A DNA stretch of 39,697 nt, from assembly GCA_021821465.1 (NCBI GenBank), contig JAKACM010000036.1, forward strand, positions 1-39,697, written 5' to 3'. A program made the position numbers and the translations under genes. The notes below the pieces were generated by a model, which had not been told where the DNA came from, did no database searches, and saw only the letters and a program-made list of their open reading frames with translations. Positions 1 through 39,697 of this stretch are shown piece by piece; position 1 is the first letter of the stretch, and every line of letters starts with the position of its first letter. The stretch comes from Bacillota bacterium (GTDB lineage: Bacteria > Bacillota > Sulfobacillia > Sulfobacillales > Sulfobacillaceae).

Positions 1-396
1 CGCTGGCTCCCCCTCGGCACGACCCCCGCAGACCCGACCAGGATGATCCCGACGCCCCTTCTGTGGCAAATCATGCCAAATAAAAGTTATCCACAACCGG
101 AGTTTTCCGCACAGCGGAAAAGGCTCCCTTGAAAAATGAGTTGACCAGGCTTCAATTCCCAACTTTCACAAGTCACGGAATTCAATAGTGACATCCGATT
201 TTTCTGCCGCCGCCTCCATAGGTCCCCGCCACGCTCATGACATAATGACTGGGACCAATCCAAAGGGCACCTTCTAAAAGCATCCTCTTTAAAACTCGGG
301 GATTGAGAGGTATACTTGGGGCAATAATGGCTGACAAAAACAATCAAACATCCAATGTGAGGAGAAACTATTTCTCTCTGCCCTGGATATGGCGAG
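1..396. other. Leading intergenic stretch, possible tail of an upstream gene
   Basis: No convincing complete gene is visible. A plus-strand frame open from the window edge ends at a TAA at 81-83 and would encode a charged Pro/Asp-rich tail; it could be the C-terminus of a gene outside the window but cannot be verified. A perfect 8-bp hairpin (TTTTCCGC at 103-110, GCGGAAAA at 114-121) follows it and could be a terminator for that gene, although no T-run follows on the plus strand. Confidence 0.3.
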
Positions 397-408
397 GTGA
401 GTAACGAC

Positions 409-792
409 ATGTTTCACTATACTATCAATTCCACCAAAACCATTACGGAAGCTCTCGATTCCGTCGAGAAACGTTTAAAAGAGAACGGATTTGGCGTTTT
501 GTGGCACCTGGATATCGCACAGACCTTAGAGAAAAAAGGTGTCGAGTTCAAACAGCCCTATCATGTTTTGGAAGTATGCAATCCCATTGAAGCCAAAACT
601 GTGTTGGAACAAAACCCTTTGGTCGGTTATTTTCTCCCTTGCAAGATTGTGATCTACGAAAGTGAGGGCCAAACGAAAGTTGGCCTGACCAAGCCGACAG
701 CCCTTATCGAACTGGTTCAAGATAAGGAGTTGGAACAAACGGCGCAAAAAATTGAAGAAACTTTAATTAAGGCTCTGGAAGACGCGATCTAA
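409..792 (+). CDS. DUF302 domain protein
   Basis: A small soluble protein of 127 residues that matches the DUF302 family along its whole length. DUF302 folds as a compact alpha/beta domain of unknown function and often occurs near metal, sulfur or redox genes. Visible family features are the amphipathic start with a TITEALDSVEKRLKENGFGV helix, the central Y-HVLEVCNP segment and the V-YFLPCKIVIYE strand pair, each carrying one cysteine. I prefer the ATG at 409 because GAGGTG at 394-399 lies 9 bases upstream; an in-frame GTG at 397 would overlap that site. It stands alone, followed by a convergent small gene. Family assignment is fairly sure; the function is unknown. Confidence 0.85.
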   Translation: MFHYTINSTKTITEALDSVEKRLKENGFGVLWHLDIAQTLEKKGVEFKQPYHVLEVCNPIEAKTVLEQNPLVGYFLPCKIVIYESEGQTKVGLTKPTALIELVQDKELEQTAQKIEETLIKALEDAI

Positions 793-833
793 GAGTTCTG
801 GAGCCTTTCTGGGGTGAATCAGCAGTACGCCTG

Positions 834-1052
834 TCATTTTAGCGATTTGTCTGTACGAACAAGACGCTCAGCAATCGCATCAAATTCTTTCATAGAAATT
901 TCACCTCGCGCAAAACGCTCTCGGGCGATTTCTAACGGATCGGCGGGAGCGATTTGCCGTTTTCCGGGTGATCCTTTTCCCCAGACCCAAAAGATGATGA
1001 CCATCCACACAACAAATGCGATAGCCATTAATCCAAAGAATCGAAAAAACAT
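834..1052 (-). CDS. Small SHOCT-domain membrane protein
   Basis: A 72-residue protein with one N-terminal membrane helix (MFFRFFGLMAIAFVVWMVII), a short basic linker and a C-terminal SHOCT motif (ARERFARGEISMKEFDAIAERL, given here as two pieces: ARERFARGEI and SMKEFDAIAERL). SHOCT domains are short helical oligomerisation modules found at the ends of many bacterial membrane proteins. A longer frame opens at 1106, but the ATG at 1052 has a strong GGGGGAG Shine-Dalgarno sequence 7-8 bases upstream, so I chose it. It is convergent with the DUF302 gene, with only about 40 bases between their stops. The role cannot be deduced. Confidence 0.8.
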   Translation of the reverse strand: MFFRFFGLMAIAFVVWMVIIFWVWGKGSPGKRQIAPADPLEIARERFARGEISMKEFDAIAERLVRTDKSLK

Positions 1053-1732
1053 GATCGTTCTCCCCCTCTTAGAGTATTCTGCTGTTTTCCCGTCCTTTCC
1101 CTTCAATTATACACGGCCTTTTCGCTGTCACTTCATCTCTATTGACCGATTTTTCAAATAAGCTCAGTGAGTTTTTCAAACAAGCTGAATCCATCCGGCG
1201 ATTAGCTTACTCATACACTCTTGCACAATTCTGAGCCCATCATCCAATTTTAGGGTGCCCGTCAAAACTTGTCAGCAAGCACCCATACTTGTACATGCTC
1301 TTGATAATCCTTACTAGTCCGTTGGTTTCTTTCGAGAGGATAACAAGCTATGAGGAAGGTTGATTCCTAAGATAAAAAAATTTGATAAACCACTTAGGAT
1401 GGCCGTGTTGAACAAAATGGCGGGAATATATTCGTAAAAATCTGCTCCCCGTATCTCCCGCTAACTCACGACGCCGCACGGATTGGTCATGGGATTGTTA
1501 ATAGCCGAAGGGGGTAAAGACATGCCGACTCTCCCCTACTACCTGTCCACGGTTTTCGGACCATTTTATGAGGTGTCTTTGAACAGAATCATCGGACTAA
1601 AGTGTTCCCATGCTCTCTCATCGCATGCTCTGATTGGAGTAAAATACTTGAAGAACCTAAACCGAAACCGCCATTCAGCCTCAAAGTCATGAAATCTGCG
1701 ACAGGCTCGGCCCGGGGTCCGGAAAGGAGCTT
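1053..1732. other. Gene-free interval
   Basis: About 680 bases with stops in all frames except short open stretches that lack a ribosome binding site and protein-like composition. I see no RNA gene or convincing promoter. It serves as the upstream region of both the SHOCT gene (minus) and the MFS gene (plus). Confidence 0.5.
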
Positions 1733-3199
1733 TTGAAGTTGCGTGCCCTGAAAACTCGTACCACAACTCTTAGCAACCAAACTTGGGCACTAGTGGTCAT
1801 TGTCACGGGTGTGTTAATTGCAGCCGTCGACGCAACCATCGTTATTTTGGCGCTGCCCACCATGATGCGTTCACTTCATGCGAGTCTGACAAACATTGTG
1901 TGGGTCATTATGTCCTATCTTTTGATCATTACACTATTGGCCACTCAGGTTGGACGACTGGGCGACATGTTCGGTCGGGTCCGCATGTATGAATTTGGCT
2001 TCATAATATTTGTCTTGGGTTCGCTTTTCTGCGGAATGTCATTCAACGAAAATATGTTAATCATTTTTCGCATCGTCCAAGGTATCGGCGGAGCTTTTAT
2101 TAGCGCAAACAGCGGGGCTGTGATTGCCGACACCTTTGAGCCGGAACATAGAGGAAGGGCATATGGATTTACGTCTGTGGGATGGAATTTAGGTGCTATC
2201 GTCGGTATCCTACTAGGCGGTATTTTGACGACATATTTTTCGTGGCGTTATATTTTTCTCATTAATGTTCCGATTGGCCTGGCTGCGGTGATTGTGGCCT
2301 GGTTCGTGCTTAAGGACCGCGGTCCCGGTTCCTCTCATCGCATTGACTGGTCTGGGATGGTGCTTTTGGGCCTAGGCCTCTTTCTTGTTCTCCTGACCAT
2401 GATTCGCTTGACATCACAACCATTTACGAACTTTCTTGCCGTCATTCTTATCGTTGGCTTACTCCTTTTGGGTGTCTTCGCGCTCGTTGAAACCCGGCAA
2501 CCATCCCCGATGCTTCATTTCCAACTGTTTCACGACCGGGTGGTTTTCGCATCACTGCTAGCCGCATTTTTTCAGGCACTTGGCAATTTTGCCGTACTAT
2601 TTTTGGTGATTATGTATCTTCAAGGACTTCGTCAACTGACACCGTTGAATGCCTCGTTGTTACTCGTTCCCGGATATATTGTCGGTGCAGGGTTAGGCCC
2701 TGTCTCAGGTCGTCTAGCCGACAAAAAAGGGCCATCATTGCCTGCGACCATCGGACTCATTATTCAAGCCGTGGCTCTCTTTTTATATGCACACTTGGGA
2801 CTTCGTACCCCATTGTGGCAAGTTACAGGAATCACGATTATCAATGGCATGGGAGCTGCCGGATTTTTTCCGGCCAACAATGCTGCCATCATGAAACACT
2901 CCCCCAAAGAATCATATGGTATCGCTTCGGGAATGTTACGGACGTTTGCCAACATTGGTATGGTTCTCAGTTTTGCATCGGCCATGTTGGTTGCAGCGAC
3001 CCAGATTCCCAAGAACCTCGCCTTCGCCATTTTCGTCGGCAGTACGTCTTTGACAGGAAAACTCATGATAGCCTTCAATCATGGAATTCATATGGCTTTT
3101 CTTCTCGCCATAATTCTTATGGGTATTGCTGCCGGGTTTTCCGTTTTCCGCAGTCCTGGTGCCGTTAATGGGGACGCAACGAATACAACTTCAGAGTGA
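1733..3199 (+). CDS. MFS exporter, DHA2 (EmrB/QacA-like, 14 helices)
   Basis: Proton-coupled drug or metabolite exporter of about 488 residues in the cytoplasmic membrane. The sequence shows the D-ATIV-LALPT first-helix signature of the DHA2 family (residues about 33-43), motif A GRLGDMFGR after helix 2, a motif-C-like GIGGAFISANSGAVIAD, and the hallmark WRYIFLINVPIG after helix 6. The length and the long hydrophobic C-terminal half fit 14 transmembrane segments. AAGGAG at 1724-1729 supports either TTG 1733 (spacing 3) or TTG 1739 (spacing 9); the second is the better start by spacing. A MarR-type regulator follows about 250 bases downstream on the same strand, a common pairing for this exporter type. 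The substrate is unknown. Confidence 0.92.
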   Translation: MKLRALKTRTTTLSNQTWALVVIVTGVLIAAVDATIVILALPTMMRSLHASLTNIVWVIMSYLLIITLLATQVGRLGDMFGRVRMYEFGFIIFVLGSLFCGMSFNENMLIIFRIVQGIGGAFISANSGAVIADTFEPEHRGRAYGFTSVGWNLGAIVGILLGGILTTYFSWRYIFLINVPIGLAAVIVAWFVLKDRGPGSSHRIDWSGMVLLGLGLFLVLLTMIRLTSQPFTNFLAVILIVGLLLLGVFALVETRQPSPMLHFQLFHDRVVFASLLAAFFQALGNFAVLFLVIMYLQGLRQLTPLNASLLLVPGYIVGAGLGPVSGRLADKKGPSLPATIGLIIQAVALFLYAHLGLRTPLWQVTGITIINGMGAAGFFPANNAAIMKHSPKESYGIASGMLRTFANIGMVLSFASAMLVAATQIPKNLAFAIFVGSTSLTGKLMIAFNHGIHMAFLLAIILMGIAAGFSVFRSPGAVNGDATNTTSE

Positions 3200-3404
3200 C
3201 GGAACAAGAAGAGCCACGGTTCGCACTTTGACATGACGGTGAGTTCGGTTGTGGGTGCAAGCTTTTTAAACTAGTTGGGTAAGCCAAACGCCTAACCCGG
3301 CGTTTACTGGTTGGCACGTTAGGGCATACGACGTGGGCATAATCGATATATTAGGCAAAAATTATTATCCTGATCACCGTCTTTTCCGTGCTTCTACCAT
3401 CTGA

Positions 3405-3442
3405 TATAATTGATTGCACGATAAATATTGTTCTGTGATCAA
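3405..3442 (+). promoter_or_regulatory. Promoter -10 and palindromic operator before marR-type gene
   Basis: A consensus TATAAT lies at 3405-3410, with only a weak -35. An imperfect inverted repeat begins at its end: TTGATTGCACG at 3410-3420 against CTGTGATCAA at 3433-3442, with TTGAT/ATCAA arms. A palindrome overlapping the expected transcription start directly ahead of a MarR gene is the usual place for autorepression. This is inferred from position and symmetry only. Confidence 0.45.
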
Positions 3443-3470
3443 ATAAACAATGACGTACGAGGTGGACATT

Positions 3471-3932
3471 GTGGACGACCAGCAATCGGCGAAAAAACAA
3501 GCTTATAGGTCAATTATGGACATCATCAGCATTATCGGCGAACCGATGCTCGTCGAATTGTGGCGCTCTTTGGAAATAACTTTGACACAGTTTCGGTGTT
3601 TACGGTTGTTATATATTCGTTCCATGCAAGCGGGTGATTTAGCCAAAAACTTAAGTTTGTCCGCTACCTCTTTGACAAGAGTTCTGGAACGACTGGAAAA
3701 CCGCCAATTGGTTGAAAGAAGCATAGATAAGGAAGATCGCCGACGCATTTGGGTGAGTTTGACTCCCCAAGGTCGAAATATGTTAGACACAATCAAACCG
3801 TGGCATGATAGTCCGTTAGCCCGTGCATTGGACTCATTGCCGCAAGAAACACTGGATCAGATTTCAGAAGTGGCGACGCAAATCGTGGAAGCTGTCAAAG
3901 TGTTGCCGGAAAACAAGACACCGTACTCTTAA
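3471..3932 (+). CDS. MarR-family transcriptional regulator
   Basis: Winged helix-turn-helix repressor of about 153 residues that would act as a dimer on nearby promoters and release DNA on binding a small molecule or on oxidation. The DNA-binding core is clear: the LTQFRCLRLLYI helix, AGDLAKNLSLSATSLTRVLE as HTH, LENRQLVERS, and the wing signature DKEDRRRIWVSLTPQGRNML. I prefer the GTG at 3471, which has GAGGTGG at 3459-3465, over the in-frame ATG at 3450, which lacks a ribosome binding site. It sits between two MFS exporters on the same strand, so control of one or both is likely but not shown. Confidence 0.9.
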   Translation: MDDQQSAKKQAYRSIMDIISIIGEPMLVELWRSLEITLTQFRCLRLLYIRSMQAGDLAKNLSLSATSLTRVLERLENRQLVERSIDKEDRRRIWVSLTPQGRNMLDTIKPWHDSPLARALDSLPQETLDQISEVATQIVEAVKVLPENKTPYS

Positions 3933-4377
3933 GTTCTGGGTGCTGTTCGTGGGAACTCATGGAACGAATTTTTCATATCGATCTCAGTTGAACCTCGTAA
4001 AACCTCTTGACGGGGGCCACCTTTGTGTTTTCAGGACGTTTCAATCGTGCCACCTTGAAGATCTCGTTGCCGACATGTTGTGAACATCACAACTCGTGGC
4101 TGCGACGGAAACCCCGGAGGAAACAGACGTCGACTCACAGTGATGGGTGAGATGGTGTCTTTTGTTGCCCGAGCGCAAGGCAACTGATGAAACTGTTCCC
4201 AATCAGGCGTATGTTCCTGGGCCGCCATAATCTCCATCTCAGATTTCCCAACTTTTATCTTGGCCCCAAGGTTAAGAACAGAATGTTATGGGGCTGTGGT
4301 AAATAGCGACAATGTCGCCACGCTGGTGCTGGTACGGGAGACTTAGCGCGGAAAGGCATATTGTGGAGGATGAGGTA
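3933..4377. other. Gene-free interval between regulator and MFS exporter
   Basis: About 445 bases without a plausible gene. A small palindrome GCGAC-AAT-GTCGC lies at 4307-4319, just upstream of the exporter, and could be an operator, but there is no second copy to support this. Confidence 0.4.
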
Positions 4378-5733
4378 TTGCATCATACAAGAAATACACT
4401 GGCCCATCCGCGGCCTTTCTTAATGGCTGTCCTTATCGCCGTGATTTTAAATCCCTTAAACTCATCGACGATCTCCGTAGCTTTGGGTACCTTGCTGCAT
4501 CACTTTCATAACGGGGCGGCAAGTGTAACGTGGATCATTTCCGGTTATTATCTGGGCAGTGCCATTGCCCAACCCGTACTGGGTCGATTGGGGGACTTAT
4601 GGGGACATCGTCCCTTGATCTATACCGGATTGGTTCTCATTATCGTCACCGCTGTTTTTGCCCCGTTTTCCCCCACCCTCAGCATATTTGTGCTGTGGCG
4701 CATTATTCAAGCTGTCGGCACTTCCATGGTCTACCCCAATGCCATTGCGCTAGTGCGTTACGCAATGCCTGATACTGTGGGCCGGTTCTTAGGATGGATT
4801 GGAATGGCAGCGGGAATAGCTATTGCCGTTGGGCCGGCGATAGGGGGCATTCTTATGGCATTGGCCAGTTGGCACGCAATTTTTTGGATTAACGTGCCGT
4901 TAGCCATCCTCGCCGGCATCCTATTCGCTATGTATAGTCCGACACCCCCACCCCGCTCACGGCGAAGATGGCAACAACTGAATTCCCTCGTTGACTGGCC
5001 TGGGCTGGGATTGTTTGCAGGCACTATAAGTTTCGCCCTAATTTGGGCAGTCGGACTCGAAAACCGCTCGAATGGTATGGCGATTATCTATGCAGCGGTA
5101 CTTTTTGCCGGACTGCTGGTGGTGGAGGCAAAGAGATCCCAACCCATAATACCGATAAAATGGTTTGTTCACCCCAAATTTCTCATAAGCAGTGTCCTGA
5201 CAACGCTCTCCAACATCGTCATGTATAGCATTTTGTATGGTGTTCCCGTGTCTGTACAAAACATGCGCCATGTGAGTCCCAAAATTTCCGGCATTTTGTT
5301 GCTGGCTTTTGCCGGAGTTATGACACTGGCTTCGCCTTGGGGCGGACGTTTAGCCCAAACGAAGGCTCGCCGCAAGCCCCTGATCATCGCAGGCGTTTTT
5401 CTGTCTGGCGGTATGGCTTTGCTTCTCAATATCAGAACCCTGCCCTGGCCCCTCATTGTCGGAGGGCTTATGCTCACAGGTCTCAGTTTTGCTTTGAGTA
5501 ATGTCCTTTTGCAACAGTCGCTGCTGGAATCGGTCCCCCCCGCCGAAACGGGGAGAGCTTCAGGACTTTTCATGTTGATTCGCTATCTTGGTACCATTAT
5601 TTCCTCGGTCCTTGTCGCCTTTGGTTCATTGTCAACCCTTCACCTACCCTTATTTTTCATACTCTTCGTCATCTCACTTTCCACTGCTATTCTTCCTGTT
5701 GTCATGCCTGAGACGGGAATCATCTCATTCTAA
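4378..5733 (+). CDS. MFS exporter, DHA2-like
   Basis: Second MFS drug-type transporter, about 451 residues from the chosen start. Features seen are the LNPLNSSTISVAL first-helix motif (a DHA2 variant), motif A GRLGDLWGHR, the GTSMVYPNAIALVRYAMP segment and AIFWINVPLA after helix 6. A longer frame opens at 4312, but TTG 4378 is preceded by GGAGGA at 4365-4370 with a 7-base spacer, and translation from it begins just before the first membrane helix, so I take it as the start. The substrate is unknown. It lies downstream of the MarR gene in the same direction but with its own 445-base leader, so separate transcription is likely. Confidence 0.9.
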   Translation: MHHTRNTLAHPRPFLMAVLIAVILNPLNSSTISVALGTLLHHFHNGAASVTWIISGYYLGSAIAQPVLGRLGDLWGHRPLIYTGLVLIIVTAVFAPFSPTLSIFVLWRIIQAVGTSMVYPNAIALVRYAMPDTVGRFLGWIGMAAGIAIAVGPAIGGILMALASWHAIFWINVPLAILAGILFAMYSPTPPPRSRRRWQQLNSLVDWPGLGLFAGTISFALIWAVGLENRSNGMAIIYAAVLFAGLLVVEAKRSQPIIPIKWFVHPKFLISSVLTTLSNIVMYSILYGVPVSVQNMRHVSPKISGILLLAFAGVMTLASPWGGRLAQTKARRKPLIIAGVFLSGGMALLLNIRTLPWPLIVGGLMLTGLSFALSNVLLQQSLLESVPPAETGRASGLFMLIRYLGTIISSVLVAFGSLSTLHLPLFFILFVISLSTAILPVVMPETGIISF

Positions 5734-5990
5734 AGTTTATGCGTGATCAAATGTGAAGTCGCCAGCCGATTTCACGGTGCCATCGGCATCATGAATATAG
5801 ATCCTCTGTAGCCGTCATATCCATTTAATGAGTGCATTGCCAACTTAAGGAAAAGAATACGTTATGAGAGACCGTTCCTGCGGTCTTGGACCTATCCCAA
5901 AAGAGAAAATTTTCCGATCCACTAGAGTTAATCTGTAAGAGGTCGCGGAAGTTACCCAATATTCCTTCGCGGTTTGGATCCCTTTGACAC

Positions 5991-6051
5991 TCCCCTCCCT
6001 GAAGGGAGGGGATTCTTGCGAGGAACCGGCTGACGTCAGCTTTACTCGCAA
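5991..6051 (-). repeat. Nested hairpins resembling an IS605-type right end
   Basis: A perfect 9-bp stem (TCCCCTCCC at 5991-5999, GGGAGGGGA at 6004-6012, loop TGAA) is followed by a second structure: outer stem TTGCGAG 6016-6022 with CTCGCAA 6045-6051, enclosing the perfect palindrome GCTGACGTCAGC at 6029-6040. Read on the minus strand it ends in CCCTTCAGGGAGGGGAGTGTC, which resembles the 3' end of IS200/IS605 elements and their omega RNA. No intact tnpA or tnpB is present nearby, so it would be a remnant. Confidence 0.35.
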
Positions 6052-6288
6052 AGGGTTAGCCAAAAGCCCCCCTATCTGGTCGCCTCAAGGTCTCCGGTTA
6101 CTTAGAACTTATCGTTCGCCGAATCCGGTTAACGTCTGGTCTTGACGACGCGATCTATTTTACGCCTCCCACGATGGCGAAAGACAACCGCCAATATATC
6201 CTATTGTCAAAGAGCGAACACATTTAAACAGTGACACCAATGGGGCGTTATGCCACAAGACGGTCGCCTGACGGCGAGCCCCTTATAT

Positions 6289-6308
6289 CCCCGCCCTAAA
6301 CAGCGGGG
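6289..6308 (-). repeat. Second IS605-end-like hairpin
   Basis: CCCCGC at 6289-6294 pairs with GCGGGG at 6303-6308. On the minus strand the context is AAACCCCGCTGTTTAGGGCG followed by GGG, the same general form as the terminal hairpin of IS605-family elements. The frame running into it on the minus strand ends RKTPLFRAGI, reminiscent of tails encoded across such hairpins. This is similarity of form only. Confidence 0.3.
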
Positions 6309-6927
6309 TTTTACGGTGCGCTGGATAATAATCAAACTGGCAGAGACCAACATACCGAAAGGTGTCAGTGAACTTTGCGCTGAGTAATGGTGGCCATTGG
6401 AACTCCTCCTCGGTGGGCGTGATAATGCAAGAAGTTTTGCCAAGCATCGCGACAGAACCAACAACGAGAACCCATGGTTGGCACTTTAAATGGATCAAAT
6501 ACTGAACACCTGGTTGAAGCATTGCAAGCGATACGCCACATTTCCATGGTGGGTTGCAATGGTCAAATGGCAAAAAAAGAATGATGCGACTGGTTAAAAG
6601 GAAGTCCACAAGCAACATCAAAACGGATTCACCCTTAACCACTTCTTCCCAATGGTGTGCCCTTTTAGTCCCTACCGTCGAGCCAAGTTTAAAAATGTGT
6701 GTGACTTCGGAGTTGTCCATTCGAGTATTTTACAGTTAATTCCTCGACCTTCCTTCTTCACCTGAAGAGCCACATTAGTGACATTTTGCTATACAATGAA
6801 GATGATTAATTCCGTTTGACACATTCATCATCCTGTTCGTATCCAAAATCAAGAAGTATATACTATGAGATCAGTGTAAATCGTCCCACATCATCAACCA
6901 CTAAAACACATAAACTGGAGGGCAGCT

Positions 6928-7812
6928 ATGAAATTTTGGAACGTATTTGGCCATCATCTGGCCACCCAAAACTCCAACGAGGAACTACGCGGATATCGAC
7001 TGGTCGGTGGGCAAGTTCTCGAAGTGCTCGACCAACTCAAAAATGCCACACAACCTAAGGCCCATGCCTATATTGAAATAGCGCGATGTCTGGAACTCTT
7101 TTCCGATACTTTGGTCGATCCCTACCTAACGAATGATCAAACCCCGAAATTGCCCGAATGGGTGCAAAATCAAAGTGTTCATCTATACCGCCCCATTCCC
7201 CCCTTGGTCACAGCTGCTAAACAGGAAGCGATTGACCCGGGTGGAACTCGAGACATCGACCTGCCGTGGATCCTCAAGGGCCGCGTTCCCGGAGCGGATC
7301 GCGAAAGCACTGAGGTTCTTCAGCGTTACGTGTCTGCCATCAAAGCGGTCATGGATCATTGTGAAGTATTCTTGGCTGAATTGGGTGAAGCCAAACAGGC
7401 CCATCTGTACTTCGCAGAAGCCAGCACCAACTACGATTCCGGTCGTTACTTACTGAATACCGATGCCGAAATGTCAAAAGCGAACAAGAAGTCACTGGAC
7501 GATTATTTATGGACGGCCCTAGGATACGCGATTGGCGCCGTTGAAGAAGCGTGCGTGCCCGGTCTCTTAAACGAGATGGACATCGATACCATGCTGGAAA
7601 GTACGGACAGCAAAGCCCCAGAAGCTCGTAACTCCCAAAGGCAAGTGGCTCAACCCATTCAATTTATGGATGCTGTACGAGAAATCGCCGAAGGTTGGAA
7701 TAACTCCAACCAATATGCCTATCGGGAATGGGAGCATCATGAGCATGAGCATGAACATCATCATGAGCATGAACATCACCACGAACACAATCATTCACGG
7801 TGGGACGACTAA
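6928..7812 (+). CDS. Hypothetical protein with histidine-rich C-terminal tail
   Basis: A 294-residue protein of no family I recognise. The body looks soluble and mostly helical, without signal peptide or membrane segment. The last 27 or so residues after YAYREWE form a tail of alternating His and Glu (blocks such as HHEHEHEHHH), ending NHSRWDD. Tails of this type bind Ni, Zn, Co or Cu in metallochaperones and metal-responsive proteins, so metal binding is a reasonable guess; the body gives no further hint. The ATG at 6928 has GGAGGG six bases upstream, so the start is secure. It appears monocistronic, and the next gene is convergent. At DNA level the tail is a run of near-repeats of GAGCATGAACATCATCAT-like units, so expansion or contraction is possible. 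Confidence 0.8.
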   Translation: MKFWNVFGHHLATQNSNEELRGYRLVGGQVLEVLDQLKNATQPKAHAYIEIARCLELFSDTLVDPYLTNDQTPKLPEWVQNQSVHLYRPIPPLVTAAKQEAIDPGGTRDIDLPWILKGRVPGADRESTEVLQRYVSAIKAVMDHCEVFLAELGEAKQAHLYFAEASTNYDSGRYLLNTDAEMSKANKKSLDDYLWTALGYAIGAVEEACVPGLLNEMDIDTMLESTDSKAPEARNSQRQVAQPIQFMDAVREIAEGWNNSNQYAYREWEHHEHEHEHHHEHEHHHEHNHSRWDD

Positions 7813-7884
7813 AAGGTATTTTTCGTCCCCTCGGGTAGGACTTTTCGCTCATCAGTCTGAAATCTTAGCTTAGGCCTTTTGGCT

Positions 7885-7941
7885 ACAAAATGGCCGGGTA
7901 CCAAGGCTTGCAAACATCACTGGTATCGCAAACCATTTTGT
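7885..7941. terminator. Inverted repeat between convergent genes
   Basis: ACAAAATGG at 7885-7893 pairs exactly with CCATTTTGT at 7933-7941, and an inner pairing GGTACCA...TGGTATC with one G-T pair can stack on it. It lies between the His-rich gene and the convergent gene at 8049, where a bidirectional terminator would be expected, but the loop is long and there is no long T-run. Confidence 0.35.
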
Positions 7942-8048
7942 CGCCGAGGGTTCGGGCTCTTTTTCTTGTCTGGCCAATTTGATTAGACTGTGCCTCAGAT
8001 GCGAAAGTTACACTGAGCGATATGGCCATGAACATCACCATGATCAAT

Positions 8049-9419
8049 TTATTCTGTGATCATCTGTTCCCACTGTCCTTTAATATCTTCTCTCAGTCCC
8101 GAGGAATTCACTGACATAGCCACCACCACGGTCCCTGCCGTCAAGTGGATCCAAGACCTTTGGGGCCACCGAGAACCCGTGGTTTGTGAGAGGAGTCCCC
8201 ACAACATTTTGACGTTGTGTATAGCATCAAACGGATCCGATGTACTAAGGGATACTTCCATCAAGGCGCGCGTCAGTTGGGTTGGATCGCCGCCGGACAA
8301 AAGAAATTGTTTGGCACTCGTCGCCGCATCCCGACCACTGGAGTCATGCATTGTGCGCTCAACAACCTGGTCCAGTTCAAAACGGCCGACAAGGGTGGGC
8401 TTCCAATTGTTAGCTATCCATGCAGCACGGTTTTCTTTTTGGCGCCTGGTTCTGGAACTGGACAGCCCAATCGCCCACCCCAGGTGACGAATGTATGAAG
8501 GCAAGTGCTGGTTTTCGAGCAGGTCCAGTACGCCATGTATGCCAGTCACCGCATGCGCATCAAACCCCGATGAATATAGCAGACTGGACGAGGCTAAAGC
8601 CATAGCCTCCTTCATGGTTTCCGCACTGGTATGCTGATGATACGAGTCGATAAGAATTTCAGATTCCTCTCCGAATTCGCACGCCATTAGTTCCGCTAAA
8701 AGAGCATCACAAACATGAATATCGATTGCGCCAGTGTATTCAGGACAGCTTTCCCCGGGCCATTTGCTCAGAACTTGATTCGCCATCCCAGCCTGAGGCC
8801 GGTTACCTAGGTATTGAATGGCAGCTCGATAAAAAGCTTCCGCATAACGCCACCCTTGACTATCGTCCAAAAGCTCAAAGGCCCGCTCAACAATTAACAA
8901 TCGATGTTCATTTTCTGGATATTGCCGCATTGCGGCCCATAGCATAAGCCACCGACCGCGTTGAAGGGACTGATTAGCCAACTGGGCAACACGATGCTCA
9001 GACAACAACGGCTTTTCGCCCGATTCCAAGTCAGGAATAAAGTGGGAAAGCGTTGTATCCGGATCCTCTGGGAGTGCAAAACGTTCCAACATAAGATAAG
9101 GACCGTAATTGGGATGTTTCAACAGATCCAAAACATAGGCCATCATGTGGAGCAAAGCCAGTACTCGATAACGAGGAGATAGAATGGAATTGGCTCGAAG
9201 AACCGGCCCGCCATTGAAGGTCCCGTGTCCGATAAACGGACCTGTATGGTTTACCCATCTTGCTGCTGCCAGAGCCAATAACAGATAAACATCTTGTTTC
9301 GCCAAGCCCTCCGCTTCCCATTGCAGCAGCACGCTATGCGCTTCGGATAACTGCATTTCTTCGATTTGTTCGAGTCTCTTCTCAGTGGCATCATCCCATG
9401 ACAACAATTTGTGCAACAA
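8049..9419 (-). CDS. Hypothetical helical protein
   Basis: A protein of about 456 residues that I cannot assign to a family. It has no signal peptide or clear membrane helix, and is rich in Leu, Ala and His with many predicted amphipathic helices, such as VYLLLALAAARWVNHTGPFI and the HMMAYVLDLLKHPNYGPY segment. The density of conserved-looking His, Trp and Tyr residues (WVNHTGPFIGHGTFNGGP) would suit a metal- or cofactor-binding helical bundle, but this is speculation. The frame opens at a GTG at 9428, which overlaps the strong AGGAGG site; the TTG at 9419 has correct 8-base spacing and is preferred. The PaaI-like thioesterase gene lies upstream on the same strand with about 130 bases between. 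Confidence 0.75.
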   Translation of the reverse strand: MLHKLLSWDDATEKRLEQIEEMQLSEAHSVLLQWEAEGLAKQDVYLLLALAAARWVNHTGPFIGHGTFNGGPVLRANSILSPRYRVLALLHMMAYVLDLLKHPNYGPYLMLERFALPEDPDTTLSHFIPDLESGEKPLLSEHRVAQLANQSLQRGRWLMLWAAMRQYPENEHRLLIVERAFELLDDSQGWRYAEAFYRAAIQYLGNRPQAGMANQVLSKWPGESCPEYTGAIDIHVCDALLAELMACEFGEESEILIDSYHQHTSAETMKEAMALASSSLLYSSGFDAHAVTGIHGVLDLLENQHLPSYIRHLGWAIGLSSSRTRRQKENRAAWIANNWKPTLVGRFELDQVVERTMHDSSGRDAATSAKQFLLSGGDPTQLTRALMEVSLSTSDPFDAIHNVKMLWGLLSQTTGSRWPQRSWIHLTAGTVVVAMSVNSSGLREDIKGQWEQMITE

Positions 9420-9479
9420 GTGCAACACCTCCTGTTTACACCCATTGTGTCACTTGAACTGTATTGGAGATATTGGCCA

Positions 9480-9501
9480 AAAGTCCTACACTCCGGACTT
9501 T
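9480..9501 (-). terminator. Possible terminator after thioesterase gene
   Basis: AAAGTCC at 9480-9486 pairs with GGACTTT at 9495-9501 around an 8-base loop. It lies just downstream of the thioesterase stop on the minus strand and upstream of the next gene on that strand. On the minus strand it is followed by only a short T-run (TTTTGG), so it is a weak candidate. Confidence 0.3.
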
Positions 9502-9552
9502 CCCCCGAGAACGGCAATCCGACCGACTGCCTCGGGATTTTTTCTGGAAATT

Positions 9553-10008
9553 TTAATGAGCCTCGTGTCCCGACTTGCGAAAAAGACGGTATATACCCGT
9601 ACATTTGGCACAGACGGTTTCGGATTCATCAAGTATTTCGCCCTCAGCAAAGACTGTTGTGGAACCTTGGCGGATCACCCGGGCTTTGCCCACAACCTGA
9701 GTTTTAGCTTTGAGCAACCTTAAATATTGAATATTTAAGGTTATTGTAACCTGAGTCAAAACATCTTCTGTCCAAATAGATCTGACGGCACTGCCAAGCA
9801 ATCCGTCGAACATATAGGCCACGATTCCACCATTGACAGCTTCCGTACCACCACCACCCCGGTGGTGCAATTGCACGTCCAGTTCAACCGTGGATCGTCC
9901 CTCGGTGGCTTCGACGACTCGAAGACCCGCCCATGAATAAAAGGGATAACCATTTGCTTCACTCGGAGGCATCGAAACGACCCGCAACTTCTCATCACCC
10001 TGCGACAC
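9553..10008 (-). CDS. PaaI-family hotdog-fold thioesterase
   Basis: A 151-residue single hotdog domain. Such proteins hydrolyse acyl-CoA thioesters, often aryl- or short-chain acyl-CoAs, in the cytoplasm as tetramers. The active-site helix is recognisable: EAVNGGIVAYMFDGLLGSAV, where NGG replaces the usual HGG and the Asp is the likely general base. The following strands TQVTITLNIQYLRLL and VVGKARVIRQGSTTVFAEGEI fit the fold. The C-terminal third adds CAKCTGIYRLF with a CxxC pair. The start is GTG 10008 with AGGA 7-8 bases upstream. It contains a perfect 27-base palindrome within its coding sequence at 9716-9742. Confidence 0.85.
   Translation of the reverse strand: MSQGDEKLRVVSMPPSEANGYPFYSWAGLRVVEATEGRSTVELDVQLHHRGGGGTEAVNGGIVAYMFDGLLGSAVRSIWTEDVLTQVTITLNIQYLRLLKAKTQVVGKARVIRQGSTTVFAEGEILDESETVCAKCTGIYRLFRKSGHEAH
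9716..9742. repeat. Perfect 27-base palindrome inside coding sequence
   Basis: Thirteen bases (AACCTTAAATATT, 9716-9728) are repeated exactly in inverted form (AATATTTAAGGTT, 9730-9742) around a single G. The arms are AT-rich in a GC-balanced gene. It encodes part of the ITLNIQYLRLL strand of the thioesterase. Size and symmetry suit an operator or a strong RNA hairpin more than chance. Confidence 0.7.
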
Positions 10009-10388
10009 AGAAATGTCCTGCCTTTCTTTTTTATCCCACGCAACGAATTGAGCTCATTGCTCAAGCTTTGTCCTTGCCGGTTCATCCCCGAGCATACACC
10101 AATGTAAAAATCGGAACAACTCTGTCGAACGGTGACAACAACAAACCAAACCAATTCTTATGTCCTAAAACCCATCAATCCCATTTTCCCAATCGCCAAA
10201 AACCTCCGTTTAATAGCAGGGAGCTTCAGAGATCTCGCATATTTCCTGAACGATTTCAAAGATGGCCATTTCCTTCTGTTTACTCATCGCGGCTTATTAT
10301 CGAACGCGCGTTATCGCCATATGTTGTTGAGGTTTGTTACAATAAACCCCGAGGACTACTGATTTCGAACCGTTAGGAGGTTTTTTCT
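10009..10388. other. Divergent intergenic region
   Basis: About 380 bases between the divergent thioesterase and nucleoside hydrolase genes. It must hold both promoters. A TACAAT hexamer at 10338-10343 precedes the hydrolase start, but I find no well-spaced -35. No gene or RNA seen. Confidence 0.4.
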
Positions 10389-11336
10389 GTGGAATCCATT
10401 CCGGTTATTTTAGATATGGACACAGGGATCGATGATGCCCTGGCCATTCTCTACGCCTTACGATCTGAAAAATTGCATGTCTTAGGCATTACCACCTGCT
10501 TTGGCAACGGTGATATTGAAAACACCACCCGTAATACCCTTGCGATTGTCGAACTTGCTCCGCAAATGGTGCCAGTATATCAAGGTGCGAGCCATCCCCT
10601 AGCGAGTTCCTGGCAATCAACCGCCGAAGCCTTTCACGGCCCCAACGGATTGGGCGGAAGTGAAATATTGCACCCGGTCCAAACAGCTCAGTCGGTGGGA
10701 GCTGTCGATTTTATGCGAAAGAGTATAATAGACCATGCCCATGACATCGTTCTGGTTGCCACCGCCAGGCTAACCAACATTGCCAGTCTTTTTTTGGCAC
10801 ACCAAGAGGTCCCATCAATGCTTAAACGTGTTGTCATTATGGGAGGAGCCGCATTTGTTCCGGGGAATGTTACAGCAGTTGCCGAAGCCAACATCTGGGG
10901 GGATCCCGAAGCCGCATGGGTTGTCTTTCATTCCGGTGTGCCAATTACCATGGTTGGTCTGGACGTCACGATGCAAGTTCCAATTTCCGATTGTCTGTTA
11001 AGCAGCTTAAATCCCGAGGTGCCTTACTATAACATCATCCAAGAAGCTGTGGATTTTTATCTATCAGCTTATAATCCTGGCTCACCCCCTGGGAAGCGCA
11101 CGGCACCTTTACACGATCCACTGGCCGTCGCCATTGCCGAGGATGCCCAATTGTGTCGTACCCGGTCCTATCCTGTAGACATCGAACTCCACGGGCAATT
11201 GACACGCGGCATGACAGTTGTGGACTACCGGGAACGGGCAACCACAATCCCAAACATCGACGTCGCCGTCAGTGTAGAGCGAAATCGATTTCTCCGGGAA
11301 TTTGCTCAACGCCTACAGTTTCAGCGCATCTGCTAA
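10389..11336 (+). CDS. Inosine/uridine-preferring nucleoside hydrolase
   Basis: A 315-residue member of the IUNH family, which cleaves the N-glycosidic bond of ribonucleosides to ribose and free base in nucleoside salvage. The calcium-binding aspartate cluster is at the N-terminus (ILDMDTGIDDALAI, Asp 9, 11, 15, 16), the LRSEKLHVLGITTCFGN strand follows, and the catalytic His lies in APLHDPLAVAIAED (His242-Asp243). VVIMGGAAFVPGNVTAVAEANIWGDPEAA is the usual ribose-binding stretch (quoted in family form; see residues about 148-175). The length is typical. GTG 10389 is preceded by AGGAGG. Base preference cannot be predicted from sequence alone. Confidence 0.93.
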   Translation: MESIPVILDMDTGIDDALAILYALRSEKLHVLGITTCFGNGDIENTTRNTLAIVELAPQMVPVYQGASHPLASSWQSTAEAFHGPNGLGGSEILHPVQTAQSVGAVDFMRKSIIDHAHDIVLVATARLTNIASLFLAHQEVPSMLKRVVIMGGAAFVPGNVTAVAEANIWGDPEAAWVVFHSGVPITMVGLDVTMQVPISDCLLSSLNPEVPYYNIIQEAVDFYLSAYNPGSPPGKRTAPLHDPLAVAIAEDAQLCRTRSYPVDIELHGQLTRGMTVVDYRERATTIPNIDVAVSVERNRFLREFAQRLQFQRIC

Positions 11337-11379
11337 AACCGGACAAAATTTCGATTACGGGTATCATGATACGTTAGAA

Positions 11380-11637
11380 CTAGTCTCCCGATTGGCCCGG
11401 CATTTCCATATGGATATCCAAAGGATAACGGTTGCTGACATCGCCTACCTCTAGTTGCAAGGATACGAGAATTGTCCCGGCAACGGGGTCACGATCGGCC
11501 TGGTTCTCGAGCCATGCCCTCAAATCGCCTAACGTGCGAAGACGTCTCACGGCCTCGTAATTCTCCTCAGTCACAGGCATAATTACACTAAAATCAGATG
11601 CCTTGTCTCGTGGTATGGTAATGAGAGCCCCTAGCAT
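11380..11637 (-). CDS. Small hypothetical protein (85 residues)
   Basis: Unrecognised soluble protein. It begins MLGALITIPRDKASDFSVIM and has a central ENYEAVRRLRTLGDLRAWLE helix and a beta-rich end. A frame opens earlier at 11685, but the ATG at 11637 has AGAGGCGG seven bases upstream and the earlier ATG has no ribosome binding site. A shorter frame 1.2 kb away (12767-12886) repeats its N-terminal sequence LI-x-PRD-x-ASDF, so a partial duplicate exists. It is convergent with the nucleoside hydrolase and divergent from the 108-residue gene at 11755. Confidence 0.6.
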   Translation of the reverse strand: MLGALITIPRDKASDFSVIMPVTEENYEAVRRLRTLGDLRAWLENQADRDPVAGTILVSLQLEVGDVSNRYPLDIHMEMPGQSGD

Positions 11638-11735
11638 GCGCTTTCCGCCTCTTTTCTTTCGTGAGATTTTTGGTCTTGGCCCCATTCTTTTTTAACCAAT
11701 ATCTTTTCTTAAAAATTATCATGGTTTATAACCAG

Positions 11736-11759
11736 AGCATCCTCAAGAAAGGAGATGCT
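11736..11759 (+). promoter_or_regulatory. Hairpin covering ribosome binding site and start codon
   Basis: AGCATCCT at 11736-11743 can pair with AGGAGATGCT at 11750-11759 (AGCATC with GATGCT, CCT with AGG, two bases bulged; loop CAAGAA). The right arm holds both the AGGAG and the ATG of the next gene, so the folded leader would hide them. This is seen in sequence; a regulatory role is inferred. Confidence 0.4.
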
Positions 11760-12081
11760 TTCCCTGGTTAGAACCACCGTTCTCATTCCTATTGCCGATA
11801 ACCAAGGAATCGTCTTTGATGCCGAAACATGGGCCTGGGTGTTAGCCGAAGGCTTGCGATTATTTGGCGGTCTGACGTTTGAAGGCTCGGTAACAGGCCA
11901 ATGGATAGAAGACGGCACAATTTATGCCGATGAGTCTCGACGTTATACTATCAGTTTGACGAGTTGGGAGCAAATGCCCCAATGGCTGGCTTTTATTCAA
12001 GCTTTGCGGGTACAATTCCGTCAAGTTGCGCTGTATGGCGAAGTGGCCGGGATTCCTGAAATCTTTCGCGGGACGGGCTAA
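11755..12081 (+). CDS. Hypothetical protein, first gene of a small cassette
   Basis: A 108-residue soluble protein beginning LVRTTVLIPIADNQGIVFDA, with an alpha/beta pattern and a conserved-looking end RVQFRQVALYGEVAGIPEIF. I do not recognise the family. The ATG directly abuts AGGAG (11750-11754), an unusually short spacing, so a start a few codons later is possible; the same bases lie in a hairpin. It is followed by a strong hairpin at 12084-12105 and then a helix-turn-helix protein gene on the same strand. The pair may form a functional unit, since they are bracketed by two related minus-strand sequences. Confidence 0.65.
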   Translation: MLSLVRTTVLIPIADNQGIVFDAETWAWVLAEGLRLFGGLTFEGSVTGQWIEDGTIYADESRRYTISLTSWEQMPQWLAFIQALRVQFRQVALYGEVAGIPEIFRGTG

Positions 12082-12083
12082 CG

Positions 12084-12105
12084 TCTAGCGGGGTTCCCCG
12101 CTAGA
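12084..12105 (+). terminator. Strong hairpin, probable terminator
   Basis: TCTAGCGGGG at 12084-12093 pairs perfectly with CCCCGCTAGA at 12096-12105 around TT, just after the stop of the 108-residue gene. There is no T-run after it, so it may be a weak terminator or an mRNA-stabilising or attenuating structure ahead of the next gene. Confidence 0.5.
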
Positions 12106-12159
12106 TCTTGCAGGAATAAACCGGATGGTTTATGATTGAGAGAAAAGGGAGGGTACGCG

Positions 12160-12654
12160 ATGTATTATCATGGTTTGGCGGGCCAGACAATGCAATGGGA
12201 CGAACCGTTGGAGGCCCCATTGCAGTCATTCTGGGAGTCGATGGTACGAGCCTACCGGGAGGAACTGGATTATCATCTGATGGAACGGCAAGTGTATAGT
12301 GCAGCGAATCCGCTATTAGCTCCGACAGAGGGTATGATTACGCCCACGGTGTGGCAAGAGCCCGTGTTTCAAGCGTTGATGGATCTGGTCTATCGACGCG
12401 GCATTGCCGTTGGACTGGTGGGCACTAATGGATCCGAAGACTTAGCGGATCCCTTTGAAGATACCTGGGTTCCCGTGGTGGTGGCCGCGCAGCACAAGGC
12501 CGTGACGGTCCCCGGCTTGCACAAAGCCATTGCGCGAGGTGATGTGGTGGCGCGATCGCAAAAGCCGGGGGGTTCACGCTTGGAAGTTAGCCAACGGAGT
12601 CTCGATCACTGGACGCCGAATCCCGTGCGACAAGCGGCCCGCAAACAACCCTGA
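12160..12654 (+). CDS. Protein with C-terminal excisionase-like helix-turn-helix
   Basis: A 164-residue protein. The N-terminal 90 residues (MYYHGLAGQTMQWDEP onward) form an unrecognised helical domain. The C-terminal part, VPVVVAAQHKAVTVPGLHKA then IARGDVVARSQKPGGSRLEV then SQRSLDHWTPNPVRQAARK, has the layout of the HTH_17/MerR-like DNA-binding module seen in excisionases and small regulators: two helices, a wing and the S-RSL-xW ending. It is probably a DNA-binding protein of the preceding small gene's cassette. The start is ATG 12160 with GGGAGGG at the right distance, rather than the TTG at 12136. Target and role are unknown. Confidence 0.7.
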   Translation: MYYHGLAGQTMQWDEPLEAPLQSFWESMVRAYREELDYHLMERQVYSAANPLLAPTEGMITPTVWQEPVFQALMDLVYRRGIAVGLVGTNGSEDLADPFEDTWVPVVVAAQHKAVTVPGLHKAIARGDVVARSQKPGGSRLEVSQRSLDHWTPNPVRQAARKQP

Positions 12655-12665
12655 GACACGAAAAA

Positions 12666-12692
12666 CCCATCCATCCAGCCATCCATCCATCA
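12666..12692. repeat. Short CATC tetranucleotide repeat
   Basis: Six near-perfect CATC units, with one changed to CAGC, lie just after the stop of the helix-turn-helix gene. It is a short microsatellite outside any coding frame. Confidence 0.6.
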
Positions 12693-12766
12693 CAGGATGA
12701 GAGCCGTGAAACTGTCCTGCCGTGTTCCGCATCGAGGAGAGGTGTGGCAGGATTTATTACTCCAAA

Positions 12767-12886
12767 TCATATCCCATTGAAAATTTTTGTCAGGAATCGG
12801 CACAATGCCGTGTTAACCCAGGCGGTAAAATCAGATGCATTGTCTCGTGGCATGATAATAAGCGAATTCCTCCTTGTTCCTCGCAT
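12767..12886 (-). pseudogene. Truncated duplicate of the 85-residue gene
   Basis: A 39-codon minus-strand frame reads MRGTRRNSLIIMPRDNASDF and continues for 19 residues to a stop. Its LIIMPRDNASDF matches LITIPRDKASDF of the gene at 11380-11637; over about 37 bases, 33 are identical. After that the sequences diverge completely. It has no good ribosome binding site at the expected place. I read it as a fragment left by a duplication; a functional microprotein is less likely. Confidence 0.5.
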
Positions 12887-13057
12887 GGATTTTTCGCGGC
12901 CTTTATTGATATTGCCACAAAAGTACAAGGCGCTGTCAAGTCTTGATTTTCACCCTTCTTTATAGGGACTAACCTTAGAGGGAATCAAAATGAATTTAAG
13001 ATACAATAAACATCGATAATGCCTGCTGAAGTCTTTCGCCACAGGGGAGGTCGGCCT

Positions 13058-13480
13058 TTGAACAGCGTCCGATTACGGGGACATCATTTACTGTGCTTAT
13101 TGGGATATCAGGGTCTCGGATACTCCCATGAATTTGTGAGCAATATGACGACAATCTATGCTCAACTACGGTCCATGCCCCAAACTTCGGTCACCTTGAT
13201 TGGAGGGGTTGATGATTTGTGCGCGAAATTTCCTAGTTCGAAAGACTATCATTGCGAAGATAGTCATGTTCACGTGCGCGACCGTGTGATTCTAGAACGA
13301 TTGGGTTATCACGAAGGCCGCAGCTATCCGTGGCACATTCTCCAGTCCAAGATCGCTCTGATCTTTGACGCATCCGACATTGATATACTGTGCCCGACTT
13401 GTCCGTGGCGCCCATATGGCTTGTGCGCCGAAGGTATTCAGAGAATCAAACGAGGCCACGGACTAGCCGAAATTCCATGA
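13058..13480 (+). CDS. DUF1284 family protein
   Basis: A 140-residue protein that opens with VRLRGHHLLCLLGYQGLGYS, the characteristic start of DUF1284. This family is short, cytoplasmic and uncharacterised. The positions of the cysteines (HHLLCLL, DDLCAKF, YHCED and the cluster CPTCPWRPYGLC near the end) suggest metal or iron-sulfur ligation; that is inference. TTG 13058 follows AGGGGAGG at 13043-13050 with good spacing, whereas the upstream ATG at 13019 has no ribosome binding site. It stands alone and ends in a shared terminator with the convergent permease. Confidence 0.85.
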   Translation: MNSVRLRGHHLLCLLGYQGLGYSHEFVSNMTTIYAQLRSMPQTSVTLIGGVDDLCAKFPSSKDYHCEDSHVHVRDRVILERLGYHEGRSYPWHILQSKIALIFDASDIDILCPTCPWRPYGLCAEGIQRIKRGHGLAEIP

Positions 13481-13553
13481 CAGAATCCAGAACGCACCCT
13501 ATTTCCGATTTAACACAAGCAGTACTGATTGCCGTGTCCAACCCAACACAAAA

Positions 13554-13586
13554 CGGAGAAGAAGAGGGCCATCCCCTTCTTCTCCG
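13554..13586. terminator. Bidirectional terminator
   Basis: CGGAGAAGAAGAGG at 13554-13567 pairs with CCCCTTCTTCTCCG at 13573-13586, 14 base pairs with one mismatch and a 5-base loop, between convergent genes. On the minus strand it is followed by TTTTGTGTT, so it fits best as the terminator of the permease gene. Confidence 0.75.
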
Positions 13587-13614
13587 AACAACAGGTGAAA
13601 GTCTCTACGCTATT

Positions 13615-15219
13615 TTATAGCGATGAGCTCGCTCGGGATTCTTCTATGGCGTCCAAAACTTCGGAGACATCATGCGTCTTATACCCACTGCGCACTCCCC
13701 AGTAATAAAAAGCCAAGGAACCCAACGCTACCGCGACCAAATCCCAAGGATAGTGAATCAACGTGTTGGGACCCCCGAAGACCTTGGATCCGATATTGGA
13801 CATTAGCAACATAAACAAGAGATAAACTACCAACCACACACCCGCTTTGATGGATTGCCTCGTGGGGCGTGAAATTTGAGAGGGGAACAAGAAGCTAGCC
13901 ACTAAATAGAGGATAACACCAATCAATACCGCAATGAGCAAGATTTCGTTAGTGTGCCATCCGGCCCAGTAAATGATTAATGAACCGCCGATGAATGCGA
14001 GAGGTGCCAGCAAACCCATGTTTTTGATAGTCACGCTACGCTTAGCATCGGGTGCGACTCTTCTAAACACCGCGGCAGATACTGGCCCGATAATATATGT
14101 CAGCACGGTAGCGGAGGAGACAATTCCCACCAGAGCCTGCCACGAGGGGAAGGGTGCCAAGAAAATGAGGCCTAAAACCACTGCAACCACGAGACTCCAC
14201 ACCGGGATACCGGTCTTAGGATCTACCTTGGCCAATACACGCGGAAAATAGCCGTTGCTCCCCAGCGCATAAATAACCCTTGTCGTCGAAGCCGTGTAAA
14301 CGTTACCTGTGCCAAACGGAGAAATAATGGCTGATCCATACACCAAAATCGCAAACCAGCCAAGATTGATACTCATAGCCAACTGGGCAAAAGGTGCACT
14401 GTAAGAAATGTGTCCCCAGCCTTTGCTCAAAATGCCGGACGGAACAGCGCCCAAAAACACTAATTGCAACAAGACATATAACAAAATTCCAACAATGAGG
14501 GAGACAACAATCGCTCGGGGAACATCACGCTGAGCATTTTTTGCCTCACCGCTTAAATCTACAGATTGCCTAAATCCCAGGTAAGAAAAAACTATACCGG
14601 CGGTCGCCACCACCTTCATCATACCTTGACTGTGATAGGGGGCAAATCCATGGCTGGAAAAATTCCCCCAATGCATGCCGAAAATAAAAAAGAGAATCAC
14701 TGTCAAAGCAGGAATGATGAACTTTATAATCGTCAAGGGAGTATTGATCTTTGCAAAAGAGCGAACCCCCATATAGTTGATAATAAAGAAAATCACCAAA
14801 AATGCCGCAGCCACCAAAAGACCAACGGCTGAAATATTTCCGTTGGCTGCCCTCAATGCGGGAACATAGGCCTGACCGTATGTTACAACGGCTTCGGCCT
14901 CCACGGCCGGAACCGATGCATAAGCAATCCAAGCCGCCCAACCCATGATAAATCCCGTTAAATGTCCATGGGAGTAATGAGGGTAGCGGGCGACGGCCCC
15001 CGATTCAGGTATAAATCCAGTAAGCTCTGCATATACCAAACCAATGAGCATCACGACAACTCCGCCGATTAACCAACTAAATACCGACGACGGCCCGGCT
15101 CCATTGGCCGCCAACAATGCGGACAACAACCAGCCTGAACCAATGATCCCGCCTAAAGATGTCATCAATAAATCTAAGAACGATAAATCTTTATGAAGTT
15201 TTGCACTCTCGCTCGTCAT
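13615..15219 (-). CDS. APC-superfamily amino acid permease
   Basis: A 534-residue polytopic membrane protein of the APC superfamily, which imports amino acids or organic acids with protons. The first helix carries LLMTSLGGIIGSGWLLSA, the diagnostic GxIIGSG loop; about 12-14 hydrophobic segments follow, with FGTGNVYTASTTRVIYALG matching the conserved helix-8 region. The C-terminal tail is soluble (SGYKTHDVSEVLDAIEESRA). The frame is open to 15357, but the ATG at 15219 has GGGAGGA 10 bases upstream and places the start just before helix 1. The terminator is at 13554-13586. It is divergent from the MFS pseudogene. The substrate is not predictable. Confidence 0.92.
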   Translation of the reverse strand: MTSESAKLHKDLSFLDLLMTSLGGIIGSGWLLSALLAANGAGPSSVFSWLIGGVVVMLIGLVYAELTGFIPESGAVARYPHYSHGHLTGFIMGWAAWIAYASVPAVEAEAVVTYGQAYVPALRAANGNISAVGLLVAAAFLVIFFIINYMGVRSFAKINTPLTIIKFIIPALTVILFFIFGMHWGNFSSHGFAPYHSQGMMKVVATAGIVFSYLGFRQSVDLSGEAKNAQRDVPRAIVVSLIVGILLYVLLQLVFLGAVPSGILSKGWGHISYSAPFAQLAMSINLGWFAILVYGSAIISPFGTGNVYTASTTRVIYALGSNGYFPRVLAKVDPKTGIPVWSLVVAVVLGLIFLAPFPSWQALVGIVSSATVLTYIIGPVSAAVFRRVAPDAKRSVTIKNMGLLAPLAFIGGSLIIYWAGWHTNEILLIAVLIGVILYLVASFLFPSQISRPTRQSIKAGVWLVVYLLFMLLMSNIGSKVFGGPNTLIHYPWDLVAVALGSLAFYYWGVRSGYKTHDVSEVLDAIEESRASSSL

Positions 15220-15309
15220 CCAGACGTAATCCTCCCTATATATCATGCGAATAAGTTCAGAAAAAAGAAAAGATACAGTATCAGGATACAACATTATTAG
15301 CGCACAACC

Positions 15310-16720
15310 AGCAACATTAAAGGTTTTGGCAATAGGCGTAATAGTCTCAACTGACATACCATGATTCCTAAAGTCATCATTCTTCCCAATCTATGAAACC
15401 CAAAGCCGTTCCCGTAAGCCATCGTCCGCCTCTTGTTGGTTGTTTGCCCTCGGATCTGCTTTATCGGGAGCAACACCCTCCGGCGCATGGCTCATTGTAT
15501 GCCGCTGTTTGCAAGGAGTCGGGGGGCCTCCCTCGCGGGTTTAGGCACACCAATTATTACCGAAGCATTTCCTCCGGCCGAATTGGGTTTTGCACTAGGC
15601 ATCAACTCCATCGCGTGGGTTCTGGGTTCCCTTATCGGTCCCGTAGCCGGAGGCCTATTGGTATCTGTTTGGGGCTGGCGTTCCATCTTTATACGTAACA
15701 ATCCCCTTCAGTCTGGCCGCAGCGGCCATAGGCTGGCGCGTTTTACCTCATTCCCCACGCAAGAGCTCAAGAATGCTTTCGATTAGGCCGGATTAATCTT
15801 CTTCACAATTTCTTTGACGCTGCTTCTTGTCATTTTTTCCGAAGGCATGCCTTGGGGTTGGATATCTCCGCGCACTCTCACCCTTATTGCTATTGTCATA
15901 GCAGCCGCAATCTCTTTCGTCTGGCGGGAATTAACCGTCTCTGATCCGCTCTTCGACCTTCGGTTGTTTCGCAATAGGGCATTCGCGGCTGCACAAACCG
16001 TTGTGACTTTCGCTAGCATTGGTTTCTTTGCGACGACATTTCTCTTAATCTTCTATTTACAAGGGGCTTTGGCACAATCTCCTTTGACAACAGGATTGCT
16101 GATGATCCCTTTATCCGCTCCCCAACTCATTGCAAGTCCTCTGGGAGGACGTTTGGCAGATCGGGTTGGGTCGGGTTGGCCAATGCTGACGGCCATGATT
16201 ATATTAGGACTTTGTGCACTGTGGTTGAGCCGTCTGCCTACCGCCCTGTCCTTATGGTCAATAGCAGGTCCCTTGGTTTTCATGGCCATCGCCTACGGCT
16301 TTTATTGGCCTCCTTTGGCGAGCATGGTCATGAAAATCTCACCGCGTAAGCGTCTGGGAGCGGCGTCCGGACCGTTTTTTACCTGTCGCAATGTTGGTTT
16401 TTCGCTGTCTTTGACACTGGCTCTGGTTTTCGCAGAAACATCCCTTCCCGGTGCTGTCGCCATGCAAGTCTTCCTTGGTATTCATACTACCGCTACTGTC
16501 AGATTGGCCCATGCCTTGATTCATGGTGTCCGCTCGGCTTGCGATTATCCCCATTATCCGCCATGGGAAAGCCTACACCCGGCTCATGATGGGAAGAAAG
16601 ATCCCAATTAAGGCCATAACGGACAAAAATGAGAGCACCGGACCATACGCAATCCTTAGAGTATCCAAAAAAGGAGTGGGAAAGTTGAGACGCTTGCGTC
16701 TCATCGTATTGTCAGCATGA
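15310..16720 (+). pseudogene. MFS (DHA2) exporter pseudogene
   Basis: Fragments of one DHA2-type exporter lie in successive frames. ATLKVLAIGVIVSTD looks like helix 1; WLFALGSALSGATPSGAWLI is helix 3-4; a shift in a G-run leads to LAGLGTPIITEAFPPAELGF and GSLIGPVAGGLLVSVWGWRS; a second shift gives VTIPFSLAAAAIGWRVLPHS, which meets a TAA at 15789-15791; then comes a long open part from 15814 with LIFYLQGALAQSPLTTGLLM; a further shift near 16530 gives the end GKAYTRLMMGRKIPIK. At least three frameshifts and a stop, plus missing sequence near the start, make it non-functional. No selenocysteine explanation applies, since the stop is TAA. Confidence 0.85.
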
Positions 16721-17179
16721 CTCATCTGAGCAAAATCCCCAAATATTCTCGTAGGGGTCCTGCAGTCGGGCACACCCTGAGTCCATCGATTCCGGAAATC
16801 GGTTCCCTGTAAATCGTGCCTCCAAACGAAATAAAATGCGCGATGACATCCGCCAAGTGCTTTACCCGCCAATATGGAACTTGACGGTCTGTCACCCCGT
16901 CGGACTTAGCGTCACGAGCATGAATTCCCAGTTTTCCGGTGCCCAAAACAAACCGAGTATAATTCTGAGCTCACCAACAAATAGAACGATTTCATCGAAT
17001 CCTTCGATCATTCGGATCACACATCGTCTCTGCTCGACATGCTCCACGGACAAAAGAGCACAAGCATGGCTCGATTTCGCACCCAGTCTACCATATTTGC
17101 CTCACATATAGCTCTTTCAGCCCACCTCGGGAGAATGACTTTGCATTTAAAATATTGTAATCAAAGTGTACAAACTCCC
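16721..17179. other. Gene-free interval upstream of peroxiredoxin
   Basis: About 460 bases with no plausible gene, RNA or repeat. Stops occur in all frames. The peroxiredoxin promoter lies at its downstream edge. Confidence 0.4.
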
Positions 17180-17208
17180 TTGGGGAACGGACGAAACATG
17201 CATATAAT
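17180..17208 (+). promoter_or_regulatory. Sigma-A-type promoter of the selenocysteine peroxiredoxin
   Basis: TTGGGG at 17180-17185 and a consensus TATAAT at 17203-17208 are separated by 17 bases. Transcription would start near 17215, giving a leader of about 50 bases before the ATG at 17266. I see no clear PerR or Fur box. Confidence 0.5.
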
Positions 17209-17265
17209 GAGAATTGCCCGTCCCCCATTCCAGGGAGTAGGTTGACTTGAGGAGGAGGTAAATAT

Positions 17266-17913
17266 ATGGACGATGCTCGTATCTGCATGCCGGGAATTGG
17301 CGATCCGGCACCAGAATTTGAGGCAAATTCTACTCACGGCACCATCAAACTCGATCAATTTCGAGGAAAGTGGGTCGTGCTATTTTCTCATCCGGCGGAT
17401 TTTACCCCGGTCTGAACCTCTGAATTCGTCGCATTTGCGCGGCGGGCTCCTCAGTTTGAGGAGCGAAACGTACAGCTCATTGGTTTGTCGGTAGACTCTG
17501 TATATTCACACCTTGCGTGGCAGGCAAATATTGAACAAAACTTCGGGGTTCAAATCCCGTTTCCCGTCATTGCCGATCTCGACCAAAAAGTCGCACGTCT
17601 TTATGGCATGGTTGCGCCAGGCGCATCCGCTACGACGACAGTCCGCACGGTCTTCTTTATCGACGATCAGGGGATAGTTCGCGCTTTGATCTACTATCCT
17701 CTCAACTTGGGTCGGAACATTGATGAAATCTTGCGCGTTGTCGACGGATTGCAAACCAGCGCCAAACAAGGTGTTGCGATACCGGCAGACTGGACCCCAG
17801 GCCAATCTGTCATTGTTCCTCCACCAACAACTACCAGCGCTATGCGACAGCGTCTGACCGAAAAGAGCGATGAACAAAAAGACTGGTATTACACTACGAA
17901 GAAGGCGAAATAG
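17266..17913 (+). CDS. Peroxiredoxin (1-Cys/Prx6 type) with in-frame TGA at the catalytic position; predicted selenoprotein
   Basis: Peroxide reductase with a thioredoxin fold, 215 residues when TGA at 17413-17415 is read as selenocysteine. The active-site loop reads [18 protein letters not shown]; Prx6-type enzymes have the peroxidatic cysteine at exactly this place, and residue 50 matches the archaeal Prx6 numbering. The rest of the family pattern is intact: [13 protein letters not shown], Arg127 in [31 protein letters not shown], and [15 protein letters not shown] near the end. No other stop or shift interrupts the frame, which argues against a pseudogene. The start ATG has GGAGGAGG seven bases upstream. 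C-terminal cysteines of the archaeal enzymes are absent; only Cys7 remains. A SECIS-like hairpin and a terminator follow. Ordinary gene calling would report only residues 74-215. The alternative is a single Cys-to-stop mutation. Confidence 0.85.
17446..17464 (+). promoter_or_regulatory. SECIS-like hairpin for selenocysteine insertion
   Basis: GCTCCTCA at 17446-17453 pairs perfectly with TGAGGAGC at 17457-17464. With the top A-U pair open, the apical loop is AGUUU (17453-17457), with G in the second position and 37 bases between it and the UGA codon. Bacterial SECIS elements are expected within the coding sequence, with a G in the first two loop positions about 16-37 bases after the UGA. The element meets these criteria at the upper limit of distance. 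Confidence 0.6.
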
Positions 17914-17914
17914 C

Positions 17915-17950
17915 ATGAGGGAAGGCCAGATCAGGCCTTCCCTCATTTAT
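17915..17950 (+). terminator. Intrinsic terminator after peroxiredoxin gene
   Basis: ATGAGGGAAGGCC (17915-17927) pairs perfectly with GGCCTTCCCTCAT (17934-17946) around AGATCA and is followed by TTTAT, starting two bases after the stop codon. The gene is therefore probably monocistronic. Confidence 0.8.
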
Positions 17951-18179
17951 CTTGCGCTGTCTTTCCCGATTTCGGTTCCCGTCTTTAACTACCAAGCTCT
18001 GCTAAATCAGGCCAAGAGCTAACCGAACAAAGTCTTACCGGTGAGTTGAAAATCGGACGGGAAGACAACCATCAATCCCCTTTTATGAAAGGGCGGAACG
18101 GAAGAATCTTTCACCCTAGACAGTCATAGCACTTCTGTGAGCTTAGATATGACCGATATTGCCTGTCAAAATGACTGGG

Positions 18180-18209
18180 TTGTCTCCTCAAATCATGGTA
18201 GGATACAAT
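18180..18209 (+). promoter_or_regulatory. Sigma-A-type promoter
   Basis: TTGTCT at 18180-18185 and TACAAT at 18204-18209 with an 18-base spacer, about 60 bases upstream of the next start codon. Confidence 0.45.
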
Positions 18210-18271
18210 CAGCAATCAGATAGATTTTTAACCTATTGGAATGTTGTTGTATGGCACAGAGGAGGATTTAT

Positions 18272-18613
18272 ATGTCCCAGGAATCAATATCCCATGAACA
18301 CGTTGCGCGTCTTTCCCCCAGTACTCTGGAACAGTTGGAAAATTTCATTACCCGGCCCGATACCCGTCAAAGCGACATTTTCATCGAGAAAAATTTTCCG
18401 CTTGCCCCGCCACTCGTACTCAATTGGATCGTCAAGCATGATATTTTCGAGGGCGTGATTATGCATCTTAGTCTCATCGATACGGATTTGTATCGTCATA
18501 TTACCGGGACTGATAAAACCATTGGCGAGGCACGTGATATTTTTGGAGAATATATTGTCCACAATGACGCCGACACATATCGGCTGGATATTAAGCCTCA
18601 GAAAAGTGTGTAG
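18272..18613 (+). CDS. Small hypothetical protein
   Basis: A 113-residue soluble protein starting MSQESISHEHVARLSPSTLE, with mixed helices and strands, no cysteine and no signal peptide. I do not recognise the family. The start is secure: GAGGAGG lies 8 bases upstream of ATG 18272, and a promoter is visible at 18180-18209. It follows the peroxiredoxin gene but is separated from it by a terminator, so it is a separate unit. Confidence 0.7.
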   Translation: MSQESISHEHVARLSPSTLEQLENFITRPDTRQSDIFIEKNFPLAPPLVLNWIVKHDIFEGVIMHLSLIDTDLYRHITGTDKTIGEARDIFGEYIVHNDADTYRLDIKPQKSV

Positions 18614-19438
18614 GAAGAGATCCATGGAAATCCCGAGAATGCCTTTTCCCGTCATTCAAAATGTTATCTATCGGCCTCTCGTTCCGAGCCAGAAGACCTC
18701 CAACACCGTTAACACAATGCACACAAATGTTGGGAAACCCCAGGTAGCTAAAATCAGGGTTTTCACAAGTCTTTAGGAACGGTATGATAAGTTTCGTGGC
18801 AAAAGTTCAGGGTGAACTTGGGTATCTACTTAAAAACCCAACCAGTTGGAAATGGACAGTGCCACTAAAGAACCCATAAGGTAATGGGCTAAGCAATATC
18901 ATAATCGGGGTATCATGAACCAATCAACTTGCAAGACGAAGGATCCGAAGAACCCACACTATGAGGAATCTGAATGGGGAAAAGGTTGAGTGGGGCCCTA
19001 GCGGGCTATTAAAGTTAACGAACAAAAACAACTAACTATAGATTTCGATTTGCTATTGATGAAGAAATCCCTTTTGCAGGCTTGGGTTTGTTAAGGACTA
19101 TCACATTGGGTCCCGGAAAGCGCGGGAATACCGTACGGGATAAGCCCGTGGGTTTAAGACACGAAATCGGTTATTCCCGTTCCCCGTTTAACCGGCACAA
19201 GCTGTCGACAGTATTATGATTCAATCCGTAGGTAGAAAACCTCCAAGAGATCTCTGCTCTGAATTGGCTGGAAAAACTGCGGAGACGCATAAATAGATAG
19301 CACCCGAGAAAGGAGAAGCGGAAGGGAACTGGTTATCTGTCTCTGGCTGAAGCCGCCTTCCCGCACGAATGCATGAAACAAGACCTCCTTCCGCCTGACA
19401 GCACAAACCTACTCTCCACCCAAGCTCAGAAGTTGGGG
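18614..19438. other. Gene-free interval with possible structured leader
   Basis: About 825 bases with no gene that I can support. The part close to the transglutaminase gene is inverted-repeat rich: GCGGAAGG at 19318-19325 with CCTTCCCGC at 19356-19364 enclosing GGCTGAAGCC. I compared it mentally with cobalamin, TPP, SAM and c-di-AMP riboswitch cores and found no match. Confidence 0.4.
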
Positions 19439-20632
19439 ATGTCTCGCGGAGTTGCATCGAAATGCCGTCGGCTGGCTACCATAGCTTTGATTGCCGTGTT
19501 TTCGGGTCTAGTCAACCTGACGCCCATTGTTCATGCTGACAATCAATCGGTGAGTCTGGCATCACCGTTAGCCATCCCCACATTACCGGCCCATTATGTT
19601 TTTTCACAACAAATTACCCTCACTAACAACAAAAACGTGCCGGCATACGACGTCAAAGCTGACGTCGTGCTCCTTCCGGCTGAAACCAGTTATTCTCGGG
19701 TATCCCTAACCGGGGAAAGCCAGGCGCCCGTAGCCGTATCACATGATGCATTCGGCAATCTGATCGGCACCTTTTTGTGGAGCACCCTGGCCCCTCACCA
19801 AACTGTGCATCTCACGTTGCACTACACCGATACGTCCTACGACGTAAGTTATAGACTTCCACGGAGCTATCCACCATACAATACCACCAGTGCTGCTTAC
19901 CAAACTTTTACTAATCCAAAATTGGAAGCGCAAACAGTTAACACCGACTCTCCCGTGCTGGAGCGAATTGTCCACCAGGTGGTCCAACCGGGACAGAATC
20001 CGGAACAACAGGCCCATGCCTTGTTTTCATGGATTGTGCATAACATCCAGTACAACTATTCCCTAAAACCCTCTGGTAGCGCTGTAGCCACAGCACAAAG
20101 CCACCTCGGCATCTGCAGTGACATTGCAGATCTGTATGTCGGACTCTTAAGAACAGACCATATTCCCGCCCGATTCGTTGGAGGATACGTAACGAATAAC
20201 GGAAGCGGACAGGGCGGGTTTCACCAGTGGACGGAATTTTACTTGCCGGATGTGGGGTGGGTCGTCGCAGATCCGACATGGGGAGCCTACGGCTATTTTG
20301 CCGCTTTGCAAGACCATTGGCATATAGCCTTATACGACGGCATTCGCAAGGACATCGTGGTACACTGGTCCTACTCTCCCCAAGCACTACCCGCCCGCGA
20401 GGCCAAGCATCAGATTGTTATTCACTATCAGTATCATTTTGTTCACGCAAGCTCCTCATCCCCGACTCCTTCTTCCGAAGCTCCTCCCGCCTGGCACCTA
20501 AGCCGACATACACATACTACCCATCCACAAAAAGCGCACGCGGATCCTCCAGCCCCCTCCTTTTGGCATAAGATGGCTATGTGGTTCAGTCATACCACAG
20601 CGGCAGTACTACACTGGCTGGTCCACATCTAG
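19439..20632 (+). CDS. Secreted transglutaminase-like cysteine protein
   Basis: About 397 residues with a signal peptide (CRRLATIALIAVFSGLVNLT, cut near VHA-DN), a beta-rich N-terminal domain and a transglutaminase-like core. The catalytic triad is visible: Cys in HLGICSDIADLYVGLLR (codon 20114), His in GGFHQWTEFYLPDVGW (codon 20222), Asp in VADPTWG (codon 20270). Members of this fold act as proteases, amidases or cross-linking enzymes outside the membrane. The C-terminal tail is rich in Ser, Pro and His and ends in an amphipathic or membrane-associated segment (AMWFSHTTAAVLHWLVHI). The frame is open from 19373; I prefer ATG 19439 because it puts the signal peptide at the N-terminus, although neither start has a good ribosome binding site. 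Confidence 0.85.
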   Translation: MSRGVASKCRRLATIALIAVFSGLVNLTPIVHADNQSVSLASPLAIPTLPAHYVFSQQITLTNNKNVPAYDVKADVVLLPAETSYSRVSLTGESQAPVAVSHDAFGNLIGTFLWSTLAPHQTVHLTLHYTDTSYDVSYRLPRSYPPYNTTSAAYQTFTNPKLEAQTVNTDSPVLERIVHQVVQPGQNPEQQAHALFSWIVHNIQYNYSLKPSGSAVATAQSHLGICSDIADLYVGLLRTDHIPARFVGGYVTNNGSGQGGFHQWTEFYLPDVGWVVADPTWGAYGYFAALQDHWHIALYDGIRKDIVVHWSYSPQALPAREAKHQIVIHYQYHFVHASSSSPTPSSEAPPAWHLSRHTHTTHPQKAHADPPAPSFWHKMAMWFSHTTAAVLHWLVHI

Positions 20633-20842
20633 ATACCAACTGCACAAAATGGCGGCGTAATCCCCACATTGTCGGAGAAGGTTTGCTTTTATCTGGAGAT
20701 GTTTATGACGAACTTTCAAGTCTGGATAAATTCATTGGTTTTTGTTCTGGTTGTCTGTAGTTGATAACCCCATTCCGTTCCCGTCAACGACATCTGTCTA
20801 AAAGCGTGTGTCCATGGCACCGTACTTTGGACCAACTCCGAC

Positions 20843-21443
20843 TCAAAGTTCTTTCTTCTTGAGTGGAAAAGTTCCGAGAATCCTGCATCCGGGAACCCCC
20901 CGCCGGACATTGATCCATTCCACTTCCGATATGTCCCATCGCAGCAGATTACGGTGGCGATTCACGGCCATCGCAAGTTGTTCGGCTGTTTCGGCAGTAA
21001 CAGGCTTAGGGAAGCGGGACAAGGTTATGTGGGGAATGATGGTGTCATACTTTCCTTCGTATGGCGGATATGATGGAAATTTACGCCAAATGGTTTGGAA
21101 CAAACGGACAAGTTCTGGTGTAACCGCCACTCTAAGATAGTAAATGACTTCTTCGGGCATATCAAAATGGTCTAGTGAATCAAACTGAATGCTAAAACTT
21201 TCTATTCTACCCACCAGTTTTTTTAGCTCGGTATTTACGGCTTTGGACTTAGGTTCATCTGCAAAAGGAAAGTGTATGGTTATATGAGCCGGGAGTTGCC
21301 GCGCGGCGGGATCGCCCTGAAGACGCAAATTTTCCAGTTCTTCGGGCAACGCGACCGGAATGATAAGAGCGTTGCCATCACTGTTTAAGTCTCCTTTGCC
21401 ATTGTTAGATTGCCACCAGTAAGATAGCCGAATTTTTTTTCAT
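20843..21443 (-). pseudogene. 2H phosphoesterase (2'-5' RNA ligase-like), apparent N-terminal frameshift
   Basis: The 168-residue open part (20843-21349) has both signature motifs of the 2H superfamily, HITIHFPF and HITLSRFP, whose His residues cleave cyclic phosphodiesters. The N-terminal strand NALIIPVALPEEL lies partly upstream of the first possible start (TTG 21349), so the real protein must begin earlier. In that frame no start codon occurs until an ATG at 21443, which reads into it only if the A8 run at 21433-21440 is one base shorter. AAGGAG abuts that ATG directly. Options are a sequencing error in the homopolymer, slippage during expression, or a mutated gene. The function of the family members is usually RNA or nucleotide processing. 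Confidence 0.7.
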
Positions 21444-21746
21444 CTCCTTCGCTTGGGATGAATGTAGCGAGCCGGTGCCCTTCTCAAATTCTAACTTAGC
21501 ATGACGGTTTTATTCTACAAGGCAATAAAGTATTGACCAAATTGTTTTTGTTTTTGATGTCACTATTCAGCATAAGCATCTGTGCCCTGAATGGTTCCCG
21601 GGCCGTTTAGCACAACAACGATGACAATCAAATTGGGGATAATCACACAAAAAGTTCATGTCGGGTTGTGGGTAAGCTATGCTTTAAATCAAACACAATC
21701 ACAGATTACAGTGAGACAACAGTGTCATTTGAGGAGAGCATAGCGT

Positions 21747-22952
21747 ATGGAAACATGGCAACGCAACCTATACATTTTATGGATGACCAATTTCATTATG
21801 GGTGCCGGCATGAGCCTTGTGATTCCTTTCTTGCCGTTGTACATTCAACAATTGGGTGTTCATTCCTTAAGTAATCTGGAGCGTTGGTCGGGACTAGTCT
21901 TTGCAGCCACATTTCTGGTTTCCGCTTTTGTTCAACCTCTTTGGGGACGCCTCGCCGACCGGGTAGGACGAAAGTTTATCCTGATTCGAAGCGGGGCGGG
22001 CATGGCCATTGTCATGGCGGCCATGGGATTGGCGCAAAACGTTTGGGAACTCTTCGCCTTGCGTGGGCTTTTGGGTGCGGTAGCCGGATTCATTGTTTCG
22101 GCCACGGCACTGCAAGCCACACAAACACCGCCGGAACAAGCCGGACGCGCATTGGGAACACTTCAAACCGGAGCTGTCGCGGGAAATTTGATCGGACCGT
22201 TGTTGGGGGGCATTCTCGCCGATACCATTGGTATTCGAAACGTATTCTTCTTAACGGGAGTTTTGCAAATTCTCGCCACAATCGTCGTCATGTTCTTTGT
22301 CAAGGAACACTTCCATCCCAATACATCAGCGAACCAGATGTCCGACCGTGAATTTCTTCGCAAGCTCGGCAACACCGGCATTATTCTGCCATTGTTTGTG
22401 GTAACCATGGTGATGCAAATGGGCTATCTGAGCATTGAACCCATCGTGACCATTTATGTTCGCCAATTGCAACCCCATGCCATTCACCTCTCCACATTAT
22501 CCGGAGCAACTTTCGCCGCCATTGGACTGGGCAACATTATCAGTGCTCCTCGTCTGGGCAGATTGGCCGATCAGATTGGGGCGCAAAAAGTTTTACTGGT
22601 CTCATTAGTGATTGCTGCCCTTCTCTATCTCCCTCAAGCTTATGTACGAAACGTCTATCAACTCATCATTCTTCGCTTGGTCCTGGGACTAGCCATTGGC
22701 GGATTACAACCCTCCATTCAGGCATTGATCCGTCGTTACGCCCCGACATCGATGCAAGGACGTACCTTTGGATTTAACAGCAGCTTTATGTTTGCCGGGA
22801 GTTTGGTCGGGCCGTTGTTGGGAGGATTTGTTAGCAGTCTGTGGCGCATCGAAAGTATTTTCTATGTCACCTCCGTGTTGTTTATTCTTGACGCTTTATG
22901 GTTGTATTATGCTCTTTACCGGTACCGTTCCCATACCTTTTTCGTGTCCTAG
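21747..22952 (+). CDS. MFS exporter, DHA1 type (12 helices)
   Basis: A 401-residue drug-proton antiporter-like protein. The first helix MTNFIMGAGMSLVIPFLPLY, motif A GRLADRVGRK between helices 2 and 3, and the motif C region GNLIGPLLGGILADTIGIRN are all present, with the second-half repeat GRLADQIGAQK and GSLVGPLLGGFVSSLW. This is the pattern of 12-helix multidrug exporters such as those related to MdtG/TetA. GAGGAGAG lies about 8 bases before ATG 21747. It is divergent from the 2H phosphoesterase and lies upstream of an ECF sigma gene on the same strand. Substrate unknown. Confidence 0.92.
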   Translation: METWQRNLYILWMTNFIMGAGMSLVIPFLPLYIQQLGVHSLSNLERWSGLVFAATFLVSAFVQPLWGRLADRVGRKFILIRSGAGMAIVMAAMGLAQNVWELFALRGLLGAVAGFIVSATALQATQTPPEQAGRALGTLQTGAVAGNLIGPLLGGILADTIGIRNVFFLTGVLQILATIVVMFFVKEHFHPNTSANQMSDREFLRKLGNTGIILPLFVVTMVMQMGYLSIEPIVTIYVRQLQPHAIHLSTLSGATFAAIGLGNIISAPRLGRLADQIGAQKVLLVSLVIAALLYLPQAYVRNVYQLIILRLVLGLAIGGLQPSIQALIRRYAPTSMQGRTFGFNSSFMFAGSLVGPLLGGFVSSLWRIESIFYVTSVLFILDALWLYYALYRYRSHTFFVS

Positions 22953-23056
22953 TCTCGATTCCCCACCCACATCCGTCACGTTTCAGCTTTCACGTAACCT
23001 TTTCTTTGTGAGTGGCGTTATGTTTTAATAGTAAGAAGAGAATGCGCTAAAGGGAG

Positions 23057-23581
23057 TTGCCGTTTACGAAACCTGTAGACGAACGACATTTCACAGAATT
23101 CATGGAGGAATATGGTGACAAGGCATTGCGCTATGCTTTTGTCTCTTTGCATGTGCGTGATGACGCAGAAGATGTGACCCAGGAAGCCTTTGTGCGTTTA
23201 TGGCGTCATGCCTTGCGCCGCGGGATGGAGAACGTCAGTCCAGCTCTGTTATTTCATACCCTGACTAATTTGTGCCGAGACAAGATGCGTTATTATAAAC
23301 GTCATCCCGAAGACCCCACTGATATCTTGGAATCAACGCAGCCGTCTGCCCTTGATGAAATTCCCCTGCTAATGGATGACATGAATATATTGCAAGCCGT
23401 TATGCAATTGGGAGTCGCCGAACGTCAATGCATTTTGCTTTTCTATTACATGGACCGTTCATTAAAGGAAACGGCAGCGGCGTTGGGCGTCAGCGAACAG
23501 GTGGTAAAGACCCGGCTATACCGAGCACGACAGCATCTGCGCCCCCTTCTTGAACCCATTGTAAAGGAGGGTCTGCAATGA
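23057..23581 (+). CDS. ECF sigma factor (sigma-70 family)
   Basis: A 174-residue alternative sigma factor. Region 2 is at residues about 12-50 (FMEEYGDKALRYAFV, then DDAEDVTQEAFVRLWRH, the conserved helix that binds core polymerase and the -10), and region 4 at about 115-165 (GVAERQCILLFYYMDRSLKE then TAAALGVSEQVVKTRLYRAR). The only in-frame starts are TTG 23057, directly next to AGGGAG, and ATG 23102, which would cut region 2. I use 23057. The stop overlaps the next gene's start (ATGA, 23578-23581), so the two are translationally coupled and the second is its likely anti-sigma partner. Confidence 0.9.
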   Translation: MPFTKPVDERHFTEFMEEYGDKALRYAFVSLHVRDDAEDVTQEAFVRLWRHALRRGMENVSPALLFHTLTNLCRDKMRYYKRHPEDPTDILESTQPSALDEIPLLMDDMNILQAVMQLGVAERQCILLFYYMDRSLKETAAALGVSEQVVKTRLYRARQHLRPLLEPIVKEGLQ

Positions 23582-25095
23582 AAGAGCATCCGCCAGACAA
23601 TATCGAAGAGCGGTTGGACCGTGCGTTGGGGGAAGGCTTAGGTCTTTACTTTGATTCCACCAACTGGCATCCCAAAAAGATTGTCCGTCGGCAAAGCTAT
23701 ATCCGGCGGGCCGTCATTAGTGCTGCGGCTGCGTCAGTGGCGGGGTTTGTAATTTTACCTAATATTCATCCGATTAGCCACACGCAATTATCAAGTGGTG
23801 AACGTTCTCTTGCCGCGCCGAGTCTTTCCGGTTCGATTAAACAGGTCCTGCGGCAATTCTCCAACGACCAGGTGCAGGTTATCAACATGTCCCCCGTGTA
23901 CAATGAATATCCTATGGCGGTGCCAACTGGTCATGCCTTGACCCTTTCCGGAAAATTTACCTTGGGTCAGATCACAGGAACCTCACTTGTTCTCAAGCTG
24001 GACAACCAAAGGAAGGTATTGGGTGGAACATTATTTTCACAAGGAACTCCTATTTATGATTTTATCGGCCAAAGCGCAACCAATGGACAAGTGATCAGTC
24101 CTCATCCAAACCCCAACGCACTGAAAGGCAAATGGGTTCCCGGATTGCCCACGCCCATTACCTCTTTTGCCAACGCGGGCTCTTATATCTATTTGACACA
24201 TAATAACACTTGGACCGTACTTCATGGTCAAAAGAAAGCCTACTGGGCTAGTTCTCCCGGTCCTGCAACGCAAACGCAGAGGGCCCTTGACACGATTTCT
24301 GCTCTCCCGTCCAATCCTCAGGACGTTCTGTTAGTTGAAGAAAACCCTTCAGGGAACTCTAGCGGCTATGTCAGTACGAACCAAGGACAAAGCTGGAAAC
24401 CGTGGGGCATGGGATCCGTGTCGTTTAACAATGTCGTAGCGATGAATCATCATTACTGGGCCATTATCAACGGAACCTTGCAAACCAGCAAGACGGGAGT
24501 GAATTGGCACAACCTCCTGCCCATTAACACAGAACGCTGGCAAGTCGAAGACTTTTCCATTAATCCCGGTAACTCGCGTCAAGTAGCCGTGGCTTTGGTA
24601 CCCATTTCCGGAAACGGAATTGGACCTGTTCTGGAAACATCCAATGGGGGACAAAGTTGGCAGCAATTGCCACATTTCCCCGCTTTGGGGGCTTCCCCTT
24701 CGAGCATGGTTATGTCGCCATCCGGAGTTATCTCTGCCTTAGTTAATCTATCCAATCCCGTATTAGTGCGATATTCGCCAACAGCGCACCATTGGACCGC
24801 CTTTGCCGCTCCCAGCAACGGTCAGCAAGTTGGGGTGGGCCAACTGGCTTCGTCTCCTAATGGCAATTTACTGTATGGATCTCCTACCGGGACCATATAC
24901 CGCTGGGTCAAAGCTGATTCCAGCTGGCAGACCATTAATCCTCCGGCGAATACTAACAACGAGTCGTCTGCCCCATATCCCTTGGAAGCCATCGGTAATC
25001 ACCAAATTCTCGCAGGATATAGCCAGGGCTGGTCAATCTTTGTGATTCCGCAGCAAGGCGGATCTAAACCGTCATCCTCGACGAAATCCAACTAA
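23578..25095 (+). CDS. Membrane anti-sigma-like protein with Asp-box (BNR) repeat ectodomain
   Basis: A 505-residue protein with a short cytoplasmic N-terminus (about 40 residues), one membrane helix (AVISAAAASVAGFVILPNI, about 45-63) and a large outside domain. The ectodomain carries several Asp-box type turns, STNQGQSW, TSKTGVNW and TSNGGQSW, within about 330 residues of repeated strands, suggesting a beta-propeller like sialidase/photosystem stability factor folds. Position and ATGA overlap with the ECF sigma gene suggest that it holds the sigma factor at the membrane and senses something outside; there is no recognisable zinc anti-sigma motif (HxxxCxxC), so the mechanism would differ. A terminator follows. 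Confidence 0.8.
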   Translation: MKEHPPDNIEERLDRALGEGLGLYFDSTNWHPKKIVRRQSYIRRAVISAAAASVAGFVILPNIHPISHTQLSSGERSLAAPSLSGSIKQVLRQFSNDQVQVINMSPVYNEYPMAVPTGHALTLSGKFTLGQITGTSLVLKLDNQRKVLGGTLFSQGTPIYDFIGQSATNGQVISPHPNPNALKGKWVPGLPTPITSFANAGSYIYLTHNNTWTVLHGQKKAYWASSPGPATQTQRALDTISALPSNPQDVLLVEENPSGNSSGYVSTNQGQSWKPWGMGSVSFNNVVAMNHHYWAIINGTLQTSKTGVNWHNLLPINTERWQVEDFSINPGNSRQVAVALVPISGNGIGPVLETSNGGQSWQQLPHFPALGASPSSMVMSPSGVISALVNLSNPVLVRYSPTAHHWTAFAAPSNGQQVGVGQLASSPNGNLLYGSPTGTIYRWVKADSSWQTINPPANTNNESSAPYPLEAIGNHQILAGYSQGWSIFVIPQQGGSKPSSSTKSN

Positions 25096-25100
25096 AAAGA

Positions 25101-25140
25101 GCGAAAAAGCCCGACGAATTGATCGATCGAGCTTTTTCGC
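25101..25140. terminator. Bidirectional terminator
   Basis: GCGAAAAAGC (25101-25110) pairs perfectly with GCTTTTTCGC (25131-25140), with an inner GATCGATC stretch in the loop. It sits between the convergent anti-sigma-like and thiolase genes. Confidence 0.7.
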
Positions 25141-25163
25141 ATGCGGAGTTATCCCAAGGAGAA

Positions 25164-26306
25164 TTAGAGTCGTTCGATGATGGTAGCCACTCCCATTCCC
25201 CAACCGATACACATGGTGATTAGCCCATAACGACCATGATTTTCCTCTAAGTCGTTTAAAGCAGTCATCACCAATCGTCCTCCGGAGGCGCCCAAAGGAT
25301 GACCAATAGCAATAGCACCTCCATGCGGATTAACCTTATCCCAATTTGGATGATATTCTTTGCCCCATGCCAAAACCACCGAAGCAAAAGCCTCATTCAC
25401 CTCAAAAACATCGATGTCTTCAAAGCGTAATTTGGCTTTATCGAGTACCTTACGCGTAGCGGGAATCGGGCCGGTTAACATAATAACGGGATCCACCCCA
25501 ACCACACTCATCGCTACAATGCGGGCCCTAGGGGAATATCCGTAACGTTTTACGCCCTCTTCCGACGCCAATAAGAGGGCGGAGGCACCATCCGTGATCT
25601 GGCTCGAATTACCGGCCGTAACCACCCCATCCGGCTTAAAGGCGGGACGCAGGGTTCCCATCTTGTCCACAGTGGTGTCGGGTCGTGGGCCCTCGTCCAC
25701 CCTAACCATATGCTCCGGGTCGTCCGCGCTCGGCACAGACACCCCATATGTCTCTTTGTCAAAATACCCGGCCCTTTGGGATGCGAGAGCCCGCAGGTGA
25801 CTTTGGTACGAATAAGTATCGAGTTCTTCCCGGCTCAAGTTCCATTTCTGTGCAATCAGTTCAGCTGAAATCCCTTGCGGCACAATTTGATATTGCGCCA
25901 AGAGTTGCTCGCTAAAGGTTGAACCGTCCGAACCCATCGGAACTCGGGTCATGGACTCGACCCCTGCGGCAATGACGACGTCATGCATATCCGCCTTGAT
26001 AGCCTGAGCAGCCTGGTTGACTGTTTCCAAACTGGATGCGCACATACGGTTTACAGACGCTCCGGGAACCTCCACCGGAAATCCCGCAATCAAAGGAGCC
26101 AGTCGTCCAATATTGAATCCCTGCTCCCCGACCTGGGTTACACACCCAATCTTGACATCTTCAATGGCTGCGGGCTCGGTGTGAGTTTTTAGCACCAATT
26201 GTTTCAGTGTCATCGCAGCCAGATCGTCGGGCCTAATATCCTTGAGCATCCCATTTCGACGCCCGAACGGTGTTCTGAGCGCGTCAACAATATAGGCTTC
26301 TCCCAT
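25164..26306 (-). CDS. Acetyl-CoA C-acyltransferase (thiolase)
   Basis: A 380-residue thiolase that cleaves 3-ketoacyl-CoA with CoA, or runs the reverse condensation. Catalytic residues are in place: Cys89 in NRMCASSLETV, His336 in GGAIAIGHPLGASG and Cys366 in TMCIGWGMGVATIIERL. The usual CIGGGMG loop has Trp in place of the first G after CIG (CIGWGMG), next to the catalytic Cys. It is the last gene of a run CPBP - DUF885 - acyl-CoA dehydrogenase - SCP2 - thiolase, all minus strand with gaps of 37-82 bases, so it likely acts in beta-oxidation. The FadA type is likely; a biosynthetic role cannot be excluded. Confidence 0.93.
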   Translation of the reverse strand: MGEAYIVDALRTPFGRRNGMLKDIRPDDLAAMTLKQLVLKTHTEPAAIEDVKIGCVTQVGEQGFNIGRLAPLIAGFPVEVPGASVNRMCASSLETVNQAAQAIKADMHDVVIAAGVESMTRVPMGSDGSTFSEQLLAQYQIVPQGISAELIAQKWNLSREELDTYSYQSHLRALASQRAGYFDKETYGVSVPSADDPEHMVRVDEGPRPDTTVDKMGTLRPAFKPDGVVTAGNSSQITDGASALLLASEEGVKRYGYSPRARIVAMSVVGVDPVIMLTGPIPATRKVLDKAKLRFEDIDVFEVNEAFASVVLAWGKEYHPNWDKVNPHGGAIAIGHPLGASGGRLVMTALNDLEENHGRYGLITMCIGWGMGVATIIERL

Positions 26307-26350
26307 ATCCCTTCATCCTCTCTCGCCCGTTTTCGAGCTCTTAGCTTGAT

Positions 26351-26677
26351 CTAACCGATAAGGGTCTGCAATTTTAGGGCCATGCTCATATCGCCTGTTA
26401 CCGATAATTTGCCTCCCATAAATGCGCTCATGGGATTGAGCTTGCCATTGGCCAAATCTTTGAAGTCGTCTGCCGTCATGGTTACCGTGACACCGGCATC
26501 ATCCGCTTTTCCTTCTTCAACTTTGCCCCCCTCGTCATTCACCCGAACACAATATTCGGCAGCATCCGTCCCCGTCAGTAAAAATTGATAAACGCCCTGC
26601 GAATCGACAAGTTGAGCACTGTTTTTCTGATTTATCCGTTGTTGTATTTCGTCAAACACTTCTTTTGTAGTCATCAC
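26351..26677 (-). CDS. SCP2 sterol-binding domain protein
   Basis: A stand-alone SCP2 domain of about 108 residues. The SCP2 fold has a hydrophobic tunnel that binds lipids or acyl-CoA; family members often sit in lipid-metabolism operons. The sequence shows VYQFLLTGTDAAEYCVRVND, the turn GKADDAGVTVTMTADDFKDLANG, and the usual GGKLSVTGDMSMALKLQTLI end. AAGGAGGG precedes tandem starts GTG 26677 and ATG 26674. Being placed between acyl-CoA dehydrogenase and thiolase suggests it carries their substrates. Confidence 0.9.
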   Translation of the reverse strand: MMTTKEVFDEIQQRINQKNSAQLVDSQGVYQFLLTGTDAAEYCVRVNDEGGKVEEGKADDAGVTVTMTADDFKDLANGKLNPMSAFMGGKLSVTGDMSMALKLQTLIG

Positions 26678-26749
26678 CTAACGCCCTCCTTGTAAATTTA
26701 TTAGTCCTTGTTGCCGACTTGGCGATTATAGTATGGCAACCCTTCAATC

Positions 26750-27889
26750 TTACATCAACCCAGCCATAACCCGCTTTTGGATCTGAGTGGTACCTTCATA
26801 AATCGACATGATTTTGGCATCCCGCAACCATTTTTCCACGGGATAATCACGCATATAACCGTATCCTCCTAAAATTTGCACGGCATTGGTGGCCACATCC
26901 ATGGCCATATCCCCGCAATACGCCTTAGCCATTGAGCCTTCCATATTGCAGGATTTTCCTGTATCCGCCAACCATGCCGCTCTATAAGCCAAAAGCCGAC
27001 CCGCTTCGACTTTCGTCAGCATATCGGCCAAGGTAAATGATATACTTTGATTATAATAGATGGGTTTTCCGAATTGGACGCGCTGTTTAGAATAATCCAG
27101 CGCATATTCATAGGCGGCACGTGCCACCCCAACCGCTGCAATAGCCACTGTGGGTCTCGAATGTTCCAGCATTTTCATGGCTCCGATAAAAGCCATATTT
27201 TCCTCACCCAACCGGTTTTCCGCGGGAACATGGACGTCATCAAAACGCACTTCCGCGGTATGACTCGCTCGCAATCCCAGTTTTTTAAATTTCTTGCCGG
27301 AAGAAATACCCGGGGATTTGCCATCCACGATAAACGCAGAAACTCCCGCATACCCTCCTTCGGGGTTGGTTTTGGCAAACACCACGTAGAGATCGGCAAT
27401 GCCTCCATTGGTAATGAACGTCTTCATGCCGTTGATCACGTACTCATCACCCTCACGTACCGCCCGAGTACTCATACTGACCACATCAGAACCCGCACCC
27501 GGTTCGGTCAGGCACATGGCTCCAAGACGAACTTGGTCGGGATCGCAAAATAAAGGCAGCCATTTTCTCTTTTGTTCTTCATTTCCCATCTCCAAAATGG
27601 GTATAGATGCCAGTCCAATTCCACCGATAGCCGTGGCAATTCCCGCACAGCCCCAAAACAATTCTTCTCCCACCACCAGACTCGACATCAAGTCCGGCAC
27701 ACCATTTCCCCCGTACTCTTCGGGAATCGTATACGACAAGAGCCCAACTTTGGCGGCCTTTTGGAGAACGTCCCAAGGCATCTCCTCTTGTTCATCATAG
27801 TGGGCAGCTTGAGGCCGTATTTCTTTTTCGGCAAACGTGTGAGCCCATTCTTTGAGTTCCCGTTGCTCTCTGGTCAATTCAAAATCCAC
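26750..27889 (-). CDS. Acyl-CoA dehydrogenase
   Basis: A 379-residue FAD enzyme that introduces the 2,3-double bond in acyl-CoA, passing electrons to ETF. The N-terminal helical domain starts DFELTREQRELKEWAHTFAE; the FAD/substrate segment LGAMCLTEPGAGSDVVSMST is typical; the C-terminal catalytic Glu is at 365 in IYEGTTQIQ, and the LGGYGYMRDYPVEKWLRDAK signature precedes it. The start is GTG 27889 with GGAGGAGGG upstream. No ETF genes are in view. Substrate chain length unknown. Confidence 0.95.
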   Translation of the reverse strand: MDFELTREQRELKEWAHTFAEKEIRPQAAHYDEQEEMPWDVLQKAAKVGLLSYTIPEEYGGNGVPDLMSSLVVGEELFWGCAGIATAIGGIGLASIPILEMGNEEQKRKWLPLFCDPDQVRLGAMCLTEPGAGSDVVSMSTRAVREGDEYVINGMKTFITNGGIADLYVVFAKTNPEGGYAGVSAFIVDGKSPGISSGKKFKKLGLRASHTAEVRFDDVHVPAENRLGEENMAFIGAMKMLEHSRPTVAIAAVGVARAAYEYALDYSKQRVQFGKPIYYNQSISFTLADMLTKVEAGRLLAYRAAWLADTGKSCNMEGSMAKAYCGDMAMDVATNAVQILGGYGYMRDYPVEKWLRDAKIMSIYEGTTQIQKRVMAGLM

Positions 27890-27971
27890 AGTTTTCCCTC
27901 CTCCTAAACCTCAAAGATTGCAACCAGACTTATTTTACCACAGCAAATTTATCTAGTCTCAAGTATTTCGT

Positions 27972-29636
27972 TCATGGAAAAAGGAGTTTGCTCAGAACCG
28001 GAAACATCGGCATGCCCTGACTCAAAATTGCATCATGGAACCGCTTGAGAGTGAACTCAGGACCCCATTTCGTTTGTGCTTTCCGCCGTAAATCCATAAT
28101 CTGAAGCTTACCCCAAGTGTAGACGAGGTAAAACGGGTCCTCGGTTCCGCGAAGACTTTCCCTTTTTGCCCCCAAAGGTGTCATGTAACACGCATTTTCA
28201 AAAAATTTCTCTGTCTCTTCCAAGGACCATGTTCCCCGATGCAGTTGAATCCCTCCAATAAATCGCCCGACTCTCTCTAATGCTTCAAGAACCTGGGTCA
28301 TGCCTACGGCCGGATCATTGACCCCATATCCTTGCTCAATCATCATCTCCTCTGCATAATGAGCCCAGCCTTCCATAAAAGCAGCGGAACCAAAAACTCG
28401 CCTTACCGTACTCTTATTGGTAGGAATGTGGAGAAATTGAAGAAAATGTCCGGGATAGACTTCATGGATGGCAATTAACCGCAGGGCTGCCTGATTCAGT
28501 GTTTGCAACTGAGATTGTCGTGCTTCCTCGGGCCACTGCGAGTCCGGAAGCGTGAGTTGAAAATAGGCTTGCAAAATGTCTGGCTCGAAGGGTCCTGGTG
28601 GAACAATCGAGGCCAAGGTCGTCATTCGCATAAACGCCGGAGTTTCGACAACCCTGGGATGAGGGCTTAACGGCAGACTGACAAGCCCTCGATTCTCCAC
28701 AAATTGTCTCAATTCGGCCAAAAGCCCTTGGGTTTGCGGTAGCAATTCGTCGCAAGAAGCATGGTTTTGCCGAATGCGATGAATGGCCTCGTTAACACTT
28801 CTCCCGGGCGCGTATTCTTTTGTCAGTGCAGCCATCTTTTCCTGTAACCGCCCAAGTTCATTCATGCCACGAGTCACTAGTGATTCCAAAGACTCTCGAC
28901 TTCCCTCCAGCCAATAAAATTTCTCCTGATATCGTGACGCGCCCAAACGGTAGTCTCCCGCCGCCCGAGGTTTGATGTTGTCTTGCAGCATCCCCACTAC
29001 CTTCTCATAGGCATGGGCGGCATTCTGGGCGGCCTCATATATCTCATGAGACAATCCGTTGGGAGCTTTGGCAAAGGCGGAGGGCAAATCCCGGTGGAAA
29101 AAAGGTACCGTCTGCATAAATTGGGATATCGCCATATCCACGAACAGCACAGGGGGATCCTCGAGTTGTGCCAAGGCATCATTCAAAAATCCGGGAATTT
29201 GATTCAGCCGGGACACGGCAGAACGAGCCCGCTCCTCTAAGGTGCCGAAGCTTCCTCGGGCTAAACTGAGCAGGCTTTCACTGATCATGGCATTGAAAAG
29301 ATTGGGATCCCGCTTTTCGGGATGATCTCTGGTGAAATCGAGCCACAGTGATTCCACATTGTGCCTCAAAATACTGTGATCGGCCCTGGCTTCTCTATCC
29401 AGTGAATTTATGTCTATCTCGTCCAAAAGAGAACGTGCATGATTTAATTCCTGGCGAAAACGGCGAAAGGCATCTTCGGACAACGGAGGCAATTGGCCAT
29501 CCCAGTCATGCAAACCTAAATCCGTTGCTACAAAGGGAAATTGCTGGAGGTATTTTTCGAGAATACTTTGGGCTATACCCTCAAGACCTCCTCCCTGAGG
29601 AAGACCTTCATAAAATTGTCGATTAGAAACCACCAT
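27972..29636 (-). CDS. DUF885 family protein (putative metallo-carboxypeptidase)
   Basis: A 554-residue member of DUF885, large zinc-peptidase-like proteins without proven function. The probable metal site is HEVYPGH (His391, Glu392, His397), followed about 40 residues later by EGWAHYAEEMMIEQGYG, which supplies the third ligand. The N-terminal half is helical. No signal peptide, so cytoplasmic. The gene lies between a CPBP protease and the beta-oxidation genes with 37- and 82-base gaps, so co-transcription is likely though the biochemical link is unclear. Confidence 0.88.
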   Translation of the reverse strand: MVVSNRQFYEGLPQGGGLEGIAQSILEKYLQQFPFVATDLGLHDWDGQLPPLSEDAFRRFRQELNHARSLLDEIDINSLDREARADHSILRHNVESLWLDFTRDHPEKRDPNLFNAMISESLLSLARGSFGTLEERARSAVSRLNQIPGFLNDALAQLEDPPVLFVDMAISQFMQTVPFFHRDLPSAFAKAPNGLSHEIYEAAQNAAHAYEKVVGMLQDNIKPRAAGDYRLGASRYQEKFYWLEGSRESLESLVTRGMNELGRLQEKMAALTKEYAPGRSVNEAIHRIRQNHASCDELLPQTQGLLAELRQFVENRGLVSLPLSPHPRVVETPAFMRMTTLASIVPPGPFEPDILQAYFQLTLPDSQWPEEARQSQLQTLNQAALRLIAIHEVYPGHFLQFLHIPTNKSTVRRVFGSAAFMEGWAHYAEEMMIEQGYGVNDPAVGMTQVLEALERVGRFIGGIQLHRGTWSLEETEKFFENACYMTPLGAKRESLRGTEDPFYLVYTWGKLQIMDLRRKAQTKWGPEFTLKRFHDAILSQGMPMFPVLSKLLFP

Positions 29637-29673
29637 GTCTAGAACCTCCTAAACGCCGGCAAGTGAATTAGTT

Positions 29674-30663
29674 TTAACGAAAAGCTGACAGGGCGAGCAC
29701 CACTGAGAGCAAATTGAAGGTGGCATGGGCAATGGTTGATGGAATTAGGGATCGGGTCTTATAGTAAATCAGATTCAGCAGCATCCCGGCACATGCCAAC
29801 GGTATCAATAATGTCAGGTTCATGTGCGCTAACCCAAATATCGTTCCCGCTACGATTACGGCCCAGCTCAGCCCCCAAATTGGCCACAAACTCCCGAATA
29901 GGATGCCGCGAAACAGAATTTCCTCAGCCAACGGAGCCATCACCACTATCGCTAGAATCATTAAAAATACGACAAACTCGGCATGTCGGGGAATTAACCC
30001 ATGAGCATAAACGAAGGGATTGTTGGAGTGAATAGTGATATGGGCAATACCACGTTCCATATTTACAAGAAAAGCCGTGATGAAAGACATCGCGAATCCG
30101 GTGGCCAATCCCACTCCGACCAACCACCATCCCCCACGTCTCCATACATAGTTCCGTCGAAGAAAGGGCCCGATCATCTGATGCCGCCCCAAAATCATCA
30201 GGACAATGAGAAGTTCCGTGGGCGGGGTGAGTAAATAAGCAGCCAACAGTAAATGCAAATTTGATGATAAGGTCACAAGATGGCCAATCATTAATGACAC
30301 GGACAAGATTATAGACACCATAATCAGCATGACAAAGCCAAAAAATCCGTCCCGTGGAGCAATCCGTCCGGATTTAGCATGGCGGCTCCACCATGCTACC
30401 ATCATGCCCATAACCACTTCCGCGAGGGGCAATAGCCAACGGTCTAGCAATCGAATCGGAGACAACCATAGACCAGACACCGCGAACAAAATAGACACCG
30501 CCGCCCATAATGGACGGCCTAAGATCAATGCAAAAGCGCCCACGGCAATGCTCAACCCCAGAGCCAGTGCCATAATCACTCCGGGTCCGGTACTATGAGC
30601 CAGCAAATCTGCTAAAATTGCGCTCGCTATCCATAATGTCAACCGAGCCGCCCATTTCTTCAC
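29674..30663 (-). CDS. CPBP family intramembrane metalloprotease
   Basis: A 329-residue multi-helix membrane protein with the three CPBP motifs in the C-terminal part: EEILFRGILF, FGLAHMN and HATFNLLS. CPBP (Abi/CaaX-processing) proteases cut within or near the membrane; bacterial members are linked to bacteriocin immunity and maturation, most are unassigned. The open frame goes up to 30858, but that overlaps the divergent lexA gene; GTG 30663 has GAGGAGG 8 bases upstream and is the right start. It is the first gene of the minus-strand run and is divergent from lexA across a 68-base gap. Confidence 0.9.
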   Translation of the reverse strand: MKKWAARLTLWIASAILADLLAHSTGPGVIMALALGLSIAVGAFALILGRPLWAAVSILFAVSGLWLSPIRLLDRWLLPLAEVVMGMMVAWWSRHAKSGRIAPRDGFFGFVMLIMVSIILSVSLMIGHLVTLSSNLHLLLAAYLLTPPTELLIVLMILGRHQMIGPFLRRNYVWRRGGWWLVGVGLATGFAMSFITAFLVNMERGIAHITIHSNNPFVYAHGLIPRHAEFVVFLMILAIVVMAPLAEEILFRGILFGSLWPIWGLSWAVIVAGTIFGLAHMNLTLLIPLACAGMLLNLIYYKTRSLIPSTIAHATFNLLSVVLALSAFR

Positions 30664-30731
30664 TCGCTTTGCCTCCTCGGGTTCACTAGTATGGTACAAT
30701 ATTCCTGATATTATTAGGAGGATGATAAAAT

Positions 30732-31322
30732 GTGATTGGAGAACGACAGCAAAAAATATTGCATTATATCCAAGATTTTTTGTCGGAAAACGGTTACCCA
30801 CCCTCGGTGCGTGAAATAGGCAAGGCCGTCGGTTTGAGTTCCACTGCCAGTGTAGCACGCCATCTAAAGATATTGGAACAAGAAGGGTATATCTCTCATC
30901 CTCCGGCCAAACGGCGGGCCTGGACCATGGGTTCAGGACATCAGGCGGCTTCTGTTTCTTTACCCCTAGTCGGCAGCATTACCGCAGGGGTACCGATACT
31001 GGCGTCTGAAGTTATTGAGGACCAAGTGAATCTGCCGCTGTCTCTTTTTCGTACCGTTCCGGATTTCCTGTTGCGGGTGGTAGGAGATTCTATGATTGGG
31101 GCAGGCATTTTCGAGGGGGACATTGTTGCCGTCCAAAGTGCCTCAACGGCTCAGGATGGCGAGATCGTCATTGCTTTGATCGGGGACGAGGCTACGGTCA
31201 AATACTTTTTCAAAGATCTTGGGAATGTCCGCCTCATGCCCGCGAATGAACGTTATGAGCCCATTATCGCACCAGACATTCAGATTTTAGGAAAGGTTGT
31301 GGGTCTTGTTCGCAGTCTGTAA
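30732..31322 (+). CDS. lexA: LexA SOS repressor
   Basis: A 196-residue repressor of the SOS response. The N-terminal winged helix includes SENGYPPSVREIGKAVGLSS, followed by the cleavage site Ala85-Gly86 in GSITAGVPIL; the catalytic Ser120 in VGDSMIGAGI and Lys157 in ATVKYFFKD complete the peptidase dyad. These are diagnostic of LexA rather than other Ser/Lys repressors. GTG 30732 has AGGAGG about 10 bases upstream. The 68-base gap to the divergent CPBP gene has no Bacillus-type CGAAC-N4-GTTCG box, so autoregulation would use another sequence. Its last 36 bases overlap the 3' end of the convergent ynbB-like gene. Confidence 0.95.
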   Translation: MIGERQQKILHYIQDFLSENGYPPSVREIGKAVGLSSTASVARHLKILEQEGYISHPPAKRRAWTMGSGHQAASVSLPLVGSITAGVPILASEVIEDQVNLPLSLFRTVPDFLLRVVGDSMIGAGIFEGDIVAVQSASTAQDGEIVIALIGDEATVKYFFKDLGNVRLMPANERYEPIIAPDIQILGKVVGLVRSL

Positions 31323-32504
31323 GGCCGCAATACCGTTGTCGACCGCCATTACCGTATGCCATCGCGATAAACCGCCCTGCAAATAGGCTATATAGGGAGG
31401 ACGCAAGGGGGCATCACAAGACAATTCCAGAGATCCTCCCGCGACGAAACCCCCAGCAGCCATAATAATCGGGTCCTGGTATCCCGGCATGGGCCAAGCC
31501 TCGGGTGTGACGTGGCCGTCAACGGGAGAAACTTGTTGAACGGCACGGCACAGAATCTCAACGTTCCGTTCGTTGCCAAGATGAATAGCGCTCACAATAT
31601 CGGTGCGCGGTAATTGTTCCGGAGCCGGATCCACAGCAAACCCCTCACGGGAAAACGCCCACGAAGCGTAAATCCCACCCATAATAGCCTCTCCGACCAT
31701 CATGGGGGCGAGAAACCACCCCTCGGCCAATAATCGCAGCCAGGCGCCGGTCGGTGCTACATCCTGACCGATTCCCGGAGCCAGCAGCATATCGCCCACC
31801 GCCTCCACCAATTCTTGTTTTCCGGCCACATAGGCTCCTGTGGGTGCCAATCCGCCTCCCGGATTTTTTAACAAACTGCCAATAATTAAATCTGCTCCCC
31901 AATCCGTAGGTTCCTCTTCCGATGTAAATTCTCCGTAACAATTGTCAACCACCATCCATGCTCCCAAAAGGTGAGCCTTTTCGGCAATGGAACGGATTTG
32001 GACTTTCCCAAAAGAGGGGCGGGATTGATATCCTCGGGAGCGCTGGACGTACACGACCCGTGGCCGCTCCCTCCCGTTTGGCCAACATGGCATCCCCTCC
32101 TCATCCGTCGGCAATACCTTGACGTGAACCCCTCGTTGGGGCAAACTTGTCATGCCATTTCCAAAAATCAGTGGCCTAAGCGTGTCATAAATGGGACCAT
32201 TTGCCAGCCACAAGCTGTCATTTGGCCTTAATATCGCCCTCAGAGCCGTGCTAAGAGCATGCGTGCCCGAAGCCCACTGCAAGCGGACCATGGCTCGCTC
32301 GGCATGCATAACTTGTGCCACAATACTGTCTAACCGCTCCCGCCCGCGATCTCCATATCCATAACCCGTGCTGCCACCCAAATCCGAAGTGGACAGACCG
32401 CTTTGGCTAAAAGCCCGTGCAACCCGCATAAAATTGGCTGCCACGATGGATTCGATCTCGCTCCATAAACTCCGACTCAGCTTTAATACATCTTGGTTGC
32501 ACAC
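31287..32504 (-). CDS. ynbB: YnbB-like PLP enzyme (methionine gamma-lyase/aluminium resistance family)
   Basis: A 405-residue fold-type I PLP protein of the family annotated as aluminium resistance or methionine gamma-lyase family. The PLP lysine lies in DLIIGSLLKNPGGGLAPTGA, preceded by the aspartate in MVVDNCYGEF; SDLGGSTGYGYGDRGRERLD is the usual substrate-end signature. The reaction in cells is not settled. GTG 32504 is the start, with a weak GGGGGT upstream. It is downstream of the GTPase gene in the same direction (gap 87 bases) and convergent with lexA, the tails overlapping by 36 bases. In Bacillus the order is spoVK-hflX(ynbA)-ynbB, so the neighbourhood supports the call. Confidence 0.85.
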   Translation of the reverse strand: MCNQDVLKLSRSLWSEIESIVAANFMRVARAFSQSGLSTSDLGGSTGYGYGDRGRERLDSIVAQVMHAERAMVRLQWASGTHALSTALRAILRPNDSLWLANGPIYDTLRPLIFGNGMTSLPQRGVHVKVLPTDEEGMPCWPNGRERPRVVYVQRSRGYQSRPSFGKVQIRSIAEKAHLLGAWMVVDNCYGEFTSEEEPTDWGADLIIGSLLKNPGGGLAPTGAYVAGKQELVEAVGDMLLAPGIGQDVAPTGAWLRLLAEGWFLAPMMVGEAIMGGIYASWAFSREGFAVDPAPEQLPRTDIVSAIHLGNERNVEILCRAVQQVSPVDGHVTPEAWPMPGYQDPIIMAAGGFVAGGSLELSCDAPLRPPYIAYLQGGLSRWHTVMAVDNGIAALQTANKTHNLS

Positions 32505-32591
32505 GCTTGTTAACCCCCGCTACATTGGTGTCGGAGGTATCATACACTATTTTGCCTTTCTCCTAAAATGGGAGATGACAAGAGACCCAAT

Positions 32592-33209
32592 TTATGCATT
32601 GAGATATCTCAAAGTACGTGTCTTAATTTCACGAAATCCACGGCGTGTCAAAGCAGATACGGCAATCACCGGAATACCGGCAAAATGTTCCCGAACGTAG
32701 GGCAAATTGTCTGAGGCACCAGGCTTGTCAGTCTTATTGGCCAATAGGAGATAGGGGCCATGGCTTTGTGCGTAATGACATATCGCATCATCCACGGCTC
32801 CCATAGCTTCCAGTCGTTTCGAGCCCAAGGCCGCCGCATCAATTACGTGAATTACCAAATCGGCCTGAGTCAATAAGCGCAACGTCGAGGACATAGCAGC
32901 ACGAATGTCCACCTGATGGTGCACACCTTCACAGATGCCAGTGCTGTCGACCAACCAAAACGTTTTCCGCTGCTTTCCTTCTCCCAAATCAATTTCCAGT
33001 CGGTATGGGGACAATGTTCGGTATGATTTCGGAGAAACGAGTTTGTGGCGCGCCTCTTCGAGAGTCAAAACATTTTTCTTGCGCCCGGATCCTTGGGAAT
33101 CGGCACGGGGACTATGAATTTCTTTCATGCCTAAATACGCCGCAAAATTTACCACAAAGAGCGATTTCCCCACGTTGGGTTTTCCGATGACAAGGGCTTC
33201 CATTACCAT
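32592..33209 (-). CDS. Small GTPase (Era-like/HSR1 type)
   Basis: A 205-residue TRAFAC-class GTPase. G1 is GKPNVGKS at the N-terminus, G3 is the altered DSTG (normally DxxG), followed by TADLVIHVIDAA-like strand QADLVIHVIDAAA, G4 is NKTD and G5 is SAL. It lacks the extra N-terminal domain and length of HflX (about 400 residues) and the KH domain of Era, so it is a G-domain-only form. ATG 33209 has GGAG inside the stop of the upstream AAA gene, so the two are translationally coupled. It takes the place of hflX in the spoVK-ynbB order; function unknown. Confidence 0.85.
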   Translation of the reverse strand: MVMEALVIGKPNVGKSLFVVNFAAYLGMKEIHSPRADSQGSGRKKNVLTLEEARHKLVSPKSYRTLSPYRLEIDLGEGKQRKTFWLVDSTGICEGVHHQVDIRAAMSSTLRLLTQADLVIHVIDAAALGSKRLEAMGAVDDAICHYAQSHGPYLLLANKTDKPGASDNLPYVREHFAGIPVIAVSALTRRGFREIKTRTLRYLNA

Positions 33210-33210
33210 G

Positions 33211-34203
33211 CTATTCTCCATCCCAATCCGCCCAGGTTAAGGTCATAAGATCGTCACGAGTCACCGTATCCAAATGATCGACAAGACGCGTCGCTTGTCG
33301 ACGAATGGCCCGTTCTATCATATTTCGCACCAGACGCGCATTCCCGGCATTAATATGCCACTGTCCGTGATGACGCATGAGAAAATCCGTTAATTGACGG
33401 TCGGCATCCAAAGTTAATTGATATTGCCGTTCCGCCAACATCGTCCGTGCGATCGCCATGAGTTCGGAAGGAGCATAACCAGGAAAATGCAGGTGAATCG
33501 GGAAACGAGAGCGCAACCCGGGATTTGTCGACAAAAACTCGGCCATTTCATCCGGGTACCCCGCTAAAATCAGCAAAAATTGATCGCGCTGGTCTTCCAT
33601 CGCTTTCACCAAAGTATCAATGGCTTCTTTGCCAAAATCCTTGTCTCCTCCCCGCGCCAAAGAATAAGCTTCGTCGACAAAGAGCACACCCCCTAGAGCC
33701 TTCTTTATCACATCGCGAGTTTTTTGAGCCGTATGTCCAATATATTCTCCGACCAAGTCCGCCCGCTCGACCTCTAACATCTGCCCTTTGGGCAAGACTT
33801 CGAGTGTTTGAAATAACCGTCCAATAATTCGCGCCACTGTGGTTTTCCCGGTCCCGGGGGCTCCGGAAAAGATCATATGCAGAGCCTGTGGAGAACTTGC
33901 CAGTCCTAAGTGTTTCCGTCTTTGTTGCACCTCAATGTACGCTCGGATTTCATGAATCATGTGCTTGACGCCCTTAAGTCCCACTAAATTGTCCAGTTCC
34001 TGCAAAACAGCCTCAATCCGGTGACGCCGGTTTTCCGGACTACGCAAGGATGATCTGACGGCACCGGCACCAAGAGCATTGTCCAGCTGTTCGAGATGCT
34101 GAACTGTTTTGTCTGCGGACAGGTTTCCGGATTGAAACAAAGCCATCACTTCCTGGCGCGTCAGCGGATTTTCGGCATCCGGATTCTTTAATAACTCAAT
34201 CAT
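33211..34203 (-). CDS. spoVK: AAA ATPase of the SpoVK/CbxX family
   Basis: A 330-residue protein: N-terminal helical part of about 80 residues, then one AAA domain. Walker A is FSGAPGTGKTTVARIIG, Walker B GVLFVDEAYSL, sensor region LLILAGYPDEMAEFLSTNPG, arginine finger in GLRSRFPIHLHF. This is the pattern of stage V sporulation protein K and its relative CbbX. SpoVK acts in the mother cell during spore coat/cortex maturation, so the organism is probably a spore former. ATG 34203 with GGGGAGGG upstream is preferred over 34257. It is coupled to the GTPase gene downstream. Confidence 0.9.
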   Translation of the reverse strand: MIELLKNPDAENPLTRQEVMALFQSGNLSADKTVQHLEQLDNALGAGAVRSSLRSPENRRHRIEAVLQELDNLVGLKGVKHMIHEIRAYIEVQQRRKHLGLASSPQALHMIFSGAPGTGKTTVARIIGRLFQTLEVLPKGQMLEVERADLVGEYIGHTAQKTRDVIKKALGGVLFVDEAYSLARGGDKDFGKEAIDTLVKAMEDQRDQFLLILAGYPDEMAEFLSTNPGLRSRFPIHLHFPGYAPSELMAIARTMLAERQYQLTLDADRQLTDFLMRHHGQWHINAGNARLVRNMIERAIRRQATRLVDHLDTVTRDDLMTLTWADWDGE

Positions 34204-34400
34204 ATCTTCCCTCCCCCGCCACTTGACACTTTTATCTATACGCATTTCTTGCGGCATTGCTGCCTGTCCTCCAGCAACAAAAGATAGGTACGGTGAAAGC
34301 TAATCGGTAATTCGATCCAACTATCACCAATTTGGGCAGGAAGTCTATGACGACATTTGGAACCGACATCATCCAACACCGGCTTTATAGCAGAACATAC

Positions 34401-34437
34401 ATGATCGGTTAAGTCAGGCCACAGGGATGAGGTCCCA
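34401..34437 (+). repeat. Dispersed repeat, copy A
   Basis: Matches copy B at 37173-37209 in 33 of 37 bases. Both begin ATGATCGGTTAAGTCAGG and contain a 5-bp hairpin, here GGGAT-GAG-GTCCC with a G-U closing pair. Weaker similarity continues beyond (TACACT near 34470 against 37231). It lies in the 394-base gap between the spoVK-like gene and the permease terminator. Confidence 0.65.
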
Positions 34438-34544
34438 AAATCAGTATGGTGAAGCCCGTTCTGGCGGCGTACACTGACACTCCATACATCAAATTACAGC
34501 CCTCTGTACTCTTCCGACGAGGTCTTTTACCCTATCAGCGAGAG

Positions 34545-34576
34545 AAAAAAACGGATCCTGGGACTCCAGGATCCGT
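34545..34576 (-). terminator. Intrinsic terminator of the permease gene
   Basis: ACGGATCCTGG (34551-34561) and CCAGGATCCGT (34566-34576) form a perfect 11-bp stem with a 4-base loop; on the minus strand it is followed by six T residues (34545-34550). It ends the permease gene just 22 bases past its stop. Confidence 0.9.
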
Positions 34577-34597
34577 TATCCATATCCGAAACCGGGG

Positions 34598-36037
34598 TTA
34601 CAACATTTGCTCTTCTGGGTTTTTTACGGCGTCTTCGGTATCTGCCAGGATATGGCCGACAGTAAACGTGTGGCGTGAACGGGCCCATACGGCATAGATC
34701 AGCCCGAAGCCCAAGATCGCGGCAACGACCCAAGGGAAGACCTTAAAGGGGATCTGTTGGCCCGGCCCTAATAAGCCTGCTAAGGGAAAAATCATGGTGA
34801 TAACCCCCAAGAGGGGGATGATAAGATGGACACCGATTTTAAACTCTTCACGGTGGCGGCGAAGGTAGTAGACGGGAACCACCAGGTTCACACCCAAATA
34901 AATGAGCGCAATGGGAATGCCGGCCAAGGACCCCAGATAGCCGAACAAAGTAATGGGTCCCACATAATGGCCCCATATCAGGGTAATGGTTAAGCCCGTT
35001 CCCAGATAGAAGATCAGGGCGACCCAGGGCGAGTGAAACCGATTGACTCGGGATAGCACGCGCGGTAACAGATGGTCCCGACCCGCGCTAAAAAACATGC
35101 GGGTTTGGCCGTTGGTGGCGCCAATAATTTCGGCAAATGTGGATGTGAATCCTGCCAAATACACAATAATGGCCAGTGGGCCTAAGACCGCAGCTCCTAA
35201 GCTGACAAAAGGGACCGAGAAATGAGTGATGGCAGACGTGTTGTTTTGAAACCCAATAGTGGTTATCCATGTCAAAAACACGTAAATCACACTGGCAAAG
35301 AGTAAACTAATGAAGATGGAGCGTGGAATGACATGTCGGGGATTCTTTGTGTCTTCCGCGAGTCCCATAGAATTTCCCACTCCGGTAAACATCCAAATGG
35401 CAATAGGAAATCCAACGGAAATACCAGCGAATCCCCCTTTGAGTTTAGCCGGATTGAAGGCATCCCATGAAAAAATGGTGTGGGGGTTGAGCAAGACAAA
35501 AAACGCGACCAAAATCAGCGCCGCAACCTCAAAAAAGAACCCTATGACGAGCCATCGGGTCGAAATCTTCACCCCGCGGATCATAAGATAACCCAACAAT
35601 ACGACTCCAATCACGGTAATCTCTGTCCATGGGATCTGCATGCCGAAAAATCTGTGCACAATTACAGCAGTCCAGCCTCCAAGTATGGCCATTAATCCGG
35701 CCGTGGAAACAATATAGCCAAATGCCGCCAGCACAGCGGTGACGATACCTGCAACAGGACCGAAGGTGGTTCCTACATATGTAATGTAGGAACCGCTTGA
35801 AGGCAATTTTTTAGATAATTGGGAGATACTGTTCGCGTGAAACAAAATAGCTACAGCCACCAGCACAATGGTCAATCCGCTGGCTAATCCTGCTCCTTCT
35901 TCAACAACAGCAAAAGAAAACATAAAACTCATAGCGGGGGCAACATTCGCTAACGATGCCGCAACTACTTCCGAGGCCGATAAGGCCCCCTGGGTAAGGC
36001 GCGGGACACCCAAATCACTGATACCCAATTTCTTCAT
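34598..36037 (-). CDS. APC-superfamily amino acid permease
   Basis: A 479-residue polytopic membrane protein. LTQGALSASEVVAASLANVA and PAMSFMFSFAVV are the first-helix region, in the style of the AAT/eukaryotic-like APC group; SGSYITYVGTTFGPVAGIVT and a conserved GATNGQTRMFFSAGRDHLLP loop follow. The C-terminus is soluble (TVGHILADTEDAVKNPEEQM). ATG 36037 has AGGAG seven bases upstream, so I prefer it to 36070. It is unrelated in detail to the first permease, and has its own terminator. The substrate is unknown. Confidence 0.9.
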   Translation of the reverse strand: MKKLGISDLGVPRLTQGALSASEVVAASLANVAPAMSFMFSFAVVEEGAGLASGLTIVLVAVAILFHANSISQLSKKLPSSGSYITYVGTTFGPVAGIVTAVLAAFGYIVSTAGLMAILGGWTAVIVHRFFGMQIPWTEITVIGVVLLGYLMIRGVKISTRWLVIGFFFEVAALILVAFFVLLNPHTIFSWDAFNPAKLKGGFAGISVGFPIAIWMFTGVGNSMGLAEDTKNPRHVIPRSIFISLLFASVIYVFLTWITTIGFQNNTSAITHFSVPFVSLGAAVLGPLAIIVYLAGFTSTFAEIIGATNGQTRMFFSAGRDHLLPRVLSRVNRFHSPWVALIFYLGTGLTITLIWGHYVGPITLFGYLGSLAGIPIALIYLGVNLVVPVYYLRRHREEFKIGVHLIIPLLGVITMIFPLAGLLGPGQQIPFKVFPWVVAAILGFGLIYAVWARSRHTFTVGHILADTEDAVKNPEEQML

Positions 36038-36633
36038 GGCAACACTCCTATGGCAAAACTTGTTCTTCACGATATTTTTAGCGGATGGGACAGGTCATGA
36101 AGCTTATGGACGTCCTTAGCCGTCAGGATGGTCAACCTAATCTGCAAAAGACTTCCGGATAATTGTGCCATTTGGGCCATAAAAAATTCCATAAAAACTC
36201 GTCGCGTGGTGTAAAAGTGGCATAAAAGCCTTATGTTTGATGAGCGTCATCATGAAAGTCATCCAATGCTTCGGTAGAACTGGCAAGCCATAGCAGAACT
36301 CCTATAGACACCATGAAAGGGGTCCCTCATCGGGTTAGGGAGAAGCAGGTGGTAGAGCGAAGCGAATGAGTACACTGGGCGGGTGTATTGGATAATCTGG
36401 CGGCGATTGGTCATAAACTTCTACGGGCTTGTCGCATGTATCGGGCTATAGGTGGTGATTTTGGGATTTCCCCCAGCAAGCCGATGCCTTAGAACAGTCA
36501 CGCGGGGTCCATGCATAATGAGGACTTCATCATACACCTAGAATACGTAAAAACCCTGCGCTTCAGCTTTTGACGTCACCGAATTATGGCAATTTGTGCG
36601 AGACCGGGGCATCATTCCCGCTTTTGAGTCCAA
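36038..36633. other. Gene-poor decayed region
   Basis: About 600 bases with no supported gene. It has three CATAAAA repeats near 36178-36230 ahead of the permease, and a segment at 36538-36556 (CTAGAATACGTAAAAACCC) resembling the downstream part of the dispersed repeat (CTAAATACGTAAAACTCCC at 37241). It is probably insertion debris. Confidence 0.4.
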
Positions 36634-36765
36634 GGGGACAATCGCGTCCCATTAGAGTGCCGCGTCTCAGCAGGCGGAGATTCGACTCGCGCCTGTGGCT
36701 CAGCATCCGCTAACCGCGCTTGCGGTTTCCCTTAAGCGCCGCCCTCCAGGGCGGGGGAGTTGACG
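36634..36765 (+). mobile_element. IS200/IS605 remnant: end of TnpB and terminal hairpin
   Basis: A frame ending at TAA 36733-36735 reads NRVPLECRVSAGGDSTRACG then SASANRACGFP. This matches the C-terminal tail found in many TnpB proteins after the zinc ribbon (PVE-R-SAGGDSTRACGSASA). It is followed at once by a GC hairpin (CCGCCCT 36739-36745, AGGGCGG 36748-36754) and GGGAGTTGACGG, the expected position of the omega RNA end and right end. The upstream frame has a stop at 36625, so only the 3' end remains. TnpB is the RNA-guided nuclease of these elements. Confidence 0.7.
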
Positions 36766-36987
36766 GGATCTATGCAACAAACAGTTTTGCCTTGACCTAC
36801 AGACAAGAGACTAAAAAAACATATGTTTACTTATTTGTGCACATTCTGCCACAACATGCCACAGCACTCTAGACTCGTGAGACAGGGCCTGGGATAGACT
36901 TTTGACTAATGCCTGCAATATCGAGGACAACAGGCTCGTCTCATGCAATCGTTCCATGAGATGAGCCTGTGCTAGAATGGAACTAGG

Positions 36988-37176
36988 GTGTCTGAACAAC
37001 GGGGAGACACTCAGGCGGATCCACACCGTGTGTTAGAAGACCCGGGTGCAGGTCTTTTGATTATCAATGATGACGAGGGCATCTTGGAACTACTAGCGGC
37101 TTATGGTTGCTTGAATGGTTGGCATGTGGCTGCAGCATCTTCTCTAGGTACCGCACTTAAAGTCTTAAATGGATGA
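36988..37176 (+). pseudogene. Response regulator receiver fragment
   Basis: Sixty-two codons from a GTG encode the first part of a receiver domain: GLLIINDDEGILELLAAYGC then LNGWHVAAASSLGTALKVLN. NDDEGILELL is the acidic pocket at the start of strand 1/helix 1. The phospho-acceptor Asp and the rest are missing. The frame stops at the TGA that begins copy B of the dispersed repeat (37174), so the gene appears broken by that element. No continuation is seen in the following 700 bases. Confidence 0.65.
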
Positions 37177-37303
37177 TCGGTTAAGTCAGGTGACAGGGAC
37201 GATGTCCCAAGGATGCACATTCGAGCGATCTACACTTACGCTAAATACGTAAAACTCCCGCTCTGTCTTCCACTCATGAAATCCAACCTGACTTACCTGA
37301 TGT
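37173..37303 (+). repeat. Dispersed repeat, copy B, with inverted end
   Basis: The first 37 bases match copy A (34401-34437) and hold the perfect hairpin GGGAC-GAT-GTCCC. At 37288 CCTGACTTACCTGAT is close to the inverse of the start (CCTGACTTAACCGATC), so the unit may be a small element of about 130 bases with imperfect inverted ends. No coding capacity. Confidence 0.5.
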
Positions 37304-37900
37304 ACGTAGCAAAAATCACACCTCTTCCCCGAAAGGATGAGAGGATGTGAATTGACCTATATCATCTGAACCCCATGTTTCCGTGAATTCTTCCGAGTCA
37401 TGGCGGTGAAATAATTCGATAAAGACCATTGAAAAACGCCCTAATCACCCAACATCAACGGATGATTCAAAGCCTCGGAGTTATGCCATCAGAGTCTATC
37501 AAAATACTTTCCCCTTTATGAGCCAAAGGCCGGTGAGAATGCTAAGATGTCCAATAAAGGGTTGGATCGGACGCTGAAGCTAAATGAAAAGGATTCACTG
37601 TCCTCGATCGCACCGGAATTCAAATTCCCGATTCGTCTTGATATCGGCCGGTTGACATTTGTTTAAACATGAGAGATCCAAAATCATGATGAAGTGTCCA
37701 GGTGTAAGAAACATTTGATGCCTCTGTGTCAGTAATCGCATAAATCGAATAGTTTTGCCAACGGTTCTTATGGTGAGTAAGTCATGTCAGTTCAAAAAGT
37801 TTACGTATATCGTTATCGTATTGGTGTTAGGTGTCGGCCCACAGCAAAGGGCCGCCAACTAAAATAAGGCAAAAATACTCTTGTGGGGAGCGTAGAATCT
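37304..37900. other. Gene-free interval
   Basis: About 600 bases without gene or RNA that I can support. It leads to the acetyl-CoA hydrolase gene; no clear promoter was found. Confidence 0.4.
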
Positions 37901-39172
37901 GTGAAGTGGGTAACACCTGACGAAGCTATGACCGTCATTCAGTCTAATGACCAGGTCTATTGCCAAGGGATGGCATCAACACCCACAGAACTTTTGGCGG
38001 CTTTGTCCCGGCGATGCCAAGAGCTCTCGGGGGTCAAATTATATCACTTGCATCTAGAGGGGCCCACACCGCAGGTCGCTCATGAATTGAAAGGTCGGTT
38101 GTCGGATATCTCGCTATTTGTCGGCAATAATTTGCGCCAAGCCGTCAATGAGGGCCGTGCCTATTATTTGCCCTTATTTCTCTCCGATGTCCCGTGGTTC
38201 ATTCGCCGCAGTGAATTTACGCTGAAAGCCTGTCTGATTCAGGTGAGTCCCCCGGATCGGCATGGTTTTGTCAGCTTAGGTCCGACGATCGAAGGAATCT
38301 TGGCGGCTATCGAAAAAGCAGACGTGGTCATTGCCGAGGTCAACCCTCAGGTACCCAGGACTTTGGGGTGGGCTCATCTGCCCGTATCCGCCATAGATTA
38401 TGCCGTACACGTCGATCGCCCCTTGGCTAGTCATGAGCCCCTATCATCTGGGCCGCTATATCAAACCATTGCCCAAAATGTTGCGGCCTTAATCGAAGAT
38501 CGGTCGACATTACAAGTGGGAATTGGACGTATACCGGATGCGGTTTTGCGTTTGCTGCGTCATCATCATGACTTAGGTATTCACAGCGAGATGATTTCTG
38601 ACGGGGTCATGGACTTAGCCGAGGCTGGCGTGATTACAGGACGATACAAGGCTCTCAACCGGGAGCAAATTGTTACTACCTTTGCACTGGGAAGTTCGCG
38701 ACTATACCGCTTTATGGACGATAATCCATCGATTGCCATGTGCTCTGTGGACTACACTAATAGTACGACCATTATTCGCCAACATCCTCAGATGGTTTCG
38801 ATTAACTCGGCTCTGGAAGTCGATATAACCGGACAGGTTGCGGCAGAATCAATAGGATCGCGCATGATCTCCGGTGTAGGCGGACAGATGGATTTTGTTC
38901 GTGGAGCCACTCTAGCTCATAAGGGGCGATCCATCATTGCCTTGCCGTCACAAACCGGAACGGGAGTATCGCGAATCGTGGCTGCACTTACCAGCGGAGC
39001 TGCAGTGACCACCACACGCAATCATGTTCAATTCGTAGTAACAGAATATGGCATTGCGTCTTTACATGGACAAACTCTAGATGAACGGGCGCGGCGCCTG
39101 ATTGCCATTGCGCATCCCGAGGATCGTGAAAAATTGTTGATGCAAGCACGTCTGATAGTCCCTGGGTTTTGA
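37901..39172 (+). CDS. Acetyl-CoA hydrolase/CoA-transferase family protein
   Basis: About 423 residues of the acetyl-CoA hydrolase/4-hydroxybutyrate CoA-transferase family, which transfers CoA between acetyl-CoA and short acids, or hydrolyses it. The catalytic Glu lies in LGIHSEMISDGVMDLAEAGV (codon 38588), the ISGVGGQMDFVRGATLAHKG motif binds CoA, and the VVTEYGIASLHGQTLDERAR end is typical. GTG 37901 has GGGGAG 10 bases upstream; a GTG at 37883 is in frame but overlaps this site. It stands alone after a decayed region, followed by a gap and a convergent MFS gene. The acid partner is unknown. Confidence 0.92.
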   Translation: MKWVTPDEAMTVIQSNDQVYCQGMASTPTELLAALSRRCQELSGVKLYHLHLEGPTPQVAHELKGRLSDISLFVGNNLRQAVNEGRAYYLPLFLSDVPWFIRRSEFTLKACLIQVSPPDRHGFVSLGPTIEGILAAIEKADVVIAEVNPQVPRTLGWAHLPVSAIDYAVHVDRPLASHEPLSSGPLYQTIAQNVAALIEDRSTLQVGIGRIPDAVLRLLRHHHDLGIHSEMISDGVMDLAEAGVITGRYKALNREQIVTTFALGSSRLYRFMDDNPSIAMCSVDYTNSTTIIRQHPQMVSINSALEVDITGQVAAESIGSRMISGVGGQMDFVRGATLAHKGRSIIALPSQTGTGVSRIVAALTSGAAVTTTRNHVQFVVTEYGIASLHGQTLDERARRLIAIAHPEDREKLLMQARLIVPGF

Positions 39173-39470
39173 CTTAAACGGCAGAATTCTCCTTCGAAAG
39201 AAATCCTCTCATCGTCCATGGAATGCTGCCTTTCAGAGATCGGGAGGATTCGCGAATAAGATTCAAAGGAATTTTCAGAAAGGTGAACGATTGCCCGGGC
39301 CAGGAGAACTTCGGCAAAAAGAGTCTTTGATCCGCTGGGCACTTGAACCGGCCCCACAAAGAATTTCTGCAACCTCAGTAAAGTCTTCGGCGTGATTATG
39401 ATAAAGTCGTCTCATTCCCATTGCTCTTTATTCTCCCTATTCTCTGCACGGCTGATTCCGCCTCTGACTC
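39173..39470. other. Interval between convergent genes
   Basis: About 300 bases. An open minus-strand frame (39028-39372) crosses it and runs 145 bases into the acetyl-CoA hydrolase gene; it has no family resemblance, so I do not call it. No terminator hairpin stands out. Confidence 0.4.
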
Positions 39471-39697
39471 CTACCACTCCATGGGCATTTTCTCCACTTT
39501 TGCGCTCCGATTCTGTGAGGCAATGCGGAATACGGACAGAACCGCAGCCAGCAAGGACAGGCCGACCAACACATACAGCGCATAGCGAGTGGCGGGGATC
39601 CAAGGTCCTTTGGGTCCCCCGGGGTGCTCGACTCCGCCATTGAGGATCAGAAAGACCGCCATAATGGTGCCGGAGATGGCTGTTCCCATGGCCATGC
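39471..39697 (-). CDS. MFS transporter, C-terminal end (cut by window edge)
   Basis: A minus-strand frame open to the window edge encodes the last 75 residues of a membrane protein: MAMGTAISGTIMAVFLILNG, a loop HPGGPKGPWIPATRYAL and the last helix YVLVGLSLLAAVLSVF, followed by a short basic tail. The GTAISGTIMAVFLI helix and the length to the end match the last helices of MFS exporters of the DHA2 type. The rest lies outside the window. Confidence 0.7.
   Translation of the reverse strand, partial: MAMGTAISGTIMAVFLILNGGVEHPGGPKGPWIPATRYALYVLVGLSLLAAVLSVFRIASQNRSAKVEKMPMEW

Follow-up and report, generated by a model that had tools for sequence, protein, structure and literature searches.

Results

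The gene and its flanking signals

The window, that is, the whole stretch of 39,697 nucleotides that was analysed, encodes on its forward strand a Prx6-type peroxiredoxin of 215 residues (17266-17913, with the stop codon TAG at 17911-17913). The original prediction that the frame from ATG 17266 has a single interruption is borne out by the sequence, which contains neither a frameshift nor another stop. The interruption is the TGA at 17413-17415 (forward strand), codon 50, which aligns with the peroxidatic cysteine of Cys forms and with the same TGA in orthologues, and which we read as selenocysteine (Sec, U). The good ribosome-binding site that had been claimed is present: the Shine-Dalgarno sequence GAGGAGGAGG (17249-17258, forward strand), read directly in the sequence, places AGGAGG 7 nt upstream of the ATG. 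A similar sequence lies 5' of the chosen start in 13 of the 14 Sec forms compared, the starts having been picked partly by that sequence. The promoter claimed along with it was not recovered, as a consensus scan gave no match upstream of the gene at the scan threshold; its only match (17505-17532) lies within the gene, and shuffled sequences average 1.4 matches. A terminator-like hairpin of 13 pairs follows the gene at 17915-17946 (forward strand), and a similar inverted repeat is found 3' of the gene in five genus members.

Under table 11 with a minimum of 80 aa, the only ORF listed in this frame is one of 142 aa from TTG 17485, so the suggested loss of the N-terminal third in automatic annotation is plausible. 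Elsewhere in the window, the ORFs at 23578-25095 (forward strand, 505 aa) and 8049-9428 (reverse strand, 459 aa) have no Pfam match at 1e-5; the former is 82% identical in the Sulfobacillus benefaciens relative, where the neighbourhood is conserved.

Protein family and active site

Profile searches were run with the TGA of codon 50 translated as Cys. The protein matches Pfam AhpC-TSA (1.8e-38, 131.7 bits, cut-off 26) and the C-terminal domain 1-cysPrx_C (3.3e-12, 46.6 bits, cut-off 21.1), as well as NCBIfam PRK13189 (296 bits, cut-off 211), and its nearest solved structure by sequence is PDB 5ovq (E 2.8e-78). The active-site motif HPADFTPV-U (17389-17415, forward strand), conserved in all 14 Sec forms with U replacing Cys, has His 8 residues before U (His42) and Thr at -3, and the Arg of VRxxF follows at +77; the other family landmarks are thus intact, as predicted. 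A His specific to the Prx6 subfamily has been described (PMC12697902). The whole-length match, the 1-cysPrx_C domain, the HPxDFTPV motif and the subfamily His are shared with the Prx6/archaeal-type 1-Cys peroxiredoxins (PRK13189; PDB 5ovq, 2e2g, 1prx), from which the protein differs in having Sec for Cys and Ser for Thr at +2. On these sequence features the product of 17266-17913 is assigned to the Prx6 branch of peroxiredoxins.

No conserved resolving cysteine was found, in keeping with this assignment. The only Cys beside U50 is Cys7, and a Cys at this position is absent in 6 of the 14 Sec forms. The C-terminal Cys pair of relatives such as L109 is absent here, and Cys7 is a detail in which the sequence departs from the original account.

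Distribution of the TGA form

The spread of the TGA form was judged by the exact motif, slightly loosened for the class-level scan. The motif occurs in 14 of the 42 genomes of the order, in 15 gene copies distributed over five genera and two families. The class-level scan (154 genomes) recovered the same 14, the phylum-level scan (398 genomes) only the window's own genome, and neither gave a match outside the order. A contig scan with six short peptides of the protein reaches close relatives only; a homology search gave some match in 53 of 61 genomes. The nearest named relative by the peroxiredoxin gene is S. benefaciens AMDSBA1 (96% identity), so the window's genome is probably that of a Sulfobacillus as NCBI uses the name.

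Alignment to Prx6 homologues, proposed in the original prediction, comprised 45 distinct full-length Prx6-type proteins and showed either TGA (14) or TGC/TGT (31) at the site of codon 50. Eleven duplicates and three partial Cys rows (L124, L125, L104) were dropped before counting, and the second Sec copy of genome G027 (L213) was excluded from the 14. The 31 Cys forms are not the full number, those at G034:C33, G039:C7, G016:C3 and G038:C157, for example, not being included. Within the genus the Sec form is present in five of eight genomes and absent from G001, G004 and G007, the last being 61% complete; in G001 and G004 the TGA motif is missing and the Prx6 is a Cys form that has two additional C-terminal Cys, and G002 has both the Sec and the Cys form.

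The objection that re-sequencing might reveal TGC or TGT is countered by the presence of TGA in 14 separate assemblies, so a sequencing error of the window's assembly is not the explanation. Chance occurrence of TGA at codon 50 is excluded, because the codon is found at the same site in 15 copies from 14 genomes; one of these copies, at G027:C63, shifts frame later on.

Selection and decay

On the 3' side of the TGA, Ka/Ks was computable for 4 of 10 genus pairs (Ks 0.33-1.5), giving 0.009, 0.028, 0.015 and 0.025; the other six pairs have a saturated Ks, with Ka at 0.063-0.069. Ka on the 5' side is similarly low (0-0.065), and the low values on both sides therefore point to one protein under strong constraint. 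Further decay in the closest relatives, which would have spoken for a dead gene, was sought, and the orthologues instead prove to be under strong purifying selection 5' and 3' of the TGA alike. Decay does occur in two family members, which are not among the orthologues of the window's genus. In G027, the second Sec copy (L213, G027:C63:64000-65400) shifts frame near residue 82, and is either a pseudogene or an assembly error. The remnant L218 of G008 (G008:C102:4000-5600) is a decayed Prx6 in three different frames, the first 75 residues of which are unmatched in the retrieved stretch.

Selenocysteine machinery of the host genome

The predicted selA, selB, selD and tRNA-Sec (selC) were all found in the window's genome (4.96 Mb, 199 contigs), with selA at 552, selB at 361 and selD at 357 bits, all above the curated cut-offs, and the tRNA-Sec (anticodon tca, UCA) at 66 bits and called by ARAGORN. 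The ARAGORN call carries weight since Rfam's tRNA-Sec model also picks up ordinary tRNAs: all 14 control genomes gave some match, and five gave one above cut-off. The estimated contamination of the window's assembly is 5.1%. This is made less worrying by the near-complete genomes G002 (3 contigs) and G003 (2 contigs), in each of which the Sec gene and all four sel genes, above cut-off, lie on one contig.

Among the 14 genomes with the Sec form, selD is above cut-off in all and the complete set of four sel genes in 12; the exceptions are the drafts G006, without selB and selC, and G023, without selA above cut-off. The selC match above cut-off in G025 is only 76 nt long and may be an ordinary tRNA. 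None of the four sel genes is above cut-off in three genomes of the order, G010, G019 and G030 (63% complete), which have the Cys form and no TGA motif.

Three in-frame TGAs of the window's genome were looked at; two fall on the active-site Cys of a peroxiredoxin, codon 50 being one of them, and the third lies in selD. The selD gene carries TGA in its SGUGC site (L097, G000:C29:24500-26519, reverse strand); the same genome thus also appears to decode a member of a classical selenoprotein family. The second peroxiredoxin-like gene (L004/L175, G000:C118:61784-62230) has the motif FTPGU, with TGA likewise at the presumed peroxidatic Cys, and this TGA is present in all of the best 18 of 41 genomes. 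Its product of 149 residues is 28% identical to the protein described here, and is labelled AhpE/Bcp-like from the motif alone. In a class-level relative, the locus L210 (G044:C12:22800-24700) contains two adjacent genes for AhpC-type peroxiredoxins, each of which has TGA as its active-site codon (FTFVU).

Nucleotide-level constraint downstream of the UGA

The Sec forms fall into clade A (n = 8), which includes the window's gene, and clade B (n = 6). In clade A the six codons +13 to +18 after U (17452-17469, forward strand) have the highest synonymous-site conservation of the gene, and CAG TTT GAG GAG (codons +13 to +16, 17452-17463) is identical in 8/8 members; in clade B, GCC TTG GCA AGG CGA (codons +6 to +10) is identical in 6/6. 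The top six-codon scores, the highest of 201 positions in clade A and of 178 in clade B, are 0.88 at +13 and 1.00 at +5, respectively, against means of 0.43. Three Cys control sets reach 0.70 at +7, 0.63 at +11 and 0.70 at -27; as two of them peak near the same place, the elevation may partly belong to the region itself. The folding energy of the 42 nt from the TGA or Cys codon averages -12.1 kcal/mol in the 14 Sec and -6.9 kcal/mol in the 31 Cys forms. Relative to codon-shuffled versions of the same gene, z ranges from -1.07 to -3.45 for the eight genes of clade A (+27..+57) and from -1.83 to -3.29 for the six of clade B (+9..+39), and two of 12 Cys controls (L017 and L019, z -2.2 and -2.7) fold about as strongly as Sec forms at +9..+39.

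The frozen codons of clade B form an 8-bp hairpin, paired in 6/6 members, with a GGC loop 20 nt after the UGA. It is much like the hairpin of selD in the window's genome, which has a GGA loop 17 nt after the TGA; the selD-hairpin motif had no match in nine other selD loci, and this hairpin is described from the window's genome only. Of the 18 loci of the second Sec-peroxiredoxin, six have a comparable hairpin whose loop, GG or UGG, lies at 18-19 nt. The published bSECIS model, with G in the first two loop positions at 16-37 nt after the UGA for most elements (PMC13188914), fits all six members of clade B.

For clade A the picture is more tentative, and no GG-loop hairpin at about 17-20 nt of the selD kind is common to its eight sequences. 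The candidate SECIS hairpin GCUCCUCA-GUU-UGAGGAGC (hairpin 2; 17446-17464, forward strand) has its loop 38 nt after the UGA, or 37 nt with the closing A-U pair open. Allowing one G-U, it is fully paired in L001, L115 and L116, where it agrees with the bSECIS model if the loop is taken at 37 nt, and contains a mismatch in the other five of eight members. There is also a rival hairpin at about 17425-17446 (forward strand). Hairpin 1 of clade A formally fits the bSECIS model only in L007 and L008, at 16-17 nt. Covariation was sought in the eight sequences and not found: the only helices of at least five pairs in at least seven of them are 0-4/41-45, which is invariant, and 9-13/40-44, in which one side varies. 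The SECIS of clade A is accordingly a candidate only, which would differ from the GG-loop hairpins of selD and clade B.

Residues that go with Sec and its origin

Residue +2 after the active site (codon 52, 17419-17421) is Ser in 14/14 Sec and Thr in 31/31 Cys forms. Eight of the 14 Sec forms (L001, L114, L115, L007, L008, L116, L100 and L103) have an N-terminal Cys 42-43 residues ahead of U, which none of the 31 Cys forms has (Fisher p 1.4e-5, uncorrected for kinship). The phylogenetic tree, limited by a long-branch warning, needs two Sec/Cys changes, and a single Sec clade is not rejected (p-AU 0.227). Because Ser at +2 is common to all Sec forms, a single origin of Sec, with the RNA signal moving later, is favoured by the sequences, though not proved.

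Discussion

We consider it almost certain that the gene encodes a Prx6-type peroxiredoxin with peroxidatic Sec, inserted at the UGA 17413-17415 by the organism's own SelA, SelB, SelD and tRNA-Sec and directed by an RNA signal just downstream. The gene and its site, the machinery, the conservation, the purifying selection and the nucleotide-level constraint 3' of the UGA are computed directly. The sel genes, the TGA in 14 genomes and the purifying selection agree with the original reading of codon 50, and Sec as the residue that would be inserted there is very strongly supported.

Three other readings were weighed and rejected on the conservation, the Sec machinery and the low Ka before the TGA. 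A pseudogene, in which a nonsense mutation of the Cys codon is too recent for further decay, would need a single base change from TGC or TGT, and other members of the family do decay, as the G027:C63 copy and the G008 remnant illustrate. Yet a recent accident hardly accounts for a TGA found in 14 genomes of five genera and two families, with synonymous sites near saturation and a 3' Ka/Ks of 0.009-0.028 in the four genus pairs that allow it to be computed; moreover, decay in the Prx6 family looks otherwise, L218 of G008 being spread over three frames. We regard this reading as exceedingly improbable. The same low Ka, which is about as low in the 49 codons 5' of the TGA as in the 3' codons, bears on the possibility of two proteins, with termination at the UGA and re-initiation downstream, for example at TTG 17485, from where the 142-aa ORF is indeed open; its product would be without the active site, and we give this possibility next to no credence. 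Some ribosomes should still stop at the UGA, recoding efficiencies of 30-40% having been reported (PMC4513850).

A suppressor or a reassigned code might instead have the UGA read as Cys or Trp, and the residue itself is invisible to computation. This reading is very improbable given the complete Sec set with a UCA tRNA-Sec and the nature of the three TGAs looked at, two of them at a peroxiredoxin active-site Cys and the third in selD. In addition, the orthologues L117 and L118 apparently still end at a TGA, which argues against wholesale reassignment there.

Under the Sec reading, the protein would use Sec-SeOH chemistry, together with the conserved Thr, Arg and His, to reduce H2O2 or organic peroxides. 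As is general in the family, the selenolate of Sec would attack the peroxide, aided by conserved Thr and Arg, and the resulting selenenic acid would then need reduction. This step may fall to a small reductant, such as HS- or a thiol, or to the N-terminal Cys7. A proposal in the literature makes HS- a general reductant for Prx6 enzymes (PMC12697902), which, as a conjecture, would suit an oxidiser of sulfide minerals. Selenium resists over-oxidation (PMC8533274), and such resistance is the likely gain from Sec. The role of the enzyme would be peroxide defence in an acidic, metal-rich habitat.

A more far-reaching reading joins these elements: Sec arose in Prx6 within one order; the clade A SECIS differs in form and spacing (GUU loop, about 38 nt) from that of selD and clade B, so that SelB of a single lineage recognises two types of signal; and the N-terminal Cys resolves the oxidised Sec as a selenenyl-sulfide, making a Sec/Cys enzyme out of a 1-Cys one. 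We consider this combination, taken as a whole, unlikely.

Sec-peroxiredoxins as such are already known. Those with TxxU form an established bacterial family, with the Eubacterium acidaminophilum enzyme as a cited member (PMC13188914, PMC1794560, PMC9312934, PMC1088965), and one review places the family under COG1225 Bcp (PMC9312934). PrxU of E. acidaminophilum (NCBIfam NF040737) likewise has peroxidatic Sec in the TxxU of a PF00578 protein (PMC13188914); the gene described here scores 128.1 bits against this model, under its cut-off of 270, and both NCBIfam selenoprotein peroxiredoxin models that it touches, PrxU and Prx-SUH, stay below cut-off. The AhpC-type Sec forms that we compared differ in having mostly FTFVUATEF and are about 28-36% identical to our protein. 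In the passages covered, which name no subfamily and do not extend to the supplementary sequence lists, we found no report of Sec in the Prx6 branch; a Prx6 form could lie inside the published Sec 'Prx' family. For Sulfobacillus, a Sec formate dehydrogenase has already been reported (PMC4378227), and the passages covered hold no mention of a Sec Prx6. A Sec-containing PrxU is mentioned in S. thermotolerans, where the tabulated peroxiredoxin BXT84_15685 has 178 residues (PMC7409299). Since this is the open-frame length of an AhpC-type gene without TGA in the window's genome (G000:C73), we infer from the part of that paper covered that the mention reflects a database label and not the gene described here.

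The finding bears on annotation, as the standard code reveals only a 142-aa stub of the gene and the PrxU and Prx-SUH models stay under their cut-offs. The two Sec clades of one gene, with conserved RNA stretches placed differently, are useful for studying the origin and movement of SECIS elements. What reduces Prx6 enzymes, which have no resolving Cys, under physiological conditions is described as an open question (PMC12697902). A natural Sec Prx6, together with the Cys forms in sister genera and in G002, provides a ready pair for asking what Sec buys in this fold.
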